This document shows, piece after piece, positions 1 through 64,000 of a stretch of DNA of 64,000 bases. The notes under the pieces are model-generated. The model had not been told where the DNA came from, searched no databases, and saw only the letters and a list, made by a program, of their open reading frames with translations. Origin of the DNA: Demetria terragena DSM 11295 (lineage in GTDB: Bacteria; Actinomycetota; Actinomycetes; Actinomycetales; Dermatophilaceae); contig NZ_AQXW01000004.1 in assembly GCF_000376825.1 (NCBI RefSeq), forward strand, positions 2,604,001 to 2,668,000, written 5' to 3'. A program made the position numbers and the translations under genes. Positions within the stretch are counted from its first letter, which is position 1; each line of letters opens with the position of its first letter.

Positions 1-2
1 GC

Positions 3-881
3 ATCCAGATCGCCTCCGGCATCCTGCAGATCTACACCAGGACGCCGACCCTGACGGCAATGACGGCCGCCGGCCTGGACTACGTCTCGGGTGGTCGATT
101 CCTGTTGGGCTTGGGGGCCTCGGGCCCGCAGGTCATCGAGGGATTTCACGGTGTGCCGTACGACGCGCCCCTGGCCCGGACCCGCGAGATCGTCGACATC
201 TGCCGCCAAGTGTGGCGCCGCGAGAAGGTCGAGCACCAAGGGAAGAAGTACCAGATTCCGCTGCCACCGGACCAAGGCACTGGCCTGGGCAAACCGCTGA
301 AGCTGATCAACCATCCGGTGCGGGACCGGATCCCGGTGCTGATCGCGGCGCTGGGCCCGAAGAACGTTGAGATGACCGCTGAGATCGCCGAGGCGTGGGA
401 GCCGATCTTTTATTACCCCGAGAAGGCCGAGCGGGTCTGGGGTGATGCTCTGGCCGCAGGCTTGGCGAAGCGTGACCCAAGCCTCGGGTCACTCGATGTC
501 TGTGTCGGAGCGACGTTGGCGATCGGCGACGATGTCGAGCACGCGCTCGCCGGGCCGCGGGCCACCTTGGCGCTCTATATCGGTGGCATGGGTGCTCGCG
601 GAAAGAACTTCTACTTCACCCTCGCCGAGCGCTACGGCTTCGGCGACGAGGCTGCGACCATTCAGGATCTTTACCTGGCCGGCCGCAAGGACGAGGCTGC
701 GGCTGCTGTCCCCGAAGAGTTGGTTCGCCACACCAACCTCATCGGTGACGAGAGCTTCATTCGCGACCGACTGCGCGCCTATGCCGAAGCCGGAGTCTCG
801 ACGCTTGCGGTCAACCCCGTCGCGCCCGACGCCGCAACCCGAGTGGCCCAGGTGGAAGAGCTGAAGTCCCTCCTCGCCTGA
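3..881 (+). CDS. LLM-class F420-dependent oxidoreductase, 5' truncated by window edge
   Basis: A luciferase-like (LLM) TIM-barrel flavin oxidoreductase of the F420-dependent type. The frame is open from base 3, so the gene starts outside the window. The visible part opens with ASGILQIYTRTP, followed by a GGRFLLGLG strand and a region ending in RIPVLIAALGPKN, which is the usual layout of these proteins. The methionine at position 60 is internal: the residues before it already match the family core. The family uses reduced F420 to reduce or oxidise varied small molecules; the substrate cannot be read here. It ends 70 bases before the CIRCE element of groEL and is probably a separate unit. Confidence 0.85.
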   Translation: MQIASGILQIYTRTPTLTAMTAAGLDYVSGGRFLLGLGASGPQVIEGFHGVPYDAPLARTREIVDICRQVWRREKVEHQGKKYQIPLPPDQGTGLGKPLKLINHPVRDRIPVLIAALGPKNVEMTAEIAEAWEPIFYYPEKAERVWGDALAAGLAKRDPSLGSLDVCVGATLAIGDDVEHALAGPRATLALYIGGMGARGKNFYFTLAERYGFGDEAATIQDLYLAGRKDEAAAAVPEELVRHTNLIGDESFIRDRLRAYAEAGVSTLAVNPVAPDAATRVAQVEELKSLLA

Positions 882-952
882 ACCGCCGGGCAACGGCCGC
901 GCCACCTGGGCCTCCCGTGTTGCGCTCGGGCGCCCGAATCTCCATGATGGGG

Positions 953-979
953 TTAGCACTCTCTAGGTGAGAGTGATAG
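953..979 (+). promoter_or_regulatory. CIRCE element (HrcA operator) upstream of groEL
   Basis: TTAGCACTC, nine bases, then GAGTGATAG. The consensus is TTAGCACTC-N9-GAGTGCTAA; the left arm is perfect and the right arm matches 7 of 9. HrcA repressor binds this element and releases it on heat shock. It lies about 130 bases before the groEL start. Confidence 0.85.
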
Positions 980-1032
980 AAAGATTGCTAGACAAGGCCG
1001 TGAGTCGAGGGACTTTCGGGCGGGTGACGTGA

Positions 1033-2748
<1,716 letters not shown>

Positions 2749-2769
2749 CCTAGCCCGCTTCGTACACGC

Positions 2770-2807
2770 CGAAAGGGCGGTTTCCTCGAGGGGAAGCCGC
2801 CCTTTCG
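2770..2807 (+). terminator. Terminator hairpin after groEL
   Basis: A 16-17 bp stem, nearly perfect (one G-T wobble), between CGAAAGGGCGGTTTCC and its partner GGAAGCCGCCCTTTCG. It lies 22 bases after the groEL stop. No long T-tract follows, which is common in high-GC actinomycetes. Confidence 0.8.
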
Positions 2808-2920
2808 CGTGATCGAACAAGCGTCATCGGGGTCGGCTTTAGGATGCTGCGTATGACATGTCGGTGGTTCGAGCGCTCGTTGCGGAACGTCGTCGCTGAT
2901 GTCTACCCCGCCCACTGCGG

Positions 2921-3306
2921 ATGAGTGACCGAATCGTCCGCGATGCGAACGGTGCCGACCGTAGCGCGTGGGTTTCCTTGCGTGCCAGCATGTTTCGCGC
3001 GATGGGCGTCGACGAGGTCGATGACCCGGTTTGGCAGGAGTCCGCCGCGACATGGTTCGACCGACGCAGCGAGGACGTACACATCGTGGTGGTCGAGGTC
3101 GATAGCGAGGTTGTCGCGGCCACGGGGCGGCGGCGTTCACCGAGTTGATGCGCTGGGTGCGGGAGAAGTCCGGTGCCGAGCGCGCCGAACTCTTCGCAAC
3201 GGGCGAGGGACAGCCGATGTACGAGCGTGCGGGCTTCGTGGTGCACACCTGGCCCGCGATGCGCTGCGATCTCACCTCGACGCACACATCGACTCGGGGA
3301 AAATGA
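2921..3306 (+). pseudogene. Remnant of a GNAT N-acetyltransferase (internal deletion with frameshift)
   Basis: The first part (2921-3148) reads as a GNAT N-terminus, MSDRIVRDANGADRSAWVSL, through the beta-strand IVVVEVDSEVVAATG, then runs into a stop within a few residues. From about 3133, in another frame, the sequence reads as a GNAT C-terminus: AFTELMRWVREKSGAERAELFATGEG, then YERAGF, ending at 3306. The middle, which holds the acetyl-CoA pyrophosphate loop (RGxGxG/A), is missing. I infer a deletion of roughly 40-70 codons that also shifted the frame. It stands alone between groEL and the GAF regulator. An assembly error is possible but would not restore the lost middle. Confidence 0.7.
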
Positions 3307-3340
3307 CCGGTGTCCTTGCGGCCGTACCCGCATTTTTCCC

Positions 3341-4597
3341 CTAGTCGATCGGGGCCATGCCGCCCTTTGGTGCATCGCGTTGAGGGCCTCGGATGTCGAC
3401 CGTGGCTGATGGCGCGAAGCGGTATGGGCGTCCGAGCACAACTCCGGAGAGTTGTTTGCGCAGGCGGGACATTTCGGCGCGCACCGTGACGACTCGCGTC
3501 CGGTCGCCGTAAAGATCCTCGGCAAGGTCGGCGGCGGACCGGCCGGCGCGGTGCGCAGCGAGGATGAGCAGGATCTCTGCGTGCCGGGGCGACAGGTCGT
3601 GTCGCCAGCGACCGTAATGACCGGCGATCTCTAGGCAGGGAGCGTTGGGATCGTGAATATCAAGTGTCACGGCGGACGCACCGTGGGCGGCGTCGCCCAC
3701 GACTGGGCGTATCAGCCAGCCGCCTGGCAAGACCTCGATGTCGCAGGTGCCTAATTGCGGCATCCACAACCGTCCTGCGGTGATCTCAGTGGGCAGCGCG
3801 ACCCGGCGTTGCGCGGGCAGGGAGTCGACCGCGGCGACCCATCCGTCTTGATCGACGGCCAGTGCGGGGGCACCTACCCGAGCGAGGATGGGTGCCGCGA
3901 CGGCGCGCAACCGATTCAAGGTCTGCTCGTGCTGCTCCCGTAGGCGAGACTCCGCTAGTCGCGCCACAACATCGACCAAAGCGACGGTGGTCGGGTGGAC
4001 GGTCGCAGCCGGCCCAGATACATCGAGGACGCCGATGACTTCGCCTGTTCTGGGATCTTTGACCGGGGCCCCGGCGCAGGTCCACGGATGGTGGCTGCGC
4101 TGGTAATGCTCGGCCGAGAAGACCTGAACGGAGCGCTGAGAAGCCAGCGCGGTGCCAATAGCGTTAGTTCCAACGGCTGACTCACCCCATTGCGCGCCTT
4201 CGATAAACCCAAGCCGATCTGCGTGGTCCAGGACGGCCGTTGAACCACTGCGCCACAGCACCCGGCCCTGCGCGTCGGCGATGACCAAAATGTTGTCGCC
4301 GTCGGCGATCAGGGACTCCAGACTCCGAGAAACGTCCTCGAGGACATTCACCAGCCCTGATGACTGTCGGGCCGATTCGAGGTCGCTGGACCGCACCAAT
4401 GGCTCGGCGAGCCGCTCCGGGTCGAGACCGCGCGCCATCATCCGTCGCCACGAATCTTCGATCACTGCTCGGGGCCTGGCCGGTGCGCGGGCGCCAGCCA
4501 TGGTGGCGTCGTAGACAGCCGACATTAGCCGTGCGTAATGGCGCGGGTCGTCGCCGACCGCGACGGCCGGTTCGGGTGCGAAAAGGTCCTGCATCAC
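3341..4597 (-). CDS. GAF-domain transcriptional regulator (AcoR-like N-terminus)
   Basis: A 418-residue cytosolic regulator. The N-terminal part (about 30-70) contains the RPRAVIEDSWRRMMARGLDP segment found before GAF domains of AcoR-type activators. A GAF sensor domain covers about 75-215 (WGESAVGTNAIGTALA, then HHPWTCAGAPVKDP and GEVIGVLDVSG). There is no AAA+ sigma54-activating domain. Instead the last 80 residues form a winged-helix-like segment (LSPRHAEILLILAAH through VRAEMSRLRKQL). It is divergent from the flavin monooxygenase at 4701, with a GTTGC palindrome array between them. It probably senses the monooxygenase substrate and controls both genes; that link is inference. Confidence 0.85.
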   Translation of the reverse strand: MMQDLFAPEPAVAVGDDPRHYARLMSAVYDATMAGARAPARPRAVIEDSWRRMMARGLDPERLAEPLVRSSDLESARQSSGLVNVLEDVSRSLESLIADGDNILVIADAQGRVLWRSGSTAVLDHADRLGFIEGAQWGESAVGTNAIGTALASQRSVQVFSAEHYQRSHHPWTCAGAPVKDPRTGEVIGVLDVSGPAATVHPTTVALVDVVARLAESRLREQHEQTLNRLRAVAAPILARVGAPALAVDQDGWVAAVDSLPAQRRVALPTEITAGRLWMPQLGTCDIEVLPGGWLIRPVVGDAAHGASAVTLDIHDPNAPCLEIAGHYGRWRHDLSPRHAEILLILAAHRAGRSAADLAEDLYGDRTRVVTVRAEMSRLRKQLSGVVLGRPYRFAPSATVDIRGPQRDAPKGGMAPID

Positions 4598-4644
4598 TCG
4601 TCATTGTGCTCCCCGTCACATCCGAACGCCATGGGCGCGGGGAG

Positions 4645-4662
4645 GTTGCAACGTTGCGCAAC
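4645..4662. promoter_or_regulatory. Overlapping GTTGC/GCAAC palindromes, candidate operator
   Basis: GTTGCAAC is followed directly by GTTGCGCAAC. Together they hold three perfect palindromes: GTTGCAAC (4645-4652), GCAACGTTGC (4648-4657) and GTTGCGCAAC (4653-4662). The array lies in the short divergent gap between the GAF regulator and the flavin monooxygenase, close to both starts, so it is the best candidate binding site for that regulator. Confidence 0.55.
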
Positions 4663-4700
4663 CCTTGTCGGACGCGACTGCTGAGTGTGGGATGGGCCAC

Positions 4701-6521
4701 ATGACTGACACCATTGAGCAGCCGACGGCGACCGCACACAGCCCCCAAGCCCGTGTTGATGCCTGGCTCGCGGACTTCGAGGAGGCACTAGCCCGGGAAG
4801 ACATCGACGGCGCGGTAGCCCTGTTTGCTGTCGACAGTTTCTGGCGAGACCTCGTGGCCTTCACCTGGAACCTCAAGACCGTCGAAGGGCGCGATGCCAT
4901 CGCAGAACTGCTGACGGCGCGGTTGAAAGACACCAACCCATCGGGTTTCCGCACGCGCGAGGAGCCCACCGCCGATGGTGAGGTCACGACGGCGTTCATC
5001 GAGTTCGAAACGGCGGTGGGGCGAGGCAACGGACTGCTGCGCCTTAAAGGCGATCAGTGCTGGACCTTGCTGACAACTCTGCAAGAAATCACGGGCCATG
5101 AGGAACCGCTGGGATCCACTCGGGTGCTCGGCGCCGTCCACGGGTCCGACTCGGACACCAGGTCGTGGGCCCAGAAACGGCAGGACGAGGAAGCGTCCTT
5201 GGGGTACACCGAACAGCCTTACACCTTGGTGGTCGGCGGCGGCCAAGGTGGCATCGCCCTCGGCGCGCGGCTGCGCCAACTCGGGGTGCCCGCCATCGTG
5301 GTCGACAAGCACGAACGCCCGGGCGATCAGTGGCGTCATCGGTACAAGTCGCTATGCCTGCACGACCCGGTTTGGTACGACCACCTGCCCTACATGCCCT
5401 TCCCGCAGAACTGGCCGGTCTTCGCGCCTAAGGACAAGATCGGCGACTGGCTGGAGTTTTACACCCGCGTCATGGAGGTGCCGTACTGGTCGAAGACCAC
5501 GTGCTTGTCCGCGTCGTTCGATGAGGCGGAGAAGACCTGGACCGTCGAGGTTGACCGCGACGGGGAGCGGGTGACGCTACGCCCGACGCACTTGGTGCTG
5601 GCAACCGGTATGTCGGGTAAGCCGAGCATTCCTACCGTGCCTGGACAGGATGTCTTCCGAGGCGAGCAACACCACTCCAGCGCCCACCCGGGTCCGGATC
5701 AGTACGTCGGGAAGCGGGCTGTCGTCATCGGTTCGAACAACTCCGCGCACGACATCTGCAAGGCGCTTGTCGAGACGGGCGTCGACACCACGATGATTCA
5801 ACGTTCCTCGACGCACATTGTGAAGTCGGATTCATTGATGGATCTGGGGCTTGGAGATCTCTATTCGGAGCGTGCCGTCGCTGCAGGGATGACGACCGAG
5901 AAGGCCGACCTGACGTTCGCGTCGCTGCCGTACCGCATCATGCACGAGTTCCAGATCCCGATCTATGACGCGATTCGGGAGCGAGACAAGGACTATTACC
6001 AGCGCCTTGAAGACGCAGGTTTCAAACTCGACTTCGGCGATGACGACTCCGGGTTGTTCATGAAGTATCTGCGCCGCGGCTCGGGTTACTACATCGATGT
6101 CGGTGCCTGTGAGCTCGTGGCGAACGGCTCCATCAAACTGGCGCATGGCCAGGTTGATCACCTCACCGAGGATTCGGTGGTGTTATCCGATGGCACCGAA
6201 CTGCCTGCCGACGTCGTGGTCTACGCAACAGGTTATGGATCAATGAACGGCTGGGCGGCCGACCTCATCGGCCAGGACGTCGCCGACAAGGTCGGCAAGG
6301 TGTGGGGCCTTGGAAGCGACACCCTGAAAGATCCGGGACCGTGGGAAGGCGAGCAGCGCAATATGTGGAAGCCCACCCAACAGGAAAATCTCTGGTTCCA
6401 CGGCGGAAATCTGCATCAGTCACGGCACTATTCGCTGTATCTCGCACTTCAGCTCAAGGCCCGTCACGAAGGGCTGGCCACGCCGGTCTACGGGCTTCAA
6501 GAGGTGCACCACTTGAGTTAA
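4701..6521 (+). CDS. FAD/NAD(P)-dependent flavin monooxygenase with N-terminal NTF2-like domain
   Basis: About 606 residues. An NTF2/SnoaL-like domain fills the first 120 residues (ARVDAWLADFEEALAREDID). It is followed by a two-dinucleotide-fold flavoprotein: the FAD site is VVGGGQGGIALGARLRQLG and the second Rossmann motif is VIGSNNSAHDICKALVE. An ATG motif (LVLATGMSGKP) and a late DVVVYATGYGS strand fit group B-type monooxygenases that insert oxygen into ketones, amines or similar small molecules. I chose the ATG at 4701; an ATG at 4692 and a TTG at 4665 are in frame but add atypical residues. The NTF2 fusion is recurrent in actinobacterial members. Control is likely by the divergent GAF regulator. 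Confidence 0.85.
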   Translation: MTDTIEQPTATAHSPQARVDAWLADFEEALAREDIDGAVALFAVDSFWRDLVAFTWNLKTVEGRDAIAELLTARLKDTNPSGFRTREEPTADGEVTTAFIEFETAVGRGNGLLRLKGDQCWTLLTTLQEITGHEEPLGSTRVLGAVHGSDSDTRSWAQKRQDEEASLGYTEQPYTLVVGGGQGGIALGARLRQLGVPAIVVDKHERPGDQWRHRYKSLCLHDPVWYDHLPYMPFPQNWPVFAPKDKIGDWLEFYTRVMEVPYWSKTTCLSASFDEAEKTWTVEVDRDGERVTLRPTHLVLATGMSGKPSIPTVPGQDVFRGEQHHSSAHPGPDQYVGKRAVVIGSNNSAHDICKALVETGVDTTMIQRSSTHIVKSDSLMDLGLGDLYSERAVAAGMTTEKADLTFASLPYRIMHEFQIPIYDAIRERDKDYYQRLEDAGFKLDFGDDDSGLFMKYLRRGSGYYIDVGACELVANGSIKLAHGQVDHLTEDSVVLSDGTELPADVVVYATGYGSMNGWAADLIGQDVADKVGKVWGLGSDTLKDPGPWEGEQRNMWKPTQQENLWFHGGNLHQSRHYSLYLALQLKARHEGLATPVYGLQEVHHLS

Positions 6522-6550
6522 GGCGCTGCGTGTAACGGGTCGTCGGCGCC

Positions 6551-7219
6551 TCAGTCGCGGTCTTGCCAGGTGCAGATGCACGCCTCGTTGCCTTCTGGGT
6601 CGGCGAGCACCCAGAACGCGCGCGCTCGCTCATCGCTGAGCAGTCGCCCACCAGCGGCGAGAGCTGCGTCCAGACGCTGCTGCGCTTCGTCGTGTGGGAC
6701 CACGACGTCGAGGTGGAACCGATTGCGCTCGGTGCGTGGCTCGTCCATCTGCTGGAACCACATGTTGGCGTTGAGTCCGTGCGGGTCGCGGATGGCCCGC
6801 ACGGTGTCATCGGCGACGCCCGGCTGCTCCTTGACGTACCCGAGTAGTGCGGCCCAGAACGGGCGTACCTGGTCGATGTCCATCACGTCCAGTGCGACCT
6901 CGACGATCGAGCACCCGCTCGGGTCCAGGACTGCGCCCCTCTCAGCCGCGAGGTCAGTGACCACCTCCGCCATCGTCAGGTCGCGGTCGGTCACCGCGCC
7001 AACGTCGTGGGACGTCAGCACGATCTCGACGTGGCCCGGCCACCGGATCGCCAGGTCGGGGTGATGGTCACGCTCGTCCGCCAGTGCCCCGATGCGGGCG
7101 ACGAACTCGCCTGCGGCGGTGAAGGTTTCAAACTTGGCGGTGGTCTGAATCTGCTTGAGGAGCAGACGCCAGCCGTCGGGTGCGCGGTCGGAGATCTGCT
7201 GCCGGGTGAGAGCGCTCAT
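6551..7219 (-). CDS. Pterin-4a-carbinolamine dehydratase fused to a VOC domain
   Basis: A 222-residue two-domain protein. Residues 1-95 are a pterin-4a-carbinolamine dehydratase: GWRLL near the start, FETFTAAGEFVARIGALAD, then RDHHPDLAIRW with the catalytic His pair. Residues 100-222 are a vicinal-oxygen-chelate (glyoxalase-like) domain ending ADPEGNEACICTW. The first domain dehydrates 4a-hydroxytetrahydropterin; the role of the second is unknown. The start is the ATG of MSALTRQQISD; upstream in-frame codons give no family similarity. It is convergent with the flavin monooxygenase and divergent from the PadR gene. No pterin-dependent hydroxylase lies nearby. Confidence 0.85.
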   Translation of the reverse strand: MSALTRQQISDRAPDGWRLLLKQIQTTAKFETFTAAGEFVARIGALADERDHHPDLAIRWPGHVEIVLTSHDVGAVTDRDLTMAEVVTDLAAERGAVLDPSGCSIVEVALDVMDIDQVRPFWAALLGYVKEQPGVADDTVRAIRDPHGLNANMWFQQMDEPRTERNRFHLDVVVPHDEAQQRLDAALAAGGRLLSDERARAFWVLADPEGNEACICTWQDRD

Positions 7220-7342
7220 GGCATGAGTCTGGCACGAGATCACGCGTCGACTTGTGAAGTTCTGTGGGTGCTGAGGTGGCCGGATCAGCAGATTTTCCCG
7301 AGTCGATGAACCTGGCGAACCCGCGCGACGTGCGCGCACCTC

Positions 7343-7366
7343 TTGACTATGCAACAAAGTGCATAG
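7343..7366 (+). promoter_or_regulatory. PadR-gene promoter region with perfect inverted repeat
   Basis: CTATGCA-ACAAAG-TGCATAG (7347-7366) is a perfect 7-6-7 inverted repeat. A TTGACT hexamer (7343-7348) overlaps its left edge and could be a -35 box. The repeat ends 12 bases before the PadR start codon at 7379. PadR regulators commonly bind ATGC/GCAT-like repeats in their own promoters, so autoregulation is likely. Confidence 0.6.
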
Positions 7367-7378
7367 AGGATGGCGGCT

Positions 7379-7924
7379 ATGTCCTTGGAGCACGCGATCG
7401 CGGTTTCTCTTGCCGAACAGCCGGCGAGTGGCTACGAGCTCGCGCGCCGATTTGATCGTTCGCTGGGGTTCTTCTGGTCGGCCAGCCACCAACAGATCTA
7501 TCGAACTCTTGCCCGGATGGAGTCTTCGGGCCTGGTCTCTGCACAGGTTCAGCCGGGGGAGGGCGCACCTGATCGCAAGGTGTTCTCACTCACTACGGAC
7601 GGCCGCAGTGAGTTGAAGGCGTGGACGCAAAGTCCCTCGGTTGTTCAACGGCCCCGAAGTGCGTTTGCGATCAAGGTCCGGGGGATGCACCACGGTGACC
7701 GCGACGCGGTCATCGACGACATTCGACGCCAGCGCGCGGCGCATGCCGAGCAGTTGGCCTACTACGAGCGCAATGCGGAGAAGAACTACCCCGATCCCGG
7801 CGCACTCGACCCTGATGAGGTGCCGCTGTACCTCGTGCTGCGCGGCGGCATCCGCACCGAGCGTGCTCAGCGCGACTGGTGCGACGAAATGCTCGAAACC
7901 CTGACTGCCCAGGAGAACTCATGA
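7379..7924 (+). CDS. PadR-family transcriptional regulator
   Basis: A 181-residue winged-helix regulator. The PadR N-terminal domain covers 1-80: SLAEQPASGYELARRF, HQQIYRTLARMESSGLV, and the wing APDRKVFSLTTDGRSEL. A C-terminal dimerisation helix pair follows (HAEQLAYYERNAEKNYPD). I chose ATG 7379 because AGAGGA sits eight bases before it; ATG 7370 is also in frame. The stop overlaps the start of the next gene (ATGA), so the regulator and the FadH-like reductase are one transcript. The perfect inverted repeat just upstream suggests self-repression relieved by a phenolic or enal ligand; the ligand is inference. Confidence 0.9.
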   Translation: MSLEHAIAVSLAEQPASGYELARRFDRSLGFFWSASHQQIYRTLARMESSGLVSAQVQPGEGAPDRKVFSLTTDGRSELKAWTQSPSVVQRPRSAFAIKVRGMHHGDRDAVIDDIRRQRAAHAEQLAYYERNAEKNYPDPGALDPDEVPLYLVLRGGIRTERAQRDWCDEMLETLTAQENS

Positions 7925-9930
7925 CATACGACCACCTGCTCTCGCCCATCACGATCGGCGGGGTGGAGTTGCGCAATCGCCTGGTCATGGGGTCGATGCA
8001 TACCGGCTTGGAGGATCGTACGAAGCACTTGCCTGAGCTCGCGGCGTACTTCGCCGAACGGGCCAAGGGTGGGACCGCGATGATGATCACGGGGGGATAT
8101 GCCCCCAACGTCGAAGGCTGGTTGCTTCCCGCTGGATCTTTGATGCAGAGCACCCGGATGGCCGACAAACACCGCCTTGTCACCGATTCCGTCCATGAGC
8201 ATGACAGCCGAATCCTGTTGCAGGTGCTGCATTCTGGGCGCTACGGCTATCACCCCTTCGTGCGATCAGCGAGCAGTCGCAAGTCACCAATCTCACCGTT
8301 TAAGCCGCGCGCGCTGTCGACCCGCGGTGTGGATCGAACCATCGATCACTTCGTACGCGCCGCCCGACTGGCCCAACGCGCTGGCTATGACGGCATCGAG
8401 GTGATGGGCTCTGAGGGCTATCTCATTAACCAGTTCCTTGCCGCGCGTACCAATGATCGAACCGATGCCTGGGGAGGCACTGCACAGAAGCGCATGCGCT
8501 TCCCCGTCGAGATCATCCGGCGCATTAGGGAGGCTGTGGGCGGCGAATTCATCCTTGACTACCGGATCTCGCTGGTTGACCTGGTCGACGAAGGTCAGGC
8601 GTGGGATGAGGTCGTTGAGCTTGCACACCTGCTGGAAGAGACGGGTGTCTCGATGCTCAACACCGGCATCGGCTGGCACGAGGCGCGGGTGCCCACCATC
8701 GTCACCTCGGTGCCACGGGCCGCCTTTGCAGACTGGACACGACGCCTGCGCGCCGAGGTCGATGTGCCGGTCATGGTGTCCAATCGCATCAACACCCCCG
8801 AGATCGCTGAAGGACTCCTGGCTGATGGCGCGGCCGACCTGGTGTCTATGGCCAGGCCCCTCCTGGCGGATCCAGACTTCCTGGCCAAGACTGCGGCCGG
8901 CCGCGCCGACGAGATCAATACCTGCATCGCCTGCAACCAGGCGTGCCTTGACCACACTTTTGCCAATAAGCGCGCGACCTGCCTGGTCAACCCACGTGCT
9001 GCTCGAGAAGCCGACTTGGTGTTGTTGCCGGTCCCCAAGGCCCGTCGCAAGCAGGTGGCCGTGGTGGGTGCTGGACCCGCCGGGTTGGCTGCTGCAACGT
9101 CCCTTGCCGAGCGTGGCCATCAGGTGACCCTGTTTGAGACACGCTCGGAACTGGGAGGACAGTTCCGTCTGGCGATGCAGATTCCGGGCAAGGAAGAGTT
9201 TGCCGAGACCTTGCGCTACTACACGCGACGGCTTGACGTGCTGGAGGTTGACGTACGCCTCGGCGTTCGAGTCAGGGACGCCGACCTCGCCGACTATGAC
9301 GAGGTGGTGATTGCCTCCGGTGTTCAGCCGCGGATCCCCACGATCCCCGGAATCGAGCACCCCAGCGTGGTGGCCTACGACGCACTGCTACGCGGCGAGG
9401 TCGAGGCCGGCCACCGGGTGGCGGTGATCGGAGCGGGCGGTATCGGCTTCGACGTCTCGGAGTTCTTGCTGCACAACTCCCACGAAAAGCTCGCCGACTG
9501 GCAAGACCGCTGGGGTGTCACCGATGACCCCGAGGCGCGCAGCGGATTGAAGCCCAAGGTCCGGCACGAGCCACGCCGTCAGGTGTTCCTGCTGCAACGC
9601 AAGACCAGTGGACTCGGAAAGGGCCTCGGGAAGACGACGGGTTGGGTGCACCGCCAGACCCTCAAGGATGCTCACGTGGAGTTCATCGGTGGCGTGACCT
9701 ATGAGCGCATCGACGACGATGGGCTGCACATCACAGTGCGCAAGGACGAGAAGTCCGAGCCGGTCGCACGGGTGCTCGCGGTCGACACCATCGTGTTGTG
9801 CACAGGTCAGGAGTCGGTACGCGACCTCGCCGACGACTCCCGGATGGTCGTCGGAGGAGCTGACCTGGCCGCTGAACTCGATGCCAAGCGGGCCATCCGT
9901 CAGGCCACCGAAGCGGCGGCCCGCGTGTGA
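7921..9930 (+). CDS. 2,4-dienoyl-CoA reductase-like old yellow enzyme (FadH type)
   Basis: A 669-residue iron-sulfur flavoprotein. Residues 1-335 are an old-yellow-enzyme TIM barrel (LLSPITIGGVELRNR; VLHSGRYGYHP; EGYLINQFLAARTNDRTDAWGG). A Cys cluster follows (CIACNQACLD, then ATCLVNPRA), as in FadH-type 4Fe-4S enzymes. Next come FAD (VAVVGAGPAGLAAATSL) and NAD(P) (VAVIGAGGIGFDVSEF) dinucleotide folds. Length and order match the FadH/trimethylamine dehydrogenase family. It probably reduces activated C=C bonds, perhaps an enoyl-CoA or an electrophile sensed by the coupled PadR protein. GGAG precedes the ATG, which overlaps the PadR stop by four bases. Confidence 0.9.
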   Translation: MTYDHLLSPITIGGVELRNRLVMGSMHTGLEDRTKHLPELAAYFAERAKGGTAMMITGGYAPNVEGWLLPAGSLMQSTRMADKHRLVTDSVHEHDSRILLQVLHSGRYGYHPFVRSASSRKSPISPFKPRALSTRGVDRTIDHFVRAARLAQRAGYDGIEVMGSEGYLINQFLAARTNDRTDAWGGTAQKRMRFPVEIIRRIREAVGGEFILDYRISLVDLVDEGQAWDEVVELAHLLEETGVSMLNTGIGWHEARVPTIVTSVPRAAFADWTRRLRAEVDVPVMVSNRINTPEIAEGLLADGAADLVSMARPLLADPDFLAKTAAGRADEINTCIACNQACLDHTFANKRATCLVNPRAAREADLVLLPVPKARRKQVAVVGAGPAGLAAATSLAERGHQVTLFETRSELGGQFRLAMQIPGKEEFAETLRYYTRRLDVLEVDVRLGVRVRDADLADYDEVVIASGVQPRIPTIPGIEHPSVVAYDALLRGEVEAGHRVAVIGAGGIGFDVSEFLLHNSHEKLADWQDRWGVTDDPEARSGLKPKVRHEPRRQVFLLQRKTSGLGKGLGKTTGWVHRQTLKDAHVEFIGGVTYERIDDDGLHITVRKDEKSEPVARVLAVDTIVLCTGQESVRDLADDSRMVVGGADLAAELDAKRAIRQATEAAARV

Positions 9931-9937
9931 GCTCAGC

Positions 9938-10261
9938 TCAGACTGGTGTGAAGGTGCTGCGCGCTGTCTGCTCGACCAGACGGTAGTCGTCGGCGGTCTT
10001 GCCCAGGGCTCGGCTGATCCGGGCAAGTGAGTCCTTCACGTTGCGCTGCTGGCGTTCCCAGTCTTGGTAGAGGGCCGCGAACTGGTTTGACGCGCTTCCG
10101 TGCCACTGACCCTGCAAGCCCTGAAGCTGGCGTTGCATCAGGCCCATCTTGGTCTCGATCTCCCGAGCAATATTGCCTACCGATCCGCCGTGGTTGCTGA
10201 TCGCGTCGGCATCGACGGTGAACCGGCTGCCGCCACCACCGCTGGGTGTTGCGTTGACCAT
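9938..10261 (-). CDS. WXG100-family protein (EsxA-like)
   Basis: A 107-residue helical-hairpin protein with the WXG turn as QWHGSASNQF near residue 53, flanked by two long helices (IAREIETKMGLMQRQLQG; LYQDWERQQRNVKDSLARI). These proteins are substrates or partners of type VII (ESX) secretion. The N-terminus carries a Gly-rich stretch (PSGGGGSRFTVD). No eccC, eccB or second WXG gene is in the window, so this is an orphan. It is convergent with the FadH-like gene, seven bases away. Confidence 0.85.
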   Translation of the reverse strand: MVNATPSGGGGSRFTVDADAISNHGGSVGNIAREIETKMGLMQRQLQGLQGQWHGSASNQFAALYQDWERQQRNVKDSLARISRALGKTADDYRLVEQTARSTFTPV

Positions 10262-10423
10262 GTCAGTCTCCTCATGTCGCGCTTCCCATGAGTGGGAAGC
10301 AGGTGTGCTTGAACGGTACGCAGATGTGGCAGGCCGCCTCCGAAGTTATCCACAGGGCCGTTCAGGGGAGACTCAGGGGATCACCCCGGTGTGACGCCGC
10401 CACCGAGTGCCTAAAGTCAGTAC

Positions 10424-11176
10424 ATGACTAGGAACGGGGCGGCGCGGGCCGTGGGGTTGACGAAGTCCTATGGGTCGGGCGCGGCCGAAGTGACCGCACT
10501 CGATCAGGTTGATGTCGAGCTCGGCGAGGGCGAGTTCACCGCGATCATGGGCCCATCCGGGTCGGGCAAGAGCACGCTCATGCATTGTCTGGCGGCGCTG
10601 GACCACCCCACCAGCGGGCAGGTATTCCTCGGTGATGACGAGATATCGGCTATGAATGACAAGAAGTTGACTGAGGTGCGCAGAGACCGGATCGGCTTCG
10701 TCTTCCAGGCGTTCAATCTCGTGCCGACCCTGACCGCCGAAGAGAACATCGTCCTGCCGCTGGCCATCGCGGGGCGTACGCCGGATCGCGCGTGGTTCGA
10801 TGAAGTCATCGACACCATCGGGCTTCGGAATCGCCTTAAGCACAAGCCATCTGAGCTATCCGGTGGGCAACAGCAGCGTGTCGCGTGCGCACGCGCGCTG
10901 GTCAGTCGACCGGCGGTGGTGTTTGCGGATGAGCCGACGGGAAACCTCGATTCCGCATCAAGCGCTGAGGTCCTCGCGTTCCTGCGGCACAGCGTGGATG
11001 CCCTTGGTCAAACGGTGGTCATGGTGACCCACGAACCGGTGGCGGCCGGAGGTACCGATCGGGTGGTCTTCCTCGCCGATGGTCGCGTGGTTGACGAGAT
11101 GCGTGAGCCCTCGGCGCAGCGCGTCCTTGACCGGATGAAGTCGATGGGCCCTCGCCGACCGTCTCTGGGGGACTAG
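10424..11176 (+). CDS. ABC transporter ATP-binding protein (LolD/MacB type)
   Basis: A 250-residue ATPase with Walker A GPSGSGKST (about 43-51), signature LSGGQQQR (about 143), Walker B VVFADEPTGNLD and switch MVTHEPVA. The VFQAFNLVPTLTAEENI Q-loop region is typical of the LolD/MacB/FtsE subgroup, which powers lipoprotein or substrate extrusion with FtsX-fold permeases. The partner permease starts three bases after the stop. A short gap with no clear operator lies upstream (10262-10423). Confidence 0.93.
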   Translation: MTRNGAARAVGLTKSYGSGAAEVTALDQVDVELGEGEFTAIMGPSGSGKSTLMHCLAALDHPTSGQVFLGDDEISAMNDKKLTEVRRDRIGFVFQAFNLVPTLTAEENIVLPLAIAGRTPDRAWFDEVIDTIGLRNRLKHKPSELSGGQQQRVACARALVSRPAVVFADEPTGNLDSASSAEVLAFLRHSVDALGQTVVMVTHEPVAAGGTDRVVFLADGRVVDEMREPSAQRVLDRMKSMGPRRPSLGD

Positions 11177-11179
11177 ACG

Positions 11180-13723
11180 ATGCTGCGTGCCACGTGGAAA
11201 TCGTTGTGGTCGCGAAAGATTCGGCTGTTTCTCAGCACATTTGCGATCGTGCTCGGCGTGGCCTTCGTCGCTGGTTCTCTCGTGTTCACCGCGACGCTGG
11301 ACCGCGCCTTCCAGAGCATCATGACCGGCTCGGTGAGCGACGTGACGGTCCAGACCAAGGGCGCGGCGGCAGATGGTTTCTCGGGCGAGAGTCGGAAGGT
11401 TCCCGAGGGGATCCTGGATGACGTGCGTAGCGTCCCCGGAGTCGTACGCGCTGAGCCGGGGGTTGCCTCCTTCTCAAGTTTCGTGGTCGATCGGGACAAC
11501 AAGGTGGTAGGCGGCGGGGGCGCGCCGGGCATCGGTCTGGCCTATCACGATGCGCCGGCCGCACACGGCATACCTGGACTGCGGATCTCCGAAGGAAAGG
11601 CGCCGACCACAGCAGATGAAGTGGTGATGGACCCGCGTACTGCCGAGCGCGCAGACTACCGAGTGGGGGACACCGTCACCGTGGTCACGGCGGGCGAATT
11701 GCCCCGCGTACGAGCAAAACTCGTGGGATTGGTCTCCTACTCCAATGGCAGCGGGCTGGCCGGAGCAAGCCTGGTGGCGTGGGACCTGCAGACCGCGCAG
11801 CGCCTTTACCTCAGCGGCCGCGGGTATAGCCAGATCTGGGTGGTGATCGACCAAAGCAAAACCCAGGACGAGGTACGCGACGCGGTGGCCAAGGTGCTGC
11901 CACGCGGTGTCGAAGCGGTGACTGGGGATCAGTTGGCTGACGAGAGCGGCGACGCGATCAAGGAGGCGCTGTCCTTCATCACGACTTTCCTGCTGATCTT
12001 CGCGGGCGTGGCGCTAGTCGTCGGGTCGTTCCTCATCGTCAACACCTTCTCGATTCTGGTCGCCCAGCGCAGCCGCGAGTTGGCGCTGCTGCGGGCGCTG
12101 GGCGCCTCGCGTCGGCAGATCACCCGGTCGGTGCTGCTGGAAGCCGTAGTCGTGGGAGTGGTTGGTTCCACCGCGGGGCTGTTTCTCGGAATGTTGCTGG
12201 CGCTGGGCATCAAGTCCCTATTCGGGCAGTTTGGCCTCGACCTGTCGGGGACTCCGTTGCAGTTCACCACAACTGCCGTGGTGGCGGCCTATGCCGTCGG
12301 CATGATTGTCACCGGGGTGGCCGCCTACCTACCGGCCCGCCGGGCCGCCCAGGTTGCTCCGGTCGCCGCACTTCGCGACGAGGTCGCGCTACCGGAACGG
12401 CTGCTGATCCGTCGGGCGCTTGCCGGTGTGTTCCTGATGCTCGTCGGGGCCGGACTTGAGGCGTGGGTGCTCACCGGTGACCGTGCCGGGGAGACAACAT
12501 TTTTGGGCGCTGGGCTTCTCCTGGTGATCGTGGGCGCAGTGCTCGCCTGCCCGGTGCTTGCCCGGCCGATCATTCGTGGCCTGGGTGCGGCCTTCCGAGC
12601 GGTGTTCGGCACTGTCGGCAATCTGGCCGAGCAGAACGCACTTCGCCAGCCACGGCGGACGGCCGCGACCGCCTCCGCCCTGATGATCGGGTTGGCTCTG
12701 GTGTCCATGATGTCGGTCTTCGGCGCGTCGGCATCCCGAAGTGTCGACAAGGTGATCGACGAAAACTTCGACGGTGACTATGTCCTGTCCGGCAATTTTG
12801 GATCCCCCTTCTCCTCGTCAATCGCGCAAGAGATGGAGAGGGTCGACGGTGTCGAGACCGTCGCGCCGGTTCGGTTTTCCAGCGCGACTATCGACGGGAA
12901 GAAGGGCCAACTCCTCGGTGCCGTCGAGCCCAAGTCGATCGTCAAGGTCACCGATATCGAGATCGCGCAGGGATCCCTGACCGACTTCGACGGGCGGTCG
13001 GCCCTTATCAATGAAGATCAAGCCAAAACCCTTGGTGTGAAACCTGGTTCGCGAATCACGATCTCCCGCAGTGGCAAGTCGACGCCGCTCACCGTGGCCG
13101 CAGTCATGAAGGAGAACGCGGTCCTCCCACCCGTTGTCACCACGCTGGCGACTCACGCCGCACTGAAGGGCTCACCACAGGACAACTACGTTTACCTCAC
13201 CCGAACGCCCAGTGCTGATGCGAGCGCCGTGCGAACTCAGCTGGAAGCCATCATCGAGCAATCCCCCACGATCACGCTCAAGGATCAAGACCAGTTCAAG
13301 ACCGAGCAACGGGAGCCTATCGATCAGATGCTGCTCCTGATCTATGCCCTGTTGGGACTTGCGGTGGTCATCGCAATCCTGGGCATCGTGAACACCCTCG
13401 CACTCTCAGTCATCGAGCGAACCCGTGAGATTGGATTGTTGCGAGCAGTGGGCCTCAGCCGCCGACAGCTACGCCGAATGATCCGACTCGAGTCGATCAT
13501 TATTGCGGTGGTAGGTGCCGCGCTCGGCGTGCTCATCGGCACGGGATTCGGCATCGTACTTCAACGTTCGCAACGTGCGGATGGCGTTGCGGTGCTGGCG
13601 ATTCCGTGGGGCCAGTTGCTGGTCTTCGTTATCCTCGCGGCTCTTGTCGGAGTTCTTGCCGCGTGGTTCCCGGCGCGCAGGGCCGCCCGACTCGACGTGC
13701 TGCGAGCCATCGGTTCCGACTAG
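11180..13723 (+). CDS. ABC transporter permease with two FtsX domains
   Basis: An 847-residue permease. A membrane helix at about 15-37 is followed by a large extracytoplasmic MacB-like domain (about 40-255), then three helices of the first FtsX domain (about 265-395). A second pair of helices, a second periplasm-like domain (about 500-680) and a C-terminal FtsX domain (ALLGLAVVIAILGIVNTLALSVIERTREIGLLRAVG) complete it. It joins the ATPase upstream into a mechanotransmission-type exporter; in actinobacteria such pairs export peptides, lipids or antibiotics. The stop TAG shares the bases CTAG with the stop of the convergent helD gene. Confidence 0.92.
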   Translation: MLRATWKSLWSRKIRLFLSTFAIVLGVAFVAGSLVFTATLDRAFQSIMTGSVSDVTVQTKGAAADGFSGESRKVPEGILDDVRSVPGVVRAEPGVASFSSFVVDRDNKVVGGGGAPGIGLAYHDAPAAHGIPGLRISEGKAPTTADEVVMDPRTAERADYRVGDTVTVVTAGELPRVRAKLVGLVSYSNGSGLAGASLVAWDLQTAQRLYLSGRGYSQIWVVIDQSKTQDEVRDAVAKVLPRGVEAVTGDQLADESGDAIKEALSFITTFLLIFAGVALVVGSFLIVNTFSILVAQRSRELALLRALGASRRQITRSVLLEAVVVGVVGSTAGLFLGMLLALGIKSLFGQFGLDLSGTPLQFTTTAVVAAYAVGMIVTGVAAYLPARRAAQVAPVAALRDEVALPERLLIRRALAGVFLMLVGAGLEAWVLTGDRAGETTFLGAGLLLVIVGAVLACPVLARPIIRGLGAAFRAVFGTVGNLAEQNALRQPRRTAATASALMIGLALVSMMSVFGASASRSVDKVIDENFDGDYVLSGNFGSPFSSSIAQEMERVDGVETVAPVRFSSATIDGKKGQLLGAVEPKSIVKVTDIEIAQGSLTDFDGRSALINEDQAKTLGVKPGSRITISRSGKSTPLTVAAVMKENAVLPPVVTTLATHAALKGSPQDNYVYLTRTPSADASAVRTQLEAIIEQSPTITLKDQDQFKTEQREPIDQMLLLIYALLGLAVVIAILGIVNTLALSVIERTREIGLLRAVGLSRRQLRRMIRLESIIIAVVGAALGVLIGTGFGIVLQRSQRADGVAVLAIPWGQLLVFVILAALVGVLAAWFPARRAARLDVLRAIGSD

Positions 13724-15837
13724 GTGCGACTGAGTGCCTCCGGCAGAGGCTCGCTGTGTAGTACGACCAACGTCGAGACCGCACGAGTCAGCACCACATA
13801 GAGGCGTCGCAGCCCAGTTCGGGCGTCTGGTTCAGCCTCGGCGATGGCTCGCGGCTCAAGGACGAGCACCGTGTCGAACTCCAGACCTTTCGCCACCGAG
13901 GCGGGGACGACCTGCACGTCATGGTCTTCCCCATCACCATGGTCCTGGTCGAGCCGTCCAAAGGGAACCTTCGCGGCGGTCAACGACGCGCAGGGCTGCT
14001 CAATCTGCGCATCTGGGGCGATGATGCCAATCGAACCAGGCTCGCGCTGAGCGTCGAGCACCCGCCGAACCAGTTCCTGGTGTAGGTCGGCGGTTGACGT
14101 CGGCACGATGTCGAGCCGACCAGGGTTGTCTCGCACGGATACTGGCATCCCCAGCCCTGGGGCCATGTGTGGCAACAGTTGCGCGGCGTACTCGATCACC
14201 GCGGCGGGCACTCGGAAACCGCGGTCGAGGACCTCAAGGTGGTAATCCGATTTGCCCAGGTGCGCCATGGACTCCTCCCACGAGGTGGTGGACCACGGGG
14301 TGGTGCCCTGCGCAATGTCGCCGAGGACGGTGAGTGAGCCTGTCGAACTGCGTCGGCCGACAGCGCGCAGTTGCATAGGCGAGAGATCCTGCGCCTCATC
14401 CAGAACGACGTGGCCGAGGCTCGGGGTGCGCTGCACCTGGTCGGTGATCTCGTCAAGGAGTGCCATGTCGGCATCAGTCCAGCGTGCAGCGCCCTTGGTG
14501 CGCGGCGCCTTGTCCCAGCGCAGGAGAGCCTGCTTCTCAGGGCTCAGGATCCCGTCGGCGGCCTGGGCCAGTGCTTCCTCGTTGGACCACAACCCGAAGA
14601 GCACGGCCTGTGCGTCGATGGCAGGCCAGATCGAGGACACGTATGCCTTCATCGGCGCTGACCGCGCGACGGTGTCTTGCACCCGGTCGTCAGGAGACTC
14701 GCCGGAGCGCTCGAGTTTGAGCAAGACGGCGTGCGCGAGGCGCTGCGGGAGCATCGCGCGCGCTGCCTCGTAGCGCACGCCGCGGCTCATCAACTCATCC
14801 AGGATTTCCTGCACGTCGTAGGCGGGAATCCGCCATTTGCGGACGCCGCGAGGGACGACCAAGGGCTCGGTGGCGGCGCGTACGTGGGCCCACACCGCGC
14901 GGCGGACTACCTCTGCAAGGCGCGAATCACCTTTAAGGACAGCGACTTCAGCAGAGTCCACGGCACGTACGCGGCCGTGCTGGAGAAGGGTCTCGAGGGT
15001 GTCATGGCCGACCCGCGCCTCGCCGAGTGCGGGCAGGACGGCGCTCACGTGATCGAGAAAGGCCGCGTTGGGTCCAACGACGAGCACACCAGAACGGTCG
15101 AGGCGGTCACGGAAGGAGTAGAGGAGCCATGCAGCGCGGTGTAGTCCCACGGCGGTCTTCCCGGTCCCCGGTGCGCCCTGCACGCAGATGGTGGTTCCGA
15201 CATCAGCGCGCACAATGATGTCCTGCTCGGGTTGGATGGTCGCGACAATGTCGCGCATCGGGCCACTGCGCGGACGCTCAATCTCTGCAGCGAGAATGTG
15301 CGAATTCTTTTGTGGCGCAACGTTCTCGACGAGGTTCTCATCCTCGATCGCGGTGAGAGCGCCGCGGTCGACACCGAACCGGCGGCGTCGTACGACACCC
15401 ATGGGTGCCGTACGGGATGCTCGGTAGAAGGCCGTCGAGACTGGCGCTCGCCAATCGATGACCACGGGTTCGCCGTGTGCGTCGGAGACGTGCCGCCGTC
15501 CGATGTACCAGGCTTCGTCGTCGACGGTGTCGACCCGGCCGAAGAACAACGTCGTTCGGGGGTCGTCCTGGAGCGCGGCGACCCGGCGCGCCAGAGCCTC
15601 ACCGAGAGCGATGCCTGAGTCTGCATCGCTGGCCTTGCTGGCATCGAGACGTTCGACGGCCGCGCGCATGCGGGCCAGTTGGGCGCGGGCGTGGTCGAGG
15701 TAGTGCTGTTCGCGGGCCAACTCACTCGGCCCGCTGGTATCTGGCGGATGATCTGGCATGGACGTTGAGCGGGAAGGCATGAGGGCGTCACCGATCTCGT
15801 CGGAGGGGATGTGAGGGGGAGATCCACGATAGGCCAT
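13720..15837 (-). CDS. helD: HelD-like RNA polymerase recycling ATPase (UvrD-like helicase)
   Basis: A 705-residue superfamily I ATPase. An N-terminal coiled-coil (QHYLDHARAQLARMRAAVERLD) is followed by a 1A domain with Walker A GAPGTGKTAVGLHR near 228, Walker B VVLDEAQDLSPMQLRA near 470, and late motifs VAKGLEFDTVLVL and LYVVLTRA. The N-terminal arm and the FGRVDTVDDEAWYIGRRHV segment are typical of HelD, which pulls stalled RNA polymerase off DNA and can give rifamycin tolerance. The start is uncertain: methionines at codons 20 and 27 are alternatives, and none has a good ribosome site. Confidence 0.88.
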   Translation of the reverse strand: MAYRGSPPHIPSDEIGDALMPSRSTSMPDHPPDTSGPSELAREQHYLDHARAQLARMRAAVERLDASKASDADSGIALGEALARRVAALQDDPRTTLFFGRVDTVDDEAWYIGRRHVSDAHGEPVVIDWRAPVSTAFYRASRTAPMGVVRRRRFGVDRGALTAIEDENLVENVAPQKNSHILAAEIERPRSGPMRDIVATIQPEQDIIVRADVGTTICVQGAPGTGKTAVGLHRAAWLLYSFRDRLDRSGVLVVGPNAAFLDHVSAVLPALGEARVGHDTLETLLQHGRVRAVDSAEVAVLKGDSRLAEVVRRAVWAHVRAATEPLVVPRGVRKWRIPAYDVQEILDELMSRGVRYEAARAMLPQRLAHAVLLKLERSGESPDDRVQDTVARSAPMKAYVSSIWPAIDAQAVLFGLWSNEEALAQAADGILSPEKQALLRWDKAPRTKGAARWTDADMALLDEITDQVQRTPSLGHVVLDEAQDLSPMQLRAVGRRSSTGSLTVLGDIAQGTTPWSTTSWEESMAHLGKSDYHLEVLDRGFRVPAAVIEYAAQLLPHMAPGLGMPVSVRDNPGRLDIVPTSTADLHQELVRRVLDAQREPGSIGIIAPDAQIEQPCASLTAAKVPFGRLDQDHGDGEDHDVQVVPASVAKGLEFDTVLVLEPRAIAEAEPDARTGLRRLYVVLTRAVSTLVVLHSEPLPEALSRT

Positions 15838-15867
15838 CGTCCGCGCTCATACCTGAATATGGCTGGA

Positions 15868-15930
15868 GTAACGCCGGTCGAGCTGCGTAACGCCGGTCGA
15901 GCTGCGTAACGCCGGTCGAGCTTGTCGAGA
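15868..15930. repeat. Three 19-bp tandem repeats ending in a GGTCGAGCTTGTCGAGA motif
   Basis: GTAACGCCGGTCGAGCTGC occurs twice exactly (15868-15886, 15887-15905), and a third copy (15906-15924) changes its end to TTG and runs into TCGAGA. The last part, GGTCGAGCTTGTCGAGA, contains an inverted TCGAGCTTGTCGA-type core seen as a dispersed extragenic repeat in many actinomycete genomes. It lies between htrA and helD. Confidence 0.75.
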
Positions 15931-15937
15931 CATGACA

Positions 15938-15968
15938 GCGGGGGCCGCGCCGATGGCGCGGCCCCCGC
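15938..15968 (-). terminator. Terminator hairpin after htrA
   Basis: A perfect 14-bp stem, GCGGGGGCCGCGCC with its complement, and a 3-base loop. It sits 94 bases beyond the htrA stop on the minus strand, before helD. The stem is all G and C. Confidence 0.75.
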
Positions 15969-16061
15969 GGGCTCCGGAACTCCGTCACGCGCTCCGGGCC
16001 TATCCGTCCGAACCAGTGCTGAGGGAGGAAGGGAGAAAGACCAGCACTGGCCCGGGCTACG

Positions 16062-17522
16062 TCACGAGCTAGGGGCAGTCCCCAACGTCACCGTGACGTT
16101 CTGGCGCTTCCCGTCCCGCACGACGGAAAGCTCCACACGCTGGCCCGGGGTGCGCTCGCGCACCTGCCCGACCAGCGAGGTCGAGGAATCGACGGACTCA
16201 CCGTCGATCGTCAGAATCACATCGTCCTTCTTGATGCCCGCCTTGTCGGCGCCGCTGTTGTTGACGACGGTGGCGACCTTCGCGCCGCTCACGGTCGCGC
16301 CCTCGAACTTGGCCGAACCGTTGGTGGCGGACACGCCAAGCTGGGGGTGCTGCGCCTTACCGTCGGCGATCAGCTGCTTGGTGATGTTCTTGACGACAGT
16401 CACAGGGATAGCAAAACCGATCCCGATGTTTCCGCTCTGCGAACTGCCTGAAGATCCGCTGAGCGACGCGATCGAGGAGTTGATTCCGATGAGGTCGCCA
16501 CCCCCGCTCACTAGCGCACCTCCGCTGTTGCCCGGATTGATTGCCGCGCTGGTCTGGATGGCGTTGGTCACCACCTGCTCACCGCCTTGGCTTTGACCCG
16601 GAGCGCCCGGAGCGTTTTCCTCCTCGCCCCCACCTTCCTGCTGGGTGCTCACCGGCCGGTTGAGTGCACTGACAATCCCGGTGGTCACCGTGCCGGCGAG
16701 CCCGAGTGGGTTGCCAACGGCCATGACGGGCTGCCCAACGGTGATTTTGTCGTCGTTGCCGAGGGTGACCGGCTTGAGGTTGGCTGGCGGGTTCTTGATG
16801 CGGATGACCGCAAGATCCGTGGAGGGGTCGGTGCCGACGACGGAGGCTTCGTACTCTCTCTTGTCGGCCAGCGTGACCTGCAACTTCTGGCTGCCGGCGA
16901 CGACGTGGTTGTTGGTGACGATGTTGCCCTTGTCATCCAGGATCACCCCTGATCCGCTGCCGCCTCCCGTGGCGTTGGCGGTCGCGATCGCGACCACACT
17001 GGGCGTGACCTTGCCGGCCGTCGAAGACCAGTTGACCGAACCCGCATCGGCGTAGTCAGCCGGATCGCCTTGAATCACCGTCGTATTGCCCGCCGCAGTC
17101 GGTGAGGAGTCGCTGGTGCTGCCTTGGGTCAGCGCATAGGTGCCACCGCTGGCGAGTACGGCAGCGAGTAGCGCAGCGAGTGGTACCGCGGCGCGGTTGC
17201 GGCGCGGCTTCGGCTCAGTCGCGACCGGAGCTGGGGCGTACGGGCCTTGCGGCGGCGCGGCACCAAACGCCTGGGGAGCCTGCTGATGCTGCGGCGCCCA
17301 CGGGTTCGTACCGGGCTGTCCGCTCTGCTGTGGTCCGCCCGGCTGTTGTCCGCTCTGTGGCTGGGCGCCATAGTGCGGCTGCTGAGAGTGGTGCTGCGGG
17401 GGCGCCTGGCCGTCGCCTCCAGACTGGTTCTGCGGGGCCTGATGGCGTGGTAGTGGCGCGGCAAATGGCTGCGTCGATTCAACGTTTTGCGGCCCAGTCT
17501 CGTCGGGGCGTTGCTCGTTCAT
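16062..17522 (-). CDS. pepD: HtrA/PepD-family membrane-anchored serine protease with PDZ domain
   Basis: 486 residues. A Gln/Pro-rich cytoplasmic N-terminus (1-105) precedes one membrane helix (111-131). The trypsin-like domain has His206 (TNNHVVAG), Asp236 (STDLAVIRI) and Ser333 (INPGNSGGAL). A PDZ domain covers about 390-480 (AGIKKDDVILTIDG). The protease acts on misfolded proteins outside the membrane. GAGGAG lies seven bases before the ATG. With the kinase and regulator upstream on the same strand, the order equals mprA-mprB-pepD of mycobacteria, where PepD feeds back on the envelope-stress two-component system; the same loop is likely here. Confidence 0.93.
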   Translation of the reverse strand: MNEQRPDETGPQNVESTQPFAAPLPRHQAPQNQSGGDGQAPPQHHSQQPHYGAQPQSGQQPGGPQQSGQPGTNPWAPQHQQAPQAFGAAPPQGPYAPAPVATEPKPRRNRAAVPLAALLAAVLASGGTYALTQGSTSDSSPTAAGNTTVIQGDPADYADAGSVNWSSTAGKVTPSVVAIATANATGGGSGSGVILDDKGNIVTNNHVVAGSQKLQVTLADKREYEASVVGTDPSTDLAVIRIKNPPANLKPVTLGNDDKITVGQPVMAVGNPLGLAGTVTTGIVSALNRPVSTQQEGGGEEENAPGAPGQSQGGEQVVTNAIQTSAAINPGNSGGALVSGGGDLIGINSSIASLSGSSGSSQSGNIGIGFAIPVTVVKNITKQLIADGKAQHPQLGVSATNGSAKFEGATVSGAKVATVVNNSGADKAGIKKDDVILTIDGESVDSSTSLVGQVRERTPGQRVELSVVRDGKRQNVTVTLGTAPSS

Positions 17523-17576
17523 CGTGTGCTCCTCTGTCGCAGTTCACCGTGTTGATCTCGACTGTGCTGCATGCGC

Positions 17577-19049
17577 CTAGCCGTCATCTTGTGCTGGGCT
17601 GTGTGGTTCCTGTGTAAATCTCACCACGAAGGTTGCGCCCCCTCCGGCAGTGTCCTCCACGGTGACATCGCCCCGGTGCGAGGACACGATGGCGTGGACG
17701 ATCGCCAGTCCGAGCCCGCTTCCGCCAAGAGCGGTATTTCGCGAAGACTCGCCACGATAGAAACGTTCGAAGACTCGGTGTCGCTGGTCGGGCGGAATAC
17801 CAGGACCGTGGTCGCGTACGGCGAGCACGGGTCCGCTATCGGTCTGTCCGACCAAGACCTCGACCGGTGTGCCTGGTGGGGTATAGCGCATGGCGTTGGT
17901 CAGGAAATTGCCCAGAACCTGTCGTAGTTGTGCCTCATCACCGATCACCGACGTGGGCGTGACTGGCCCATTCCAACCCTGAAGCCGTATCTCTCGGTCG
18001 GGGTCGCGGGCGCCGGCGTCTTGAACGGCCTCAGCGGCCAGAACGGTGAGGTCAACGAGCTCAGGGATCAACGGCCTATCGGCGGCGAGGTCGCGGCGGT
18101 CGATGCGAGTGAGGAGCAGGAGATCCTCCACCAGCGCGCTCATCCGAACGGCTTCGTCCTCAATTCGGCGCATGGCGGAACTCACATCGTCCGGGTCAGT
18201 CACGGCGCCCTGGCGGTAGAGCTCGGCGTAACCGCGGACCGTTGCCAGCGGCGTGCGCAATTCGTGTGAGGCGTCTGCGACAAAACGGCGCATCTGATCT
18301 TCAGAGGCCGAACGCACGGCGAAAGACTGCTCAATGCGACTCAGCATCATGTTGAGCGACTGCGACAGGCTGGAGATTTCGTCCTGCGTCGAGGTGGGTG
18401 GGATCCGTCGAGTGAGGTCGCCAGCAGCGATGGCCTGCGCGGTGTCCTCGATTTGGCGTAGCGGTCGGAAGGCGCGCCGAATAAGGAACCACCCGAGCAT
18501 GGCGGTGATCGCGGCGGCGAGCAGGCTGATGAAGATGGTCGACCACCGCAACTGGGTGATCGTGGCGTCGGTCGTCGCCAGGGGCGCCGCGACCGTCATG
18601 GTCGAATTCGTGGATGGTCCCGGGTAGGCCACCACGATCCAGCGGTCGTCGCCGTCACGGGACGGGACGATGAAGGAACGGTGGTGCACGACGAACTCGT
18701 GGGTGGGGCTGATAGCCGGGATGTTTGGCTCATCGGGGCCGGCGCCGCTGGGCGCCTCACCGTTGACCTGGATCGCCACCGAGTAGACGCCGTAGCGCTG
18801 GCTGGTGGAGGCGCTCGGGATCTCTTCGAGGCCGTACTTCACTTGTGATTCGATCTGACCAGCAGAATTTTGGAGTTCGGCTGCCTTCTGTCGAATCACA
18901 AAGTCCTCGACCCGGAAGGAGGCCGCGAGGCCCGCGATGGCCAAGGCCGTCACCAGGAGGCCCACGGTGACGACGACCAAGCGCAGGCGGAGCGGGACTC
19001 CGTGCAGCGCTTCGCTGACGGGCCCGCGGAGCGGATGAGCATCGCTCAC
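17577..19049 (-). CDS. Sensor histidine kinase (MprB-like)
   Basis: 490 residues. Membrane helices at about 21-42 and 169-190 flank a 125-residue external sensor domain. Then come HAMP (about 188-240), a dimerisation domain with the phospho-acceptor His262 (DASHELRTPLATVRGY), and the ATPase domain with NFLTNAMRYTPPG, RDHGPGIPP and GGSGLGLAIVHAI. GTG 19049 starts eight bases after the response regulator stop, so both are one operon. It autophosphorylates and passes phosphate to Asp58 of the partner. The cue is probably envelope stress, judged from the HtrA gene that follows. Confidence 0.93.
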   Translation of the reverse strand: MSDAHPLRGPVSEALHGVPLRLRLVVVTVGLLVTALAIAGLAASFRVEDFVIRQKAAELQNSAGQIESQVKYGLEEIPSASTSQRYGVYSVAIQVNGEAPSGAGPDEPNIPAISPTHEFVVHHRSFIVPSRDGDDRWIVVAYPGPSTNSTMTVAAPLATTDATITQLRWSTIFISLLAAAITAMLGWFLIRRAFRPLRQIEDTAQAIAAGDLTRRIPPTSTQDEISSLSQSLNMMLSRIEQSFAVRSASEDQMRRFVADASHELRTPLATVRGYAELYRQGAVTDPDDVSSAMRRIEDEAVRMSALVEDLLLLTRIDRRDLAADRPLIPELVDLTVLAAEAVQDAGARDPDREIRLQGWNGPVTPTSVIGDEAQLRQVLGNFLTNAMRYTPPGTPVEVLVGQTDSGPVLAVRDHGPGIPPDQRHRVFERFYRGESSRNTALGGSGLGLAIVHAIVSSHRGDVTVEDTAGGGATFVVRFTQEPHSPAQDDG

Positions 19050-19057
19050 GATGTGGG

Positions 19058-19762
19058 TTAGTCCCGCGGCTCACGCAAGACGTAACCCACTCCGCGCTTG
19101 GTGTGAATCAAGGCAGGCCCTTCGGTGTCGACCTTGCGGCGTAGGTAGGAGATGTAGGACTCCACGATGCCGGCCTCGCCGCGGAAGTCGTAGTCCCAGA
19201 CGTGGTCGAGGATCTGTGCCTTCGAGAGCACTCGGCCCGAGTTGAGCATCAGGTAGCGCAGCAGTTTGAACTCGGTGGGGGAGCACTCGATGACGCGCCC
19301 GGCGCGGCGTACCTCGTGCGAGTCTTCATCGAGTTCGAGGTCGGCGACGACCAGTGCAGCGCTTTCGGCGTCTTCTTGGGCTTGAGTGCGACGCAGTACC
19401 GCGCGAATGCGCGCCACGACTTCTTCGAGGCTGAACGGCTTGGTGACGTAGTCGTCGCCGCCCACCGTCAGCCCCTTGACCTTGTCATCGACTGAATCCC
19501 GCGCGGTGAGGAAGACGATGGGCATGTCGTGACCGTTCGCACGCAACTTGCGGGTGACGGTGAAGCCGTCCATGTCGGGGAGCATCACGTCAAGGACGGC
19601 CAGGTCAAGCGGGTGGTCCTCGGCGTTGGCCAGGGCTTCCTTGCCGTCGGCGGCCGTGTGCACCTCGAATCCGGCGAACTTCAGGCTCGTGGCGAGGAGC
19701 TCGCGAATATTGGTCTCGTCCTCGACGATGAGCAGACGCGCTTCGGGGGTGGTCGTGGTCAT
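19058..19762 (-). CDS. OmpR/PhoB-family response regulator (MprA-like)
   Basis: 234 residues. The receiver domain has acidic E14/D15, phospho-acceptor Asp58 (LAVLDVMLPDMDG), the Thr of FLTARD, and Lys in YVTKPFS. The winged-helix DNA-binding domain ends with SYISYLRRKVD and TKRGVGYVLREP. I chose the ATG of MTTTTPEARLLIVEDE; an ATG seven codons upstream is also possible. It leads the operon with the kinase and the HtrA protease. It is divergent from the MarR gene at 19873. Confidence 0.93.
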   Translation of the reverse strand: MTTTTPEARLLIVEDETNIRELLATSLKFAGFEVHTAADGKEALANAEDHPLDLAVLDVMLPDMDGFTVTRKLRANGHDMPIVFLTARDSVDDKVKGLTVGGDDYVTKPFSLEEVVARIRAVLRRTQAQEDAESAALVVADLELDEDSHEVRRAGRVIECSPTEFKLLRYLMLNSGRVLSKAQILDHVWDYDFRGEAGIVESYISYLRRKVDTEGPALIHTKRGVGYVLREPRD

Positions 19763-19831
19763 CCCTGCATGTTGCCTGACCATTCTGAACGCCTGCTGTG
19801 AATTGACTGTGGGAGATGGCTCGCCGCTATC

Positions 19832-19858
19832 TGATATGATAGTTACGTTAAGTAACTA
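19832..19858 (+). promoter_or_regulatory. Extended -10 promoter overlapping a MarR-type operator
   Basis: TGATATGAT (19832-19840) reads as an extended -10 box (TGn-TATGAT). The perfect inverted repeat TAGTTAC-GTTAA-GTAACTA (19840-19858) begins on its last base and ends 14 bases before the marR start. A repressor bound there would block RNA polymerase, fitting MarR autoregulation. Confidence 0.7.
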
Positions 19859-19872
19859 CTTGGAGGCGAACA

Positions 19873-20316
19873 ATGCCGGAATCGTCGTCGCGGGTCACGC
19901 CCGCGGTCCGACGGAAACTCGCGGTCGATCTACGACAGGTCTGCATGAAGATCAGTCGGCGCGCGCGCTTTGAAAGTGCGGATGCCATTGCGCCGCATCA
20001 GTTCTCAGTGATGGCGCACGTGGAGAAGGGGCTCGACCGGCCAGGTGCGCTCGCCCGTGAAGAGAGAATCAGCGCCCCATCTCTGACCCGGACCGTCAAC
20101 GGGCTGGTGGAGCGGGGCCTCGTCGAGAGCAATGCTGACCCGGACGATGGGCGCGCTCGGGTGATCACCCTCACCAACGCCGGGAAGCAAGCCCTCACGG
20201 ACGTCCGCCGGTCGCGTGACGCGTGGATCATCTCCCGCATCGAGGATCTGACCGACCAGGAGTGCCAGACCCTGCGGGAGGCTCAGGACATCTTGTCCCG
20301 GGTGGCGCGCGCATGA
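19873..20316 (+). CDS. MarR-family transcriptional regulator
   Basis: A 147-residue winged-helix repressor: DNA-binding region LAREERISAPSLTRTVNGLVERGLV and wing ADPDDGRARVITLTNAGKQAL, between dimerisation helices at both ends. TGGAGG lies seven bases before the ATG. It overlaps the MFS gene by four bases (ATGA), so the pair is a classic MarR-efflux unit. The inverted repeat over its promoter is the obvious operator. Likely ligands are small aromatic or lipophilic compounds exported by the MFS protein; this is inference. Confidence 0.92.
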   Translation: MPESSSRVTPAVRRKLAVDLRQVCMKISRRARFESADAIAPHQFSVMAHVEKGLDRPGALAREERISAPSLTRTVNGLVERGLVESNADPDDGRARVITLTNAGKQALTDVRRSRDAWIISRIEDLTDQECQTLREAQDILSRVARA

Positions 20317-21596
20317 GCCCGACGTTCGCCTCCCTTTCCATTCGTAACTACCGCATCTACTTCTTCGGTGGGCTGCTGTCCAACACCGGCACGTGGATGG
20401 GGCGAGTGGCCCAGGACTGGCTTGTCCTGGTCGAACTCACCAACCATGATGCGACCGCTCTCGGCATCGTGACGGCCCTCCAGTTCCTGCCCGTTGTGCT
20501 GCTCGCGCCCATTGCGGGTGCGCTCGCTGACCGGTTCAAGAAGCGGCGAGTGTTGGCCGTGACGCAGAGCGGACTCGCCGTGACGTCGGCCATCTTGGCG
20601 GTGCTCACCCTCACCGGCGCCGTCACGCTGTGGCAGGTCTATGTCTTGGCTCTCCTGCAAGGGATGTTCACGGCGGCCGACAATCCCACGCGCCAGGCGT
20701 TCGTGTCGGAGATGGTCCCGCCGGAGCGGCTAGGAAATGCGGTCGGGCTGGGTAGCGCGAGTTTCAACGCCGCTCGGTTGATCGGCCCGGGTGTTGCTGG
20801 ACTGTTGATCGCCATGGTCGGCACCGGATGGACCTTGGTGGTCAACACTTTCTCGTTCGTCGCGGTGCTCGGTGCCCTGTGGTTGATGCAGGGCTCTGAA
20901 CTTCGACCAGCACCCCGCGGCAAGGGCAAAGGCGGAATTCGTGAAGGTCTTGCCTATGTCAAGCATCGGCCGGATCTGCAACTGATCATGGTCCTGGTAT
21001 TCGTGCTGGGGACCTTTGGCATGAACTTCCAAATTACGACGGCGCTCATGGCCACGACCGTCTTCGGCAAAGGTGCGACAGAGTTCGGCCTACTGGGGTC
21101 GATTATGGCGATCGGTTCGCTCTCTGCCGCGTTAATGTCCGCGCGACGCTCCGAGCCGCGGCTGCGCGTCCTGCTCATGGCTCTTGCGGGTTTCGTGGTG
21201 GCCTCTGCGGGTGCCGCCACGGCCCCGACGTACACGCTGTTTGCGCTGTGGCTCATTCCGGTCGGGCTGATGGCACTCACCGTGCTCCCCACGGCCAACA
21301 CCATGGTGCAGTTGAGTGTGGCGCCACACATGCGGGGACGCGTGATGGCGCTCTACATGGCCGTTTTCATGGGCGGTACGCCGATTGGTGCACCGCTCAT
21401 CGGCTGGATCGGTGACGAGTGGGGAGCGCGCTGGACGATCGGTATCGGGAGTGTGGCGACCGGGATCGCGGTGGTGGCTGCAACCATGTACATCATGCGC
21501 TCCGACGACCTCCGTATTCGCTACCGCTTCCACGAGCGGCCACACCTACAGGTGCGCCGCAATGACGAGTCCGTCACGCCCGAGCGGGTCGCATGA
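20313..21596 (+). CDS. MFS efflux transporter
   Basis: 427 residues with about 12 membrane helices. The start MSPTFASLSIRNYRIYFFGG and GALADRFKKRRVL (the loop 2-3 motif) are typical of the enterobactin-exporter-like (EntS/MFS_3) group. The ATG lies inside the marR stop (ATGA), so translation is coupled; earlier in-frame codons lie within marR. A short hydrophobic reading frame follows with the same ATGA overlap. Function is probably drug or metabolite efflux under MarR control. Confidence 0.92.
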   Translation: MSPTFASLSIRNYRIYFFGGLLSNTGTWMGRVAQDWLVLVELTNHDATALGIVTALQFLPVVLLAPIAGALADRFKKRRVLAVTQSGLAVTSAILAVLTLTGAVTLWQVYVLALLQGMFTAADNPTRQAFVSEMVPPERLGNAVGLGSASFNAARLIGPGVAGLLIAMVGTGWTLVVNTFSFVAVLGALWLMQGSELRPAPRGKGKGGIREGLAYVKHRPDLQLIMVLVFVLGTFGMNFQITTALMATTVFGKGATEFGLLGSIMAIGSLSAALMSARRSEPRLRVLLMALAGFVVASAGAATAPTYTLFALWLIPVGLMALTVLPTANTMVQLSVAPHMRGRVMALYMAVFMGGTPIGAPLIGWIGDEWGARWTIGIGSVATGIAVVAATMYIMRSDDLRIRYRFHERPHLQVRRNDESVTPERVA

Positions 21597-21691
21597 TGTC
21601 GCCACGCTTTCGGCGAATCGTTGTCATCGTCGCCCTGGTTGCCCTGCTCGGTGTCAGCGTGCTGGGTGCGCTGATCCCGTTGGTGCCATAG
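21593..21691 (+). CDS. 32-residue single-pass membrane peptide coupled to the MFS gene
   Basis: The frame starts ATG-ATG inside the MFS stop (ATGA overlap) and ends in TAG. It encodes MMSPRFRR, a basic N-terminus, followed by one hydrophobic helix (about residues 9-31, IVVIVALVALLGVSVLGALIP). Such a layout is that of a small single-pass protein with its N-terminus inside. Its last 38 bases overlap the 3' end of pepN on the other strand. Not recognised as a named family. The four-base coupling and the clean membrane profile are the support; it could be a small accessory of the transporter. Confidence 0.55.
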   Translation: MMSPRFRRIVVIVALVALLGVSVLGALIPLVP

Positions 21692-24311
21692 CGAATTCCT
21701 GCGCACGCAGGTCCCGCAATAGATCGTCATACCGTTCGCTGACGACGCGGCGAAGAGCTGCAGGAGCATCCTGGTGATCGCGTAGCCAGGATGCGGCGGC
21801 GGCCGCAGCCGAGGCTTCCTCCGGCCGTTCTCCGGGCCGAAGCGATCCCTGCGGGAACAGTCCTCGGGCCATGATCGTGGCCATCGTCTGGCTGTGTTGT
21901 GACCACCACGTGGTCAACGATGCGTAGTACCGCGGCGCGTAGTCCTCGATAAGTTCAGCGCCGGATGGTTCGGTGAATCCCGCAATGAGCGCTCGGAGTT
22001 CGTCATTGGTGACATCCGCGCCGTCGGTGATGCGCTGCCAGGTCTGCTCCTTTGCTTCGACGCTGGGACGAGCAGCCCGGGCTGTGACGCAGGCCGTGTG
22101 TCCGCTCATGGATGCGTCGCGACGCAGTTCGTCAGCGAGTTCTTCCGGCGTGGTGGCGTCCTGTGCGGTGAGGCCGGTTAAGAGCATCCAACGCAACTCG
22201 CGATCAATGTCGAGGCCCTCGACGACCTGATGGCCCGAGAGCAAGTCGCGGCCACGCGGCACGCCGTTCGGCGAGTGACCCACCATCGCGGCCAGGGCCC
22301 GCGCCCAACTCTGCTGAGTGTCGCTGCTTGGCTCGCTTGCGAGCAGGCTCTCGTATGCCGTCGCGAGGTGCCTGTCGTTGGCCTCTTCTCGCTCGGGCTC
22401 CGGCACGTAGTGACACGCGGCGTACCGCGCCAGCCTCTCCACGGTGCTGACGATGAATGCCTCCGGCTCGCTGGGGAGCTGGCGCTCGACCACGTCAAGG
22501 AACTGCGACGCCGTGAATTGGGCGTCGCGGGTCGAGTTCCACAGATTTGCCCAGGCAATCCCGCGGGCGAGTGGCGAGGTGAGTGTCGAGAGGTGCTGAT
22601 CGAGCGCGCTCTGTGACGCAGTGTCAAGGGTGGCTTTTGCGTAGGTGAGGTCCTCGTCATTGACGAGGATGAGGTCGGCCCTCTCGCCGTGCGCCTCTGA
22701 TACCTCGGTGAGTTCATCCTTGGCGTCGAGGGTGAGCAGTCGAGTTCGCTCGAGCCGGTCGTCGACGACTGTGTACAGCCCGACGTTGAGATGATGTGGA
22801 CGCAGTACGGGAGAACCGGTGCTCGCGTCAATTCCCTTCTGCTGCAGCGCGAGCCGGGTGATCCGCCCCTCACCATCGCGCTCCACCAGCGGGCTGAGCG
22901 TGGTGACGCCGGAAGTCTCCAGCCACGCCCTAGACCACGAACGCAACTCACGGCCGGATGACTCTTCAAGACACGTGAGCAGATCGGACAATTCGGTACT
23001 TCCGTATGCGTGACGTTCGAAGTACGTCGCGGCCCCGGCGAAGAAGGCGTCCTCGCCGACATAGGCCATGAGTTGCTTAATGACCGAGGCGCCCTTGGCG
23101 TAGGTGATGCCATCGAAGTTCTGTCGGGCTGCTTCGAGGTCGCGAATGGTCGCCACGACGGGGTGGGTGCTGGGAAGTTGATCTGCGCGGTAGGCCTTGG
23201 CCTTGCTGCCTAGGGCGAACGAGGACCAGGCGATGTCGTACTTCGTGGCAGCTGAGCAGACGTGGTAGCCCATCAGGTCCGCGAACGATTCCTTGAGCCA
23301 GAGGCCGTCCCACCAGCGCATGGTCGCAAGATCGCCAAACCACATATGGGCCATCTCGTGCATGATCGTGTTGGTTCGCTGCGCGCGCTGGTGGACGGTG
23401 CTGTATCCACGGTGCAGGTACGTCTCGGTGAACGTGACCAGCCCGGGATTCTCCATCGCTCCGAGGTTGTACTCCGGAACGAAGATCTGGTCGTACTTGC
23501 CCCAGGGGTAGGGAAATTTGAACTTCTCGTCGTAGTACGAAAGCCCCTGCTTGGTGACCTCAAAGATGTCCGCCGTGTCGAGGTGGGCGGCCATGCTCTG
23601 CCGACAGAGCAACATGAGCGGGATGGTGTGGGAACTCCCGTCCGCACGTTCGACCTCCCACTGATCCTGAACCTGGTGGTACGGGCCAGCCACAATCGCG
23701 GTGATGTAGGTCGAGAGCGTTGGAGTCGGTGCGAATTTCACTGTCACGCAGCGGTTTCCACGGGCATTGACGATCTCGTCACGCTCAATCTCGGGCTGAC
23801 CAGAGCGCACGACCCAGCCCACCGGCGCTGTGACCTGCATGGTGAAGTGAGCCTTGAGGTCGGGCTGTTCGAAGTTGGCGAAGACCCGGCGTGCATCGGT
23901 GGGTTCGAAGTGGGTGTAGAGGTAGGTCTCCCCATCCTCGGGGTCGGTAAACCGATGCATCCCCTCCCCAGTGCGGCTGTATGCACACTGGGCTACGACG
24001 ACCAGCTCGTTGCGGTCGGCGAGTCCGGGAACGGGCAAGCGGGCGCCGTCGTAACCGGTCAGGTCGAGGTCTTCACCGTTGAGCGTCGCGCGGTCAACGG
24101 TGTCGGCGATGAGGTCGACCCAGGTGTCGGCGCCCGGCGTGGCATCGAAGTAGAGGGTGGTCCTGCTGGGGAAGGTCGTGGTGTCGGGCTGGGACGCGTC
24201 CCGCAGATCCACCTCGATGAGGTAGGACTCGGGCGTGACGATCGCAGCGCGCGCCGCGCACTCGTCCTGGCTGAGATTCGCGGTGGAGGTCACGGGAAAC
24301 AAGTCTGTCAT
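21654..24311 (-). CDS. pepN: Aminopeptidase N (M1 family metallopeptidase)
   Basis: 885 residues, the usual length for actinobacterial PepN. The N-terminal beta domain has QPDLKAHFTMQV. The exopeptidase motif GAMENPGLVTF is followed by zinc site HEMAHMWFGDL with the third ligand in WLKESFAD. A C-terminal ERAP1-like helical domain completes it. It removes N-terminal residues from peptides in the cytosol. It is followed upstream by serC on the same strand. Its end overlaps the 32-residue frame on the other strand. Confidence 0.95.
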   Translation of the reverse strand: MTDLFPVTSTANLSQDECAARAAIVTPESYLIEVDLRDASQPDTTTFPSRTTLYFDATPGADTWVDLIADTVDRATLNGEDLDLTGYDGARLPVPGLADRNELVVVAQCAYSRTGEGMHRFTDPEDGETYLYTHFEPTDARRVFANFEQPDLKAHFTMQVTAPVGWVVRSGQPEIERDEIVNARGNRCVTVKFAPTPTLSTYITAIVAGPYHQVQDQWEVERADGSSHTIPLMLLCRQSMAAHLDTADIFEVTKQGLSYYDEKFKFPYPWGKYDQIFVPEYNLGAMENPGLVTFTETYLHRGYSTVHQRAQRTNTIMHEMAHMWFGDLATMRWWDGLWLKESFADLMGYHVCSAATKYDIAWSSFALGSKAKAYRADQLPSTHPVVATIRDLEAARQNFDGITYAKGASVIKQLMAYVGEDAFFAGAATYFERHAYGSTELSDLLTCLEESSGRELRSWSRAWLETSGVTTLSPLVERDGEGRITRLALQQKGIDASTGSPVLRPHHLNVGLYTVVDDRLERTRLLTLDAKDELTEVSEAHGERADLILVNDEDLTYAKATLDTASQSALDQHLSTLTSPLARGIAWANLWNSTRDAQFTASQFLDVVERQLPSEPEAFIVSTVERLARYAACHYVPEPEREEANDRHLATAYESLLASEPSSDTQQSWARALAAMVGHSPNGVPRGRDLLSGHQVVEGLDIDRELRWMLLTGLTAQDATTPEELADELRRDASMSGHTACVTARAARPSVEAKEQTWQRITDGADVTNDELRALIAGFTEPSGAELIEDYAPRYYASLTTWWSQHSQTMATIMARGLFPQGSLRPGERPEEASAAAAAASWLRDHQDAPAALRRVVSERYDDLLRDLRAQEFAMAPTGSAHPAR

Positions 24312-24360
24312 GGGCGGCGGATCCCGGAACCGCCTATATGCATTCTGCCGAAATCAGATA

Positions 24361-26290
<1,930 letters not shown>

Positions 26291-26294
<4 letters not shown>

Positions 26295-26455
26295 CGGGCA
26301 GCCTCCTGGCGATCGGCGTATTCGGTGAGCGCCCGCTCTACCAAGGCTGAGAGGCTTTGACCTTCATCGACCGCGAGGTGCTTGATGCGGGTGATGAGGG
26401 GGCGGGGGAGATAGACGTTGAACTGGACTTTGGGACTGGTTGGCGGCTCAGGCAT
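26291..26455 (-). CDS. 54-residue ribbon-helix-helix (CopG-like) protein
   Basis: The frame starts [20 protein letters not shown] and continues with helices [12 protein letters not shown] and [16 protein letters not shown]. The strand VQFNVYLP and the two helices are the standard fold of small RHH DNA-binding proteins. Its stop overlaps the VOC start (ATGA), so both are one transcript. It is 40 bases from the divergent pdxH start and could repress that promoter or its own. RHH proteins are often antitoxins, but no toxin gene is beside it. Confidence 0.75.
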
Positions 26456-26495
26456 GACAGGATGCTAGCAATCTAGTACCGGTTAGGCTAGGGCT

Positions 26496-27176
26496 GTGAA
26501 TGAAGTCATCCGCAGCGAGTACGACGGCCATGGGTTGGACGAGGGTGCGATGCCGAGCGCCCCATGGCCGGCCATCCAGGACTGGGTCAACCACGCCAGA
26601 GCGGCCCATGATGAGCGGCCGGACGTGCCAGAACCTGATGCCTTGTCGGTGGCGACGGCTGATGCGAGCGGCAGGCCACACGTACGCACCGTCCTGTTGC
26701 GCTATCTCGCTGCCGACGGCGTCGGGTTCTATACCAACCTCGAGTCTCGCAAGGGCCGGGATCTCGCCGAGAACGCTGCGGTGGCAGCGTCGCTCACGTG
26801 GCCGACGCTCTACCGCGCGATCAGATTCGCTGGGCGCATTGAGCGACTCCCGCACGAGACGACGATGGCGTACTTCCAGAGCCGTCCATGGGGCTCGCGC
26901 ATCGGGGCGTGGGCCTCGCGTCAGTCGCAACCGGTCGCGTCACGGGCCGAGCTTGAGGCGGCCTACGCGACGGTCGCCGAGCGCTGGCCAGACTGTGGCC
27001 ACGCCGACGATGTTCCGCTGCCCGACTTCTGGGGTGGCTACCGCATCGTCTGCGACGAAGTGGAGTTCTGGGGTGGGCGGCGGAGTCGGCTGCATGACCG
27101 TTTGCTCTACGAGCGAGTAGGCGAGGGCGACCTGGACCGTGCTGGTGCCTGGACCTGTCAGCGGCTCCAACCCTGA
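26496..27176 (+). CDS. pdxH: Pyridoxamine 5'-phosphate oxidase
   Basis: 226 residues. FMN-binding split-barrel enzyme: ATADASGRPHVRTVLLRYL, GFYTNLESRKGRDLAENA, SRPWGSRIGAWASRQSQ and the C-terminal WGGRRSRLHDRLLYER and GAWTCQRLQP all match PdxH. It oxidises pyridoxamine or pyridoxine 5'-phosphate to PLP, the cofactor of the nearby SerC. The start is GTG 26496 after a GGCTAGGG ribosome site. It is divergent from the RHH-VOC pair. Confidence 0.95.
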   Translation: MNEVIRSEYDGHGLDEGAMPSAPWPAIQDWVNHARAAHDERPDVPEPDALSVATADASGRPHVRTVLLRYLAADGVGFYTNLESRKGRDLAENAAVAASLTWPTLYRAIRFAGRIERLPHETTMAYFQSRPWGSRIGAWASRQSQPVASRAELEAAYATVAERWPDCGHADDVPLPDFWGGYRIVCDEVEFWGGRRSRLHDRLLYERVGEGDLDRAGAWTCQRLQP

Positions 27177-27272
27177 GTTTAATTTTCTAGGACTTCTGCG
27201 ACGACTGGCGTGCGGAACTCGGCGAGCGGGTCTACCGTTAGTCGTATCACCGGATCCTCCCTGACCCGGCGT

Positions 27273-27354
27273 GGGTTCCGAACAGGAATCCTGGACGTCG
27301 TTGAGACGTCGACCGGTTGGCGCGATTCCCCCCTGTCCGCGCCAACCGGTCTTT
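27273..27354 (+). ncRNA. Candidate structured RNA with C6-loop terminator hairpin
   Basis: Three hairpins in a row. GGGTTCC-GAACA-GGAATCC (27273-27291); GACGTC-GTTGA-GACGTC (about 27293-27310); and a perfect 14-bp stem GACCGGTTGGCGCG with its complement (27311-27351), followed by TTT. The loop of the last holds exactly six C residues (ATTCCCCCCTGTC). The actinobacterial 6C RNA has cytosine-rich hairpin loops; here only one loop has the C6 run, so the match is partial. It may equally be just the pdxH terminator. Confidence 0.4.
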
Positions 27355-27420
27355 CCATGCCTACGCCCGAAATTCTCTTGATCTGAACTGGCCTTAAGAC
27401 CTACCGTTCAAGGACACGAG

Positions 27421-27477
27421 AGAGGAGGTGGTCCAGGAGTGAATTCTTCAAGGACGCGTGAGGTGGTCGCGCGCTAG
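27421..27477 (+). CDS. 12-residue leader frame after an unusually long Shine-Dalgarno
   Basis: AGAGGAGGTGGTCC (27421-27434) is complementary over about 14 bases to the 3' end of 16S rRNA, with a wobble. GTG 27439 follows at ribosome spacing and opens MNSSRTREVVAR, then TAG (27475-27477). The next frame (27458-27595) overlaps it. Whether the peptide matters or merely feeds ribosomes into the second frame is unknown. Confidence 0.4.
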   Translation, partial: RGGGPGVNSSRTREVVAR

Positions 27478-27595
27478 CGCGGCTCAAGTCGTCGACCGCC
27501 TCCGGGTGATCGACTGGGCGGAAGCGCTGGCAATTTCGGCCGGCCACCGCAGCCCGTGGGAGCACGAATCGTCCATCGTGCGTCCGCCTGACTAG
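27458..27595 (+). CDS. 45-residue frame overlapping a leader frame, in structured DNA
   Basis: From GTG 27458 the frame reads MRWSRASAAQVVDRLRVIDW, then AEALAISAGHRSPWEHESS, ending in RPPD and TAG. The sequence looks like a real protein (charge pattern, Trp/His-rich centre), but I do not recognise it. It overlaps the 12-residue leader by 20 bases, in the +1 frame; a +1 shift at CGC-TAG (27472-27477) would fuse them into a 52-residue product. Its 3' third forms a three-way RNA junction (27551-27611). So it may be a peptide gene, an RNA, or both. Confidence 0.4.
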   Translation: MRWSRASAAQVVDRLRVIDWAEALAISAGHRSPWEHESSIVRPPD

Positions 27596-27611
27596 GCGGA
27601 GCCCACGGGCT
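27551..27611. other. Perfect three-way-junction RNA structure
   Basis: Outer stem AGCCCGTGGG/CCCACGGGCT (27551-27560 with 27602-27611, 10 bp). Inside it, GCACGA-(8)-TCGTGC (27562-27581) and TCCGCCT-GACT-AGGCGGA (27583-27600). All three helices are perfect. It could end transcripts from both sides, as it lies ten bases beyond the DUF305 stop. Confidence 0.65.
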
Positions 27612-27621
27612 GTTTCATGCG

Positions 27622-28335
27622 CTAAGGCGCGGGTGGGACGGCGTCCCGCTTGCGCAGCATCGAGATCATCAGGTTGATCTCGGATTTCTGTCCGGCAACC
27701 ATCTTCTTCGCCAAGTCCACGACATTGGGCTCAGTGCAGGAGCTCACGCAGGCGCTGGCCATATCGACGCCAGCGCGGTGGTGGGGAATCATCAGTTGCA
27801 GATAGATGACTTCCGCGTCCTTGCCCCGCGCAGACCGCAGTTGGTCCAGTTGACCGGCCGATGCCATCCCTTGCATCCGGCCGTCAGGTTGAAGCATCGG
27901 TTTGCCGCCCGAGTGCTGGTGACCCGACCGCTTCATCCACTCCATGGGGTCTTCGGCCCGAGCCTGGGACAATCCCCAGGTCTCTAACCAGCCGCGCATC
28001 TCGCCCCGCTGGTTTTCCTGGGTGGTAGCGATGTCGTACGCCAACGTCTGAACGTCATTCGCCGTCCCAGCGCTGCGCACGATGAGCGACATGTCCACGG
28101 CCTGGCCGTGGTGCAACTGCATGTCGCGAGCAAAACCTGCGTCAGTACTGAGATCGCCTGGCCACGTCGGGCGACCGATGAACCACCCGGCGAAGAAGAC
28201 CGCGACCGCGGCGAGTAGCGCGCCGACCCACATCAGGACCTTGCGAGTGGCAAGCGGCGACGCGGTCTCCCGGAGGTACTCGTCGCTCACGCCCGCCGAC
28301 TGGCCGGAGCCCTCGGGCGCCTCTTGCTGGCTCAC
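27622..28335 (-). CDS. DUF305-family membrane-anchored protein
   Basis: 237 residues: a cytoplasmic tail, one membrane helix (about 31-53), and a four-helix DUF305 domain with His/Met-rich motifs DMQLHHGQAVDMS and LMIPHHRAGVDMAS. The DUF305 fold is ferritin-like, and the paired HH motifs suggest metal (possibly copper) binding outside the cell. It is translationally coupled (ATGA) to the DUF3105 gene before it. The exact function is unknown. Confidence 0.85.
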   Translation of the reverse strand: MSQQEAPEGSGQSAGVSDEYLRETASPLATRKVLMWVGALLAAVAVFFAGWFIGRPTWPGDLSTDAGFARDMQLHHGQAVDMSLIVRSAGTANDVQTLAYDIATTQENQRGEMRGWLETWGLSQARAEDPMEWMKRSGHQHSGGKPMLQPDGRMQGMASAGQLDQLRSARGKDAEVIYLQLMIPHHRAGVDMASACVSSCTEPNVVDLAKKMVAGQKSEINLMISMLRKRDAVPPAP

Positions 28336-28991
28336 ATGCCTCCGGCGACCTGGTCAGTGTTGGGGTCGTACGCTCCGCTGCACGCGGCGCCCGGCTCTGG
28401 CGTTTGCGGGCCCTTCCAGTACTTCTTGATGAACGCATCGATGGTGGGATCGCTCGCCGAATCGACCATGAGCTGCTTGCCCCAGGCCGTCAGCGCAATC
28501 GGCGACTTCTGCTTGTCGTCGACCGACACGAGCATGTAGTCGCCCTGCTTGCGCGCAGTGGCCTCGAGGGACTGAATTTGCTTCTTGGGCAACGAGGAGT
28601 TGTAGGTGATCCAGACCGCCCCATGTTCGAGGGAGTGCACCGCGTGCTGGGGTTTGACTGCCTTGGTGTAGATCCCGCAGTTGGCCCAGGCGGGGTGATG
28701 CTTGCCACCGACCGGCGGCTCCTGCTTATAGGTAAAGCCCGAGGTGATGTGGTCCCGGTCCAAGTCCTCATAGGACTTCACCGCTCCGAGGTCGGGCTTC
28801 TCCTGGCCGCGCACGTACGCAACGAGGCCACCGCCGATCCCGAGCAGCAATGCGACGGCGACCACCGAGGCAATGACTGCACCCCTGCGGCCATCTCGGC
28901 GCTGTTTGCGCTGGACAGGCGCGAGCTTGTCGCGCGCGCTGGCGCGGGCAGATACGCCGTCCTCTGGTGCCGTGTCGTCGTGGTCGCTCAT
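28332..28991 (-). CDS. DUF3105-family membrane protein
   Basis: 219 residues: a basic N-terminus, a membrane helix (about 39-62), and the DUF3105 domain with GGKHHPAWANCGIYTKAV and HAVHSLEHGAVWITY. The conserved His and Cys residues look like metal ligands. It starts the DUF3105-DUF305 operon, which is common in actinobacteria and often found near copper genes; none is seen here. It is divergent from the ideR gene. Confidence 0.85.
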   Translation of the reverse strand: MSDHDDTAPEDGVSARASARDKLAPVQRKQRRDGRRGAVIASVVAVALLLGIGGGLVAYVRGQEKPDLGAVKSYEDLDRDHITSGFTYKQEPPVGGKHHPAWANCGIYTKAVKPQHAVHSLEHGAVWITYNSSLPKKQIQSLEATARKQGDYMLVSVDDKQKSPIALTAWGKQLMVDSASDPTIDAFIKKYWKGPQTPEPGAACSGAYDPNTDQVAGGM

Positions 28992-29091
28992 GGACTTCCT
29001 TGCCTTGGGTATGGACGTCAGATCGCATTATGGCTGGCCAATCTGTGTCCTCGTGTCTCGGTTGTCAGGTGGAGGTGGCAGGCTGTGCACT

Positions 29092-29793
29092 GTGAGCGAC
29101 CTGATCGACACCACTGAGATGTACCTCCGCACCATCTATGACCTTGAGGAGGAGGGCATCGTTCCCCTGCGTGCGCGCATTGCCGAACGCCTCGGGCACT
29201 CGGGGCCGACCGTGAGCCAGACTGTTGCGCGCATGGAACGCGATGGGTTGCTCACCCTTGCGGGTGACCGGCACATCGAGCTCAGCGACGAAGGCCGCGT
29301 CAAAGCGACTCGGGTCATGCGCAAGCACCGGTTGGCTGAACGCCTGCTGGTTGACGTAATTGGTCTGGAGATCGAATACGTACACGACGAGGCGTGCCGG
29401 TGGGAGCACGTCATGAGTGAGCGCGTTGAGCGCAAGATTCTGGCGATGCTCAAGGAACACGGCCTTTCGCCGTACGGCAACCCCATTCCCGGCCTGGACG
29501 AACTGGGCGACGACCTTGAGGTCGAGGACTTCCGGGAGGGCGTCGTTCCGCTGACCGATGTCGCTGGGCCCGAGTCGACTCGCGCAGTGGTGCGCCGGAT
29601 CGGGGAGCCCGCACAGGCAGACACCGACACCTTGGCAGTGTTGACGGGCGCTGGAGTCCGACCGGGTGCGGCTGTCAACGTACGCACCGACGCGGGCCGG
29701 GTCATTGTGGTCGCTGAAGGGCGCCCCGATGCCGACGGGGCCTCGCTGCCACCGGACGCCGCGGTCCACGTCTTCGTCACTGCGCCGGAGTAG
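29092..29793 (+). CDS. ideR: Iron-dependent DtxR/IdeR-family repressor
   Basis: 233 residues, DtxR length. The winged helix covers 1-70 (ARIAERLGHSGPTVSQTVARMERDGL). The metal sites are complete: Met10, Cys102, Glu105 and His106 for the primary site, and His79, Glu83 and His98 for the ancillary site. Cys102 (VHDEACRWEHVMSE) marks iron-type rather than manganese-type (MntR) members. The C-terminal SH3-like domain is present. With Fe2+ it binds 19-bp operators of siderophore and storage genes. The start is GTG 29092 after GGAGGTGG. Confidence 0.93.
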   Translation: MSDLIDTTEMYLRTIYDLEEEGIVPLRARIAERLGHSGPTVSQTVARMERDGLLTLAGDRHIELSDEGRVKATRVMRKHRLAERLLVDVIGLEIEYVHDEACRWEHVMSERVERKILAMLKEHGLSPYGNPIPGLDELGDDLEVEDFREGVVPLTDVAGPESTRAVVRRIGEPAQADTDTLAVLTGAGVRPGAAVNVRTDAGRVIVVAEGRPDADGASLPPDAAVHVFVTAPE

Positions 29794-29821
29794 ATCTAGC
29801 GCCCTGACGGGCGAAGGCGGC

Positions 29822-29838
29822 GTGACCTGATCGTGACA
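29822..29838 (+). promoter_or_regulatory. MtrA-like direct repeat before the NlpC/P60 gene
   Basis: GTGACC-TGATC-GTGACA: two six-base repeats, 11 bases apart, resembling the direct-repeat sites of the actinobacterial regulator MtrA, which controls cell-wall hydrolases. It lies 77 bases before the gene start. Confidence 0.35.
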
Positions 29839-29914
29839 TTCGCCGAAGGTCTGTGTACGGTATCGATCTAGCTCTGTACGTCGGGGAATGTTCATCATCG
29901 AAAGGGTTTGCCAC

Positions 29915-30649
29915 GTGTCCCAGCGCACCCGCGGGCGCCATCGCGCACCGAGTCGGCTGTCGACATCAGTCACCACCACGGCTCGTGTTTCAGCGGCGAT
30001 GGCGGTGTCGGGCAGCCTGATTGCTGCCGTGAGCGTGCCCGCCAACGCTGGCCCCACCAAGGCCGTCGCCACCGTGGTTGTTCCCGACGAACTCAAATAC
30101 CCCATGGGCGTCGAGCCCTCGGCCGCGCTGGCCGCCGCTCCCGCTGACATGCAGGCGGGCGTGCCGCCCATGCCAAAGGCTGAAGTCGCCCGCGGCTTCA
30201 AGCGCCCGGCGCCTGAGCCCGCACCGCCGGAGGCAGCGGAGGGCTCAAGCAGCACTCCCGCACCGGCCTCCGCGTCGTCCACTGACTCCGCCCCCGCGGA
30301 TCAGCCGTCGGGGAATACTGCGAGCGCGATCGACGTCGCGAAGAAGTACATCGGAACTCCCTATGTCTTCGGTGGCACGACCTCTGCGGGCTTCGACTGC
30401 TCGGGCTTCACCAGCCAAGTGTTCCGGGAGCTCGGCGTCACGCTGCCGCGTACCGCCCGCGCGCAGCAGGCGATGGCAACCCGCGTCAGCGACCCCAAGC
30501 CGGGCGACCTGGTGTTTCGCAACTTCCCCGCGACCCACGTCGGTATTTACGTCGGCCCGGGCATGATGATCGATTCGAACCGTCCCGGCACCACCGTGAG
30601 CATCCACAAGATGTGGGGCGGCAACTTCAGCTACGGCCGGGTCGGCTGA
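29915..30649 (+). CDS. Secreted NlpC/P60 peptidoglycan hydrolase
   Basis: 244 residues. A twin-basic N-terminus and a hydrophobic stretch (about 17-45, ending PANAG) form a signal peptide. A Pro/Ala/Ser-rich linker (about 85-135) leads to the NlpC/P60 domain with nucleophile Cys162 (AGFDCSGF) and His208 (ATHVGIYVGPG). The domain cuts peptidoglycan stem peptides between D-iso-Glu and diamino acid. I start at GTG 29915 after GAAAGGG; the ATG at 29888 would place nine odd residues before it. The upstream gap is too short for a c-di-AMP riboswitch. Confidence 0.9.
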   Translation: MSQRTRGRHRAPSRLSTSVTTTARVSAAMAVSGSLIAAVSVPANAGPTKAVATVVVPDELKYPMGVEPSAALAAAPADMQAGVPPMPKAEVARGFKRPAPEPAPPEAAEGSSSTPAPASASSTDSAPADQPSGNTASAIDVAKKYIGTPYVFGGTTSAGFDCSGFTSQVFRELGVTLPRTARAQQAMATRVSDPKPGDLVFRNFPATHVGIYVGPGMMIDSNRPGTTVSIHKMWGGNFSYGRVG

Positions 30650-30659
30650 CCCGCACCTT

Positions 30660-31406
30660 CTAGCGACGGCGCGAGAGTCGCTCTGCGACGGCCGGCCACA
30701 CTGCCCTCGGCGCTAGCCGTACGAGCCGCATTGGCCGAGCCAGCCGCCCTGGGAAGGCGATGTGGTGGCGCTCGCGCTCGAGTCCATCGCAGACTGCTCG
30801 AGCCGCGGTGTCGGGGTCGATCGCCGCCGGCAGACCCGGAAGTGACTGGCCTGCCGACGAGCGAACCCCGGCCGGTGTCGCAGTGGCCACTTTGATGTTG
30901 TAGCGGCGAGCGTCAATAGCGAGTGACTCCAACAAGTTTCGCAGTCCCGCCTTGGCCGCGCCAAATGCTTCTTCTGATGGATACCCGCGGAAGGCAGCAG
31001 GCGCGATGAACCCGACGATGGTGCCTGATCGGCGTTCGATCATGGACGGAAGGACGGCGCCGATCGCGTTGCTCGCGCCCACCAGGGAAACGTTGACAAC
31101 ATCGGCGAATGCCTGCCGATCCCAGTCAGCGATATCGATCTGTCGAGTCTCCGCCGCGGTGAAAACCAAGATATCCACGGGGCCAAGTTCGTGATGAACG
31201 GTCCGCGCGGCCGCGTCAAGCGACTCCGGGTCCGTGACGTCAGCAGGAGCGGCGAGCATCGCCCCGCCAGAGACCTCGTCGAGGGTTTCTCGGCGTCGGG
31301 CGGTGATCGCGACCCGTGCGCCACGCGCTTGCATCTCGCGCGCGATGGCGGCGCCGATGCCGGTGGAGGCACCGACGACCCACACCACCTGGTGCTGCAG
31401 ATCCAT
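30660..31406 (-). CDS. SDR-family protein lacking the catalytic Tyr and Ser
   Basis: 248 residues. It has the short-chain dehydrogenase fold with the cofactor motif GASTGIGAA (12-20). In the active site the YxxxK motif reads FGAAK: Phe148 replaces Tyr, and Lys152 is kept. The Ser normally 13 residues before Tyr is Ala135 (GFIAPAAF). Thus two of the three core catalytic residues are absent, and it may be a pseudoenzyme or use another mechanism. The C-terminus is Arg-rich (ERLSRRR). It is convergent with the NlpC gene. Confidence 0.88.
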   Translation of the reverse strand: MDLQHQVVWVVGASTGIGAAIAREMQARGARVAITARRRETLDEVSGGAMLAAPADVTDPESLDAAARTVHHELGPVDILVFTAAETRQIDIADWDRQAFADVVNVSLVGASNAIGAVLPSMIERRSGTIVGFIAPAAFRGYPSEEAFGAAKAGLRNLLESLAIDARRYNIKVATATPAGVRSSAGQSLPGLPAAIDPDTAARAVCDGLERERHHIAFPGRLARPMRLVRLAPRAVWPAVAERLSRRR

Positions 31407-31525
31407 GGCTGCTCCTCACGATCCCGGGGCTCTCACGCTATCGGGCAAGTCCCGCTCGGGTTGCACCGGGCGATGAGGTAGGCGCACCAGGCGCTCTTGT
31501 CCCAGCCCGTCATCGAGGCCGTTCG

Positions 31526-32446
31526 TTAGGCCGTGCTGTGCGCTCCCGTCATCAGGCCGGCGAGGTCCTCGGGATGCAGGAACGACGGTGGTGGAGGTGG
31601 TCCCCAGTTGAACAGCCCGGCCGCTCCTTCGAGCACCTCCGGTTCCCAGATCTCATCTTCGGGGATGACGTCCATGTCGGAGAAGTACTCCGAGAAGTTG
31701 CCGGCTGGATCCTTCAGGTACCAAAAGAAGTTCGAGCCTGCGTGGTGGCGGCCGAGGCCCCAGACGTGGCGCTCGGGACTGCCCTCGAGCATCGCGAACG
31801 CGCCGCGACCCACGTCGTCGATGTCGTCGACCTGCCAACTGGTGTGGTGCAGGTAGTTCACCGGCGACTGCAACGCGAGAAAGTTGTGGTGGTCGGTAGA
31901 GCAGCGCATGAACGCGCCCTTGTCGCCGATGTAGTCCGAGACCTTGAAGCCGAGGCCTTCGGTGAAGAAGTGCATCGTGCGCTTAAGGTCAGTTGTCCCG
32001 GCGACCGCGTGGCCGAGTCGGCGCGGTCTGACCCGGTCAGTACGGACCACTCCAGGCGCACGCCCGCTGCGGTCGATCCGACCGGGGCCGTTGTACGGCG
32101 TCGCGACCGATGCGTCTTGAACGAGCCTGGGCAGGACCCGAATTCGCACGGTGAATCCCGAAACCGGCTCCTGTGCGAGGAGTGCCTCGCCATCGAGCTC
32201 CGCCCGCAGACCAAGGCGCTGCACGTTCGCGGCGATTCGGGCCAGGTCATCGGTGTCGTCGGCCGCGACACCGAGCTCGATGAGTTGGCGGCGGGGTGCC
32301 GAAACGATCTTGAGCTGCTCGCCACCGTCGCGAGTGCTGAGCTTGCCGTCCACTCCGGGCGCTAGGCCGAAGTCGGTGTAGTAGGCGTGCGTGGCCTCGA
32401 CGTCGGGGACACCCATCGTGACGTGACTGAGTCGGTGCAGGCTCAT
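31526..32446 (-). CDS. Extradiol ring-cleavage dioxygenase (VOC family)
   Basis: 306 residues with two VOC modules. The catalytic C-terminal module keeps the metal triad: His146 (RLGHAVAG), a His in YLHHTSWQV (about 200-201), and Glu253 (NFSEYFSDMD). These bind Fe2+ or Mn2+ in catechol 2,3-dioxygenase-like enzymes that open catechols beside the hydroxyls. The gene leads directly to a FAH-family gene and a hydroxylase on the same strand, so the cluster likely hydroxylates, cleaves and hydrolyses one aromatic compound. The compound is unknown. Confidence 0.9.
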   Translation of the reverse strand: MSLHRLSHVTMGVPDVEATHAYYTDFGLAPGVDGKLSTRDGGEQLKIVSAPRRQLIELGVAADDTDDLARIAANVQRLGLRAELDGEALLAQEPVSGFTVRIRVLPRLVQDASVATPYNGPGRIDRSGRAPGVVRTDRVRPRRLGHAVAGTTDLKRTMHFFTEGLGFKVSDYIGDKGAFMRCSTDHHNFLALQSPVNYLHHTSWQVDDIDDVGRGAFAMLEGSPERHVWGLGRHHAGSNFFWYLKDPAGNFSEYFSDMDVIPEDEIWEPEVLEGAAGLFNWGPPPPPSFLHPEDLAGLMTGAHSTA

Positions 32447-32453
32447 GGCATTC

Positions 32454-33311
32454 TCACTTCCCGTCGGCTGCTACGAAATGTTGTCGCAGCTCGCCGACTC
32501 CTTCGACCGTACTGACCAGGGTTTGCCCGGCAGCGATGTATTTTTGTGGGTCGCGTCCAAGGCCGACCCCCGCCGGGGTGCCGGTGAAAAGCAGGTCACC
32601 GGGGTAGAGCGTGATGATCTTGGAGAGCTCGGCGATGAGGCGCGGTACCGACACAATGAGATTGCTCGTCCGCCCGTCTTGCAGCGTTTCGCCGTCGAGT
32701 TCGCAGTGCAGGGCGAGGTCGTCCGGATCCGGCACCTCGTCGGTTGTCACGAGGAATGGACCGGTGGGGCTGAAGCCGGAAAAGGACTTCCCGAGCCCGA
32801 ATTGCGGTGCGGGCCCAGCAAGTTGCGTGACCCGTTCGGAGAGGTCCTGACCGGCGGTGATCCCAGCGACATGCTCCCAGGCATCGGCCTCGTCGATGTT
32901 GTATGTCGTGCTTCCGATCACGGCCACGAGTTCGACCTCCCAGTCGGTATTGCCACCTTCGGGCAGCACTACTTTGGTAACCGGTCCGCTCAGGCTGCTG
33001 AGAAACTTCGGGAACACCGGCGGCAATCCCTTCGGGGCCTCGAACCCTGACTCCATGGCATGTTCGGTGTAGTTGAGTCCGATGCCGAGGATCTGGCGCG
33101 GGTCCGGCGATGGAGGTCCCAAGGCCGCGGGGTCGTATGCCGCGGCTTCGGTGAGCGGCGCCGCCTGCGCCCAGTCGCGGAAGGCACCCCACTCGGAGAA
33201 GAGAGGCGCCGGTTCGGGTCCAAAACGCCCGTCACTGGCCTGGTGCACATCGACCGCGAGGTCGTCTGGTGTGATCAGGACGGCGCGGCCGTCGAGGTTT
33301 GCGAGCTTCAT
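32454..33311 (-). CDS. Fumarylacetoacetate hydrolase-family protein
   Basis: 285 residues. The FAH fold is seen from about 70 on: ILGIGLNYTEHA, metal ligands Glu125 and Glu127 (DWEVELVAVIG), Asp156 (AGQDLSER), and KSFSGFSPTGPFLVT. These enzymes hydrolyse or decarboxylate ring-cleavage products such as acylpyruvates, using Mg2+ or Mn2+. The stop is seven bases from the dioxygenase start, so both belong to one operon. Confidence 0.92.
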   Translation of the reverse strand: MKLANLDGRAVLITPDDLAVDVHQASDGRFGPEPAPLFSEWGAFRDWAQAAPLTEAAAYDPAALGPPSPDPRQILGIGLNYTEHAMESGFEAPKGLPPVFPKFLSSLSGPVTKVVLPEGGNTDWEVELVAVIGSTTYNIDEADAWEHVAGITAGQDLSERVTQLAGPAPQFGLGKSFSGFSPTGPFLVTTDEVPDPDDLALHCELDGETLQDGRTSNLIVSVPRLIAELSKIITLYPGDLLFTGTPAGVGLGRDPQKYIAAGQTLVSTVEGVGELRQHFVAADGK

Positions 33312-33336
33312 CGAGTCTCCAGGTGGGTGAGGTTGG

Positions 33337-35103
33337 TCAGTCAGTGCGGGCGAGTACGCGGCGAAGCGCGAGCTCTAGATCGCCCGAGGGATCGTTAGTC
33401 AGGTGATGGGCGCGCCATGCCACGTGGTGGTCGGGACGTACGAGCAGTGCCCCGGAGTCGCCTATCTCGCGCAGCGCAGCCCATCGGCCGAGCACATCGG
33501 CGTGGTCTCCGCCGGCGCCGATCACGTGGCTTGTGACAGGGATGCCGAGGGCCGCAGCCGCCTTCTGTGCGGCATCAGCCCAGGGTTCTCCACCAATCCC
33601 GGTCAGCACGGTGAACTCCCCGCGGCCGCCCAGGTCGAGCGTGGATGTCGCGACGCGTTCGTGCTCCACCCAGGCATGCGGAAGGCGGGCACCCGGATGG
33701 GTGGTGGGGTGGTCGTACAGCTCCGGATCGCGGGTCGGCTTTGGCCAGGGCGAGCCGTCGTCGATGACGGCCGATGACTCATAGCGTTGGCCGAGTTCGA
33801 CTCCGAGCGCATTGAATTGGTAGTTCTGCAGGGCAACCGCTTCGGCGAGCTCGCGTCGTCGTCGCTCACCCACGGGGCCAGGGGCGCGTAATCCGTCAAG
33901 CGCGGACTGGCCTTCCTCGGCGGTCTGGCCGGGCTCGAAACCGAGCGCCTTGGAGATCGGCCGCATGTCACCGACGCTCTGCATGGCTCGGTCGACGACG
34001 CCGCGGCCGACTGGCTGTCGCTCGTCGGTGTAGGTCGCCAGGAGTTCCTCACCTGCCTTGCCCTGGAGCACGAGAGCAAGCTTCCAGGCCAGGTTGAAGG
34101 AGTCCTGGATCGAGGTGTTGGTGCCCAGCCCGTTGGCCGGTGGGTGCCGATGGGCCGCGTCGCCTGCCAGGAATACGCGCCCGATCTGGTACTTCTGGGC
34201 GATCAGGTGGTTGATCTGCCACAGGCTCGTCGCCTTGATCTTGAGGTCGATGTCGGGGTCGCCGATGGTGGCGCGGGCACGGGCGATGACGGCCTCCTCT
34301 GAGAGGTCGGGCTCGCCCTCGGCCGGGTCGTACATGAACAGCAGCACCCATTCGGTCCACGGTTTGACGCAGATCCATGTGCCCGAACCGACCCAATAGT
34401 CGTTGCCCGGCTGGCACATCCAGTACAGAGTGCCGGGGCGATAGGCGGCGTACTTCGTGAGGTCGGCCTCTAACCACACGTTGGCCGCGGCGCCGAGGCC
34501 CGATTCTCCGTCGAAGGCGAAGTCCAACTGCTCCGCAACCGTGGAGCGGCCACCGTCCGCGCCGACGACGTACCGGGCCCGAATGGTCTGCTTGGTCTGC
34601 TCGGTGCCTGAATCGCGCTGTCGCACGACTGCTGTGACCCCGTCGGTGTCCTGAGACACGGAGATGAGTTCGGTTGAGAAACGCAGGTCGGCACCGCGGG
34701 CCTCGGCGCCCTCGCGCAGCACCGGTTCGAGGATGTGCTGGGGGATATTGCACATGCTGGTTGGGCTGGCTAGTTCGTAGTCCATCCGTCGCTCCGGGCC
34801 GCTGCCCCACGTGAGCAGCCGGGCGATCTCTTCGTCGGCAAAACTGGTCGCCCAGACGTTATTGCCCATCAGTTCGTTGGGGGTGGCCGCGGCCCGTACG
34901 TCGTCCTCGAGGTCGAGGTCGCGGAACACCTCCATCGTGCGCTGGTTGGTGATGTGCGCGCGGGGTGAATGGGCCGTGCTGGCGTACTTAGTGACAGTGA
35001 CGGCATCGACGCCGTACGTCGCCAGCAGCGCCGCCATCGTGAGGCCCGCGGGGCCAGCGCCCACGATCAGGACATCGGTGTGAACCGCGGACGTCATGGT
35101 CAT
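33337..35103 (-). CDS. FAD-dependent aromatic hydroxylase (phenol hydroxylase-like)
   Basis: 588 residues of group A flavin monooxygenase: FAD site VLIVGAGPAGLT (12-22), RAHITNQRTMEVFRDL, and the second FAD motif GDAAHRHPPANGLG near 315, plus a C-terminal thioredoxin-like domain. AGGAGG lies about six bases before ATG 35103, which I take as the start. The longer frame reaching 35493 crosses the AT-rich control region and the GntR gene, so it is not real. Best matches by motif are 2,4-dichlorophenol-6-monooxygenase and MhpA-type enzymes. It is the first gene of the catabolic operon. Confidence 0.92.
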   Translation of the reverse strand: MTMTSAVHTDVLIVGAGPAGLTMAALLATYGVDAVTVTKYASTAHSPRAHITNQRTMEVFRDLDLEDDVRAAATPNELMGNNVWATSFADEEIARLLTWGSGPERRMDYELASPTSMCNIPQHILEPVLREGAEARGADLRFSTELISVSQDTDGVTAVVRQRDSGTEQTKQTIRARYVVGADGGRSTVAEQLDFAFDGESGLGAAANVWLEADLTKYAAYRPGTLYWMCQPGNDYWVGSGTWICVKPWTEWVLLFMYDPAEGEPDLSEEAVIARARATIGDPDIDLKIKATSLWQINHLIAQKYQIGRVFLAGDAAHRHPPANGLGTNTSIQDSFNLAWKLALVLQGKAGEELLATYTDERQPVGRGVVDRAMQSVGDMRPISKALGFEPGQTAEEGQSALDGLRAPGPVGERRRRELAEAVALQNYQFNALGVELGQRYESSAVIDDGSPWPKPTRDPELYDHPTTHPGARLPHAWVEHERVATSTLDLGGRGEFTVLTGIGGEPWADAAQKAAAALGIPVTSHVIGAGGDHADVLGRWAALREIGDSGALLVRPDHHVAWRAHHLTNDPSGDLELALRRVLARTD

Positions 35104-35159
35104 CTTGGCCTCCTGAGGTGCCAGGTCAGCGGTCGTGCAGGTGACCGCCCTCACAGTGT

Positions 35160-35233
35160 GCGACGAAGAGTTTCGAAAAACAAGATATATTCGAATATTT
35201 AGTTGATCTTCGTAAACCTGGTATGGTTGTTTC
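35160..35233. promoter_or_regulatory. AT-rich divergent control region with ATATTCGAATAT palindrome
   Basis: Between the hydroxylase and the GntR gene, this stretch is far richer in A and T than its surroundings. A perfect 12-bp palindrome ATATTCGAATAT lies at 35187-35198. It is the best candidate site for the GntR repressor and probably overlaps both promoters. Confidence 0.6.
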
Positions 35234-35920
35234 GTGGCCGCCAGACGCACACGAGCGAACATCGAGACCGTGCACGCGGCGCTGCGCGCGGACCTCCTGG
35301 GCGGTGTGCACGCGCCCGAGTCCAAGCTGAAGTTTGCGGCGCTATGTGAGAAATACGGCGCCAGCGTGAGTGTGATCCGGGAGGCGCTATCCCGGCTGGC
35401 TGAGCAAGGCCTCGTCGAAGCAGAGCCTCGGGTGGGGTTCCGAGTCCGCGCAGTCAGCGTTGAGGATCTGCGCGAACTCACCGCCGCCCGCATCGAGATC
35501 GAAACGCTGGCGTTGCGACGCGCTATCGAAGGCGGCGGAGTGGACTGGGAGTCCGAATTGATCGCCGCTCATCACCGGTTGGAACGCGCGCCGCTGCTCA
35601 CCCAGGACGAACCGCCTCGAGTGTCCGACGACTGGGAAGCGGCCCATGGCCGCTTCCACGCCGCGCTGCTCGACGGCTGCAACAACTCATGGCTGCTTGG
35701 GATCACCTGCATGCTGCGCGACGCGTCGGAGTTCTATCGCAGGTGGTCTCAACTGCATGAGCCGGACCGCGACGTAACCGCTGAACACCGCGCGATCCTG
35801 GAAGCAGTTCTTGACCGTGATGCCGACACCGCAGCGGAACGACTCAGCTCCCACTACCGCCACACGTCGGACATCGTGGAGCGAGCGCTTCGCCCGCCCC
35901 AGGTAGCCGAACCGAACTGA
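35234..35920 (+). CDS. GntR/FadR-family transcriptional regulator (FCD domain)
   Basis: 228 residues. The N-terminal winged helix (about 1-75) contains KYGASVSVIREALSRLAEQGLVEAEP. The C-terminal FCD domain has HGRFHAALLDGCNN, EHRAILEAVLDRDADTAAERLSSHYRH, with the Asp/His metal positions of the family. It starts at GTG 35234. It is divergent from the hydroxylase and followed by an isochorismatase-family gene, so it likely represses both sides until a ring metabolite binds. Confidence 0.92.
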   Translation: MAARRTRANIETVHAALRADLLGGVHAPESKLKFAALCEKYGASVSVIREALSRLAEQGLVEAEPRVGFRVRAVSVEDLRELTAARIEIETLALRRAIEGGGVDWESELIAAHHRLERAPLLTQDEPPRVSDDWEAAHGRFHAALLDGCNNSWLLGITCMLRDASEFYRRWSQLHEPDRDVTAEHRAILEAVLDRDADTAAERLSSHYRHTSDIVERALRPPQVAEPN

Positions 35921-35949
35921 CCGTAGAAGCGATCGAAGGAGACGCCTCC

Positions 35950-36609
35950 ATGACCAAAACCGCAGCAGAGCCAATCCGTGATCCGAAAGCCGACCACCTG
36001 CTCACGCCAGAGAATTGCGTGGTCGTCCTGATCGACTATCAGCCCGAGCAATACTCAACGATCACCTCCAGCACGGTCGAGGAGATTGACCTGAACGTGC
36101 TGGCGCTCGCCAAGTTTGCCCGCATGTATGGCGTGCCGACGATCATCTCGACCGTCGGTGTTGACCTGGGCGTCAACGAAGGAACGAAACAATCAATCCT
36201 CGATGAGTTGCCCGGGATTCCGGAGATCGATCGGACTGGGGTCAATGCCTGGGAGGATGACGAGTTCCGCGCAGCCGTCGAGGCGAGTGGGCGGAAGAAG
36301 GTCGTGATCGCAGGTCTGTGGACCGAGGTGTGCATGACCTTCCCGACTCTGGACATGCTGGCCGAGGGGTACGAGGTCTACCCGGTCGCCGATGCTGTCG
36401 GCGGGATCAGCCCGGCCTCGCATGAGCGCGCGTTCGAGCGGGTCATTGCCGCGGGAGCTCGTCCCATTACCGCAATCTCTTTCGGCAGCGAGTTGATGCG
36501 CAACTGGGCTCGCGAGGACTCAGACAATTTGCGCACCGTGATGGGTTGGTACTTTCCCGAGCGCGAGCGCCTCGGGTTCGGACACCGCGCGAAGGAGGGG
36601 AACGCATGA
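35950..36609 (+). CDS. Isochorismatase-family hydrolase (YcaC-like)
   Basis: 219 residues. Cysteine hydrolase fold: Asp29 (VVVLIDYQPEQ), GVNAWEDDEF, and nucleophile Cys128 in AGLWTEVCMTFPTLDMLAEGYEV, followed by VADAVGGIS. The closest recognised pattern is YcaC. I could not place the third catalytic residue (Lys) with certainty. It follows the GntR gene and overlaps the next gene by four bases (ATGA). It may hydrolyse an amide or other product linked to the catabolic cluster across the divergent region. Confidence 0.85.
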   Translation: MTKTAAEPIRDPKADHLLTPENCVVVLIDYQPEQYSTITSSTVEEIDLNVLALAKFARMYGVPTIISTVGVDLGVNEGTKQSILDELPGIPEIDRTGVNAWEDDEFRAAVEASGRKKVVIAGLWTEVCMTFPTLDMLAEGYEVYPVADAVGGISPASHERAFERVIAAGARPITAISFGSELMRNWAREDSDNLRTVMGWYFPERERLGFGHRAKEGNA

Positions 36610-36908
36610 CCGAAATTCAGGACATTTACTTCGCCCACGCCCCGGATCGCCGCCGTTACGAGATCCGCGACGGCGAGACGGTTGCTGGGTTCACGCAGTA
36701 CCGCCTGCCCGACGACCAGCACGTCGACTTCGTGCATACCGAGGTCGACGAGGCGTACAACGGACGCGGCCTGGCTTCTGGCCTGGTGAGTTTTGCGCTC
36801 GCGGATGTGCGCAAGTCGGGCAAGCGGATCATCCCGCACTGCCCTTACGTCGCGAGCTGGATCACGCGCCACCCCGAGTACAACGACATCACCGACGTGC
36901 CAGCGTAG
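36606..36908 (+). CDS. Small GNAT-type acetyltransferase (YjdJ-like, PF14542)
   Basis: 100 residues. The fold is a minimal GNAT with HVDFVHTEVDEAYNGRGLASGLVSFAL as the acetyl-CoA region and the characteristic end IIPHCPYVASWITRHPEY, whose Cys is conserved in this small group. The ATG overlaps the isochorismatase stop (ATGA). It is the last gene of the GntR operon. Its acceptor is unknown. Confidence 0.88.
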   Translation: MTEIQDIYFAHAPDRRRYEIRDGETVAGFTQYRLPDDQHVDFVHTEVDEAYNGRGLASGLVSFALADVRKSGKRIIPHCPYVASWITRHPEYNDITDVPA

Positions 36909-36959
36909 GATCGCGAACTCGCGCGAGCCGTCCGGGTGGTTAAGGGGTAGACCAAGATT

Positions 36960-37211
36960 ATGGTGGCCGATGTGGTCGGGGCCCTGGTTGCAGTGGCCTG
37001 CATATCAGTGGTGTTTTTTGCGTCGCGCCTGGCGGCGATAGGACGGTCAGAGTTCAGCGACTCGAGTTTCAGGACATTCGTTTATTTGGCGGCCGGCGGC
37101 TTTGCCTACAACTACCCAGTGGGCGAGGACGCCGTGCGATGGATGCTATTCGTGCTGATCGTTGGAGTCGGCCTCGGCTATTTCAGCCGAAAGGTTCGCG
37201 AGCCGACGTGA
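36960..37211 (+). CDS. 83-residue small membrane protein
   Basis: Hydrophobic helices at about 4-22 (ADVVGALVAVACISVVFFAS) and 62-76 (MLFVLIVGVGLGYFSR), with a basic end. AAGGGG lies some 10 bases before the ATG, an acceptable ribosome site. I do not recognise a family. It is followed by the tRNA-Arg gene on the other strand. Composition is slightly lower in G and C than its neighbours. Confidence 0.55.
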   Translation: MVADVVGALVAVACISVVFFASRLAAIGRSEFSDSSFRTFVYLAAGGFAYNYPVGEDAVRWMLFVLIVGVGLGYFSRKVREPT

Positions 37212-37307
37212 CATACATCGAAAGACCGGCCACTTGAGGTGAATGTGGCTGGCGACTGAGCCAAGCGCGGTGTTTCTGTCGCGGTGCGCTGGAGCGGAGA
37301 AAACGTG

Positions 37308-37383
37308 TGGTGCCCTCGGCTGGATTCGAACCAGCGACACCCGCTTTAGGAGAGCGGTGCTCTATCCCCTGAGCTACGAGGGC
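37308..37383 (-). tRNA. tRNA-Arg (anticodon CCU)
   Basis: A complete cloverleaf on the minus strand: acceptor GCCCTCG with CGAGGGC, D-arm GCTCAGGGGATAGAGC, anticodon loop CTCCTAA (CCU), and T-arm CTGGTTCGAATCCAG, then A and an encoded CCA (37308-37310). It reads AGG codons. No integrated element is attached to its 3' end. Confidence 0.95.
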
Positions 37384-37455
37384 GGGGACTGGTCGGTGTG
37401 ATGGCTGTTGGGACACCACACCGACCAGCGGTGACCAAGTGTAGGTGGGGTGTCG

Positions 37456-38763
37456 CTACGACTTGGGCGTGTGTTGCGCAACGGTCAGTTCGGCGGCAAG
37501 TCGTCCTTCTTCGGTCACGAATTCCAACTCACCTGGACCGAAGGTGCCGCTGCGCAGATCGATCTGTTCTTGCAGATAGCGCAGGAAGACCAACAGGAGA
37601 GCCGTCGCCGGAACGGCGAGGAATGCGCCGATGATGCCGTACATGTGGCTGCCGACGGTGACGCTCAGGATGACCAGGCCCGCGTGCAGGTTCATCGAGC
37701 GCGACTGGATCAAGGGCTGCAGGAGGTTGCCCTCGATCTGCTGCACGATGATCACGATTGCCAACACGATGAGCGCCTTGGTGAATGACGTGGACACCAG
37801 GGCGACCAGAACGGCGAGGGCGCCGGCGACGGTGGCGCCGACGATCGGGATGAAGCCAGCAAAGAAGGTGACAGTCGCCAGGGGAAGCCACAGCGGGACC
37901 CCGAGAATGGCGAGCCCGGCGCCGATGAACACGGCGTCGATCGCCGACACCAGGGCCTGCCCGCGAATGTAGCCGCCGAGTGTGCCCCACATGCGGGCAA
38001 AGACTTCGGTGAGGTGGCCACCAACCTGATCCCCGGCAGCGCGGCGGACCCAGGGCGCGAAGCGCGGCCCGTCCTTGATGAAGAAGAAGGCCAGCAGCAA
38101 CGCCAGCAGCAAAGTGACGAAGACCTGCAAGGTCGAGGTGATTCCTCCGACCACGCCACCAGCGATCTGCGCGGCGCTCTCGGAGATCTTGTCGGTCAGG
38201 GCCTTGAAACCCTGGCTGATGTCGTCTTCCTTGAGGTTGAGCGGGGCTCCTTGGGCCCAGTCCTGAACCTCCGCTACGCCCGCGCTGGCCTGCTTGGCCA
38301 AATCCGGAGCCTGCGAGGCGACGGAGGAGCCGATCGCCGTCATCGCGCCCAAGAAGATCACCAGACCGCTGATGACCGATATGGCAGCAGCCGGAGCCGG
38401 ACCCAAGCCCTTGCTGCGCAACCAGCGCGTCGGCGGCCAGAGAACAGTCGCAAGGACCAAGCCCAGCAGGATCGGGAGGATGGCGATCCACAGTGGGCCG
38501 AGGAGTTGCTTCACGATCCACAGCGTCACCAGAATGATGGCGATGCGCAGTGCCCAGATGGACGTCCATCGCACGCCCTCGCCAATCACGGCAGCGCGGT
38601 TTGGTCTGGTCCCCGTCGCGCCTGCCACAAGATCAGGGTCAGGCCCAGCCAGGCGCCCAGCGGCCGGGTCTGGTTGGCCCTGGTCCTGAGTCTGCTTTGC
38701 GTCCGGAACGTCGACAGCCCCTTCAGGGTCTTTCGGTGTGGGCGCGTCGCGCTCGTCGGCCAT
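37456..38763 (-). CDS. AI-2E-family transporter / PerM-like permease
   Basis: 435 residues. An acidic N-terminal tail (1-65) precedes about eight membrane helices, with GVRWTSIWALRIAII at the start of the domain and the conserved IVQQIEGNLLQPLIQSRSMNLHAGLVILSVTVG segment near 350. It belongs to the AI-2E exporter family (TqsA/YdgG, PerM), whose substrates are mostly unproven. It is divergent from the helicase-nuclease, and the gap (38764-38934) holds no clear operator. Confidence 0.9.
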   Translation of the reverse strand: MADERDAPTPKDPEGAVDVPDAKQTQDQGQPDPAAGRLAGPDPDLVAGATGTRPNRAAVIGEGVRWTSIWALRIAIILVTLWIVKQLLGPLWIAILPILLGLVLATVLWPPTRWLRSKGLGPAPAAAISVISGLVIFLGAMTAIGSSVASQAPDLAKQASAGVAEVQDWAQGAPLNLKEDDISQGFKALTDKISESAAQIAGGVVGGITSTLQVFVTLLLALLLAFFFIKDGPRFAPWVRRAAGDQVGGHLTEVFARMWGTLGGYIRGQALVSAIDAVFIGAGLAILGVPLWLPLATVTFFAGFIPIVGATVAGALAVLVALVSTSFTKALIVLAIVIIVQQIEGNLLQPLIQSRSMNLHAGLVILSVTVGSHMYGIIGAFLAVPATALLLVFLRYLQEQIDLRSGTFGPGELEFVTEEGRLAAELTVAQHTPKS

Positions 38764-38934
38764 CGCTTCGTCTCCTACTTAGTGTGCTGTCCCCGCAGGA
38801 CGTGATCAGAGACATCTTCCCCCACCCGATCCGGAATCCCCATTCGCAGCGCGGGACCTGTGGAAGATGGCCCGCTTGCCCTGCGTCGGCGAGGCTCTTC
38901 GGCACCTACAGGTGTGACCACTAGCCTCGGCGGG

Positions 38935-41900
38935 GTGACCAGTCCGACCCATGACGCAGCCGACTCGGATCGCGGAACCCGAGTAGCCGAGGCTATGGCG
39001 ATCTGGCGGGCCCAGCTCACTGAGGTGGGTGGCCCCAACGCGCTGTTGTGGTACCGCGAACTCGCGCTGGGCACGCTGTCATTCACGAGTGCGCACCCTG
39101 CCGGTGTCGCCAAGATCCTGGCCGGACGATCCGTGCGCCTGTCCGACGTGGTGCGTTCACCGGAGGCGTACGCAGATGCCTGCCGTCGGGCGCGTGCAAT
39201 CCGCCGCTCCGCGCACAGGCTGGAGCGAGAGCGCGGCCTTCGGGCCTGCTATCTCGCGATCGGTATGGCCACCTGGGAGGTCCCCGCCACCTACCCTGGT
39301 CCGCCCGCGGCACCCGTACTGCTCCGCCGTGCAAACCTGCTTCCAGTTGACGTGAGTGAGACCGACTTCCTGATCGATTTCGAGCCCGGCTATGTGGCAA
39401 ACCCGGTGCTCTTGAACTACCTGAGATCAACCCGAGGGGTCGACCTCAACCCCGATGACCTGACTGCGGCGGCCAGGAACGGGTCGCCGGAAGGGGCATA
39501 CAACCTCCTGCGCAGGGCCTGCGAAGGCATCGAGGGATTCCAGGTCCGTCCGAGCCTGGTCGTCTCGACCTTCTCAACGGTGAAGTCCGCGGCCATTAAC
39601 GACCTTGCTGAGGCACAGGATTTTGCCGCGCATTCGGTCATTGCGGCGCTCGCGGGAGACCCCGAGGCCCTCACCGCGGTCGGTGCGCAGGCACCGCCGC
39701 CCGACGACGACCCAGACCTCCACGCCGAGCGCATCGTCGTCGACGCGGACGCCACCCAGCAGGCCGCCGTCGATGCTGTGGCTGCCGGATCCCACCTCGT
39801 TATTCATGGGCCGCCCGGAACGGGAAAGAGCCAGACCGCAGTCAACCTCGTGTCGACTCTTGCGGCCCAAGGGCGACGAGTACTGCTGGTGTCCGAGCGC
39901 CGCTCCGCGATCGAAACCGTCATCCGGCGGCTCGATGACGTCGGGTTGCGAGACCTGGTGCTGGACCCATGGGAGCCGGACTCGCTGGATCGTCTTCAGC
40001 GCACCCTGCAAAACGCGTCGACCTTGGAAGCGACCTGCGACGAAACAGAATTCGTACCGCCAGCACTCGTATCCGCACGAGAACAACTCGTCCAGCATCA
40101 GCATGCGATGCACGCTCCTCGGGAGCCTTGGGGGGTGTCCGTGGACGAAGCACAGACGCGGATCAGCGAACTCGCGGCGCTCCCGAGCCCGCCGCATTCA
40201 CGGGTCCGGCTCGTAGGCACCCACCTGCACGCCATCCCGGCCGAGCGGCTGGAGGAGGTGCGTTCGCGCCTGGTGGCCTTAGCCGAGCAAGGCGCCTGGT
40301 CCACAGAACCGGGCGATGATCCTTGGTACCGTGCGCGGGTCGTGGGCGAGGACCAGACCCGACGAGTACGCGTACTGGTGGAGCACCTCGCCGGTGGCGG
40401 GTTGGAGGCATACCGCCAGCGGGTGGGTGACCTCGCGGCACAAGTTGGTCTCAAACGCCCACGCACCGTCTTGGATGCCGACCATCAGCTGGATTTGATG
40501 GGCCGAGTCTTTAGGACGTTGGAGGTCTTTCGACCGGGGGTCTACGAGACGCCACTGGACCAGCTGGTGGGCGCGACCGCCCGCCGGGGCTCCGAGCGTG
40601 ACATTCGGATGAGCCTGATGGAGCGTCGCCGACTCCGCGCGCAGGCCAAAGAACTCCTCCGCCCTGGGCCGCCACCACGTGACCTGCACGGAGTGCTGGT
40701 CCGCGCGGCCGACCAGAAGCAGCAATGGCGTGAGCGCAGTGGCCCCGGTTCGGTGCCGAGCGCCCCGGCCGACGTGCTCGACGTGGAGCGCGAACACGAA
40801 GAGTTCCGCGAGGAAATCGAATGGCTCACCGCGCGGTTGGAGTCCACGCCTGAGGGTGGCGACCTCATTCATACCGACTTTGATGACCTGCAGAAGCGTC
40901 TCGAAGGACTCGCGGCCGCGGGGGACCGGCTCACGGCGGCCGCCCGCACGGTGAACGAGTGTGATGCGCTTCGTCGCGAGCACCTGGGGCCGCTCCTCGA
41001 CGATTTTGCCGACCACCGCCTCCCCGTCGAGCGGGTCCCGCACGAGTTGGACTTCGTCTGGTGGTGCTCGGTTCTGGACGAGATCAAGAGCCGCGACCCT
41101 TCCTATGGTGCGCACGACGCTGCGGGTTTGCACCGCGCTCGCGCAACCTTCGAGGAGGCTGACCGGGCGCACCTCGCCGCGACGGCACAACGTGTCGCCG
41201 AAGAAACTCAGGCGCGAATCCATCAGGCAGTCAACGATTTTCCCGAGCAGGTGAAAGTTCTTTCCTCGCTGCAGTCAGGCCCAGGTGCTGCCTGGAGGTC
41301 GCTTTTGGGTGCCGCTCCCGAGGTCCTGACGATTGCGCGTCCCTGCTGGGTCATGAGCCCATACGAAGTCGCAAGCCTGGTGCCGCCCGGGTTGTGGTTC
41401 GACGTCGTGATCTTCGACGAAGGTTCCCAATTGCTGACCGCATCAGCGATTTCGGCGATCTCTCGAGCCGACCAAGTGGTCGTGCTGGGAGACACCAAGC
41501 AACAGCCACCAGCGCCATTCCAGGTTTCTGGAGACGAAGCCACTTCCGGGCCGGGCGGGACCTCCCTGCTGGACTCGCTCCTGCCGTTGGTGCCGAACCA
41601 CACGCTGACCTGGCACTACCGCTCCGCCGATGAGCGGCTCATCGCGTTCGCTAATGCGCAGGCCTACCAGGGCGAGCTGATCACTGTCCCGCAACCGGTG
41701 CTGGAGTCGCCGGTCCGGCTTGAGGTTGTTCCGGAGGCGCAGGGGAACGGGCAGACGAGTCCGCAGGAGGTGGGGCGGGTCGTGGCGCTCGTACGCAACC
41801 ACCTGGCACACGCCCCCGATCAGTCCGTCGCGGTGGTCGCCTTCACCACGCAGCACGCTGAAGCGATCGAGGCGGCGCTGCGAAAGGCTTGCCGAGACGA

Positions 41901-42714
41901 TGAGGCGCTCGCCGCTGCATTCACGGCAGATGAGCCGCTGGAGGTCTGGACGTCCGAGGCCGCTCAGGGTCAGGAACGCGACGCGGTCCTGGTGTCCGTC
42001 GGCGCTGGCCGAGACGAACGCGGTGCCGTGACGCACCGGTTCGGGCCGCTGGGGGAGGAATGCGGCGAGCGGCGGTTGACCGTCGCGATCACCAGGGCCA
42101 GGAAGCGGCTCACCGTCATTTCGTCGGTCGCCGCGAGCGACCTTGAGCCCAACAAACTGCGCTCGCGGGGCGGGCAGATGCTGCGAGACCTGCTCGTCTA
42201 CGCGGCTGGTGAGCAAGGCGAGCGGGTGGCAGCCGATCCCAAGGCGGGCGTCTCGCGTGTGGGTGGCCGACGTCGACGGACCGCGTCAACGGGCTCGGTG
42301 CTCGACCGCCCCTTGCATCCAGCAGCAGGGGCGCCGGTGTCGCCGGTCGTCGCCGACCTCGCGACCCGACTGCGCAGCAAAGGTCTGGTGGTCCACGAGA
42401 ACTACGGCCGCTCAGTGCTCCCCGTCGATCTGGTGGTCGCCGATGCCGCCCGCCCGCACGAACCACTGGTGGCCGTCGAGACCGACGGGCCTGGGCTCGG
42501 ATCAGTACGAGGGGTCCGGGTGCGCGACCGTCTGCGCCCCGCGCGTCTGCGCGAACTGGGCTGGGCGTACGAGCGGGTGTGGACGGTTGATGTCTTCCGC
42601 GACCCCGCCCGGGACGTGGCGCGAATCCAGTCGCTAGTCGAGAGGCTGTCCCGCGAACGCGGTCAACGTGAGCATCCGGAGCGATGCGACCCTGCGCCAG
42701 AGGACCCAGCATGA
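38935..42714 (+). CDS. Large SF1 helicase with C-terminal nuclease-like domain
   Basis: About 1,259 residues. Domains: an N-terminal DUF4011-type region (about 1-280), Walker A HGPPGTGKSQT near 292, a long insertion with coiled-coil (about 440-740), Walker B VIFDEGSQL near 825, DNA2/NAM7-type motifs WHYRSADERLIAF and QGQERDAVLVSVGAGR, and a C-terminal Vsr/DUF559-like nuclease fold (about 1140-1235) with PVDLVVAD and VAVETDGPG. Such proteins are found near defence or DNA-repair genes, yet none is beside it. The start is uncertain (GTG 38914 or 38860 possible). It overlaps the 60-residue gene by four bases. Confidence 0.85.
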   Translation: MTSPTHDAADSDRGTRVAEAMAIWRAQLTEVGGPNALLWYRELALGTLSFTSAHPAGVAKILAGRSVRLSDVVRSPEAYADACRRARAIRRSAHRLERERGLRACYLAIGMATWEVPATYPGPPAAPVLLRRANLLPVDVSETDFLIDFEPGYVANPVLLNYLRSTRGVDLNPDDLTAAARNGSPEGAYNLLRRACEGIEGFQVRPSLVVSTFSTVKSAAINDLAEAQDFAAHSVIAALAGDPEALTAVGAQAPPPDDDPDLHAERIVVDADATQQAAVDAVAAGSHLVIHGPPGTGKSQTAVNLVSTLAAQGRRVLLVSERRSAIETVIRRLDDVGLRDLVLDPWEPDSLDRLQRTLQNASTLEATCDETEFVPPALVSAREQLVQHQHAMHAPREPWGVSVDEAQTRISELAALPSPPHSRVRLVGTHLHAIPAERLEEVRSRLVALAEQGAWSTEPGDDPWYRARVVGEDQTRRVRVLVEHLAGGGLEAYRQRVGDLAAQVGLKRPRTVLDADHQLDLMGRVFRTLEVFRPGVYETPLDQLVGATARRGSERDIRMSLMERRRLRAQAKELLRPGPPPRDLHGVLVRAADQKQQWRERSGPGSVPSAPADVLDVEREHEEFREEIEWLTARLESTPEGGDLIHTDFDDLQKRLEGLAAAGDRLTAAARTVNECDALRREHLGPLLDDFADHRLPVERVPHELDFVWWCSVLDEIKSRDPSYGAHDAAGLHRARATFEEADRAHLAATAQRVAEETQARIHQAVNDFPEQVKVLSSLQSGPGAAWRSLLGAAPEVLTIARPCWVMSPYEVASLVPPGLWFDVVIFDEGSQLLTASAISAISRADQVVVLGDTKQQPPAPFQVSGDEATSGPGGTSLLDSLLPLVPNHTLTWHYRSADERLIAFANAQAYQGELITVPQPVLESPVRLEVVPEAQGNGQTSPQEVGRVVALVRNHLAHAPDQSVAVVAFTTQHAEAIEAALRKACRDDEALAAAFTADEPLEVWTSEAAQGQERDAVLVSVGAGRDERGAVTHRFGPLGEECGERRLTVAITRARKRLTVISSVAASDLEPNKLRSRGGQMLRDLLVYAAGEQGERVAADPKAGVSRVGGRRRRTASTGSVLDRPLHPAAGAPVSPVVADLATRLRSKGLVVHENYGRSVLPVDLVVADAARPHEPLVAVETDGPGLGSVRGVRVRDRLRPARLRELGWAYERVWTVDVFRDPARDVARIQSLVERLSRERGQREHPERCDPAPEDPA

Positions 42715-42893
42715 GCCCGGCGACGGATCGTCCGCGCCGCGCGGTGCGTCCCGCGACCGGCGGCACCACGCAGCGGGGTGGTGCACCTGAGCAAACATCG
42801 GATGACCTCGACGCCGAAGCGACGGCCACAGATCAGCAGGATGAGGACCATGCGCGGTGGCTGCAAGAGCAGCGCCCGCCCCACTGGGAGTGA
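42711..42893 (+). CDS. 60-residue acidic protein coupled to the helicase-nuclease
   Basis: The ATG lies in the helicase stop (ATGA), so the two are co-translated. The sequence starts basic (MSPATDRPRRAVRPATGG), is acidic in the middle (DDLDAEATATDQQDEDH), and ends ARWLQEQRPPHWE. The tail WLxEQRPPHW looks like a recurrent signature of small actinobacterial proteins, whose function I do not know. It is followed by a strong bidirectional hairpin. It may be a partner of the helicase; that is inference from coupling. Confidence 0.75.
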   Translation: MSPATDRPRRAVRPATGGTTQRGGAPEQTSDDLDAEATATDQQDEDHARWLQEQRPPHWE

Positions 42894-42905
42894 TCTGCAC
42901 GTGCG

Positions 42906-42943
42906 AAAGGCCCAGATGACCGGCGACGGTCATCTGGGCCTTT
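42906..42943. terminator. Bidirectional terminator between helicase operon and mscL
   Basis: A perfect 16-bp stem AAAGGCCCAGATGACC with its complement and a 6-base loop (GGCGAC), with A-run and T-run at the two ends, so it can end transcripts from both sides (42893 plus; 42981 minus). Confidence 0.9.
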
Positions 42944-42980
42944 GCGGTGTCACCCGTTCACAAGGACGGGCTCACAGGGT

Positions 42981-43370
42981 TCAGTTGCGGCGGGTGCGCA
43001 GTTCGTCGCGGATCTCGGTGAGGAGCTCGAGCTCGGTCGGCTCGATGACTTCCTCGACACCGGCCTTGCGGCGCTCGTTGATCTTGTTCATGGGAACCAC
43101 GACGAGGAAGTAGACCACTGCCGCGGTCATGACGAAGACGATGACGGAGTTAATGATCATCGAGAAGTCGACGAAAGTCTTGGCATTGCCGGACCGGATC
43201 TCGAATCCGAGTCCCTTGGAGTTAGCGCCACCGAAGCTGTTCAGTAGCGGGGTGATGACGGCGCTGACGAAGGTGTTGACGACAGCGGTGAACGCGGTAC
43301 CGATAACGACGGCGACCGCGAGGTCGACGATGTTGCCGCGCATAAGGAACTCTTTGAAGCCCTTCAGCAT
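42981..43370 (-). CDS. mscL: Large-conductance mechanosensitive channel MscL
   Basis: 129 residues. MLKGFKEFLMRGNIVDLAVAVVIGTAF is the standard start; helices at about 15-43 and 68-92 form the pore, with a C-terminal helix (EEVIEPTELELLTEIRDELR). It opens under membrane tension to release solutes on osmotic downshift. GGAGA lies before the ATG at 43370. A longer frame to 43448 has no family similarity. Confidence 0.96.
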   Translation of the reverse strand: MLKGFKEFLMRGNIVDLAVAVVIGTAFTAVVNTFVSAVITPLLNSFGGANSKGLGFEIRSGNAKTFVDFSMIINSVIVFVMTAAVVYFLVVVPMNKINERRKAGVEEVIEPTELELLTEIRDELRTRRN

Positions 43371-43491
43371 GGTTTCTCCTGGTGTGAGTGACGAACTAGA
43401 CCGTCGAGAAGGTAACCACATGAATCCCGCCACGTAAATTTGAAACACGGCGCGTCGCCTGCATCGTTCGTGCTATAGGTCGGGTTCCGGT

Positions 43492-44121
43492 TCAGCGACG
43501 AACGGCCAACGCCACCATCAGTGAGCCTGCGCCACCCACTCCAGAGGCCTGTGCCTGCGCGATTGCAGCCGCTTCGCGTCCGTTGACGGCAAGCAGGATG
43601 CTCCCGCCGGAAGGGCCCTTCCACGCCGAATCGGACGAAGGTGTGGTCATGCCCACGATTTGGGCGCTTCGAGCGGGCGCGGCGCCCGTGGGGGCCAGGA
43701 CGTCGACTTGGTCCCCGACGCGAAGAACCTGGGTCAGAGACGGGTCGCTGAGCGGCATGGACACCACCACATCCCCATCGGTCGCGGGAAGGGTGCGTCG
43801 CTCGATCAGCCGTGTCGCCGTCACCGGCGCGCCCGACCGAATCGGTCCGAGCGCGCGACGCCCGACCACCTGACGGGTAGATAGCCGGTCCGTCGGAACA
43901 GCCAACGTCGGCCACTGGACCCTGGTCAGGTCATCAGACGTGATCTCAGCGCCAGCCGGAAGGTCACGTGCGGCGACCAGCACCTGAACCGTGGCCGGCG
44001 CAGCCGGACGCATCGCGGACAACCCGACGACGACCGCCGCGCCGACCAGAACAGCCGCCAGGAGGCGGCGGAGCCGAAGCCGATGCCACTCGGCTTTGCG
44101 GACGTTTCGGCCCTGGCTCAT
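43492..44121 (-). CDS. SAF-domain membrane protein (CpaB/RcpC-like)
   Basis: 209 residues: a basic N-terminus, one membrane helix (about 21-37), a SAF domain (about 42-105, VLVAARDLPAGAEITSDDL), and an RcpC-like domain (about 120-205, LRVGDQVDVLAPTG). It resembles CpaB/RcpC of Flp pilus assembly, but no pilus genes are in the window. Its ATG overlaps the stop of the MTA phosphorylase gene by four bases (ATGA), so they are coupled; this pairing is odd. Confidence 0.85.
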   Translation of the reverse strand: MSQGRNVRKAEWHRLRLRRLLAAVLVGAAVVVGLSAMRPAAPATVQVLVAARDLPAGAEITSDDLTRVQWPTLAVPTDRLSTRQVVGRRALGPIRSGAPVTATRLIERRTLPATDGDVVVSMPLSDPSLTQVLRVGDQVDVLAPTGAAPARSAQIVGMTTPSSDSAWKGPSGGSILLAVNGREAAAIAQAQASGVGGAGSLMVALAVRR

Positions 44122-44954
44122 GGCAGCGGGAACGGAACAGTGACCCCGTCGAGGGCGCGACGGCACGAGCAGGTGGCGGTGTCGTCAGGCTCCGGAGCAG
44201 GCAGGGCACAGATCGTGGTGCGTACGGCAGCCTTCAGTGCGTCGATCGACCGGGCGAACTCGGCAAGGACCGCCTCGTGGCTGACCGGCTCTTGGCCTTC
44301 GACACCGGCATCGTGGTCAGTGACCAGGCACGCCGTGGAGTAACAGAGGGCAAGCTCGCGGGCGATGGATGCTTCCGGCATTCCGGTCATACCCACCACG
44401 GTGCCGCCGATTGACCGGTGCCAGCGCGACTCAGCCCGAGTGGAGAAGCGGGGCCCATTGATCACGACCAAGGTCCCCTGGGCAACCGCGGACAGCCCAA
44501 CGCGGCTGGCGCCATCGACCATTGCCGCGCGCGAGGTCGGGCAGTAGGGGTCGGCGAAACCCACGTGGACCGCGGCGCCGGCATCGGCGTAGACCGTGTG
44601 AGCGCGTCCCCATGTGCGGTCGATCACCTGATCGGGCACAACCAGCGTGCCGGGTCCGTGCTCCGGAACGAGCGAGCCCACCGCGCACGGCGCCAGCACT
44701 TGGCGAACACCGAGGGAGCGCAGCGCCCAGAGGTTGGCGCGATAGGGCACCTCATGGGCGCTGAACCGATGCCCTTGGCCATGTCGGGCCAGGAAGGCCA
44801 CCCGACGACCGTCGATCTCGCCAACCGCGATGTCGTCACTGGGCGGGCCGTACGGCGTCTCGACGGGATAGCGCTCAACGTCGGTGAGGAAGGAGTAGAA
44901 GCCGGAGCCGCCAATCACGGCGATGTCGGCCACGGGCCCGGGTGCGTCAGTCAT
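44118..44954 (-). CDS. 5'-methylthioadenosine phosphorylase (MtnP-like)
   Basis: 278 residues. The fold is a purine nucleoside phosphorylase: IAVIGGSGFYSF, VAFLARHGQGHRFSAHEVPYRANLWAL, VVINGPRFSTRAESRWHRSIGG, and MTGMPEASIARELALCY. It cleaves methylthioadenosine with phosphate in methionine salvage. The end carries three Cys (TCSC). The gene is coupled to the SAF gene. It lies in the neighbourhood that, in mycobacteria, sits between galU and mscL. Confidence 0.9.
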   Translation of the reverse strand: MTDAPGPVADIAVIGGSGFYSFLTDVERYPVETPYGPPSDDIAVGEIDGRRVAFLARHGQGHRFSAHEVPYRANLWALRSLGVRQVLAPCAVGSLVPEHGPGTLVVPDQVIDRTWGRAHTVYADAGAAVHVGFADPYCPTSRAAMVDGASRVGLSAVAQGTLVVINGPRFSTRAESRWHRSIGGTVVGMTGMPEASIARELALCYSTACLVTDHDAGVEGQEPVSHEAVLAEFARSIDALKAAVRTTICALPAPEPDDTATCSCRRALDGVTVPFPLP

Positions 44955-45065
44955 GGCGGTGACGCTACCGAGTCACCCGGTCAGTCAGAACAGTGCTGGA
45001 CATCCTGTGGATGATCGGGCACCGCCATCCACGCCTGTGGACGAAGCCTTATCGGGCGGAGACCG

Positions 45066-45449
45066 CTAGCTCGCAGACGTCGATGCACTACTCGCGGAGG
45101 ACGACGATGAGGACGACGAGGATGAAGAACTTGTCGAGGACCCGGCGTCTTTCGAGGACCCTGAGTCCTTCGAGGACCCAGCGTCTTTCGAAGACCCGGA
45201 ATCCTTCGAGGACCCAGCATCTTTCGAAGACCCGGAATCCTTCGAGGAACTGGTCTCGGTCTTGGTGCTCTTGTCTCGGCTGTCGTTGCGGTAGAAGCCC
45301 GATCCCTTGAACACCACACCGACCGAGCCCCATACCTTGCGCAGTCGCCCCGAGCACTCCGGGCATTCGGTCAGCGGGTCGTCGCTGAATGACTGTCGGA
45401 TCTCGAACTGATGGCCGCACTGAGTGCAGGCATAGGGGTAGGTGGGCAT
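45066..45449 (-). CDS. FmdB-type zinc ribbon protein with Ser-rich repeat tail
   Basis: 127 residues from MPTYPYACTQCG. The zinc ribbon has CTQCG and CPECSG and the family segment FEIRQSFSDDPLTECPEC. From about 65 on, the protein is low complexity: the unit SSKDSG/SSKDAG repeats about seven times and a poly-Ser run follows, ending STSAS. The DNA shows a matching 36-bp pattern of two alternating units. The tail is disordered and likely to vary in length between strains. FmdB proteins are thought to act as regulators. Confidence 0.85.
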   Translation of the reverse strand: MPTYPYACTQCGHQFEIRQSFSDDPLTECPECSGRLRKVWGSVGVVFKGSGFYRNDSRDKSTKTETSSSKDSGSSKDAGSSKDSGSSKDAGSSKDSGSSKDAGSSTSSSSSSSSSSSSASSASTSAS

Positions 45450-45479
45450 GCTCAACCTTCGCAGAGGTAGTTCTTAAGT

Positions 45480-45501
45480 GCGGCGCCGGATGAGGCGCCG
45501 C
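45480..45501. terminator. Short GC hairpin between antiporter and FmdB gene
   Basis: GCGGCGCC and its complement GGCGCCGC form an 8-bp stem with a 6-base loop, seven bases beyond the antiporter stop on the minus strand. There is no T-tract, so termination is not certain. Confidence 0.4.
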
Positions 45502-45507
45502 TACAGA

Positions 45508-47037
45508 TTACCCCTCGCCGGAGGAGTGCCAGCCCGCGAGGCGCCCATCTCGACTTATCGCCTGAATGCGTTTGAGCGCCGCACTGCGGGACTGGGCTGT
45601 CGTGACCACCAACATCTGGTCGCCGTGCCGCAGGACGGTACGCCGCTCTGGGACAAAGGAATCCCCGTCACGGACGATCAACGTCACGTCGGCACCAGGC
45701 GGGAGGCGCAACTCGAAAACCTCAACCCCATGCAGTTTTGACGCCGGGCCGATCGAGGCCTGCAGGAGGTGGGCGTCCAAGTCATCCAGGGCGGTCGACT
45801 CGACATCGACGTCATACGTTGGGGTGCCTTGTTCTAGGCCCAGCACGCGGGTGATCCAGGGCAGGGTCGGCGCCTGCACCAAGGTAAAGATGATGACCAG
45901 GACGAACACCAGGTCAAACATCCAGGACGTACCGGGGGTGTCGAGCGTGAGTGGCACTGTGGCCAGGACGACGGGTACCGCACCGCGCAACCCGGACCAC
46001 GACAGAAACGCCTGCTCGCGGAGGGTGTAGTCGGACCCGGCCAGGCTCGCCAGGACGGACAGCGGTCGGGCCACGAGCAGGAGCACCGTGCCGATCACTA
46101 GGGCGGGGATAATTTGATCGACCAAGCGGCCGGGGGAGGCCAGCAAGCCCAGCATCACGAAGAGGCCGATCTGCGCTAGCCACCCGAACGCCTGCGAGAT
46201 GCCACGAAACGCTTGGCGGTGCGGCAGTTTGAGATTGCCGAGGACCAGCGCGCAAACATAAGTCGCCAGGAAACCGCTGGAATGCAGAAGGTCACCCACG
46301 GCGTAGGCGAGCACGGTCACGGCCACGACGGCCAGGGAGAACAGGCCCGATGAGCCCGGAGCGACCCACCGCAGGAGCCGGCCTAGGACCTGGCCGAGAA
46401 CCAAGCCAATGATGGCGCCGCCCGCGAGCTCCAGCGCCGCCTCGACGCCGACCACCCACCAACCCTGATGCTCAACACCGGGTGTCGCCTGTGAGGCGAG
46501 GGCGACCACGAGCAGCACGACTGGCGCGTCGTTGAAGCCCGACTCGGCCTCGAGCACGCCGGACAGTCGTCGTGGCAGGGGCACTCGGCGGAGCACCGAG
46601 AACACCGCAGCGGCATCGGTCGAGGCGAGGATGGCGCCCAGGAGAAGGGCGATGGACCAGGGCAAGTCGAGCAGGTAGTAGGCGGCGCCTGCGACGACCG
46701 CCACGGAGACCACGACACCGATCGTGGACAACAGGGCAGCCGGCAGGATCGCGCTCTTGATGTCATCCCACTCGGTGGTAAGCCCGCCTTCGCTGAGGAT
46801 CAACACCAAAGCGCCGAGGCCGATCGAGTGGGCCAACGCCGAGTTTTCAAAGCTAATGCCGAACCCAGCCTCACCCAGCGCCATGCCAATCGCGAGGTAC
46901 AGCAACAGGGTTGGGAGGCCGGAGCGGGTGGCAAGCCGAACAGCCGCGACCGAAACCAAGAGGACCAGCGCCCCGACAAGGAGCAGATTGGTGAGTTCTT
47001 CGGTCAGCCCGACGGTCACGGTAGGGAGACTCAGCAT
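45508..47037 (-). CDS. Cation/proton antiporter with TrkA_C domain (CvrA/NhaP2-like)
   Basis: 509 residues: about 12 membrane helices of the CPA1 type (LYLAIGMALGEAG; ASTDAAAVFSVLRRVPLPRRL; LEAESGFNDAPVVLLVV, with the conserved Asp motif) over 1-400, then a cytoplasmic RCK/TrkA_C domain (about 425-500, GVEVFELRLPPGADVTLIVRDG). It exports K+ or Na+ in exchange for H+, gated by nucleotide or ion binding to the C-domain. It ends near the FmdB gene. Confidence 0.92.
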   Translation of the reverse strand: MLSLPTVTVGLTEELTNLLLVGALVLLVSVAAVRLATRSGLPTLLLYLAIGMALGEAGFGISFENSALAHSIGLGALVLILSEGGLTTEWDDIKSAILPAALLSTIGVVVSVAVVAGAAYYLLDLPWSIALLLGAILASTDAAAVFSVLRRVPLPRRLSGVLEAESGFNDAPVVLLVVALASQATPGVEHQGWWVVGVEAALELAGGAIIGLVLGQVLGRLLRWVAPGSSGLFSLAVVAVTVLAYAVGDLLHSSGFLATYVCALVLGNLKLPHRQAFRGISQAFGWLAQIGLFVMLGLLASPGRLVDQIIPALVIGTVLLLVARPLSVLASLAGSDYTLREQAFLSWSGLRGAVPVVLATVPLTLDTPGTSWMFDLVFVLVIIFTLVQAPTLPWITRVLGLEQGTPTYDVDVESTALDDLDAHLLQASIGPASKLHGVEVFELRLPPGADVTLIVRDGDSFVPERRTVLRHGDQMLVVTTAQSRSAALKRIQAISRDGRLAGWHSSGEG

Positions 47038-47078
47038 GGGAAGTCTCCTCTCAGGCTGCGGATGGTGCGCCTAGTTTC

Positions 47079-47663
47079 TCAGGGCGGCCACGGCCATGTC
47101 GCGAAGGTACACAGACCGACGCTGGCGGTGACGACCGCATCGACGGGAAGGTCGTGGTTTTCGACCGGGACCGTTGCGGTGAACTCATCGTCGTGAACCA
47201 GCGCGATTCTCGGTACTGACGCCGGGACGCGGGGCATCACCCGGTCGTAACACCCGCCGCCTTGACCCAGGCGCAGCCCGTTCTCGGCGACGGCGAGCGC
47301 GGGCAGGATGAGCAGGGAGGCGGTGCGTACGGCCTCGATGCCAAGCGGCTCACTGCCGTCCTCGTGGCGCGACCAATCGAGATCGAGGTCGGCAAGGACC
47401 ACCGGAAGGATGAGATCGAGCCCACGGGAGCGGACCGTCGCATTGAGCACCTCCGTCGGCACTTCGGACGGCCGGGAGACGAACGAGGTGACGACGGCAC
47501 CCGTCGGGAGCCTGTCCAAGACGGGAGCCAGGTGATCGCGCACGTCCTCGGCATGACGAACTCGTGCGTCGAGCGAGGTTGCCTCAGCTCGGTGTCGCCG
47601 GCGCTCGCGAATGAGGCGCCGGGCAGCAGACTTGTCCGGGGGAAGGTGGATGCGCTCTGGCAT
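47079..47663 (-). CDS. 5-formyltetrahydrofolate cyclo-ligase
   Basis: 194 residues. Motifs KSAARRLIRERRR near the start (ATP binding), VTSFVSRPSEVPTE, and the signature ENGLRLGQGGGCYDRVM identify 5-FTHF cyclo-ligase. It converts 5-formyl- to 5,10-methenyl-THF with ATP. It is divergent from galU, as in mycobacteria. Confidence 0.93.
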   Translation of the reverse strand: MPERIHLPPDKSAARRLIRERRRHRAEATSLDARVRHAEDVRDHLAPVLDRLPTGAVVTSFVSRPSEVPTEVLNATVRSRGLDLILPVVLADLDLDWSRHEDGSEPLGIEAVRTASLLILPALAVAENGLRLGQGGGCYDRVMPRVPASVPRIALVHDDEFTATVPVENHDLPVDAVVTASVGLCTFATWPWPP

Positions 47664-47719
47664 GGACCTAGTGTGCCCGCGTTGCTCGACGCGGCGGATC
47701 GCCCGGTTAGCCTGTTGGC

Positions 47720-48652
47720 GTGATCACATCAGGACGCCCCCGTGCCCAGAAGGCCGTCATCCCGGCGGCCGGGCTGGGCACCCGCTTCTTGCCCGCGACT
47801 AAGGCCATTCCCAAGGAAATGCTGCCGGTCGTAGATAAGCCCGCCATCCAATACGTGGTGGAGGAGGCCGTCCGTGCCGGACTCACCAACCTGTTGACGA
47901 TTACCGGACGCAACAAGGTGGCCCTGGAGAATCACTTCGACCGGCACTGGGAACTAGAGCAGGCGCTGGAGCAGAAGGGCGACGTCAATCGTCTTCGGCG
48001 GGTGCAGAAGTCACAGATGCTCGGCGAGGTGCACTTCGTGCGGCAGGGCGAACCCCGCGGCCTGGGCCATGCGGTCCTGTGCGCCCAGGCGCACGTCGGC
48101 CAAGAACCGTTCGCGGTGCTCCTCGGCGATGATCTCATCGACGAGGGCGACCCGCTGCTGGAACCGATGCTTGATGCCCAGCAGCGGCACGGCGGCAACG
48201 TCATTGCGCTGATGGAGGTTCCGCCGGAGCAGATCCATCTTTATGGCTGCGCCGCCGTTGAGCCGGTCGACAACGACGGCGACGTCGTCCGGGTGACCGG
48301 CCTGGTCGAAAAGCCAGCGCCCGGCGAAGCGCCGAGCAATCTGGCGATCATCGGCCGGTATGTCCTGGACCCGTCCATTTTCGACCTTCTCTCGCGCACG
48401 CAGCCTGGCAGGGGCGGCGAAATCCAATTGACTGACGCCTTGGCCGAGTCGACGCGCTCGGGCGAAGTGGGCGTGGTCGGGGTGATCTTCAAGGGACACC
48501 GCTATGACACGGGCGATCGCCTCGACTATCTCAAGGCCATGACCAGGCTGGCGGTACGCCATCGTGAGGTCGGCGATGAGTTCCGGGAATGGTTGCTCGA
48601 GTGGGTCAATACTCCAGAAGGCCAAGGAACCGAAGGGTCTGCGCCACACTGA
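47720..48652 (+). CDS. galU: UTP-glucose-1-phosphate uridylyltransferase
   Basis: 310 residues. The nucleotidyltransferase signature AVIPAAGLGTRFLPATKAIPKEMLP, the DDLIDEGDPLLEPML segment and EKPAPGEAPSNLAIIGRYVL are typical of GalU. It makes UDP-glucose for cell-wall and capsule sugars. The start is GTG 47720. Its stop overlaps the moeA start (TGATG). It leads the galU-moeA-moaC-mog-rimJ-glpR unit. Confidence 0.95.
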   Translation: MITSGRPRAQKAVIPAAGLGTRFLPATKAIPKEMLPVVDKPAIQYVVEEAVRAGLTNLLTITGRNKVALENHFDRHWELEQALEQKGDVNRLRRVQKSQMLGEVHFVRQGEPRGLGHAVLCAQAHVGQEPFAVLLGDDLIDEGDPLLEPMLDAQQRHGGNVIALMEVPPEQIHLYGCAAVEPVDNDGDVVRVTGLVEKPAPGEAPSNLAIIGRYVLDPSIFDLLSRTQPGRGGEIQLTDALAESTRSGEVGVVGVIFKGHRYDTGDRLDYLKAMTRLAVRHREVGDEFREWLLEWVNTPEGQGTEGSAPH

Positions 48653-49863
48653 TGGACATGATCCCGCTGGAGCAACACCGACAAACCATTCTGGATGCGG
48701 TGCGGGCGCTGCCTTCGCGCCCATGCGCCTCGGCCGATGCGCTCGGCTTAGTCCTGGCCGAGCCGGTGTGCAGTGCCGTCGATCTTCCGGTTTTCACCAA
48801 CTCTTCGATGGACGGCTATGCCGTGCACTCCGCGGATGTGGCGACGACACCCACGAGCCTGCCGGTACGGGGCGACATCAGGGCGGGTGACACCACGACG
48901 TACGAAGTGCTTCCTGGTGAAACGCGGCGCATCATGACCGGTGCGCCCATGCCCGCGGGCGCGGACGCCGTGGTCCAGGTGGAACACACCGACGGCGGCA
49001 CCGAAACGGTAGAGATCGAACGCAGTGCCGTCGCGGGCGTCCACGTTCGGGTACAGGGTGAGGACCTGCGCGCAGGCGATCAGGTCGTGGAGGCCGGGAT
49101 CCGGGTACAACCGCACCAACTGGCCGCGATCGTGGGTGCGGGCGTGGCGACCGTGGCGGTCGTTCCCCGCCCGAGAGTGGCAGTGATCACGACCGGTGAT
49201 GAACTCGTGCCAACGGGAGAGCCGTTGCAGCACGGGCAGATTCACGAAAGTAATGGGCCTATGTTGGCGGCACTGGCCACGGCCGATGACGCGACGGTTG
49301 TGGCGGTCGAACACCTGCGGGATGACGCCGACCTCGCGGCGACAGTCGAGCGACTGGCGCAAGAAGCCGACTTGGTGATGACGTCCGGCGGGGTTAGTGC
49401 TGGGGCGTACGAGCCGGTCAAGAACGCCTACGCCGACGGTGGGGCCGTCAGTTTCGTCAAGGTCGCGATGCAGCCCGGGAAGCCGCAGGGCTTTGGGCTG
49501 GTGGGCGACGGAGTGCCGCTGCTGGCGCTACCGGGGAATCCGGTTTCGAGTCTGGTGAGTTATCTGTCTTTCGTGCGCCCAGCGCTGCGGGTTCTGGCTG
49601 GCCGCTCGCCGCAACAGCCGCGGTTGACGGCGCGGGTCGTCGACGGCTGGAAGTCCGCTCCTGGCCGGATGCAACTCGCGCGGGTGCGTCTAGGCCGCGA
49701 TGACGATGGCCTGACCATGACCGCGAGCGGGGCGTCCGGAAGCCACGTCCTGGGAGGCCTGGCCACCGCCCACGCGATTGCATATGTGCCGATCGATGTG
49801 CTCGAAGTCCGACCGGGCGATGTGCTGGACCTGGAACTTCTTCCCGGGGAGTCCATCCCATGA
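48652..49863 (+). CDS. MoeA/gephyrin-like molybdenum insertase (Glp-type)
   Basis: 403 residues. Domain order is MoeA: MDGYAVHSADV (about 45-55), VMTGAPMPAGADAVVQVE-like domain II, MPT-binding domain III with ITTGDELVP and TSGGVSAGAYE, and a domain IV at the end. MoeA inserts molybdenum into adenylylated molybdopterin. In corynebacteria the paralogue in this position (Glp) binds the membrane receptor GlpR and FtsZ in division; here the galU and glpR neighbours fit that, while moaC and mog fit cofactor synthesis. It could serve both. The ATG overlaps galU's stop. Confidence 0.9.
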   Translation: MDMIPLEQHRQTILDAVRALPSRPCASADALGLVLAEPVCSAVDLPVFTNSSMDGYAVHSADVATTPTSLPVRGDIRAGDTTTYEVLPGETRRIMTGAPMPAGADAVVQVEHTDGGTETVEIERSAVAGVHVRVQGEDLRAGDQVVEAGIRVQPHQLAAIVGAGVATVAVVPRPRVAVITTGDELVPTGEPLQHGQIHESNGPMLAALATADDATVVAVEHLRDDADLAATVERLAQEADLVMTSGGVSAGAYEPVKNAYADGGAVSFVKVAMQPGKPQGFGLVGDGVPLLALPGNPVSSLVSYLSFVRPALRVLAGRSPQQPRLTARVVDGWKSAPGRMQLARVRLGRDDDGLTMTASGASGSHVLGGLATAHAIAYVPIDVLEVRPGDVLDLELLPGESIP

Positions 49864-50348
49864 GCGAGTCTCATTCCGGCACTTCCAAACTCACACATGT
49901 CCGAGCCGACGGCTCCGCGCACATGGTCGATGTGAGCGCCAAGGACATCACGGCGCGCGAAGCATCGGCTGCTGGGCGGGTTCTGTTGAATGCGAACGCC
50001 ATTGCTGCCCTGCGCGATGGAAATGTCCCTAAGGGCGACGCGCTGGCGGTAGCCCGAATCGCTGGCTTGCAGGCCGCCAAACGCACCCCCGAGCTGATCC
50101 CGCTCGCGCACCCAGTCGCCGTGCATGCGGTGTCGGTCGACCTTGAAGTACTGGACGACGGAGTCGGCATCGTGGCGACTGTCCGCACGGCCGACCGCAC
50201 CGGAATCGAGATGGAAGCGCTGACCTGCGTCAGCGTCGCCGCGCTCGCACTCATCGACATGGTCAAGGCCGTCGACAAGCACGGGCGCATCACCGATGTT
50301 CGCGTCACGGCCAAATCTGGTGGCAGATCAGGGGACTGGCATGAATAG
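49860..50348 (+). CDS. moaC: Cyclic pyranopterin monophosphate synthase MoaC
   Basis: 162 residues. Conserved motifs KGDALAVARIAGLQAAKRTPELIPLAHP and TGIEMEALTCVSVAALALIDMVKAVDK hold the catalytic Lys and Asp. It forms cyclic pyranopterin monophosphate in the first stage of molybdenum cofactor synthesis, with MoaA (not in the window). It overlaps moeA by four bases and mog by eight, so it is part of a tight operon. Confidence 0.95.
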   Translation: MSESHSGTSKLTHVRADGSAHMVDVSAKDITAREASAAGRVLLNANAIAALRDGNVPKGDALAVARIAGLQAAKRTPELIPLAHPVAVHAVSVDLEVLDDGVGIVATVRTADRTGIEMEALTCVSVAALALIDMVKAVDKHGRITDVRVTAKSGGRSGDWHE

Positions 50349-50814
50349 GGCTGTCGTGATCGTCGCCTCCAACCGGGCGTCTGAAGGTGTCTACGCCGAC
50401 CGGTCCGGGCCAATCCTCGTCGAGGCGCTGCGCGAGTGGGGGCTCCGCTGCGAAGCACCCGTGGTGGTACCCGACGGAGAGCCGGTGCGGGAGGCGCTGC
50501 TCGCGGCCGTCGCCGATGGTGCCGATGTGGTGTTGACCTCGGGAGGCACGGGACTGACTCCAACGGACCAAACCCCCGAGATGACCAAGCCGCTGCTCGA
50601 CCGTGAGATTCCCGGCATTGCCGACCAGATTCGGGCTGCCGGTGTGGCCAAGGGCGTGCCGTCAGCCATGCTTTCGCGCGGATTGGCAGGCCTCATCAGG
50701 CACACGCTGGTGGTCAATCTGCCAGGATCGACAGGAGGAGTCCGCGACGCACTCGAGGTGCTGGAACCGGTGGTGCGCCACGCGCTCGACCAGGTTGCGG
50801 GCGGCGATCACTGA
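50341..50814 (+). CDS. Molybdopterin adenylyltransferase (MogA/MoaB type)
   Basis: 157 residues. The MoCF domain motifs are VIVASNRASEGVYADRSGP, DVVLTSGGTGLTPTDQTPE and VNLPGSTGGVRDALEVLEPVVRHALDQ. It adenylylates molybdopterin to prime metal insertion by MoeA. In mycobacteria a moaB2 gene occupies the same neighbourhood near pepD and mscL. It overlaps moaC by eight bases. Confidence 0.92.
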   Translation: MNRAVVIVASNRASEGVYADRSGPILVEALREWGLRCEAPVVVPDGEPVREALLAAVADGADVVLTSGGTGLTPTDQTPEMTKPLLDREIPGIADQIRAAGVAKGVPSAMLSRGLAGLIRHTLVVNLPGSTGGVRDALEVLEPVVRHALDQVAGGDH

Positions 50815-50829
50815 GCAGGAGTGGCTCAT

Positions 50830-51462
50830 ATGGCGCTGGTATCTGAATGGCCAACTCAGTTGGGGGCGACCTACCACGGTGCGTCGGTACGCCTCCGTCG
50901 GCTGCGCCCGCGCGCGGACCGCGATGAGTGGTCTCGGCTCCGACGAGGCAACGCCGATTGGACCGGACCGTGGGACTCGACCTCGCCACATCCGTCGCGA
51001 CGGATGACGTTCAGGCAGATGGTGCGCGACCAGGACCGCGAGGCACGCGCCGGGCGATTGTTGCCCTTTGCGCTGGAGATTGACGGGCGGCTCGCAGGCC
51101 AGGTCCACCTGTTCGGGATCACACGGGGGGCGATGCAGGGTGGCATGGCCGGTTACTGGATCGACCGGCGCTGCGCGGGGCGGGGCTTCATGCCGTTCGC
51201 GCTCGCGATGCTCATGGACTATGCGTTCACCGAACTCGGTTTGCACCGGGTGGAGGTCAATATCCGGCCGGACAACGAGGCCAGTCTGCGGGTGGTCCAG
51301 AAGTTGCGTATGCGCGATGAGGGAGTGCGTCATGCGTACCTGCACATCGCCGGAGCGTGGCACGACCACCGGAGCTTTGCGTTGACGGTCGAGGACCTCG
51401 CGGGCGAGCGGGTCGTGCGGCGGCTCGCGCGATCGTCCCAGGAACCACACCAACCTCTTTAG
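50830..51462 (+). CDS. RimJ-type GNAT N-acetyltransferase
   Basis: 210 residues of GNAT fold with RLRRLRPRADRDEWSRLRRGN, QGGMAGYWIDRRCAGRGFMPFALAMLMDYAF (acetyl-CoA loop RCAGRG), HRVEVNIRPDNEASLRVVQKL and VRHAYLHIAGAWHDHRSFALT, as in RimJ/RimL. It probably acetylates a protein N-terminus. I chose ATG 50830 with AGGAG seven bases before it rather than GTG 50821. In mycobacteria a rimJ gene also follows moeA. Confidence 0.9.
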   Translation: MALVSEWPTQLGATYHGASVRLRRLRPRADRDEWSRLRRGNADWTGPWDSTSPHPSRRMTFRQMVRDQDREARAGRLLPFALEIDGRLAGQVHLFGITRGAMQGGMAGYWIDRRCAGRGFMPFALAMLMDYAFTELGLHRVEVNIRPDNEASLRVVQKLRMRDEGVRHAYLHIAGAWHDHRSFALTVEDLAGERVVRRLARSSQEPHQPL

Positions 51463-51518
51463 GCGACACGCGGCGAACTTCCCGGATGCCTCGACGCGTT
51501 CGGCCTACCGTCGGGTTC

Positions 51519-52508
51519 GTGCAGACGAATGGCCTGATTTTCCTTGTGATCGTGGCGATCTGGGCTGTTTATCTGTTGCAGCACTGGGTGCGTCGGCGCG
51601 AGAACCTCGCGACTGCTCGCTCGGTTGACCGGTTCTCTGAGGCGATGCGCGTGCTTGAGCGTCGCCGTCACACCCCGCACGTTGCCGACCCGGCGCCGGT
51701 GCGGGTGTTGTCCAACGGGCCCGCTGAGCGCCCGACTGCGCCGACCGTCAGTGTGAAGCCGGTGCGCCCGTCCCTGCATGCAGGAGTTGCCATGAACCAG
51801 TCCAACCCGTCGTCCAAGCGCTTCGCTGGGTTTGGCCGAAGTTCTGACCCGGCTGCCCGCTCACGCCGACCGGCTCGTGCCGTCGGCGAAACCACGCCTC
51901 CGGTGTCGGTGAGTAATAGGTTCTTCAAGGTTGTGGCGGCGATGACACCAGCCAGGATTCGAGCCGGCGCGCTCATCACTGCCGCGGTGATTTTCGTCGC
52001 GACCGTGGTGCTGACGCCCCTCAGCGTCGTGCCCTGGTGGTCGCCGCTTTTGGGTTTGGTCCTGCTCGCTGGGGTCGTGGGGTGGCTGCGTAGCCGAGTA
52101 ATCCGTGGGGCCCGCGATCAGCGCGCTGCTCGCACAGGTGCCGCTCGTCCCAAGGCGCGCGCTAGCCAGCCCCGCGCGGATGCACCGGCGGCGCGTTCCA
52201 CACCGGCACAAGACACTCCGCTGTACGACGCTGACGCTCCTGTGGTGGAAGCGCCGGCAGCCCTGGCGGCGCAGGAAGCTCCCGTCGAGGCGCCAGGGCC
52301 TGGCACCTGGGCTCCAGTCGCGGTGCCGCCTCCTACGTACACCTTGAAGGCTCGCGCCGATCGCCCTGAGCCAGAGCCCGCTGCAACGGTCGAACCCGCC
52401 ACTCCAGCAGCGAAATACGCCGACACGCCGGTCGAGGACCTGCCCTTCGATGGCATGGCCCTTGATGAGGACCTCGAAGAACTGCCCGCTGTGCATCGCG
52501 CCGGCTAA
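51519..52508 (+). CDS. GlpR/SepX-type divisome membrane protein
   Basis: 329 residues. Membrane helix 1 (about 6-24, LIFLVIVAIWAVYLLQHWVRRRE) is followed by a basic cytoplasmic region (25-145), helices 2 and 3 (about 149-168 and 172-190), then a Pro/Ala-rich acidic tail ending DLEELPAVHRAG. The start TNGLIFLVIVAIWAVYLLQHWVRRREN is the hallmark of SepX (Streptomyces) and GlpR (Corynebacterium), which interact with the divisome; GlpR is the receptor of Glp. The GTG start at 51519 places the helix at the N-terminus. It closes the galU-moeA operon region. Confidence 0.85.
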   Translation: MQTNGLIFLVIVAIWAVYLLQHWVRRRENLATARSVDRFSEAMRVLERRRHTPHVADPAPVRVLSNGPAERPTAPTVSVKPVRPSLHAGVAMNQSNPSSKRFAGFGRSSDPAARSRRPARAVGETTPPVSVSNRFFKVVAAMTPARIRAGALITAAVIFVATVVLTPLSVVPWWSPLLGLVLLAGVVGWLRSRVIRGARDQRAARTGAARPKARASQPRADAPAARSTPAQDTPLYDADAPVVEAPAALAAQEAPVEAPGPGTWAPVAVPPPTYTLKARADRPEPEPAATVEPATPAAKYADTPVEDLPFDGMALDEDLEELPAVHRAG

Positions 52509-52516
52509 CGAACTCC

Positions 52517-53986
52517 TTAGGTGCCGCAGAACGTCTGGTGGCTCGCGGTAAAACCAGGCGGTGGGGCAGCGGCGTAGCGCTCTGGATGCGGCCGCATGCC
52601 ATAGGGATCGGTGACCGCATCGATCAGTTCGTGAACGGGTTCGAGGTCGCCCGTTTCGGCTGCGTCAAGTGCCTCTTCGAGAAGATGATTACGCGGGATG
52701 CGCGTGGGGTTGACCTGGCGCATTCGGCTCGCCACCGTGGGCCCTTCAAGGCCAGCCACATTCATCGCGTCGCGCCACCGGTCGAGCCAGGCCGTCCACT
52801 CCGGCGCGGTCCAGAGGGCGGATTCCGTGTGCGCAGAAGGACGTTCGAGCCAAGTCGCGAGTTCACCGAAGGTGCTGGTGTAGTCGGCGCCGTGCCTGTC
52901 AAGGAGTTCGAGCAGTTGTTCCACCAGCGTGGAATCTGCTGTGGTGTCGGGCAATCCAAGTTTGGCGAGCATGCGTGCGCGCCACGCGGCCTGGTAGATC
53001 GCCTCGTACTTTGTCACCGACGCGGTCGCCAGAGCGACTCCTTCGTCCGGATCTGAGCTGAGCAGGCGGAGAACGGTCTCGGCGAACCGGCTGAGGTTCC
53101 ACAGGCCGACCCCTGGCTGATTGGCATAGGCGTATCGGCCGCCATGATCGATGGAGGAGAACACGGCGCCAGGAGTGAATTCGTCGAGGAATGCGCACGG
53201 TCCGTAGTCGATGGTCTGTCCGGAGATCGTCATGTTGTCGGTATTCATCACTCCGTGGATGAAGCCGACACTCATCCATTGGGCGATGAGGTCGGCCTGG
53301 GCGGCGACGACAGCGTCCAGCAGGCCGAGGTAGGGATTGTCGGAGTCTGCGACCTCGGGGTAGTGGCGGGAAATCGCATGATCGGCGAGCCGCTGAAGAA
53401 CGTCGGGATCGCTTGCGCGAGCGGCGAGTTCGAAGGTCCCGACGCGGAGGTGGCTGGCTGCGACCCGCACGAGAATCGCGCCGGGCTTGGCGCCTTCCCG
53501 GCGCACGGTGTCGCCCGTGCTGATGACCGCGAGGGATCGTGTCGTGGGTAGCCCGAGAGCGTGCATAGCCTCGGCAACGACGTACTCCCGCAGCATCGGA
53601 CCCAACGCGGCCTTGCCATCGCCGGCCCGGGCGAACGGCGTCGCGCCGGAGCCTTTGAGGTGAATGTCGAGGCGTTTGTCAGTTGCTTCGCCGAGCAACA
53701 GGGCTCGCCCGTCGCCGAGGAGAGGGGAGTAGTTGCCGAACTGGTGGCCGGCATAGGCCATGGCGACTGCGCTGCCGTCGCCGCGGAGCAGGTCACGAAG
53801 CCCTTCTGGATCCTGCAGTGTCGAGGGGGCGATGCCGACCTCGCTGGCGAGTTCGTGGTTGAGCGTGACGGGGCGCGGCTCCGTGGGGACATCGGCCTGC
53901 CAAGGAGTCACCAACTCGGGCAATTCCTCGGCGAAGCGGTGGGACCAGGCGCTGCTGGCCGGGCCCACTCCTGGGTGCTGAGCCAT
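52517..53986 (-). CDS. selO: SelO-type protein adenylyltransferase
   Basis: 489 residues. Pseudokinase-fold motifs: LGDGRALLLGEATDKRLDIHLKGSGATPFARAGDGKAALGPMLREY, GFIHGVMNTDNMTISG and IDYGPCAFLDEF. SelO moves AMP from ATP to Ser/Thr/Tyr of redox proteins. A Cys near the C-terminus (TFCGT) sits where eukaryotic SelO has selenocysteine. It is convergent with the glpR gene, eight bases apart. Confidence 0.93.
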   Translation of the reverse strand: MAQHPGVGPASSAWSHRFAEELPELVTPWQADVPTEPRPVTLNHELASEVGIAPSTLQDPEGLRDLLRGDGSAVAMAYAGHQFGNYSPLLGDGRALLLGEATDKRLDIHLKGSGATPFARAGDGKAALGPMLREYVVAEAMHALGLPTTRSLAVISTGDTVRREGAKPGAILVRVAASHLRVGTFELAARASDPDVLQRLADHAISRHYPEVADSDNPYLGLLDAVVAAQADLIAQWMSVGFIHGVMNTDNMTISGQTIDYGPCAFLDEFTPGAVFSSIDHGGRYAYANQPGVGLWNLSRFAETVLRLLSSDPDEGVALATASVTKYEAIYQAAWRARMLAKLGLPDTTADSTLVEQLLELLDRHGADYTSTFGELATWLERPSAHTESALWTAPEWTAWLDRWRDAMNVAGLEGPTVASRMRQVNPTRIPRNHLLEEALDAAETGDLEPVHELIDAVTDPYGMRPHPERYAAAPPPGFTASHQTFCGT

Positions 53987-54043
53987 CTTGTTCCTTTCGG
54001 GTCCGATCGCTGGGTGGTGCCGAGCCTTACCGGACCTTGTCCG

Positions 54044-54970
54044 TCATCTTCCAGTATTCCGGCAGGCGATGGCCACGAGGTCGCGGGCTGGGCCGGCCGG
54101 TGGTTGCGAGCGCCCGGACCACAGCGCGCGAAATTGCCGACTCACCTCTAGGGTCGTGTCGACTACCGCGAGATATCCGGCCGCGACTTCACGCTCGGCG
54201 ACGCGTCGACTCAAAAACGCGGGTGCGCTTCCGGCCATGACCGATTCGCGTACGGCAGTGGTCGTGGTGAGTTCGACCACAGACTCATGCATCGACTCGC
54301 CCTGCTGACTCAGCGCGTGCTCCACGACGTCGCGAGTCCCCGAGCCACGCTCCCGGCTGGTGAGGGGTAGGCGGGCCACCTCAGCGGCGGTCAACGGGCT
54401 CTTCCGTCGGGCGAGGACGTCATCGGCGGCGACGACGAGGACCAACTCATCGTGGGCGACCACGACAGACCGGACATGCCGGGGCCGGGCGACACCCTCG
54501 ACGAAGCCAAGGTCGGCGTGACCAGTGCGTACGGCATCTTCGACCTGGTGGCTGTTGGCCGCCGTGAGACTGACTGAGGTGAGGCGACTGCTCTCCTGCC
54601 GCTGGCGATTGCGGAGCTGGACCAGCCAGCGCGGCATCAGCGCGTCAGCAATCGTCATGCTCGCCCACACCGACAGATCGCGGTTGCGCTCGCCACGCAG
54701 GCCGGAAATTGCGGTCTCGACTTCGTCAGTCAGATTGATCAGTTGGGCGGCCCACTCGGTGACGGCCACCCCGGACGGCGTCAGTGCCGAGCCGCGCGGT
54801 CCGCGCTGCACGAGAGTCAGTCCGGTCTGTGCTTCGACACTGCGCAACCGCTCCGAGGCCGCTTGCTGCGAGACGCCCGTCGCGCGAGCCGCGCTACCGA
54901 TGCTGCCGGTGCGCCCGATGGCGACGAGCAGTCGAAGTCCCGCGAGGTCGGGGACGTGGGGTGAGTCCAT
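54044..54970 (-). CDS. LysR-family regulator of the TDT exporter
   Basis: 308 residues. The N-terminal HTH is LRLLVAIGRTGSIGSAARATGVSQQAASERLRSVEAQTGLTL, followed by a LysR substrate-binding domain with RGPRGSALTPSG and TSREPGSGTRD-like motifs. I chose ATG 54970; an upstream in-frame ATG at 55003 adds 11 residues. It is divergent from the TDT-family exporter, a frequent actinobacterial pair, and likely activates it. Confidence 0.9.
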   Translation of the reverse strand: MDSPHVPDLAGLRLLVAIGRTGSIGSAARATGVSQQAASERLRSVEAQTGLTLVQRGPRGSALTPSGVAVTEWAAQLINLTDEVETAISGLRGERNRDLSVWASMTIADALMPRWLVQLRNRQRQESSRLTSVSLTAANSHQVEDAVRTGHADLGFVEGVARPRHVRSVVVAHDELVLVVAADDVLARRKSPLTAAEVARLPLTSRERGSGTRDVVEHALSQQGESMHESVVELTTTTAVRESVMAGSAPAFLSRRVAEREVAAGYLAVVDTTLEVSRQFRALWSGRSQPPAGPARDLVAIACRNTGR

Positions 54971-55063
54971 GGGTGCCAGCCTACGCAACTCACAAGCCGA
55001 CATTGTGGGTGCACAGGGTTGGCGCCCCTACTGAAAAGTCCACGGGTGGACGATCGTGGGGGT

Positions 55064-56434
55064 ATGGGCCCGTTAGCAGAGTTGACCGTCGACGCGCGAG
55101 ACCGTGGCGGGCTCCTCTCCGAGAGTGCTGGTCAGCCAGTGTTTGGTTCCGTCGGGCCGAACTGGTTCGCCTCGGTGATGGGTACCGGGATCGTCGCCAA
55201 CGCCGCCGCCACCCTTCCGGTGGACATTCCGGGGCTCCTCGTCGCGGCTCGGATGATGTGGTTGCTGGCTGTCGTACTGCTCATCTTCGTGGTGGTCGCG
55301 ACCGCGCTGCAGTGGCGGTACAACCCGACCGTGGCGCGGGGGCACCTCGAGGATCCGGTGATGTCCCACTTCTATGGCGCGCCCGCCATGGCACTGATGA
55401 CAGTGGGTGCGGGCGCGATGCTCGTGGGGCAACCGTTGATCGGCCCGGCCGCGGCGGTGGGGCTCAATGCCGCCTTGTGGACGTGCGGCACGGTGCTGGG
55501 TCTGTGGACTGCGGTGGTGGTGCCGTACAAAACCATGACCTCCCATGAGGTCCGCGGCGACTCGCCCTTCGGTGGGTGGTTGATGCCGGTGGTCCCGCCG
55601 ATGGTCAGCGCTGCGACGGGGCCACTGCTAATCCCGCACCTACCCGCGGGGCAGTGGCAACTGACGATGCTCGTGGCGTGCGCGGCGATGTTCGGTCTCA
55701 CCTTGGTGGCCAGCCTGGTTGTGATCGCGCTGATCTGGGGCCGCCTAGTCCGGCATGGAGTTGGCCCTGCCGCGACGGTCCCGACTCTCTGGATCGTGCT
55801 CGGACCGCTCGGTCAGTCGATCACTGCAGCCCACACCATCGGCGTGGCTGCGCCGGAGATTCTCGCGGAGCCGTCCGGAACGATCGTGACGGTCGCGGGT
55901 GTCGTCTATGGCATTCCGATGTGGGGGTTTGCGATGGTGTGGGCTGCGATTGCCGCGGCGCTCACGGTGCGTACGGCCCGCACCGGTTTGCCCTTCACCC
56001 TGACCTGGTGGTCCTTCACCTTCCCGGTGGGAACGGTGGTGACCGGGACATCGGGTCTTGCGGCGGCTACTGGTGCTCACCTGTTCACGGGCGCCGCCGT
56101 GGTGTTCTACGCCGGGCTGGTCGGAGCCTGGTGCGTGGTGGCGGCTCGCACCGCGCGCGCCGCATGCAGCGGTTGCGAGAGGTACGTTGGCGGCATGGTG
56201 GATCAAAAGACCGGGACCAAGGATTCGGGCGGGACGATGACCACGCTCGTGGCGGTGTTCGCTGCGCTTGTGGTCAACTTCGCGATTGACGGATTGACCG
56301 ACTGGCCGTGGTACGTCCGCTGGGCTTGCGGGTTGGCTGTGGCCATTGCGGTCACGCTGATGTGGAGTGGATTTCGTCGGCGTCGCGCCGCTGAAAGTCA
56401 GGGGACAACTACCGATCGGCCGAGTCGACCGTGA
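55064..56434 (+). CDS. TDT-family exporter with a fused small membrane domain
   Basis: 456 residues. The tellurite-resistance/dicarboxylate (TDT, SLAC1-fold) part spans about 25-365 with ten helices: GPNWFASVMGTGIVANAA, YGAPAMALMTVGAGAML, GQSITAAHTIGVAAPEIL and FTLTWWSFTFPVGTVVTG. Members export sulfite or C4-dicarboxylates. After ERYVGGMVDQKTG a separate two-helix segment (about 400-440, TTLVAVFAALVVNFAIDGLTD; YVRWACGLAVAIAVTLMWSG) is fused; it looks like a stand-alone small membrane protein. The start is ATG 55064 after GGGGGT. Its end overlaps the convergent VOC gene by 26 bases. Confidence 0.88.
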   Translation: MGPLAELTVDARDRGGLLSESAGQPVFGSVGPNWFASVMGTGIVANAAATLPVDIPGLLVAARMMWLLAVVLLIFVVVATALQWRYNPTVARGHLEDPVMSHFYGAPAMALMTVGAGAMLVGQPLIGPAAAVGLNAALWTCGTVLGLWTAVVVPYKTMTSHEVRGDSPFGGWLMPVVPPMVSAATGPLLIPHLPAGQWQLTMLVACAAMFGLTLVASLVVIALIWGRLVRHGVGPAATVPTLWIVLGPLGQSITAAHTIGVAAPEILAEPSGTIVTVAGVVYGIPMWGFAMVWAAIAAALTVRTARTGLPFTLTWWSFTFPVGTVVTGTSGLAAATGAHLFTGAAVVFYAGLVGAWCVVAARTARAACSGCERYVGGMVDQKTGTKDSGGTMTTLVAVFAALVVNFAIDGLTDWPWYVRWACGLAVAIAVTLMWSGFRRRRAAESQGTTTDRPSRP

Positions 56435-57131
56435 GGTGAAACTCGTTGCCGTCCGGGTCGTAGAGACTGGCCTCGGTGGCGGTCTGGGGACCGCCTTCGC
56501 GAGCACCGAGTGACACCAGATGGCCGCACGCCACGGACATGGGATCAGACGTCGTGAGCTCGAGTCGCAGTCGGTCGCGGCCCTTGCGAGGCATGAGTGG
56601 TGGTCCGCTCCAGGTGATTTTGGAACCGCCGGCAGGCGACTGAATGGCCGTCTCCTCGTCTTGGTCCCAGACCAAGGGCCACCCCAGTGCAGCGCTCCAG
56701 AAGTACCCGAGCGCTTGTGAGCCGTCGCAATTGATCGCTCCGACGACACCGGTATCGGCAAGGAACCTGTTCTCGGGAGGGATGACGCAGAACTCGTTGC
56801 CTTCGGGGTCGGCAAGCACCGTGTGTGGCTCATCAGGCGCCTGGCCGATATCGATCTCGGCGCCACCAAGAGCGAGGGAACGCGAAATCATCTGTCGCAT
56901 GTCCGTGGCCGACTCGGTGGTGACGTCAAAGTGGATCCGGTTCGGGCTGGTTTTCGGAGACTTCACGGGGCACACCGTCAGGGCGTAGGCCGGGGCAGTA
57001 TGGGGAACGACCGCGACGACGCCATGCGGTCGCTCCTCGCATTCCCAGCCCAGCAACGTTGCCCAGAAGTTCGCTATCCGAGTGACGTCACAGGCGTCGA
57101 GGCGAACTCCGACAAGTTTGATCGCGGCCAC
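56409..57131 (-). CDS. VOC-family protein (two glyoxalase-like domains)
   Basis: 240 residues. Domain 1 starts IKLVGVRLDACDVTRIANFW and ends VLADPEGNEFCVIPP; domain 2 starts VVGAINCDGSQALGYFWSAALGWPLV and ends SLYDPDGNEFHLTVD. Its class fits drug-binding or lyase-type VOC proteins without a clear function. It overlaps the TDT gene by 26 bases at the 3' end. Confidence 0.8.
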   Translation of the reverse strand: MAAIKLVGVRLDACDVTRIANFWATLLGWECEERPHGVVAVVPHTAPAYALTVCPVKSPKTSPNRIHFDVTTESATDMRQMISRSLALGGAEIDIGQAPDEPHTVLADPEGNEFCVIPPENRFLADTGVVGAINCDGSQALGYFWSAALGWPLVWDQDEETAIQSPAGGSKITWSGPPLMPRKGRDRLRLELTTSDPMSVACGHLVSLGAREGGPQTATEASLYDPDGNEFHLTVDSADR

Positions 57132-57182
57132 GACCTGAGGCTATGGCGATGTGTCACCGCGGCGCAATCGCCTTGTTTGTCC

Positions 57183-58502
57183 TCAGGTTGGGCTCGCGAC
57201 GCGCTCCACTCCCGGCAGTTGGTAGTCGCCGTCGTGCACCCGAGCATCCGGGAGGTACAGGCGCATGATGAGCCAGAAGGGTCCGGCCGGTGCCGGAAGC
57301 CAGTTTGAAGCCCCCGTTGCGGGTTGCTCGTGGGATAGAACGATCTCCAACGAGCCGTCCTGGCCGTACTGCAGGCTCCTGGTGCGATCGCCGATCGCGT
57401 ACCGGTTGATCGGGTTGTCCACGAGCCGCGCCTGTGGCCAGGCATACATCGTCAGCGACCAGAACGCCTGCACCGGCGGGAGCTGCCCGGCCTCAAACTG
57501 CATGCGGTAGCTGCCCGTGCCGTCCAACGGCACCCCGCCGGTGTCGACGAGCGTGTTCGCATAAACCGTCTCCTGCGGGACGTTTCCGGCGTAGCCGTAT
57601 TTGGCCACCCGGGCACGCTGGAGAAAGTCCGTGCCGTAGGTTCCGACGCCGCTGGTCGGGACCTCCCAGTTGTTGACCAACCGGACCTCTCGGGCCTGAC
57701 GCGCGATGAGGTCTTTGCCGGTTTCGATGCCCCGGCGCAGGCCGTCGGCCACATCGGAGGCGAGCGAGTCCGGTGCGAAGTCTCGGCCGGGACCGACGTT
57801 GATGCGTGCGAAGAGCGCGAAGAGCCCGTCGTCCCGGGCCGGTGGCGGATTCTGGGTCATACCGCGATTCAGCGCAGCGAAAAACGCCAGAGAGTCCACG
57901 ACCTCTGCGGGGACTCGCGGCTCGGGAGTGGGCGTCGAGTCGTCCGTGGCAGGCCGTTCACCGACGAAGATCGACAGCGGGGTGAGTCGGTACTGGTCCT
58001 GCGCTCGATGCAACTCGGCCAGGTCATCGTCTCCATCGAAGAGGGTTCGCCCCTGCAGCCAGCACGAGACCGTCGGTGCGTCGATCCGCGTCGTACCGGC
58101 CGGGAGTTTGCCGTCCCATCCCGGAGGGCAGATGACGTAGTCACCACCGACTCCTGCGGTTTCGCGGGTGCCCGGGTTAGCAAACGTCTCGATGTAGAAG
58201 TCGGTGAATTGGAAGACGTGGTAGCGCTCGGGCAGTGCGGGGAGACTGAGCACGACCGGTTCTGTGGAGACATCGACCCACGCCAAGGAGTACGGCGTGT
58301 CCACGTTGGGCGTCATGTCCGTGAACGCTGGCCGTGCGCCTTCCCGATGGTGGTGGAAGGCGTTGGGTGGCGCGTACCGCTCGAACGTGGGGTCGGTTGC
58401 TTCGCTGCGCACGATGAGGTTCTTGACCACTGGGTACCCGTAGACGTACGCCCACGTTCCCAGGGTCTCGGCTTCGACTGAGTCGATTGTCGGCTCGATC
58501 AT
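57183..58502 (-). CDS. DUF1254/DUF1214 protein
   Basis: 439 residues. A DUF1254 part (about 10-150: WAYVYGYPVVKNLIVR, FTDMTPNVDTPYSLAWVDVSTEPVVLSLPALPERYHVFQFTDFY) is joined to a DUF1214 part (about 310-420: GSYRMQFEAGQLPPVQAFWSLTMYAWP, NRYAIGDRTRSLQYGQDGSLEIVLS). No signal peptide is visible. The family is widespread and of unknown function. The ATG overlaps the stop of the next gene upstream (58499-58502), so the pair is coupled. Confidence 0.85.
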   Translation of the reverse strand: MIEPTIDSVEAETLGTWAYVYGYPVVKNLIVRSEATDPTFERYAPPNAFHHHREGARPAFTDMTPNVDTPYSLAWVDVSTEPVVLSLPALPERYHVFQFTDFYIETFANPGTRETAGVGGDYVICPPGWDGKLPAGTTRIDAPTVSCWLQGRTLFDGDDDLAELHRAQDQYRLTPLSIFVGERPATDDSTPTPEPRVPAEVVDSLAFFAALNRGMTQNPPPARDDGLFALFARINVGPGRDFAPDSLASDVADGLRRGIETGKDLIARQAREVRLVNNWEVPTSGVGTYGTDFLQRARVAKYGYAGNVPQETVYANTLVDTGGVPLDGTGSYRMQFEAGQLPPVQAFWSLTMYAWPQARLVDNPINRYAIGDRTRSLQYGQDGSLEIVLSHEQPATGASNWLPAPAGPFWLIMRLYLPDARVHDGDYQLPGVERVASPT

Positions 58503-59752
58503 GGCGTCACATCCTGGTCGAGTGCCTCGAACTCTTGTCGTGACATGTAGGTCGCTGTCGGGAGGTAGTCACCCATCGTCGCTTTTTCGTCGCCGACCCA
58601 GGGAATCTGGCCGACTGCTTCAGCGAAGTCCGGGTTCGGGACGAGGTTGCGCAGCACGAGCAGGCCGTAGTCGAAGTCGCCGGCACCGTCACCGTTTTGT
58701 GGCCACGGCAGGAACGCGACGCCGTTCTCGGCGGTGGCGTTGCGGGGGCGGTCGGTGGTCGTGCTGGTGACGATCGTGAACCAGCCGTTCTCATCGACCG
58801 GGACATCCTGATCGCAGAGCACTCCCGTGCCGCGCTGGGTGTAGAACGACTCGTTCTGCGTGATGGACCAGTAGCGGGTCTGTACATCGCCTGGCATCCG
58901 TGTCTCGCCGTTTGGTGCTGAGGCCGTGGTGGGCATCTTGCCGCGAAGGACAAGCACCTCGCCGTGCATTCGGCTCACGTGCGCATAGACGTAGCGGGTG
59001 TCCCGATTGTCGTTGAAGCCACCGGCGTCTTTCGGCTCCGGCACCGACTCCCCGGTGTAGTCGCTCGCAGGTTGCGGATAACCGATGAAGAGTTGCCAGT
59101 GCAGCGGATTCGTCGCGGGAAAGCCGAGCGGAGCTGCCTCTTGGTCGCGGACCGCGAGGTAGTCGGTCAGGCTCGGGAACGGGGTGCGCAGGCGGTACTT
59201 GTGACCCGGACCGAGTGCGAGGACCTCGCGCGCCTCGTCGCCGACCAGGACGCGGCCGTCGGCCAGGTGCAACTCCGGCTCGGGGATTCCGACGCCACCG
59301 GTGACGTCGCGCCCGTCATCGGGAAGGTAGACCCGATAACAGATCGTCTGGTAGTCCAGGTCGGCCGCCGAGCCGGCATACAAGGTGTCCGGACGGCGGT
59401 CACTCGGCTCCGTTGGCACCGGTTCGGCGACGACGTCGATGGTGTAGTTGCGCTCGTCGGCGGCCCGGTCGGCGCCGGCCCGGTAGGGATTATCGGCACC
59501 CGGCGCGGGCGTCCACTCGTGATCAGTCAGCATGTCGATGCTGCGCTGCTGCGGGGTGTAGGTCTGGTAACTCGCGTATCGAGCGTGCGGGAAACGGGCG
59601 GTCAACCGGAGCGTCGCGCCCTGGGGAATTTGCACCTGACTGAGCCAGTAGCGGCAGTTTGGCTCGGAGTACCAGATGTTCCAGAACGGGTCGCCACCGT
59701 GTACGGCGGGCCAGAACCAAGAGTGCAGCGGATGGTCGTGGGCAATGCTCAC
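58499..59752 (-). CDS. DUF1214-like protein paired with the DUF1254 protein
   Basis: 417 residues. It starts HSWFWPAVHGGDPFWNIWYSEPNCRYWLSQVQIP and holds segments TLRLTARFPHARYASYQTYTPQ, GNFNDNRDTRYVYAHV-like, and RYWSITQNESFYTQRGTGVLCDQDVPVDENGWFTIV that resemble the DUF1214 fold. I cannot give a function. It is coupled to the DUF1254 gene downstream (ATGA) and lies next to a LysR gene. Confidence 0.7.
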   Translation of the reverse strand: MSIAHDHPLHSWFWPAVHGGDPFWNIWYSEPNCRYWLSQVQIPQGATLRLTARFPHARYASYQTYTPQQRSIDMLTDHEWTPAPGADNPYRAGADRAADERNYTIDVVAEPVPTEPSDRRPDTLYAGSAADLDYQTICYRVYLPDDGRDVTGGVGIPEPELHLADGRVLVGDEAREVLALGPGHKYRLRTPFPSLTDYLAVRDQEAAPLGFPATNPLHWQLFIGYPQPASDYTGESVPEPKDAGGFNDNRDTRYVYAHVSRMHGEVLVLRGKMPTTASAPNGETRMPGDVQTRYWSITQNESFYTQRGTGVLCDQDVPVDENGWFTIVTSTTTDRPRNATAENGVAFLPWPQNGDGAGDFDYGLLVLRNLVPNPDFAEAVGQIPWVGDEKATMGDYLPTATYMSRQEFEALDQDVTP

Positions 59753-59863
59753 GAGAGCTCCTTCATCGACGGGACGACCGCGCTGAAGCGCAGTGGGTCC
59801 ATTGAAAGAGCGTCTCTGGAGGGAAGTCCAAGACCGGCTTGATATCGACGTAGTAGCGCTGGG

Positions 59864-60775
59864 CTATGCGGGCCGCTCACGGTCCTTCCTGATGACCCGT
59901 AACAGCGCCTTGGTGCCGGGGGAGAGCACGCCCCGCCGGTGGATCAGACCGAGGCGGCGCACCAAAGGCGGATCCATGGGGCGAATCACGCAGCCGAGCG
60001 CGGCCGCGCTGCGGGCTTCGCCGGCGGGAAGCATGCTGACCCCTGCGCCGGACAGGATTAGGGGGAGCAGCATCTCGCGGGTTTCGGCGACCACCATCAA
60101 CTTGGCGGCCACCCCAGCCTCACCGAGCCGGTTGACGACGAAGTCGCGCGTCGGTGCGCCGCTCGGGGGTGCGACCCACGCGATGTCGCGAAGCGAGGCC
60201 CACCGGGTCGCCTCCTCTGGTAGGTCGGTCCCAGGAGGGCAGACCAGCAGGTACTCGTGCGAACCGATCTCGCGCAGCGTGAGCCCGGAGCGTTCGACCT
60301 CATCGTCGGTCGTCGGGTCGGGGTAGAGGAAGCCGAGTTCACACTGCCCTTCGGCGACAAGCGTGATCAGCTCTTGGTTGTTGTGCGGTTCGGAGACGCG
60401 CACCGACACCTTCGGATACTGGCGGCGGAAGGCGCCCACCCACCCAGCGAGCGGGTCTACCGCGATGGCCCGCGAGGCGGTGAGAGCGATCGCACCGCCT
60501 TCGAGGCCGAGGACACTGCTGACCGCTTCATCCGCGAGCTGGAAGTCGCGGATAATCTGCCGAGCGGGCGGAACGAGTGCTTCGCCTGCGGGAGTGAGCC
60601 GGACCCCCTTGGGGTGGCGTACGAACAGCGGTGTTCCGAGTCGCCGTTCCAGGGTCGCGATGGCGTTGGACAGTGACGGCTGGGCGATCTGCAGTGCCAA
60701 CCCGGCAGCGGTGAACCCGCCCTCGTCGACGACGGCCAAGAAGTATCGAATCTGGCGCAGGTCCATACGGCTCAC
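59864..60775 (-). CDS. LysR-family transcriptional regulator
   Basis: 303 residues. HTH region MDLRQIRYFLAVVDEGGFTAAGLALQIAQPSLSNAIATLERRLGTPLF, then a LysR effector domain with PLAGWVGAFRRQYP and GAGVSMLPAGEA. A start at ATG 60766 (MDLRQ) is more typical than 60775 (MSRMDLRQ). It is divergent from the MFS gene at 60924, whose transcription it likely controls, together with the DUF1254 pair downstream. Confidence 0.92.
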   Translation of the reverse strand: MSRMDLRQIRYFLAVVDEGGFTAAGLALQIAQPSLSNAIATLERRLGTPLFVRHPKGVRLTPAGEALVPPARQIIRDFQLADEAVSSVLGLEGGAIALTASRAIAVDPLAGWVGAFRRQYPKVSVRVSEPHNNQELITLVAEGQCELGFLYPDPTTDDEVERSGLTLREIGSHEYLLVCPPGTDLPEEATRWASLRDIAWVAPPSGAPTRDFVVNRLGEAGVAAKLMVVAETREMLLPLILSGAGVSMLPAGEARSAAALGCVIRPMDPPLVRRLGLIHRRGVLSPGTKALLRVIRKDRERPA

Positions 60776-60923
60776 GATAGGTGAGTTGGCCGTCCCATAG
60801 CCGGGGACTATGAAGCGCAGACGTAATCGATGTTGGACGCCGAGCGCGTCGGGCCGCTTTCATCGGACGACGGCCCACGGTGGGAGATCCCCCGGAAGGC
60901 CGCACTCAACCGAGGAGAACCCC

Positions 60924-62303
60924 GTGACCACTCGCCCATCATCGAGCGCCGAAATGTCGGCTTCACCCGCCGCCGGGACGGATCAACCGGCGGGTGGCAG
61001 GTCCACGAACCGAGCCTGGGGGGTGACGATCGCCGTCACCGCCTTCATGGCCATCAACTTCGCGGATAAGTCCGTGATCGGGCTTGCGGCAGATCCGCTG
61101 CGCGAGGAACTCGACCTCACGGCTAGCCAGTTTGGGCTGGCTGGCAGCGTCTTCTTTTTGCTCTTTGGAGTCTTTGGGATCATCGGTGGATTCATCGGAA
61201 ATCGGGTGCGGCCGACCCGAATCCTGATGGTCATGGCCGTTGCCTGGGGCGCGGCGCTGCTGCCGCTGGTGTTGTTGCCGAGTTTCGCCACCTTGCTGTT
61301 CAGCCGGATTATCCTGGGCGCGGCCGAGGGGCCCGCGCTGCCGCTCGGCATCCACACGGTGCACAAATGGTTCCCCGAGAGTCGCCGCCCGGTGCCGACC
61401 TCGATGGTCCTGGTCGGGGCGAGTCTGGGTGTTGGGATCTCGGCGCCGGTCCTGGGGTACGTGATCTCCGCACACGGATGGCGGGCCGCGATCTGGATCC
61501 TGGTGGGACTCAGTGTGGTGTGGGCAGCGGTGTGGACTTTCGTCGGCAAGGAAGGCCCGTTCGATACGTACGGCGCGGCCGACGACCTCGACAATGACGA
61601 CCACGACCATGACGACCACGACACTGAGGCTGTCGCAGCGGAGGAGCTGCACATTCCCTACCGCCGAATCCTGGCGTCCTCAGCCTGGTGGGGATCGTTG
61701 CTTTCGATCGGACCGGGATTCTGCGCGTTCGCGTTGTTCAGCGTCTGGGCCCCGAGCTACTTCTCGCAGGGATACGGATTCTCCAGCACACTGGTCGGCG
61801 CCGCGGTTGGGGCGACCGCAGTGTGCGCGATCATCTTCCAGCTCGGAACCGGCGTGCTCTCGGCGCGGTTGGTGCGCGACGGGGTCGACACTCGCTGGGC
61901 GCGCGGGGGCCTGGCTGGCGCCGCCGTCCTGGCCGGTGGTCTGTGCCTCACCGTCGGCATGCTGCTCGGTTTCTCGCCGGTCGGTGCCGGCTTGCTGGTG
62001 CTCGGGGTCGCGCTGTGCAACTCCACCAACCCGATCTCGTTCTTGTCGATCTCGGAGATCTCGCCAGTCAAGCAGCGCAGCGCCATCATGGCGATCTACA
62101 ACTCGGTGATGACGACTGGCGGGGCGGCCGCACCTTTGGTGGCCGGTCTGTTGGTCGACCGGGCCGCCACCGAGGCGGACGGCTATCGCCAGGCTTTCCT
62201 GCTCTTCGGTGTGATCGCCATCGTCGGTGGACTGATTGGTGCCGTGGTGACCAACCCGTCACGAGACGCTCGACGCCTGGGATTGCGTACGAGCGCCACC
62301 TGA
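60924..62303 (+). CDS. MFS transporter (anion:cation symporter-like)
   Basis: 459 residues with 12 helices (AVTAFMAINFADKSVIGLAADPL; FGVFGIIGGFIGNRVRPTRILM; LLVLGVALCNSTNPISFLSISEISPVKQRSAIM). A His/Asp-rich cytoplasmic loop (DDLDNDDHDHDDHDTE) lies between helices 6 and 7. The start is GTG 60924 with GAGGAGA seven bases upstream. It belongs to the group that imports organic anions and sugar acids. It is divergent from LysR and followed by the sulfatase-like gene, so it may import that enzyme's substrate. Confidence 0.9.
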   Translation: MTTRPSSSAEMSASPAAGTDQPAGGRSTNRAWGVTIAVTAFMAINFADKSVIGLAADPLREELDLTASQFGLAGSVFFLLFGVFGIIGGFIGNRVRPTRILMVMAVAWGAALLPLVLLPSFATLLFSRIILGAAEGPALPLGIHTVHKWFPESRRPVPTSMVLVGASLGVGISAPVLGYVISAHGWRAAIWILVGLSVVWAAVWTFVGKEGPFDTYGAADDLDNDDHDHDDHDTEAVAAEELHIPYRRILASSAWWGSLLSIGPGFCAFALFSVWAPSYFSQGYGFSSTLVGAAVGATAVCAIIFQLGTGVLSARLVRDGVDTRWARGGLAGAAVLAGGLCLTVGMLLGFSPVGAGLLVLGVALCNSTNPISFLSISEISPVKQRSAIMAIYNSVMTTGGAAAPLVAGLLVDRAATEADGYRQAFLLFGVIAIVGGLIGAVVTNPSRDARRLGLRTSAT

Positions 62304-62410
62304 TTTCCGGGATCCGCACCTATCTAGTGCAGCGGCATAGCCCCCAACTATCGGGCGGAGACCAGATCGGTCTTGGACGCCCACGCCGGGTACCGGGTTC
62401 GATGAGAGGT

Positions 62411-64000
62411 ATGAGCATTGTGAGCGAGCGAGCGCCGAGGACGACCCCGATTGCCGGACCGAGGGGGGAGGTGGCCAACCCCACTTTGGTTGAGCACTCG
62501 GCGACGTTCGAGCCGCGTGTCGAGCAGGTCGCCGACGGCGTGTGGACTTCGATTGGCCACAGCTTGGCCAACGCCACGGTCATTCAGGGCGCCGCCGGCC
62601 GGATCGTGATCGACACCGGCGACTGCATCGAGCAGGCGGCACTGCAGGACGCGGATCTGTCTGCTCACGCGACAGGCCCGCTGGCCGCGCTGGTCTACTC
62701 CCACAACCACTACGCGCTGGGCGCTCAGCACTATGTGGCCCAGAACGAGGACGTGCGGATCCTGGCCCACCCAAGGCTGCACGCCAACCTCGCGGCCAGC
62801 CTCTCCGACATCGGGCCGTTCCTGATCCGTCGCGCGTGCATTCAGTTTGGACTGTTCCTGCCGACTTCCGGGCCGGACGCGATGCCCAACCATGGGATCG
62901 GGCCTTTCCTCTATGACCTGGACAGCTATCGCCCGACGGTGGGTTATGTCGCGCCGACTGAGACCGTCGAGGACGGTGCGGAACTCGAGGTCGACGGGGT
63001 ACGGCTCGTCTTCTACGACGCACCATCGGACACCGACGACACCCTGTTGATGTGGATTCCCGAGAAGCAGACTGTCGTCAACAACATTGTGTGGCCGGCC
63101 CTGTTCAACATCTACACCTTGCGCGGCTCGGAGTTTCGGAACCCGTTGGCGTTGCTACGGGGCCTTGACCTCATTCGCGAGTTGCGACCAGAACACCTGG
63201 TCGGTGTGCATGGTGCCCCCATCCATGGCCAAGACCGGATCTATGAGCTGGCCACCAGTTATCGCGACGCGATCCAGTACCTCTACGACCAGACGGTGCG
63301 GGCCATCAATGCGGGCCAGAGCCCGGACGAGATGGCTCAGCGGATCCGGCTGCCGGAGCACCTCGTGGCGGCCAACCCGCTACTGCGCGAGTTGTATGGC
63401 GAGGTGCCGTACGCGATCCGCCAGATCTACTCGGGGCTGGTGGGCTGGTTCGGCAAGGACACGGTCGAGTTGCACCCGCTTCCGGAGCAGGAGCAGGGAC
63501 GCAGACTGGTCGACCTCATGGGGGGAGCCGACCGCGTGAAAGAAGAGGCACGCCTGGCGTTTGAGGCAGGCGAACTGGAGTGGGCTGCGCAGTTGGCGAC
63601 GTACGCGCTGCACGCCGACCCAGAGGATGCGACCAGTCGGGCGCAGAAGGCCGAGACGCTTCGTGCACTGGGCCAGTCGAGCACCGCCGCGAACACGAGG
63701 TCGTGGTACCTCACGCAGGCGCGGGAGTTGGAGGGGGAGGTGGACACCATGCGACCACCGGTGAAGATGGTCAACGTCAACCAGGTCTTACAGGCGCCAC
63801 CGACGACCTACCTCAACGCGTTGCGCTACGAGGTCGACCCTGTCGCGGCAGGCGGCGTCGAGGAGGTGGTGGCCTTCCGGTTCACTGACCGTGACACCGT
63901 CGTACGCCTTCACCTGCGCCACAGCATCATCGAGGTGCTTGAGGACAACCTCGCGGACCCCACCGAGGAGACGTGCGCCTTGTCGCTCTCCTTTGAGACC
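62411..64000 (+). CDS. Alkyl-sulfatase-like metallo-beta-lactamase-fold protein, 3' end outside window
   Basis: 530 codons are visible and no stop is reached. The order is that of SdsA1/YjcS alkylsulfatases: metallo-beta-lactamase domain (about 50-320), dimerisation domain (about 350-460: SGLVGWFGKDTVELHPLPEQEQGRRLVDLMGG), and a C-terminal SCP2-like domain (about 480 on: TTYLNALRYEVDP). The zinc motif THxHxDH reads SHNHYAL (97-103): Asp and the third His are replaced by Ala102 and Leu103. Other ligand positions also differ (SDTDDTLLMW; NNIVWPALFNIYTLRG). It may be inactive or act on another substrate. ATG 62411 is close to GAGAGG; GTG 62420 is an alternative. Confidence 0.85.
   Translation, partial: MSIVSERAPRTTPIAGPRGEVANPTLVEHSATFEPRVEQVADGVWTSIGHSLANATVIQGAAGRIVIDTGDCIEQAALQDADLSAHATGPLAALVYSHNHYALGAQHYVAQNEDVRILAHPRLHANLAASLSDIGPFLIRRACIQFGLFLPTSGPDAMPNHGIGPFLYDLDSYRPTVGYVAPTETVEDGAELEVDGVRLVFYDAPSDTDDTLLMWIPEKQTVVNNIVWPALFNIYTLRGSEFRNPLALLRGLDLIRELRPEHLVGVHGAPIHGQDRIYELATSYRDAIQYLYDQTVRAINAGQSPDEMAQRIRLPEHLVAANPLLRELYGEVPYAIRQIYSGLVGWFGKDTVELHPLPEQEQGRRLVDLMGGADRVKEEARLAFEAGELEWAAQLATYALHADPEDATSRAQKAETLRALGQSSTAANTRSWYLTQARELEGEVDTMRPPVKMVNVNQVLQAPPTTYLNALRYEVDPVAAGGVEEVVAFRFTDRDTVVRLHLRHSIIEVLEDNLADPTEETCALSLSFET

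Follow-up and report, generated by a model that had tools for sequence, protein, structure and literature searches.

Results

The window analysed here is a stretch of 64,000 nucleotides of the Demetria terragena DSM 11295 genome. It carries an element at 27421-27611, flanked by pdxH (end at 27176) and by a DUF305-like gene in convergent orientation (end at 27622); all parts of the element are on the + strand. An initial annotation had proposed an undescribed element here. The features on which that proposal was based (an extreme Shine-Dalgarno sequence, two short frames and an RNA junction) are all present where it had placed them, and its reading of the locus as an intergenic RNA gene is supported. 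The claim of novelty is contradicted, as the element is a member of a known actinobacterial sRNA family, Ms_IGR-5 (Rfam RF02471, labelled 'Actinobacteria sRNA'), which is transcribed in several genera. The covariance model was matched over its whole length (model positions 1-184) at 27414-27618 with 66.2 bits against a gathering cut-off of 45, and the D. terragena genome has one copy. The predicted fold of 27409-27625 has an energy of -111.7 kcal/mol compared with a mean of -89.5 for shuffled sequences (z -4.6), and none of 200 shuffles was equally stable.

RF02471 was found in 193 of the 297 sampled genomes of the class, and 36 of 60 genomes of the window's own family had a match at E 0.01. 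The core pattern of the element, including its start and stop codons, was present as a single copy in 44 of the 99 genomes from the order (reversed-pattern controls, 0) and was confined to the class in a sample of genomes of the phylum. One genome (G085, locus L045) has two RF02471 matches and the other listed genomes of the class have one each; L290 and L291 are weak second matches without the 5' part of the element. Overall, about 260 relatives were compared, in subsets of 131 loci, which were drawn from covariance-model matches, and of 113 distinct, 251, 256 and 259 sequences. The relatives were gathered with the covariance model and with patterns that favour consensus or seed-like sequences, and they share ancestry and are not independent observations. 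Earlier studies describe Ms_IGR-5 transcripts in S. lividans, S. avermitilis and M. smegmatis (there ncMSMEG15794c). PMC4974804 reports significant ribosomal reads on the M. abscessus and M. smegmatis homologues of MS_IGR-5, and cautions that footprints can also arise from structured non-coding RNAs. No mention of a conserved reading frame in Ms_IGR-5 was found in the available parts of the literature on the sRNA.

A -10 box, TACCGT, lies at 27402-27407. The corresponding TAnnnT is located 20-23 nt 5' of the Shine-Dalgarno sequence in each of the 131 relatives, against a background rate of 0.9%. Eighteen nt upstream of it is a possible -35 box, TTGATC (27378-27383), and TTG is present at roughly this distance in 109 of the 131. 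The 3' end is formed by the three-way junction that the initial annotation had recognised, and which the fold of the RNA confirmed. Its outer helix (27550-27560/27602-27612), a probable terminator, encloses hairpin 1 at 27562-27581, with CGTCC in the loop, and hairpin 2 at 27583-27600. In 251 relatives the neighbouring genes vary across groups and the downstream gene is often convergent; the neighbours presumably include pdxH, nitrobindin-like, citrate synthase, class IV aminotransferase, PaaI-like, FUR, RNase Z and other genes. Because the neighbours differ and the downstream gene is often convergent, Ms_IGR-5 at this locus is, on sequence grounds, a free-standing unit with its own promoter and 3' end hairpin and not a leader. 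The attenuating leader that had been suggested is thus unlikely, and a cis leader or transcription attenuator was rejected: the window has no co-oriented downstream gene, and what follows the element in most relatives is a gene on the opposite strand or one that differs between groups. A phage or plasmid origin was also discarded, as no match was found in the phage or plasmid collection. Downstream of pdxH, at 27311-27351, there are a perfect hairpin of 14 bp (GACCGGTTGGCGCG/CGCGCCAACCGGTC) and a short T run, which together are probably the pdxH terminator and would separate pdxH from the sRNA.

The Shine-Dalgarno sequence, SD1, occupies 27421-27435. Complementarity to the 16S tail over about 14 bases had been noted (AGAGGAGGTGGTCC at 27421-27434), and it is in fact longer. 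The 16S genes of this genome terminate in TGGATCACCTCCTTTCT, and 17 consecutive bases of the window, that is, SD1 with 2 upstream bases, pair with this end when G-U is allowed. Counted in the same way, the entire 17-base tail is paired in 118 of the 131 relatives and 16 bases are paired in 11 more. The spacing between SD1 and the start codon varies by one to three bases. The short core GGAGGTGRTCC is not enriched genome-wide, with 14 sites, two of which are 16S genes read backwards, versus 8 for the control. A second GGAGGTGGTCC lies in the window at 31593-31603.

SD1 precedes a frame of 12 codons at 27439-27477 (GTG to TAG, MNSSRTREVVAR), whose start, length and stop are conserved. ATG (57), TTG (52) or GTG (19) occupies the start position in 128 of the 131 loci, and TAG (122), TAA (4) or TGA (4) the stop position in 130. 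L015 alone has ATT at the start position, possibly a rare start codon. All of 113 distinct sequences lack stops in frame 0, compared with a mean of 10.4 sequences with stops, and never fewer than 3, after column shuffling; frames 1 and 2 are broken by stops in 83 and 105 of the 113. On a tree of 256 sequences, each of the 30 start-codon changes affected base 1; of 18 changes in the stop codon, 14 led from one stop to another. Rare length variants stay in frame (13 codons in L115 and L123). Within the frame, an SD-like motif, GAGGTG (SD2; 27460-27465), lies in every one of the 131 relatives 9 nt upstream of the stop codon and five codons away from it, an invariance that is partly conditional on the detection of relatives by the model and patterns. 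Its distance from the start codon varies in steps of three only.

The encoded amino acids behave differently from the frame. Synonymous changes, tallied by parsimony on the tree, amounted to 130 versus 139 expected over codons 2, 3, 4, 7, 10, 11 and 12, and since this count matches expectation, the amino acids are not conserved; no selection on them was detectable by this count outside the RNA motifs. Codon 3 showed a mild synonymous excess (49 versus 36). The TREV core of the peptide is widespread in relatives, and the seemingly conserved residues T6, E8 and V9 coincide with bases that RNA motifs hold constant. An ordinary peptide gene, one of the readings that had been considered, is therefore unlikely.

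Comparison of relatives ties the structured 3' junction to the 12-codon frame through two pairings, each with compensatory base changes. P2 is a helix between the segment that runs from the last base of codon 8 through codon 11 and a strand that ends in CACC directly 5' of the junction. In the window its 5' strand, in codons 8-11, lies at 27462-27469 and its 3' strand, ending in CCACC, at 27541-27548. Over 10 bp, 94% of cells are paired, versus 23-38% when the strands are slid, and double changes occur at five positions. The 3' strand of P2 drifts through wobble pairs (TACC, CATC, TGCC) while the 5' GGTG is unchanging; therefore GAGGTG is under a further constraint, which is likely anti-SD pairing at the stop codon. 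The second pairing is a pseudoknot between GGAC in codons 5-6 and GUCC in the loop of hairpin 1, which is paired in every one of the 259 sequences; 7 of these have the double change GGAT/AUCC. Its fifth pair, which involves base 3 of codon 6, is possible in 187 of 259, compared with a mean of 112 and a maximum of 136 in shuffled data, and with 114.5 +/- 27.7 (maximum 179 in 300) under a tree-aware null in which the sites evolve independently. The positions flanking the pseudoknot gave no covariation signal. The window carries the complete 5-bp form, GGACG at 27452-27456 with CGTCC at 27570-27574. P2 (10 bp) and the pseudoknot (4-5 bp) are thus predicted, from covariation and comparison, to fold the second half of the frame against the 3' domain. 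A third helix, P3, joins GCTAGC (27473-27478), which contains the stop codon, to GCTGGC (27526-27531).

P2 and the pseudoknot are absent from Rfam's model and are new from the comparison of relatives. Rfam's nested consensus instead pairs the Shine-Dalgarno sequence with codons 10-11; 92% of its cells pair, and the Shine-Dalgarno side varies at one position only, with no clear covariation. Another nested helix, P1, between the tail of SD1 and GGAC, was rejected as unconvincing, as the extra pair at codon 5 fits 78 of 131 versus 69.5 by chance.

Discussion

By comparison of sequences, we regard the promoter, SD1, the frame, its stop codon, P2, the pseudoknot and the non-conservation of the peptide as established; the switch proposed here, its direction and any target are what we infer from them. 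Since the frame and its stop are conserved, the peptide is not, and the frame forms half of the RNA fold, it is plausible that selection acts on the passage of the ribosome. That Ms_IGR-5 is an RNA switch under selection for its translation rather than for its peptide, with a fold that follows the position of the ribosome, has in our judgement about an even chance of being correct. The RNA would be transcribed from its own promoter and terminated at its own 3' hairpin. A ribosome would load through a Shine-Dalgarno sequence paired with the entire 16S tail and read exactly 12 codons, and the SD-like internal GAGGUG could hold the terminating ribosome at the stop codon. In the ribosome-free state, codons 5-6 would lie in the pseudoknot, codons 8-11 in P2 and the stop region in P3. 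An initiating ribosome is predicted to mask codons 5-6 and leave P2 and P3 free, and a terminating ribosome to mask P2 and P3 and release codons 5-6; these predictions rest on typical ribosome footprint sizes. The change of fold would then report or respond to the state of the ribosome, with the 3' strand of P2 (..CACC) exposed or hidden. The ribosome footprints on the mycobacterial homologues, as described in PMC4974804, agree with this switch reading. More tentatively, the element may be a free-standing, trans-acting switch gated by the ribosome and widespread in Actinomycetes, whose only conserved coding property is passage over 12 codons with a hold at the stop by the internal Shine-Dalgarno, and whose frame is one half of a pseudoknot and of a long-range helix.

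Other readings explain part of these data. A dual-function sRNA, which base-pairs with distant mRNAs and also yields the 12-residue peptide as a functional product, would account for the conserved translated frame, the TREV core common to many relatives, the mild excess at codon 3 and the listing of the RNA among the sRNAs of M. smegmatis and Streptomyces. The shared T, E and V, however, sit on bases that RNA motifs fix, no excess of synonymous changes is seen at the other codons, and the core peptide strings are printed nowhere in the literature that was searched by string, so we consider this reading rather unlikely. It is quite unlikely that the RNA is a purely non-coding base-pairing sRNA, in which the SD-like stretches serve for pairing or for docking ribosomes and the frame merely happens to be open. 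Rfam's classification and the extensive RNA structure agree with such an RNA, but start codons are replaced only by other start codons and stop codons only by other stop codons, no sequence breaks frame 0, and the few changes of length stay in frame.

A sink for ribosomes or 30S subunits, or a binder of the 16S tail, in which the 17-nt anti-SD match and SD2 occupy ribosomes and translation merely parks them, is suggested by the complementarity of SD1 to the whole tail in most relatives and by SD2 at the stop; it leaves the covariation of the pseudoknot and P2 unexplained and is very unlikely. The 45-residue frame in the +1 register, for which the initial annotation had considered, as one possibility, a peptide gene expressed through coupling or a +1 frameshift at CGC-TAG, does exist in the window at 27458-27595. 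Comparison of relatives contradicts both the gene and a programmed frameshift: the frame is 2-75 codons long among the 131 relatives, ending after 2 codons in 29 of them, its GTG is missing in 16, and the +1 frame beyond the 12-codon stop ranges from 2 to 69 codons. The chance of such an overlapping gene is close to negligible. What stands of the initial annotation is the RNA gene with its extreme Shine-Dalgarno, 12-codon frame and junction; the novelty, the 45-residue gene and the frameshift do not.

The ribosome-position switch resembles several known systems in part. The RF02471 model describes the same actinobacterial RNA from its own intergenic gene, matched at full length, but it is nested, has neither pseudoknot nor P2, and the family is filed as non-coding. 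SgrS/SgrT, a dual-function sRNA, is likewise a small RNA carrying a short translated frame, whereas in Ms_IGR-5 the peptide is not conserved and the frame is folded into its own 3' domain. Leader-peptide attenuators and uORFs share a short frame, a fold set by the position of the ribosome and then a terminator hairpin; the present element differs from them in being free-standing, with changing neighbours and no co-oriented downstream gene in the window. In type I toxin mRNAs controlled by a pseudoknot, for example those of PMC11228461, a pseudoknot in a small mRNA also governs translation, but Ms_IGR-5 has no toxin-like conserved peptide.

A family that is filed as non-coding and occurs in about two thirds of the class genomes sampled, mycobacteria and streptomycetes among them, thus appears to be translated, and the act of translation rather than the peptide appears to be selected. 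The pseudoknot, P2, the two Shine-Dalgarno sequences and the 12 codons make a concrete, testable structure. If the switch reading is true, it would represent a new way by which the state of the ribosome controls a trans-acting RNA.

A short form of the element also exists. Six weak matches in the window's family (L284-L289), below Rfam's cut-off, are without the pseudoknot and the junction, and judging from these sequences the pseudoknot is not needed in every member of the family. They retain the promoter, SD1, the 12-codon frame (e.g. MISSGTCEVATR), GAGGTG, a local GGTGG/CCACC hairpin and the terminator. Because the short forms keep these parts, the core of the element consists of SD1, the 12 codons, GAGGTG together with the strand it pairs with, and the terminator.
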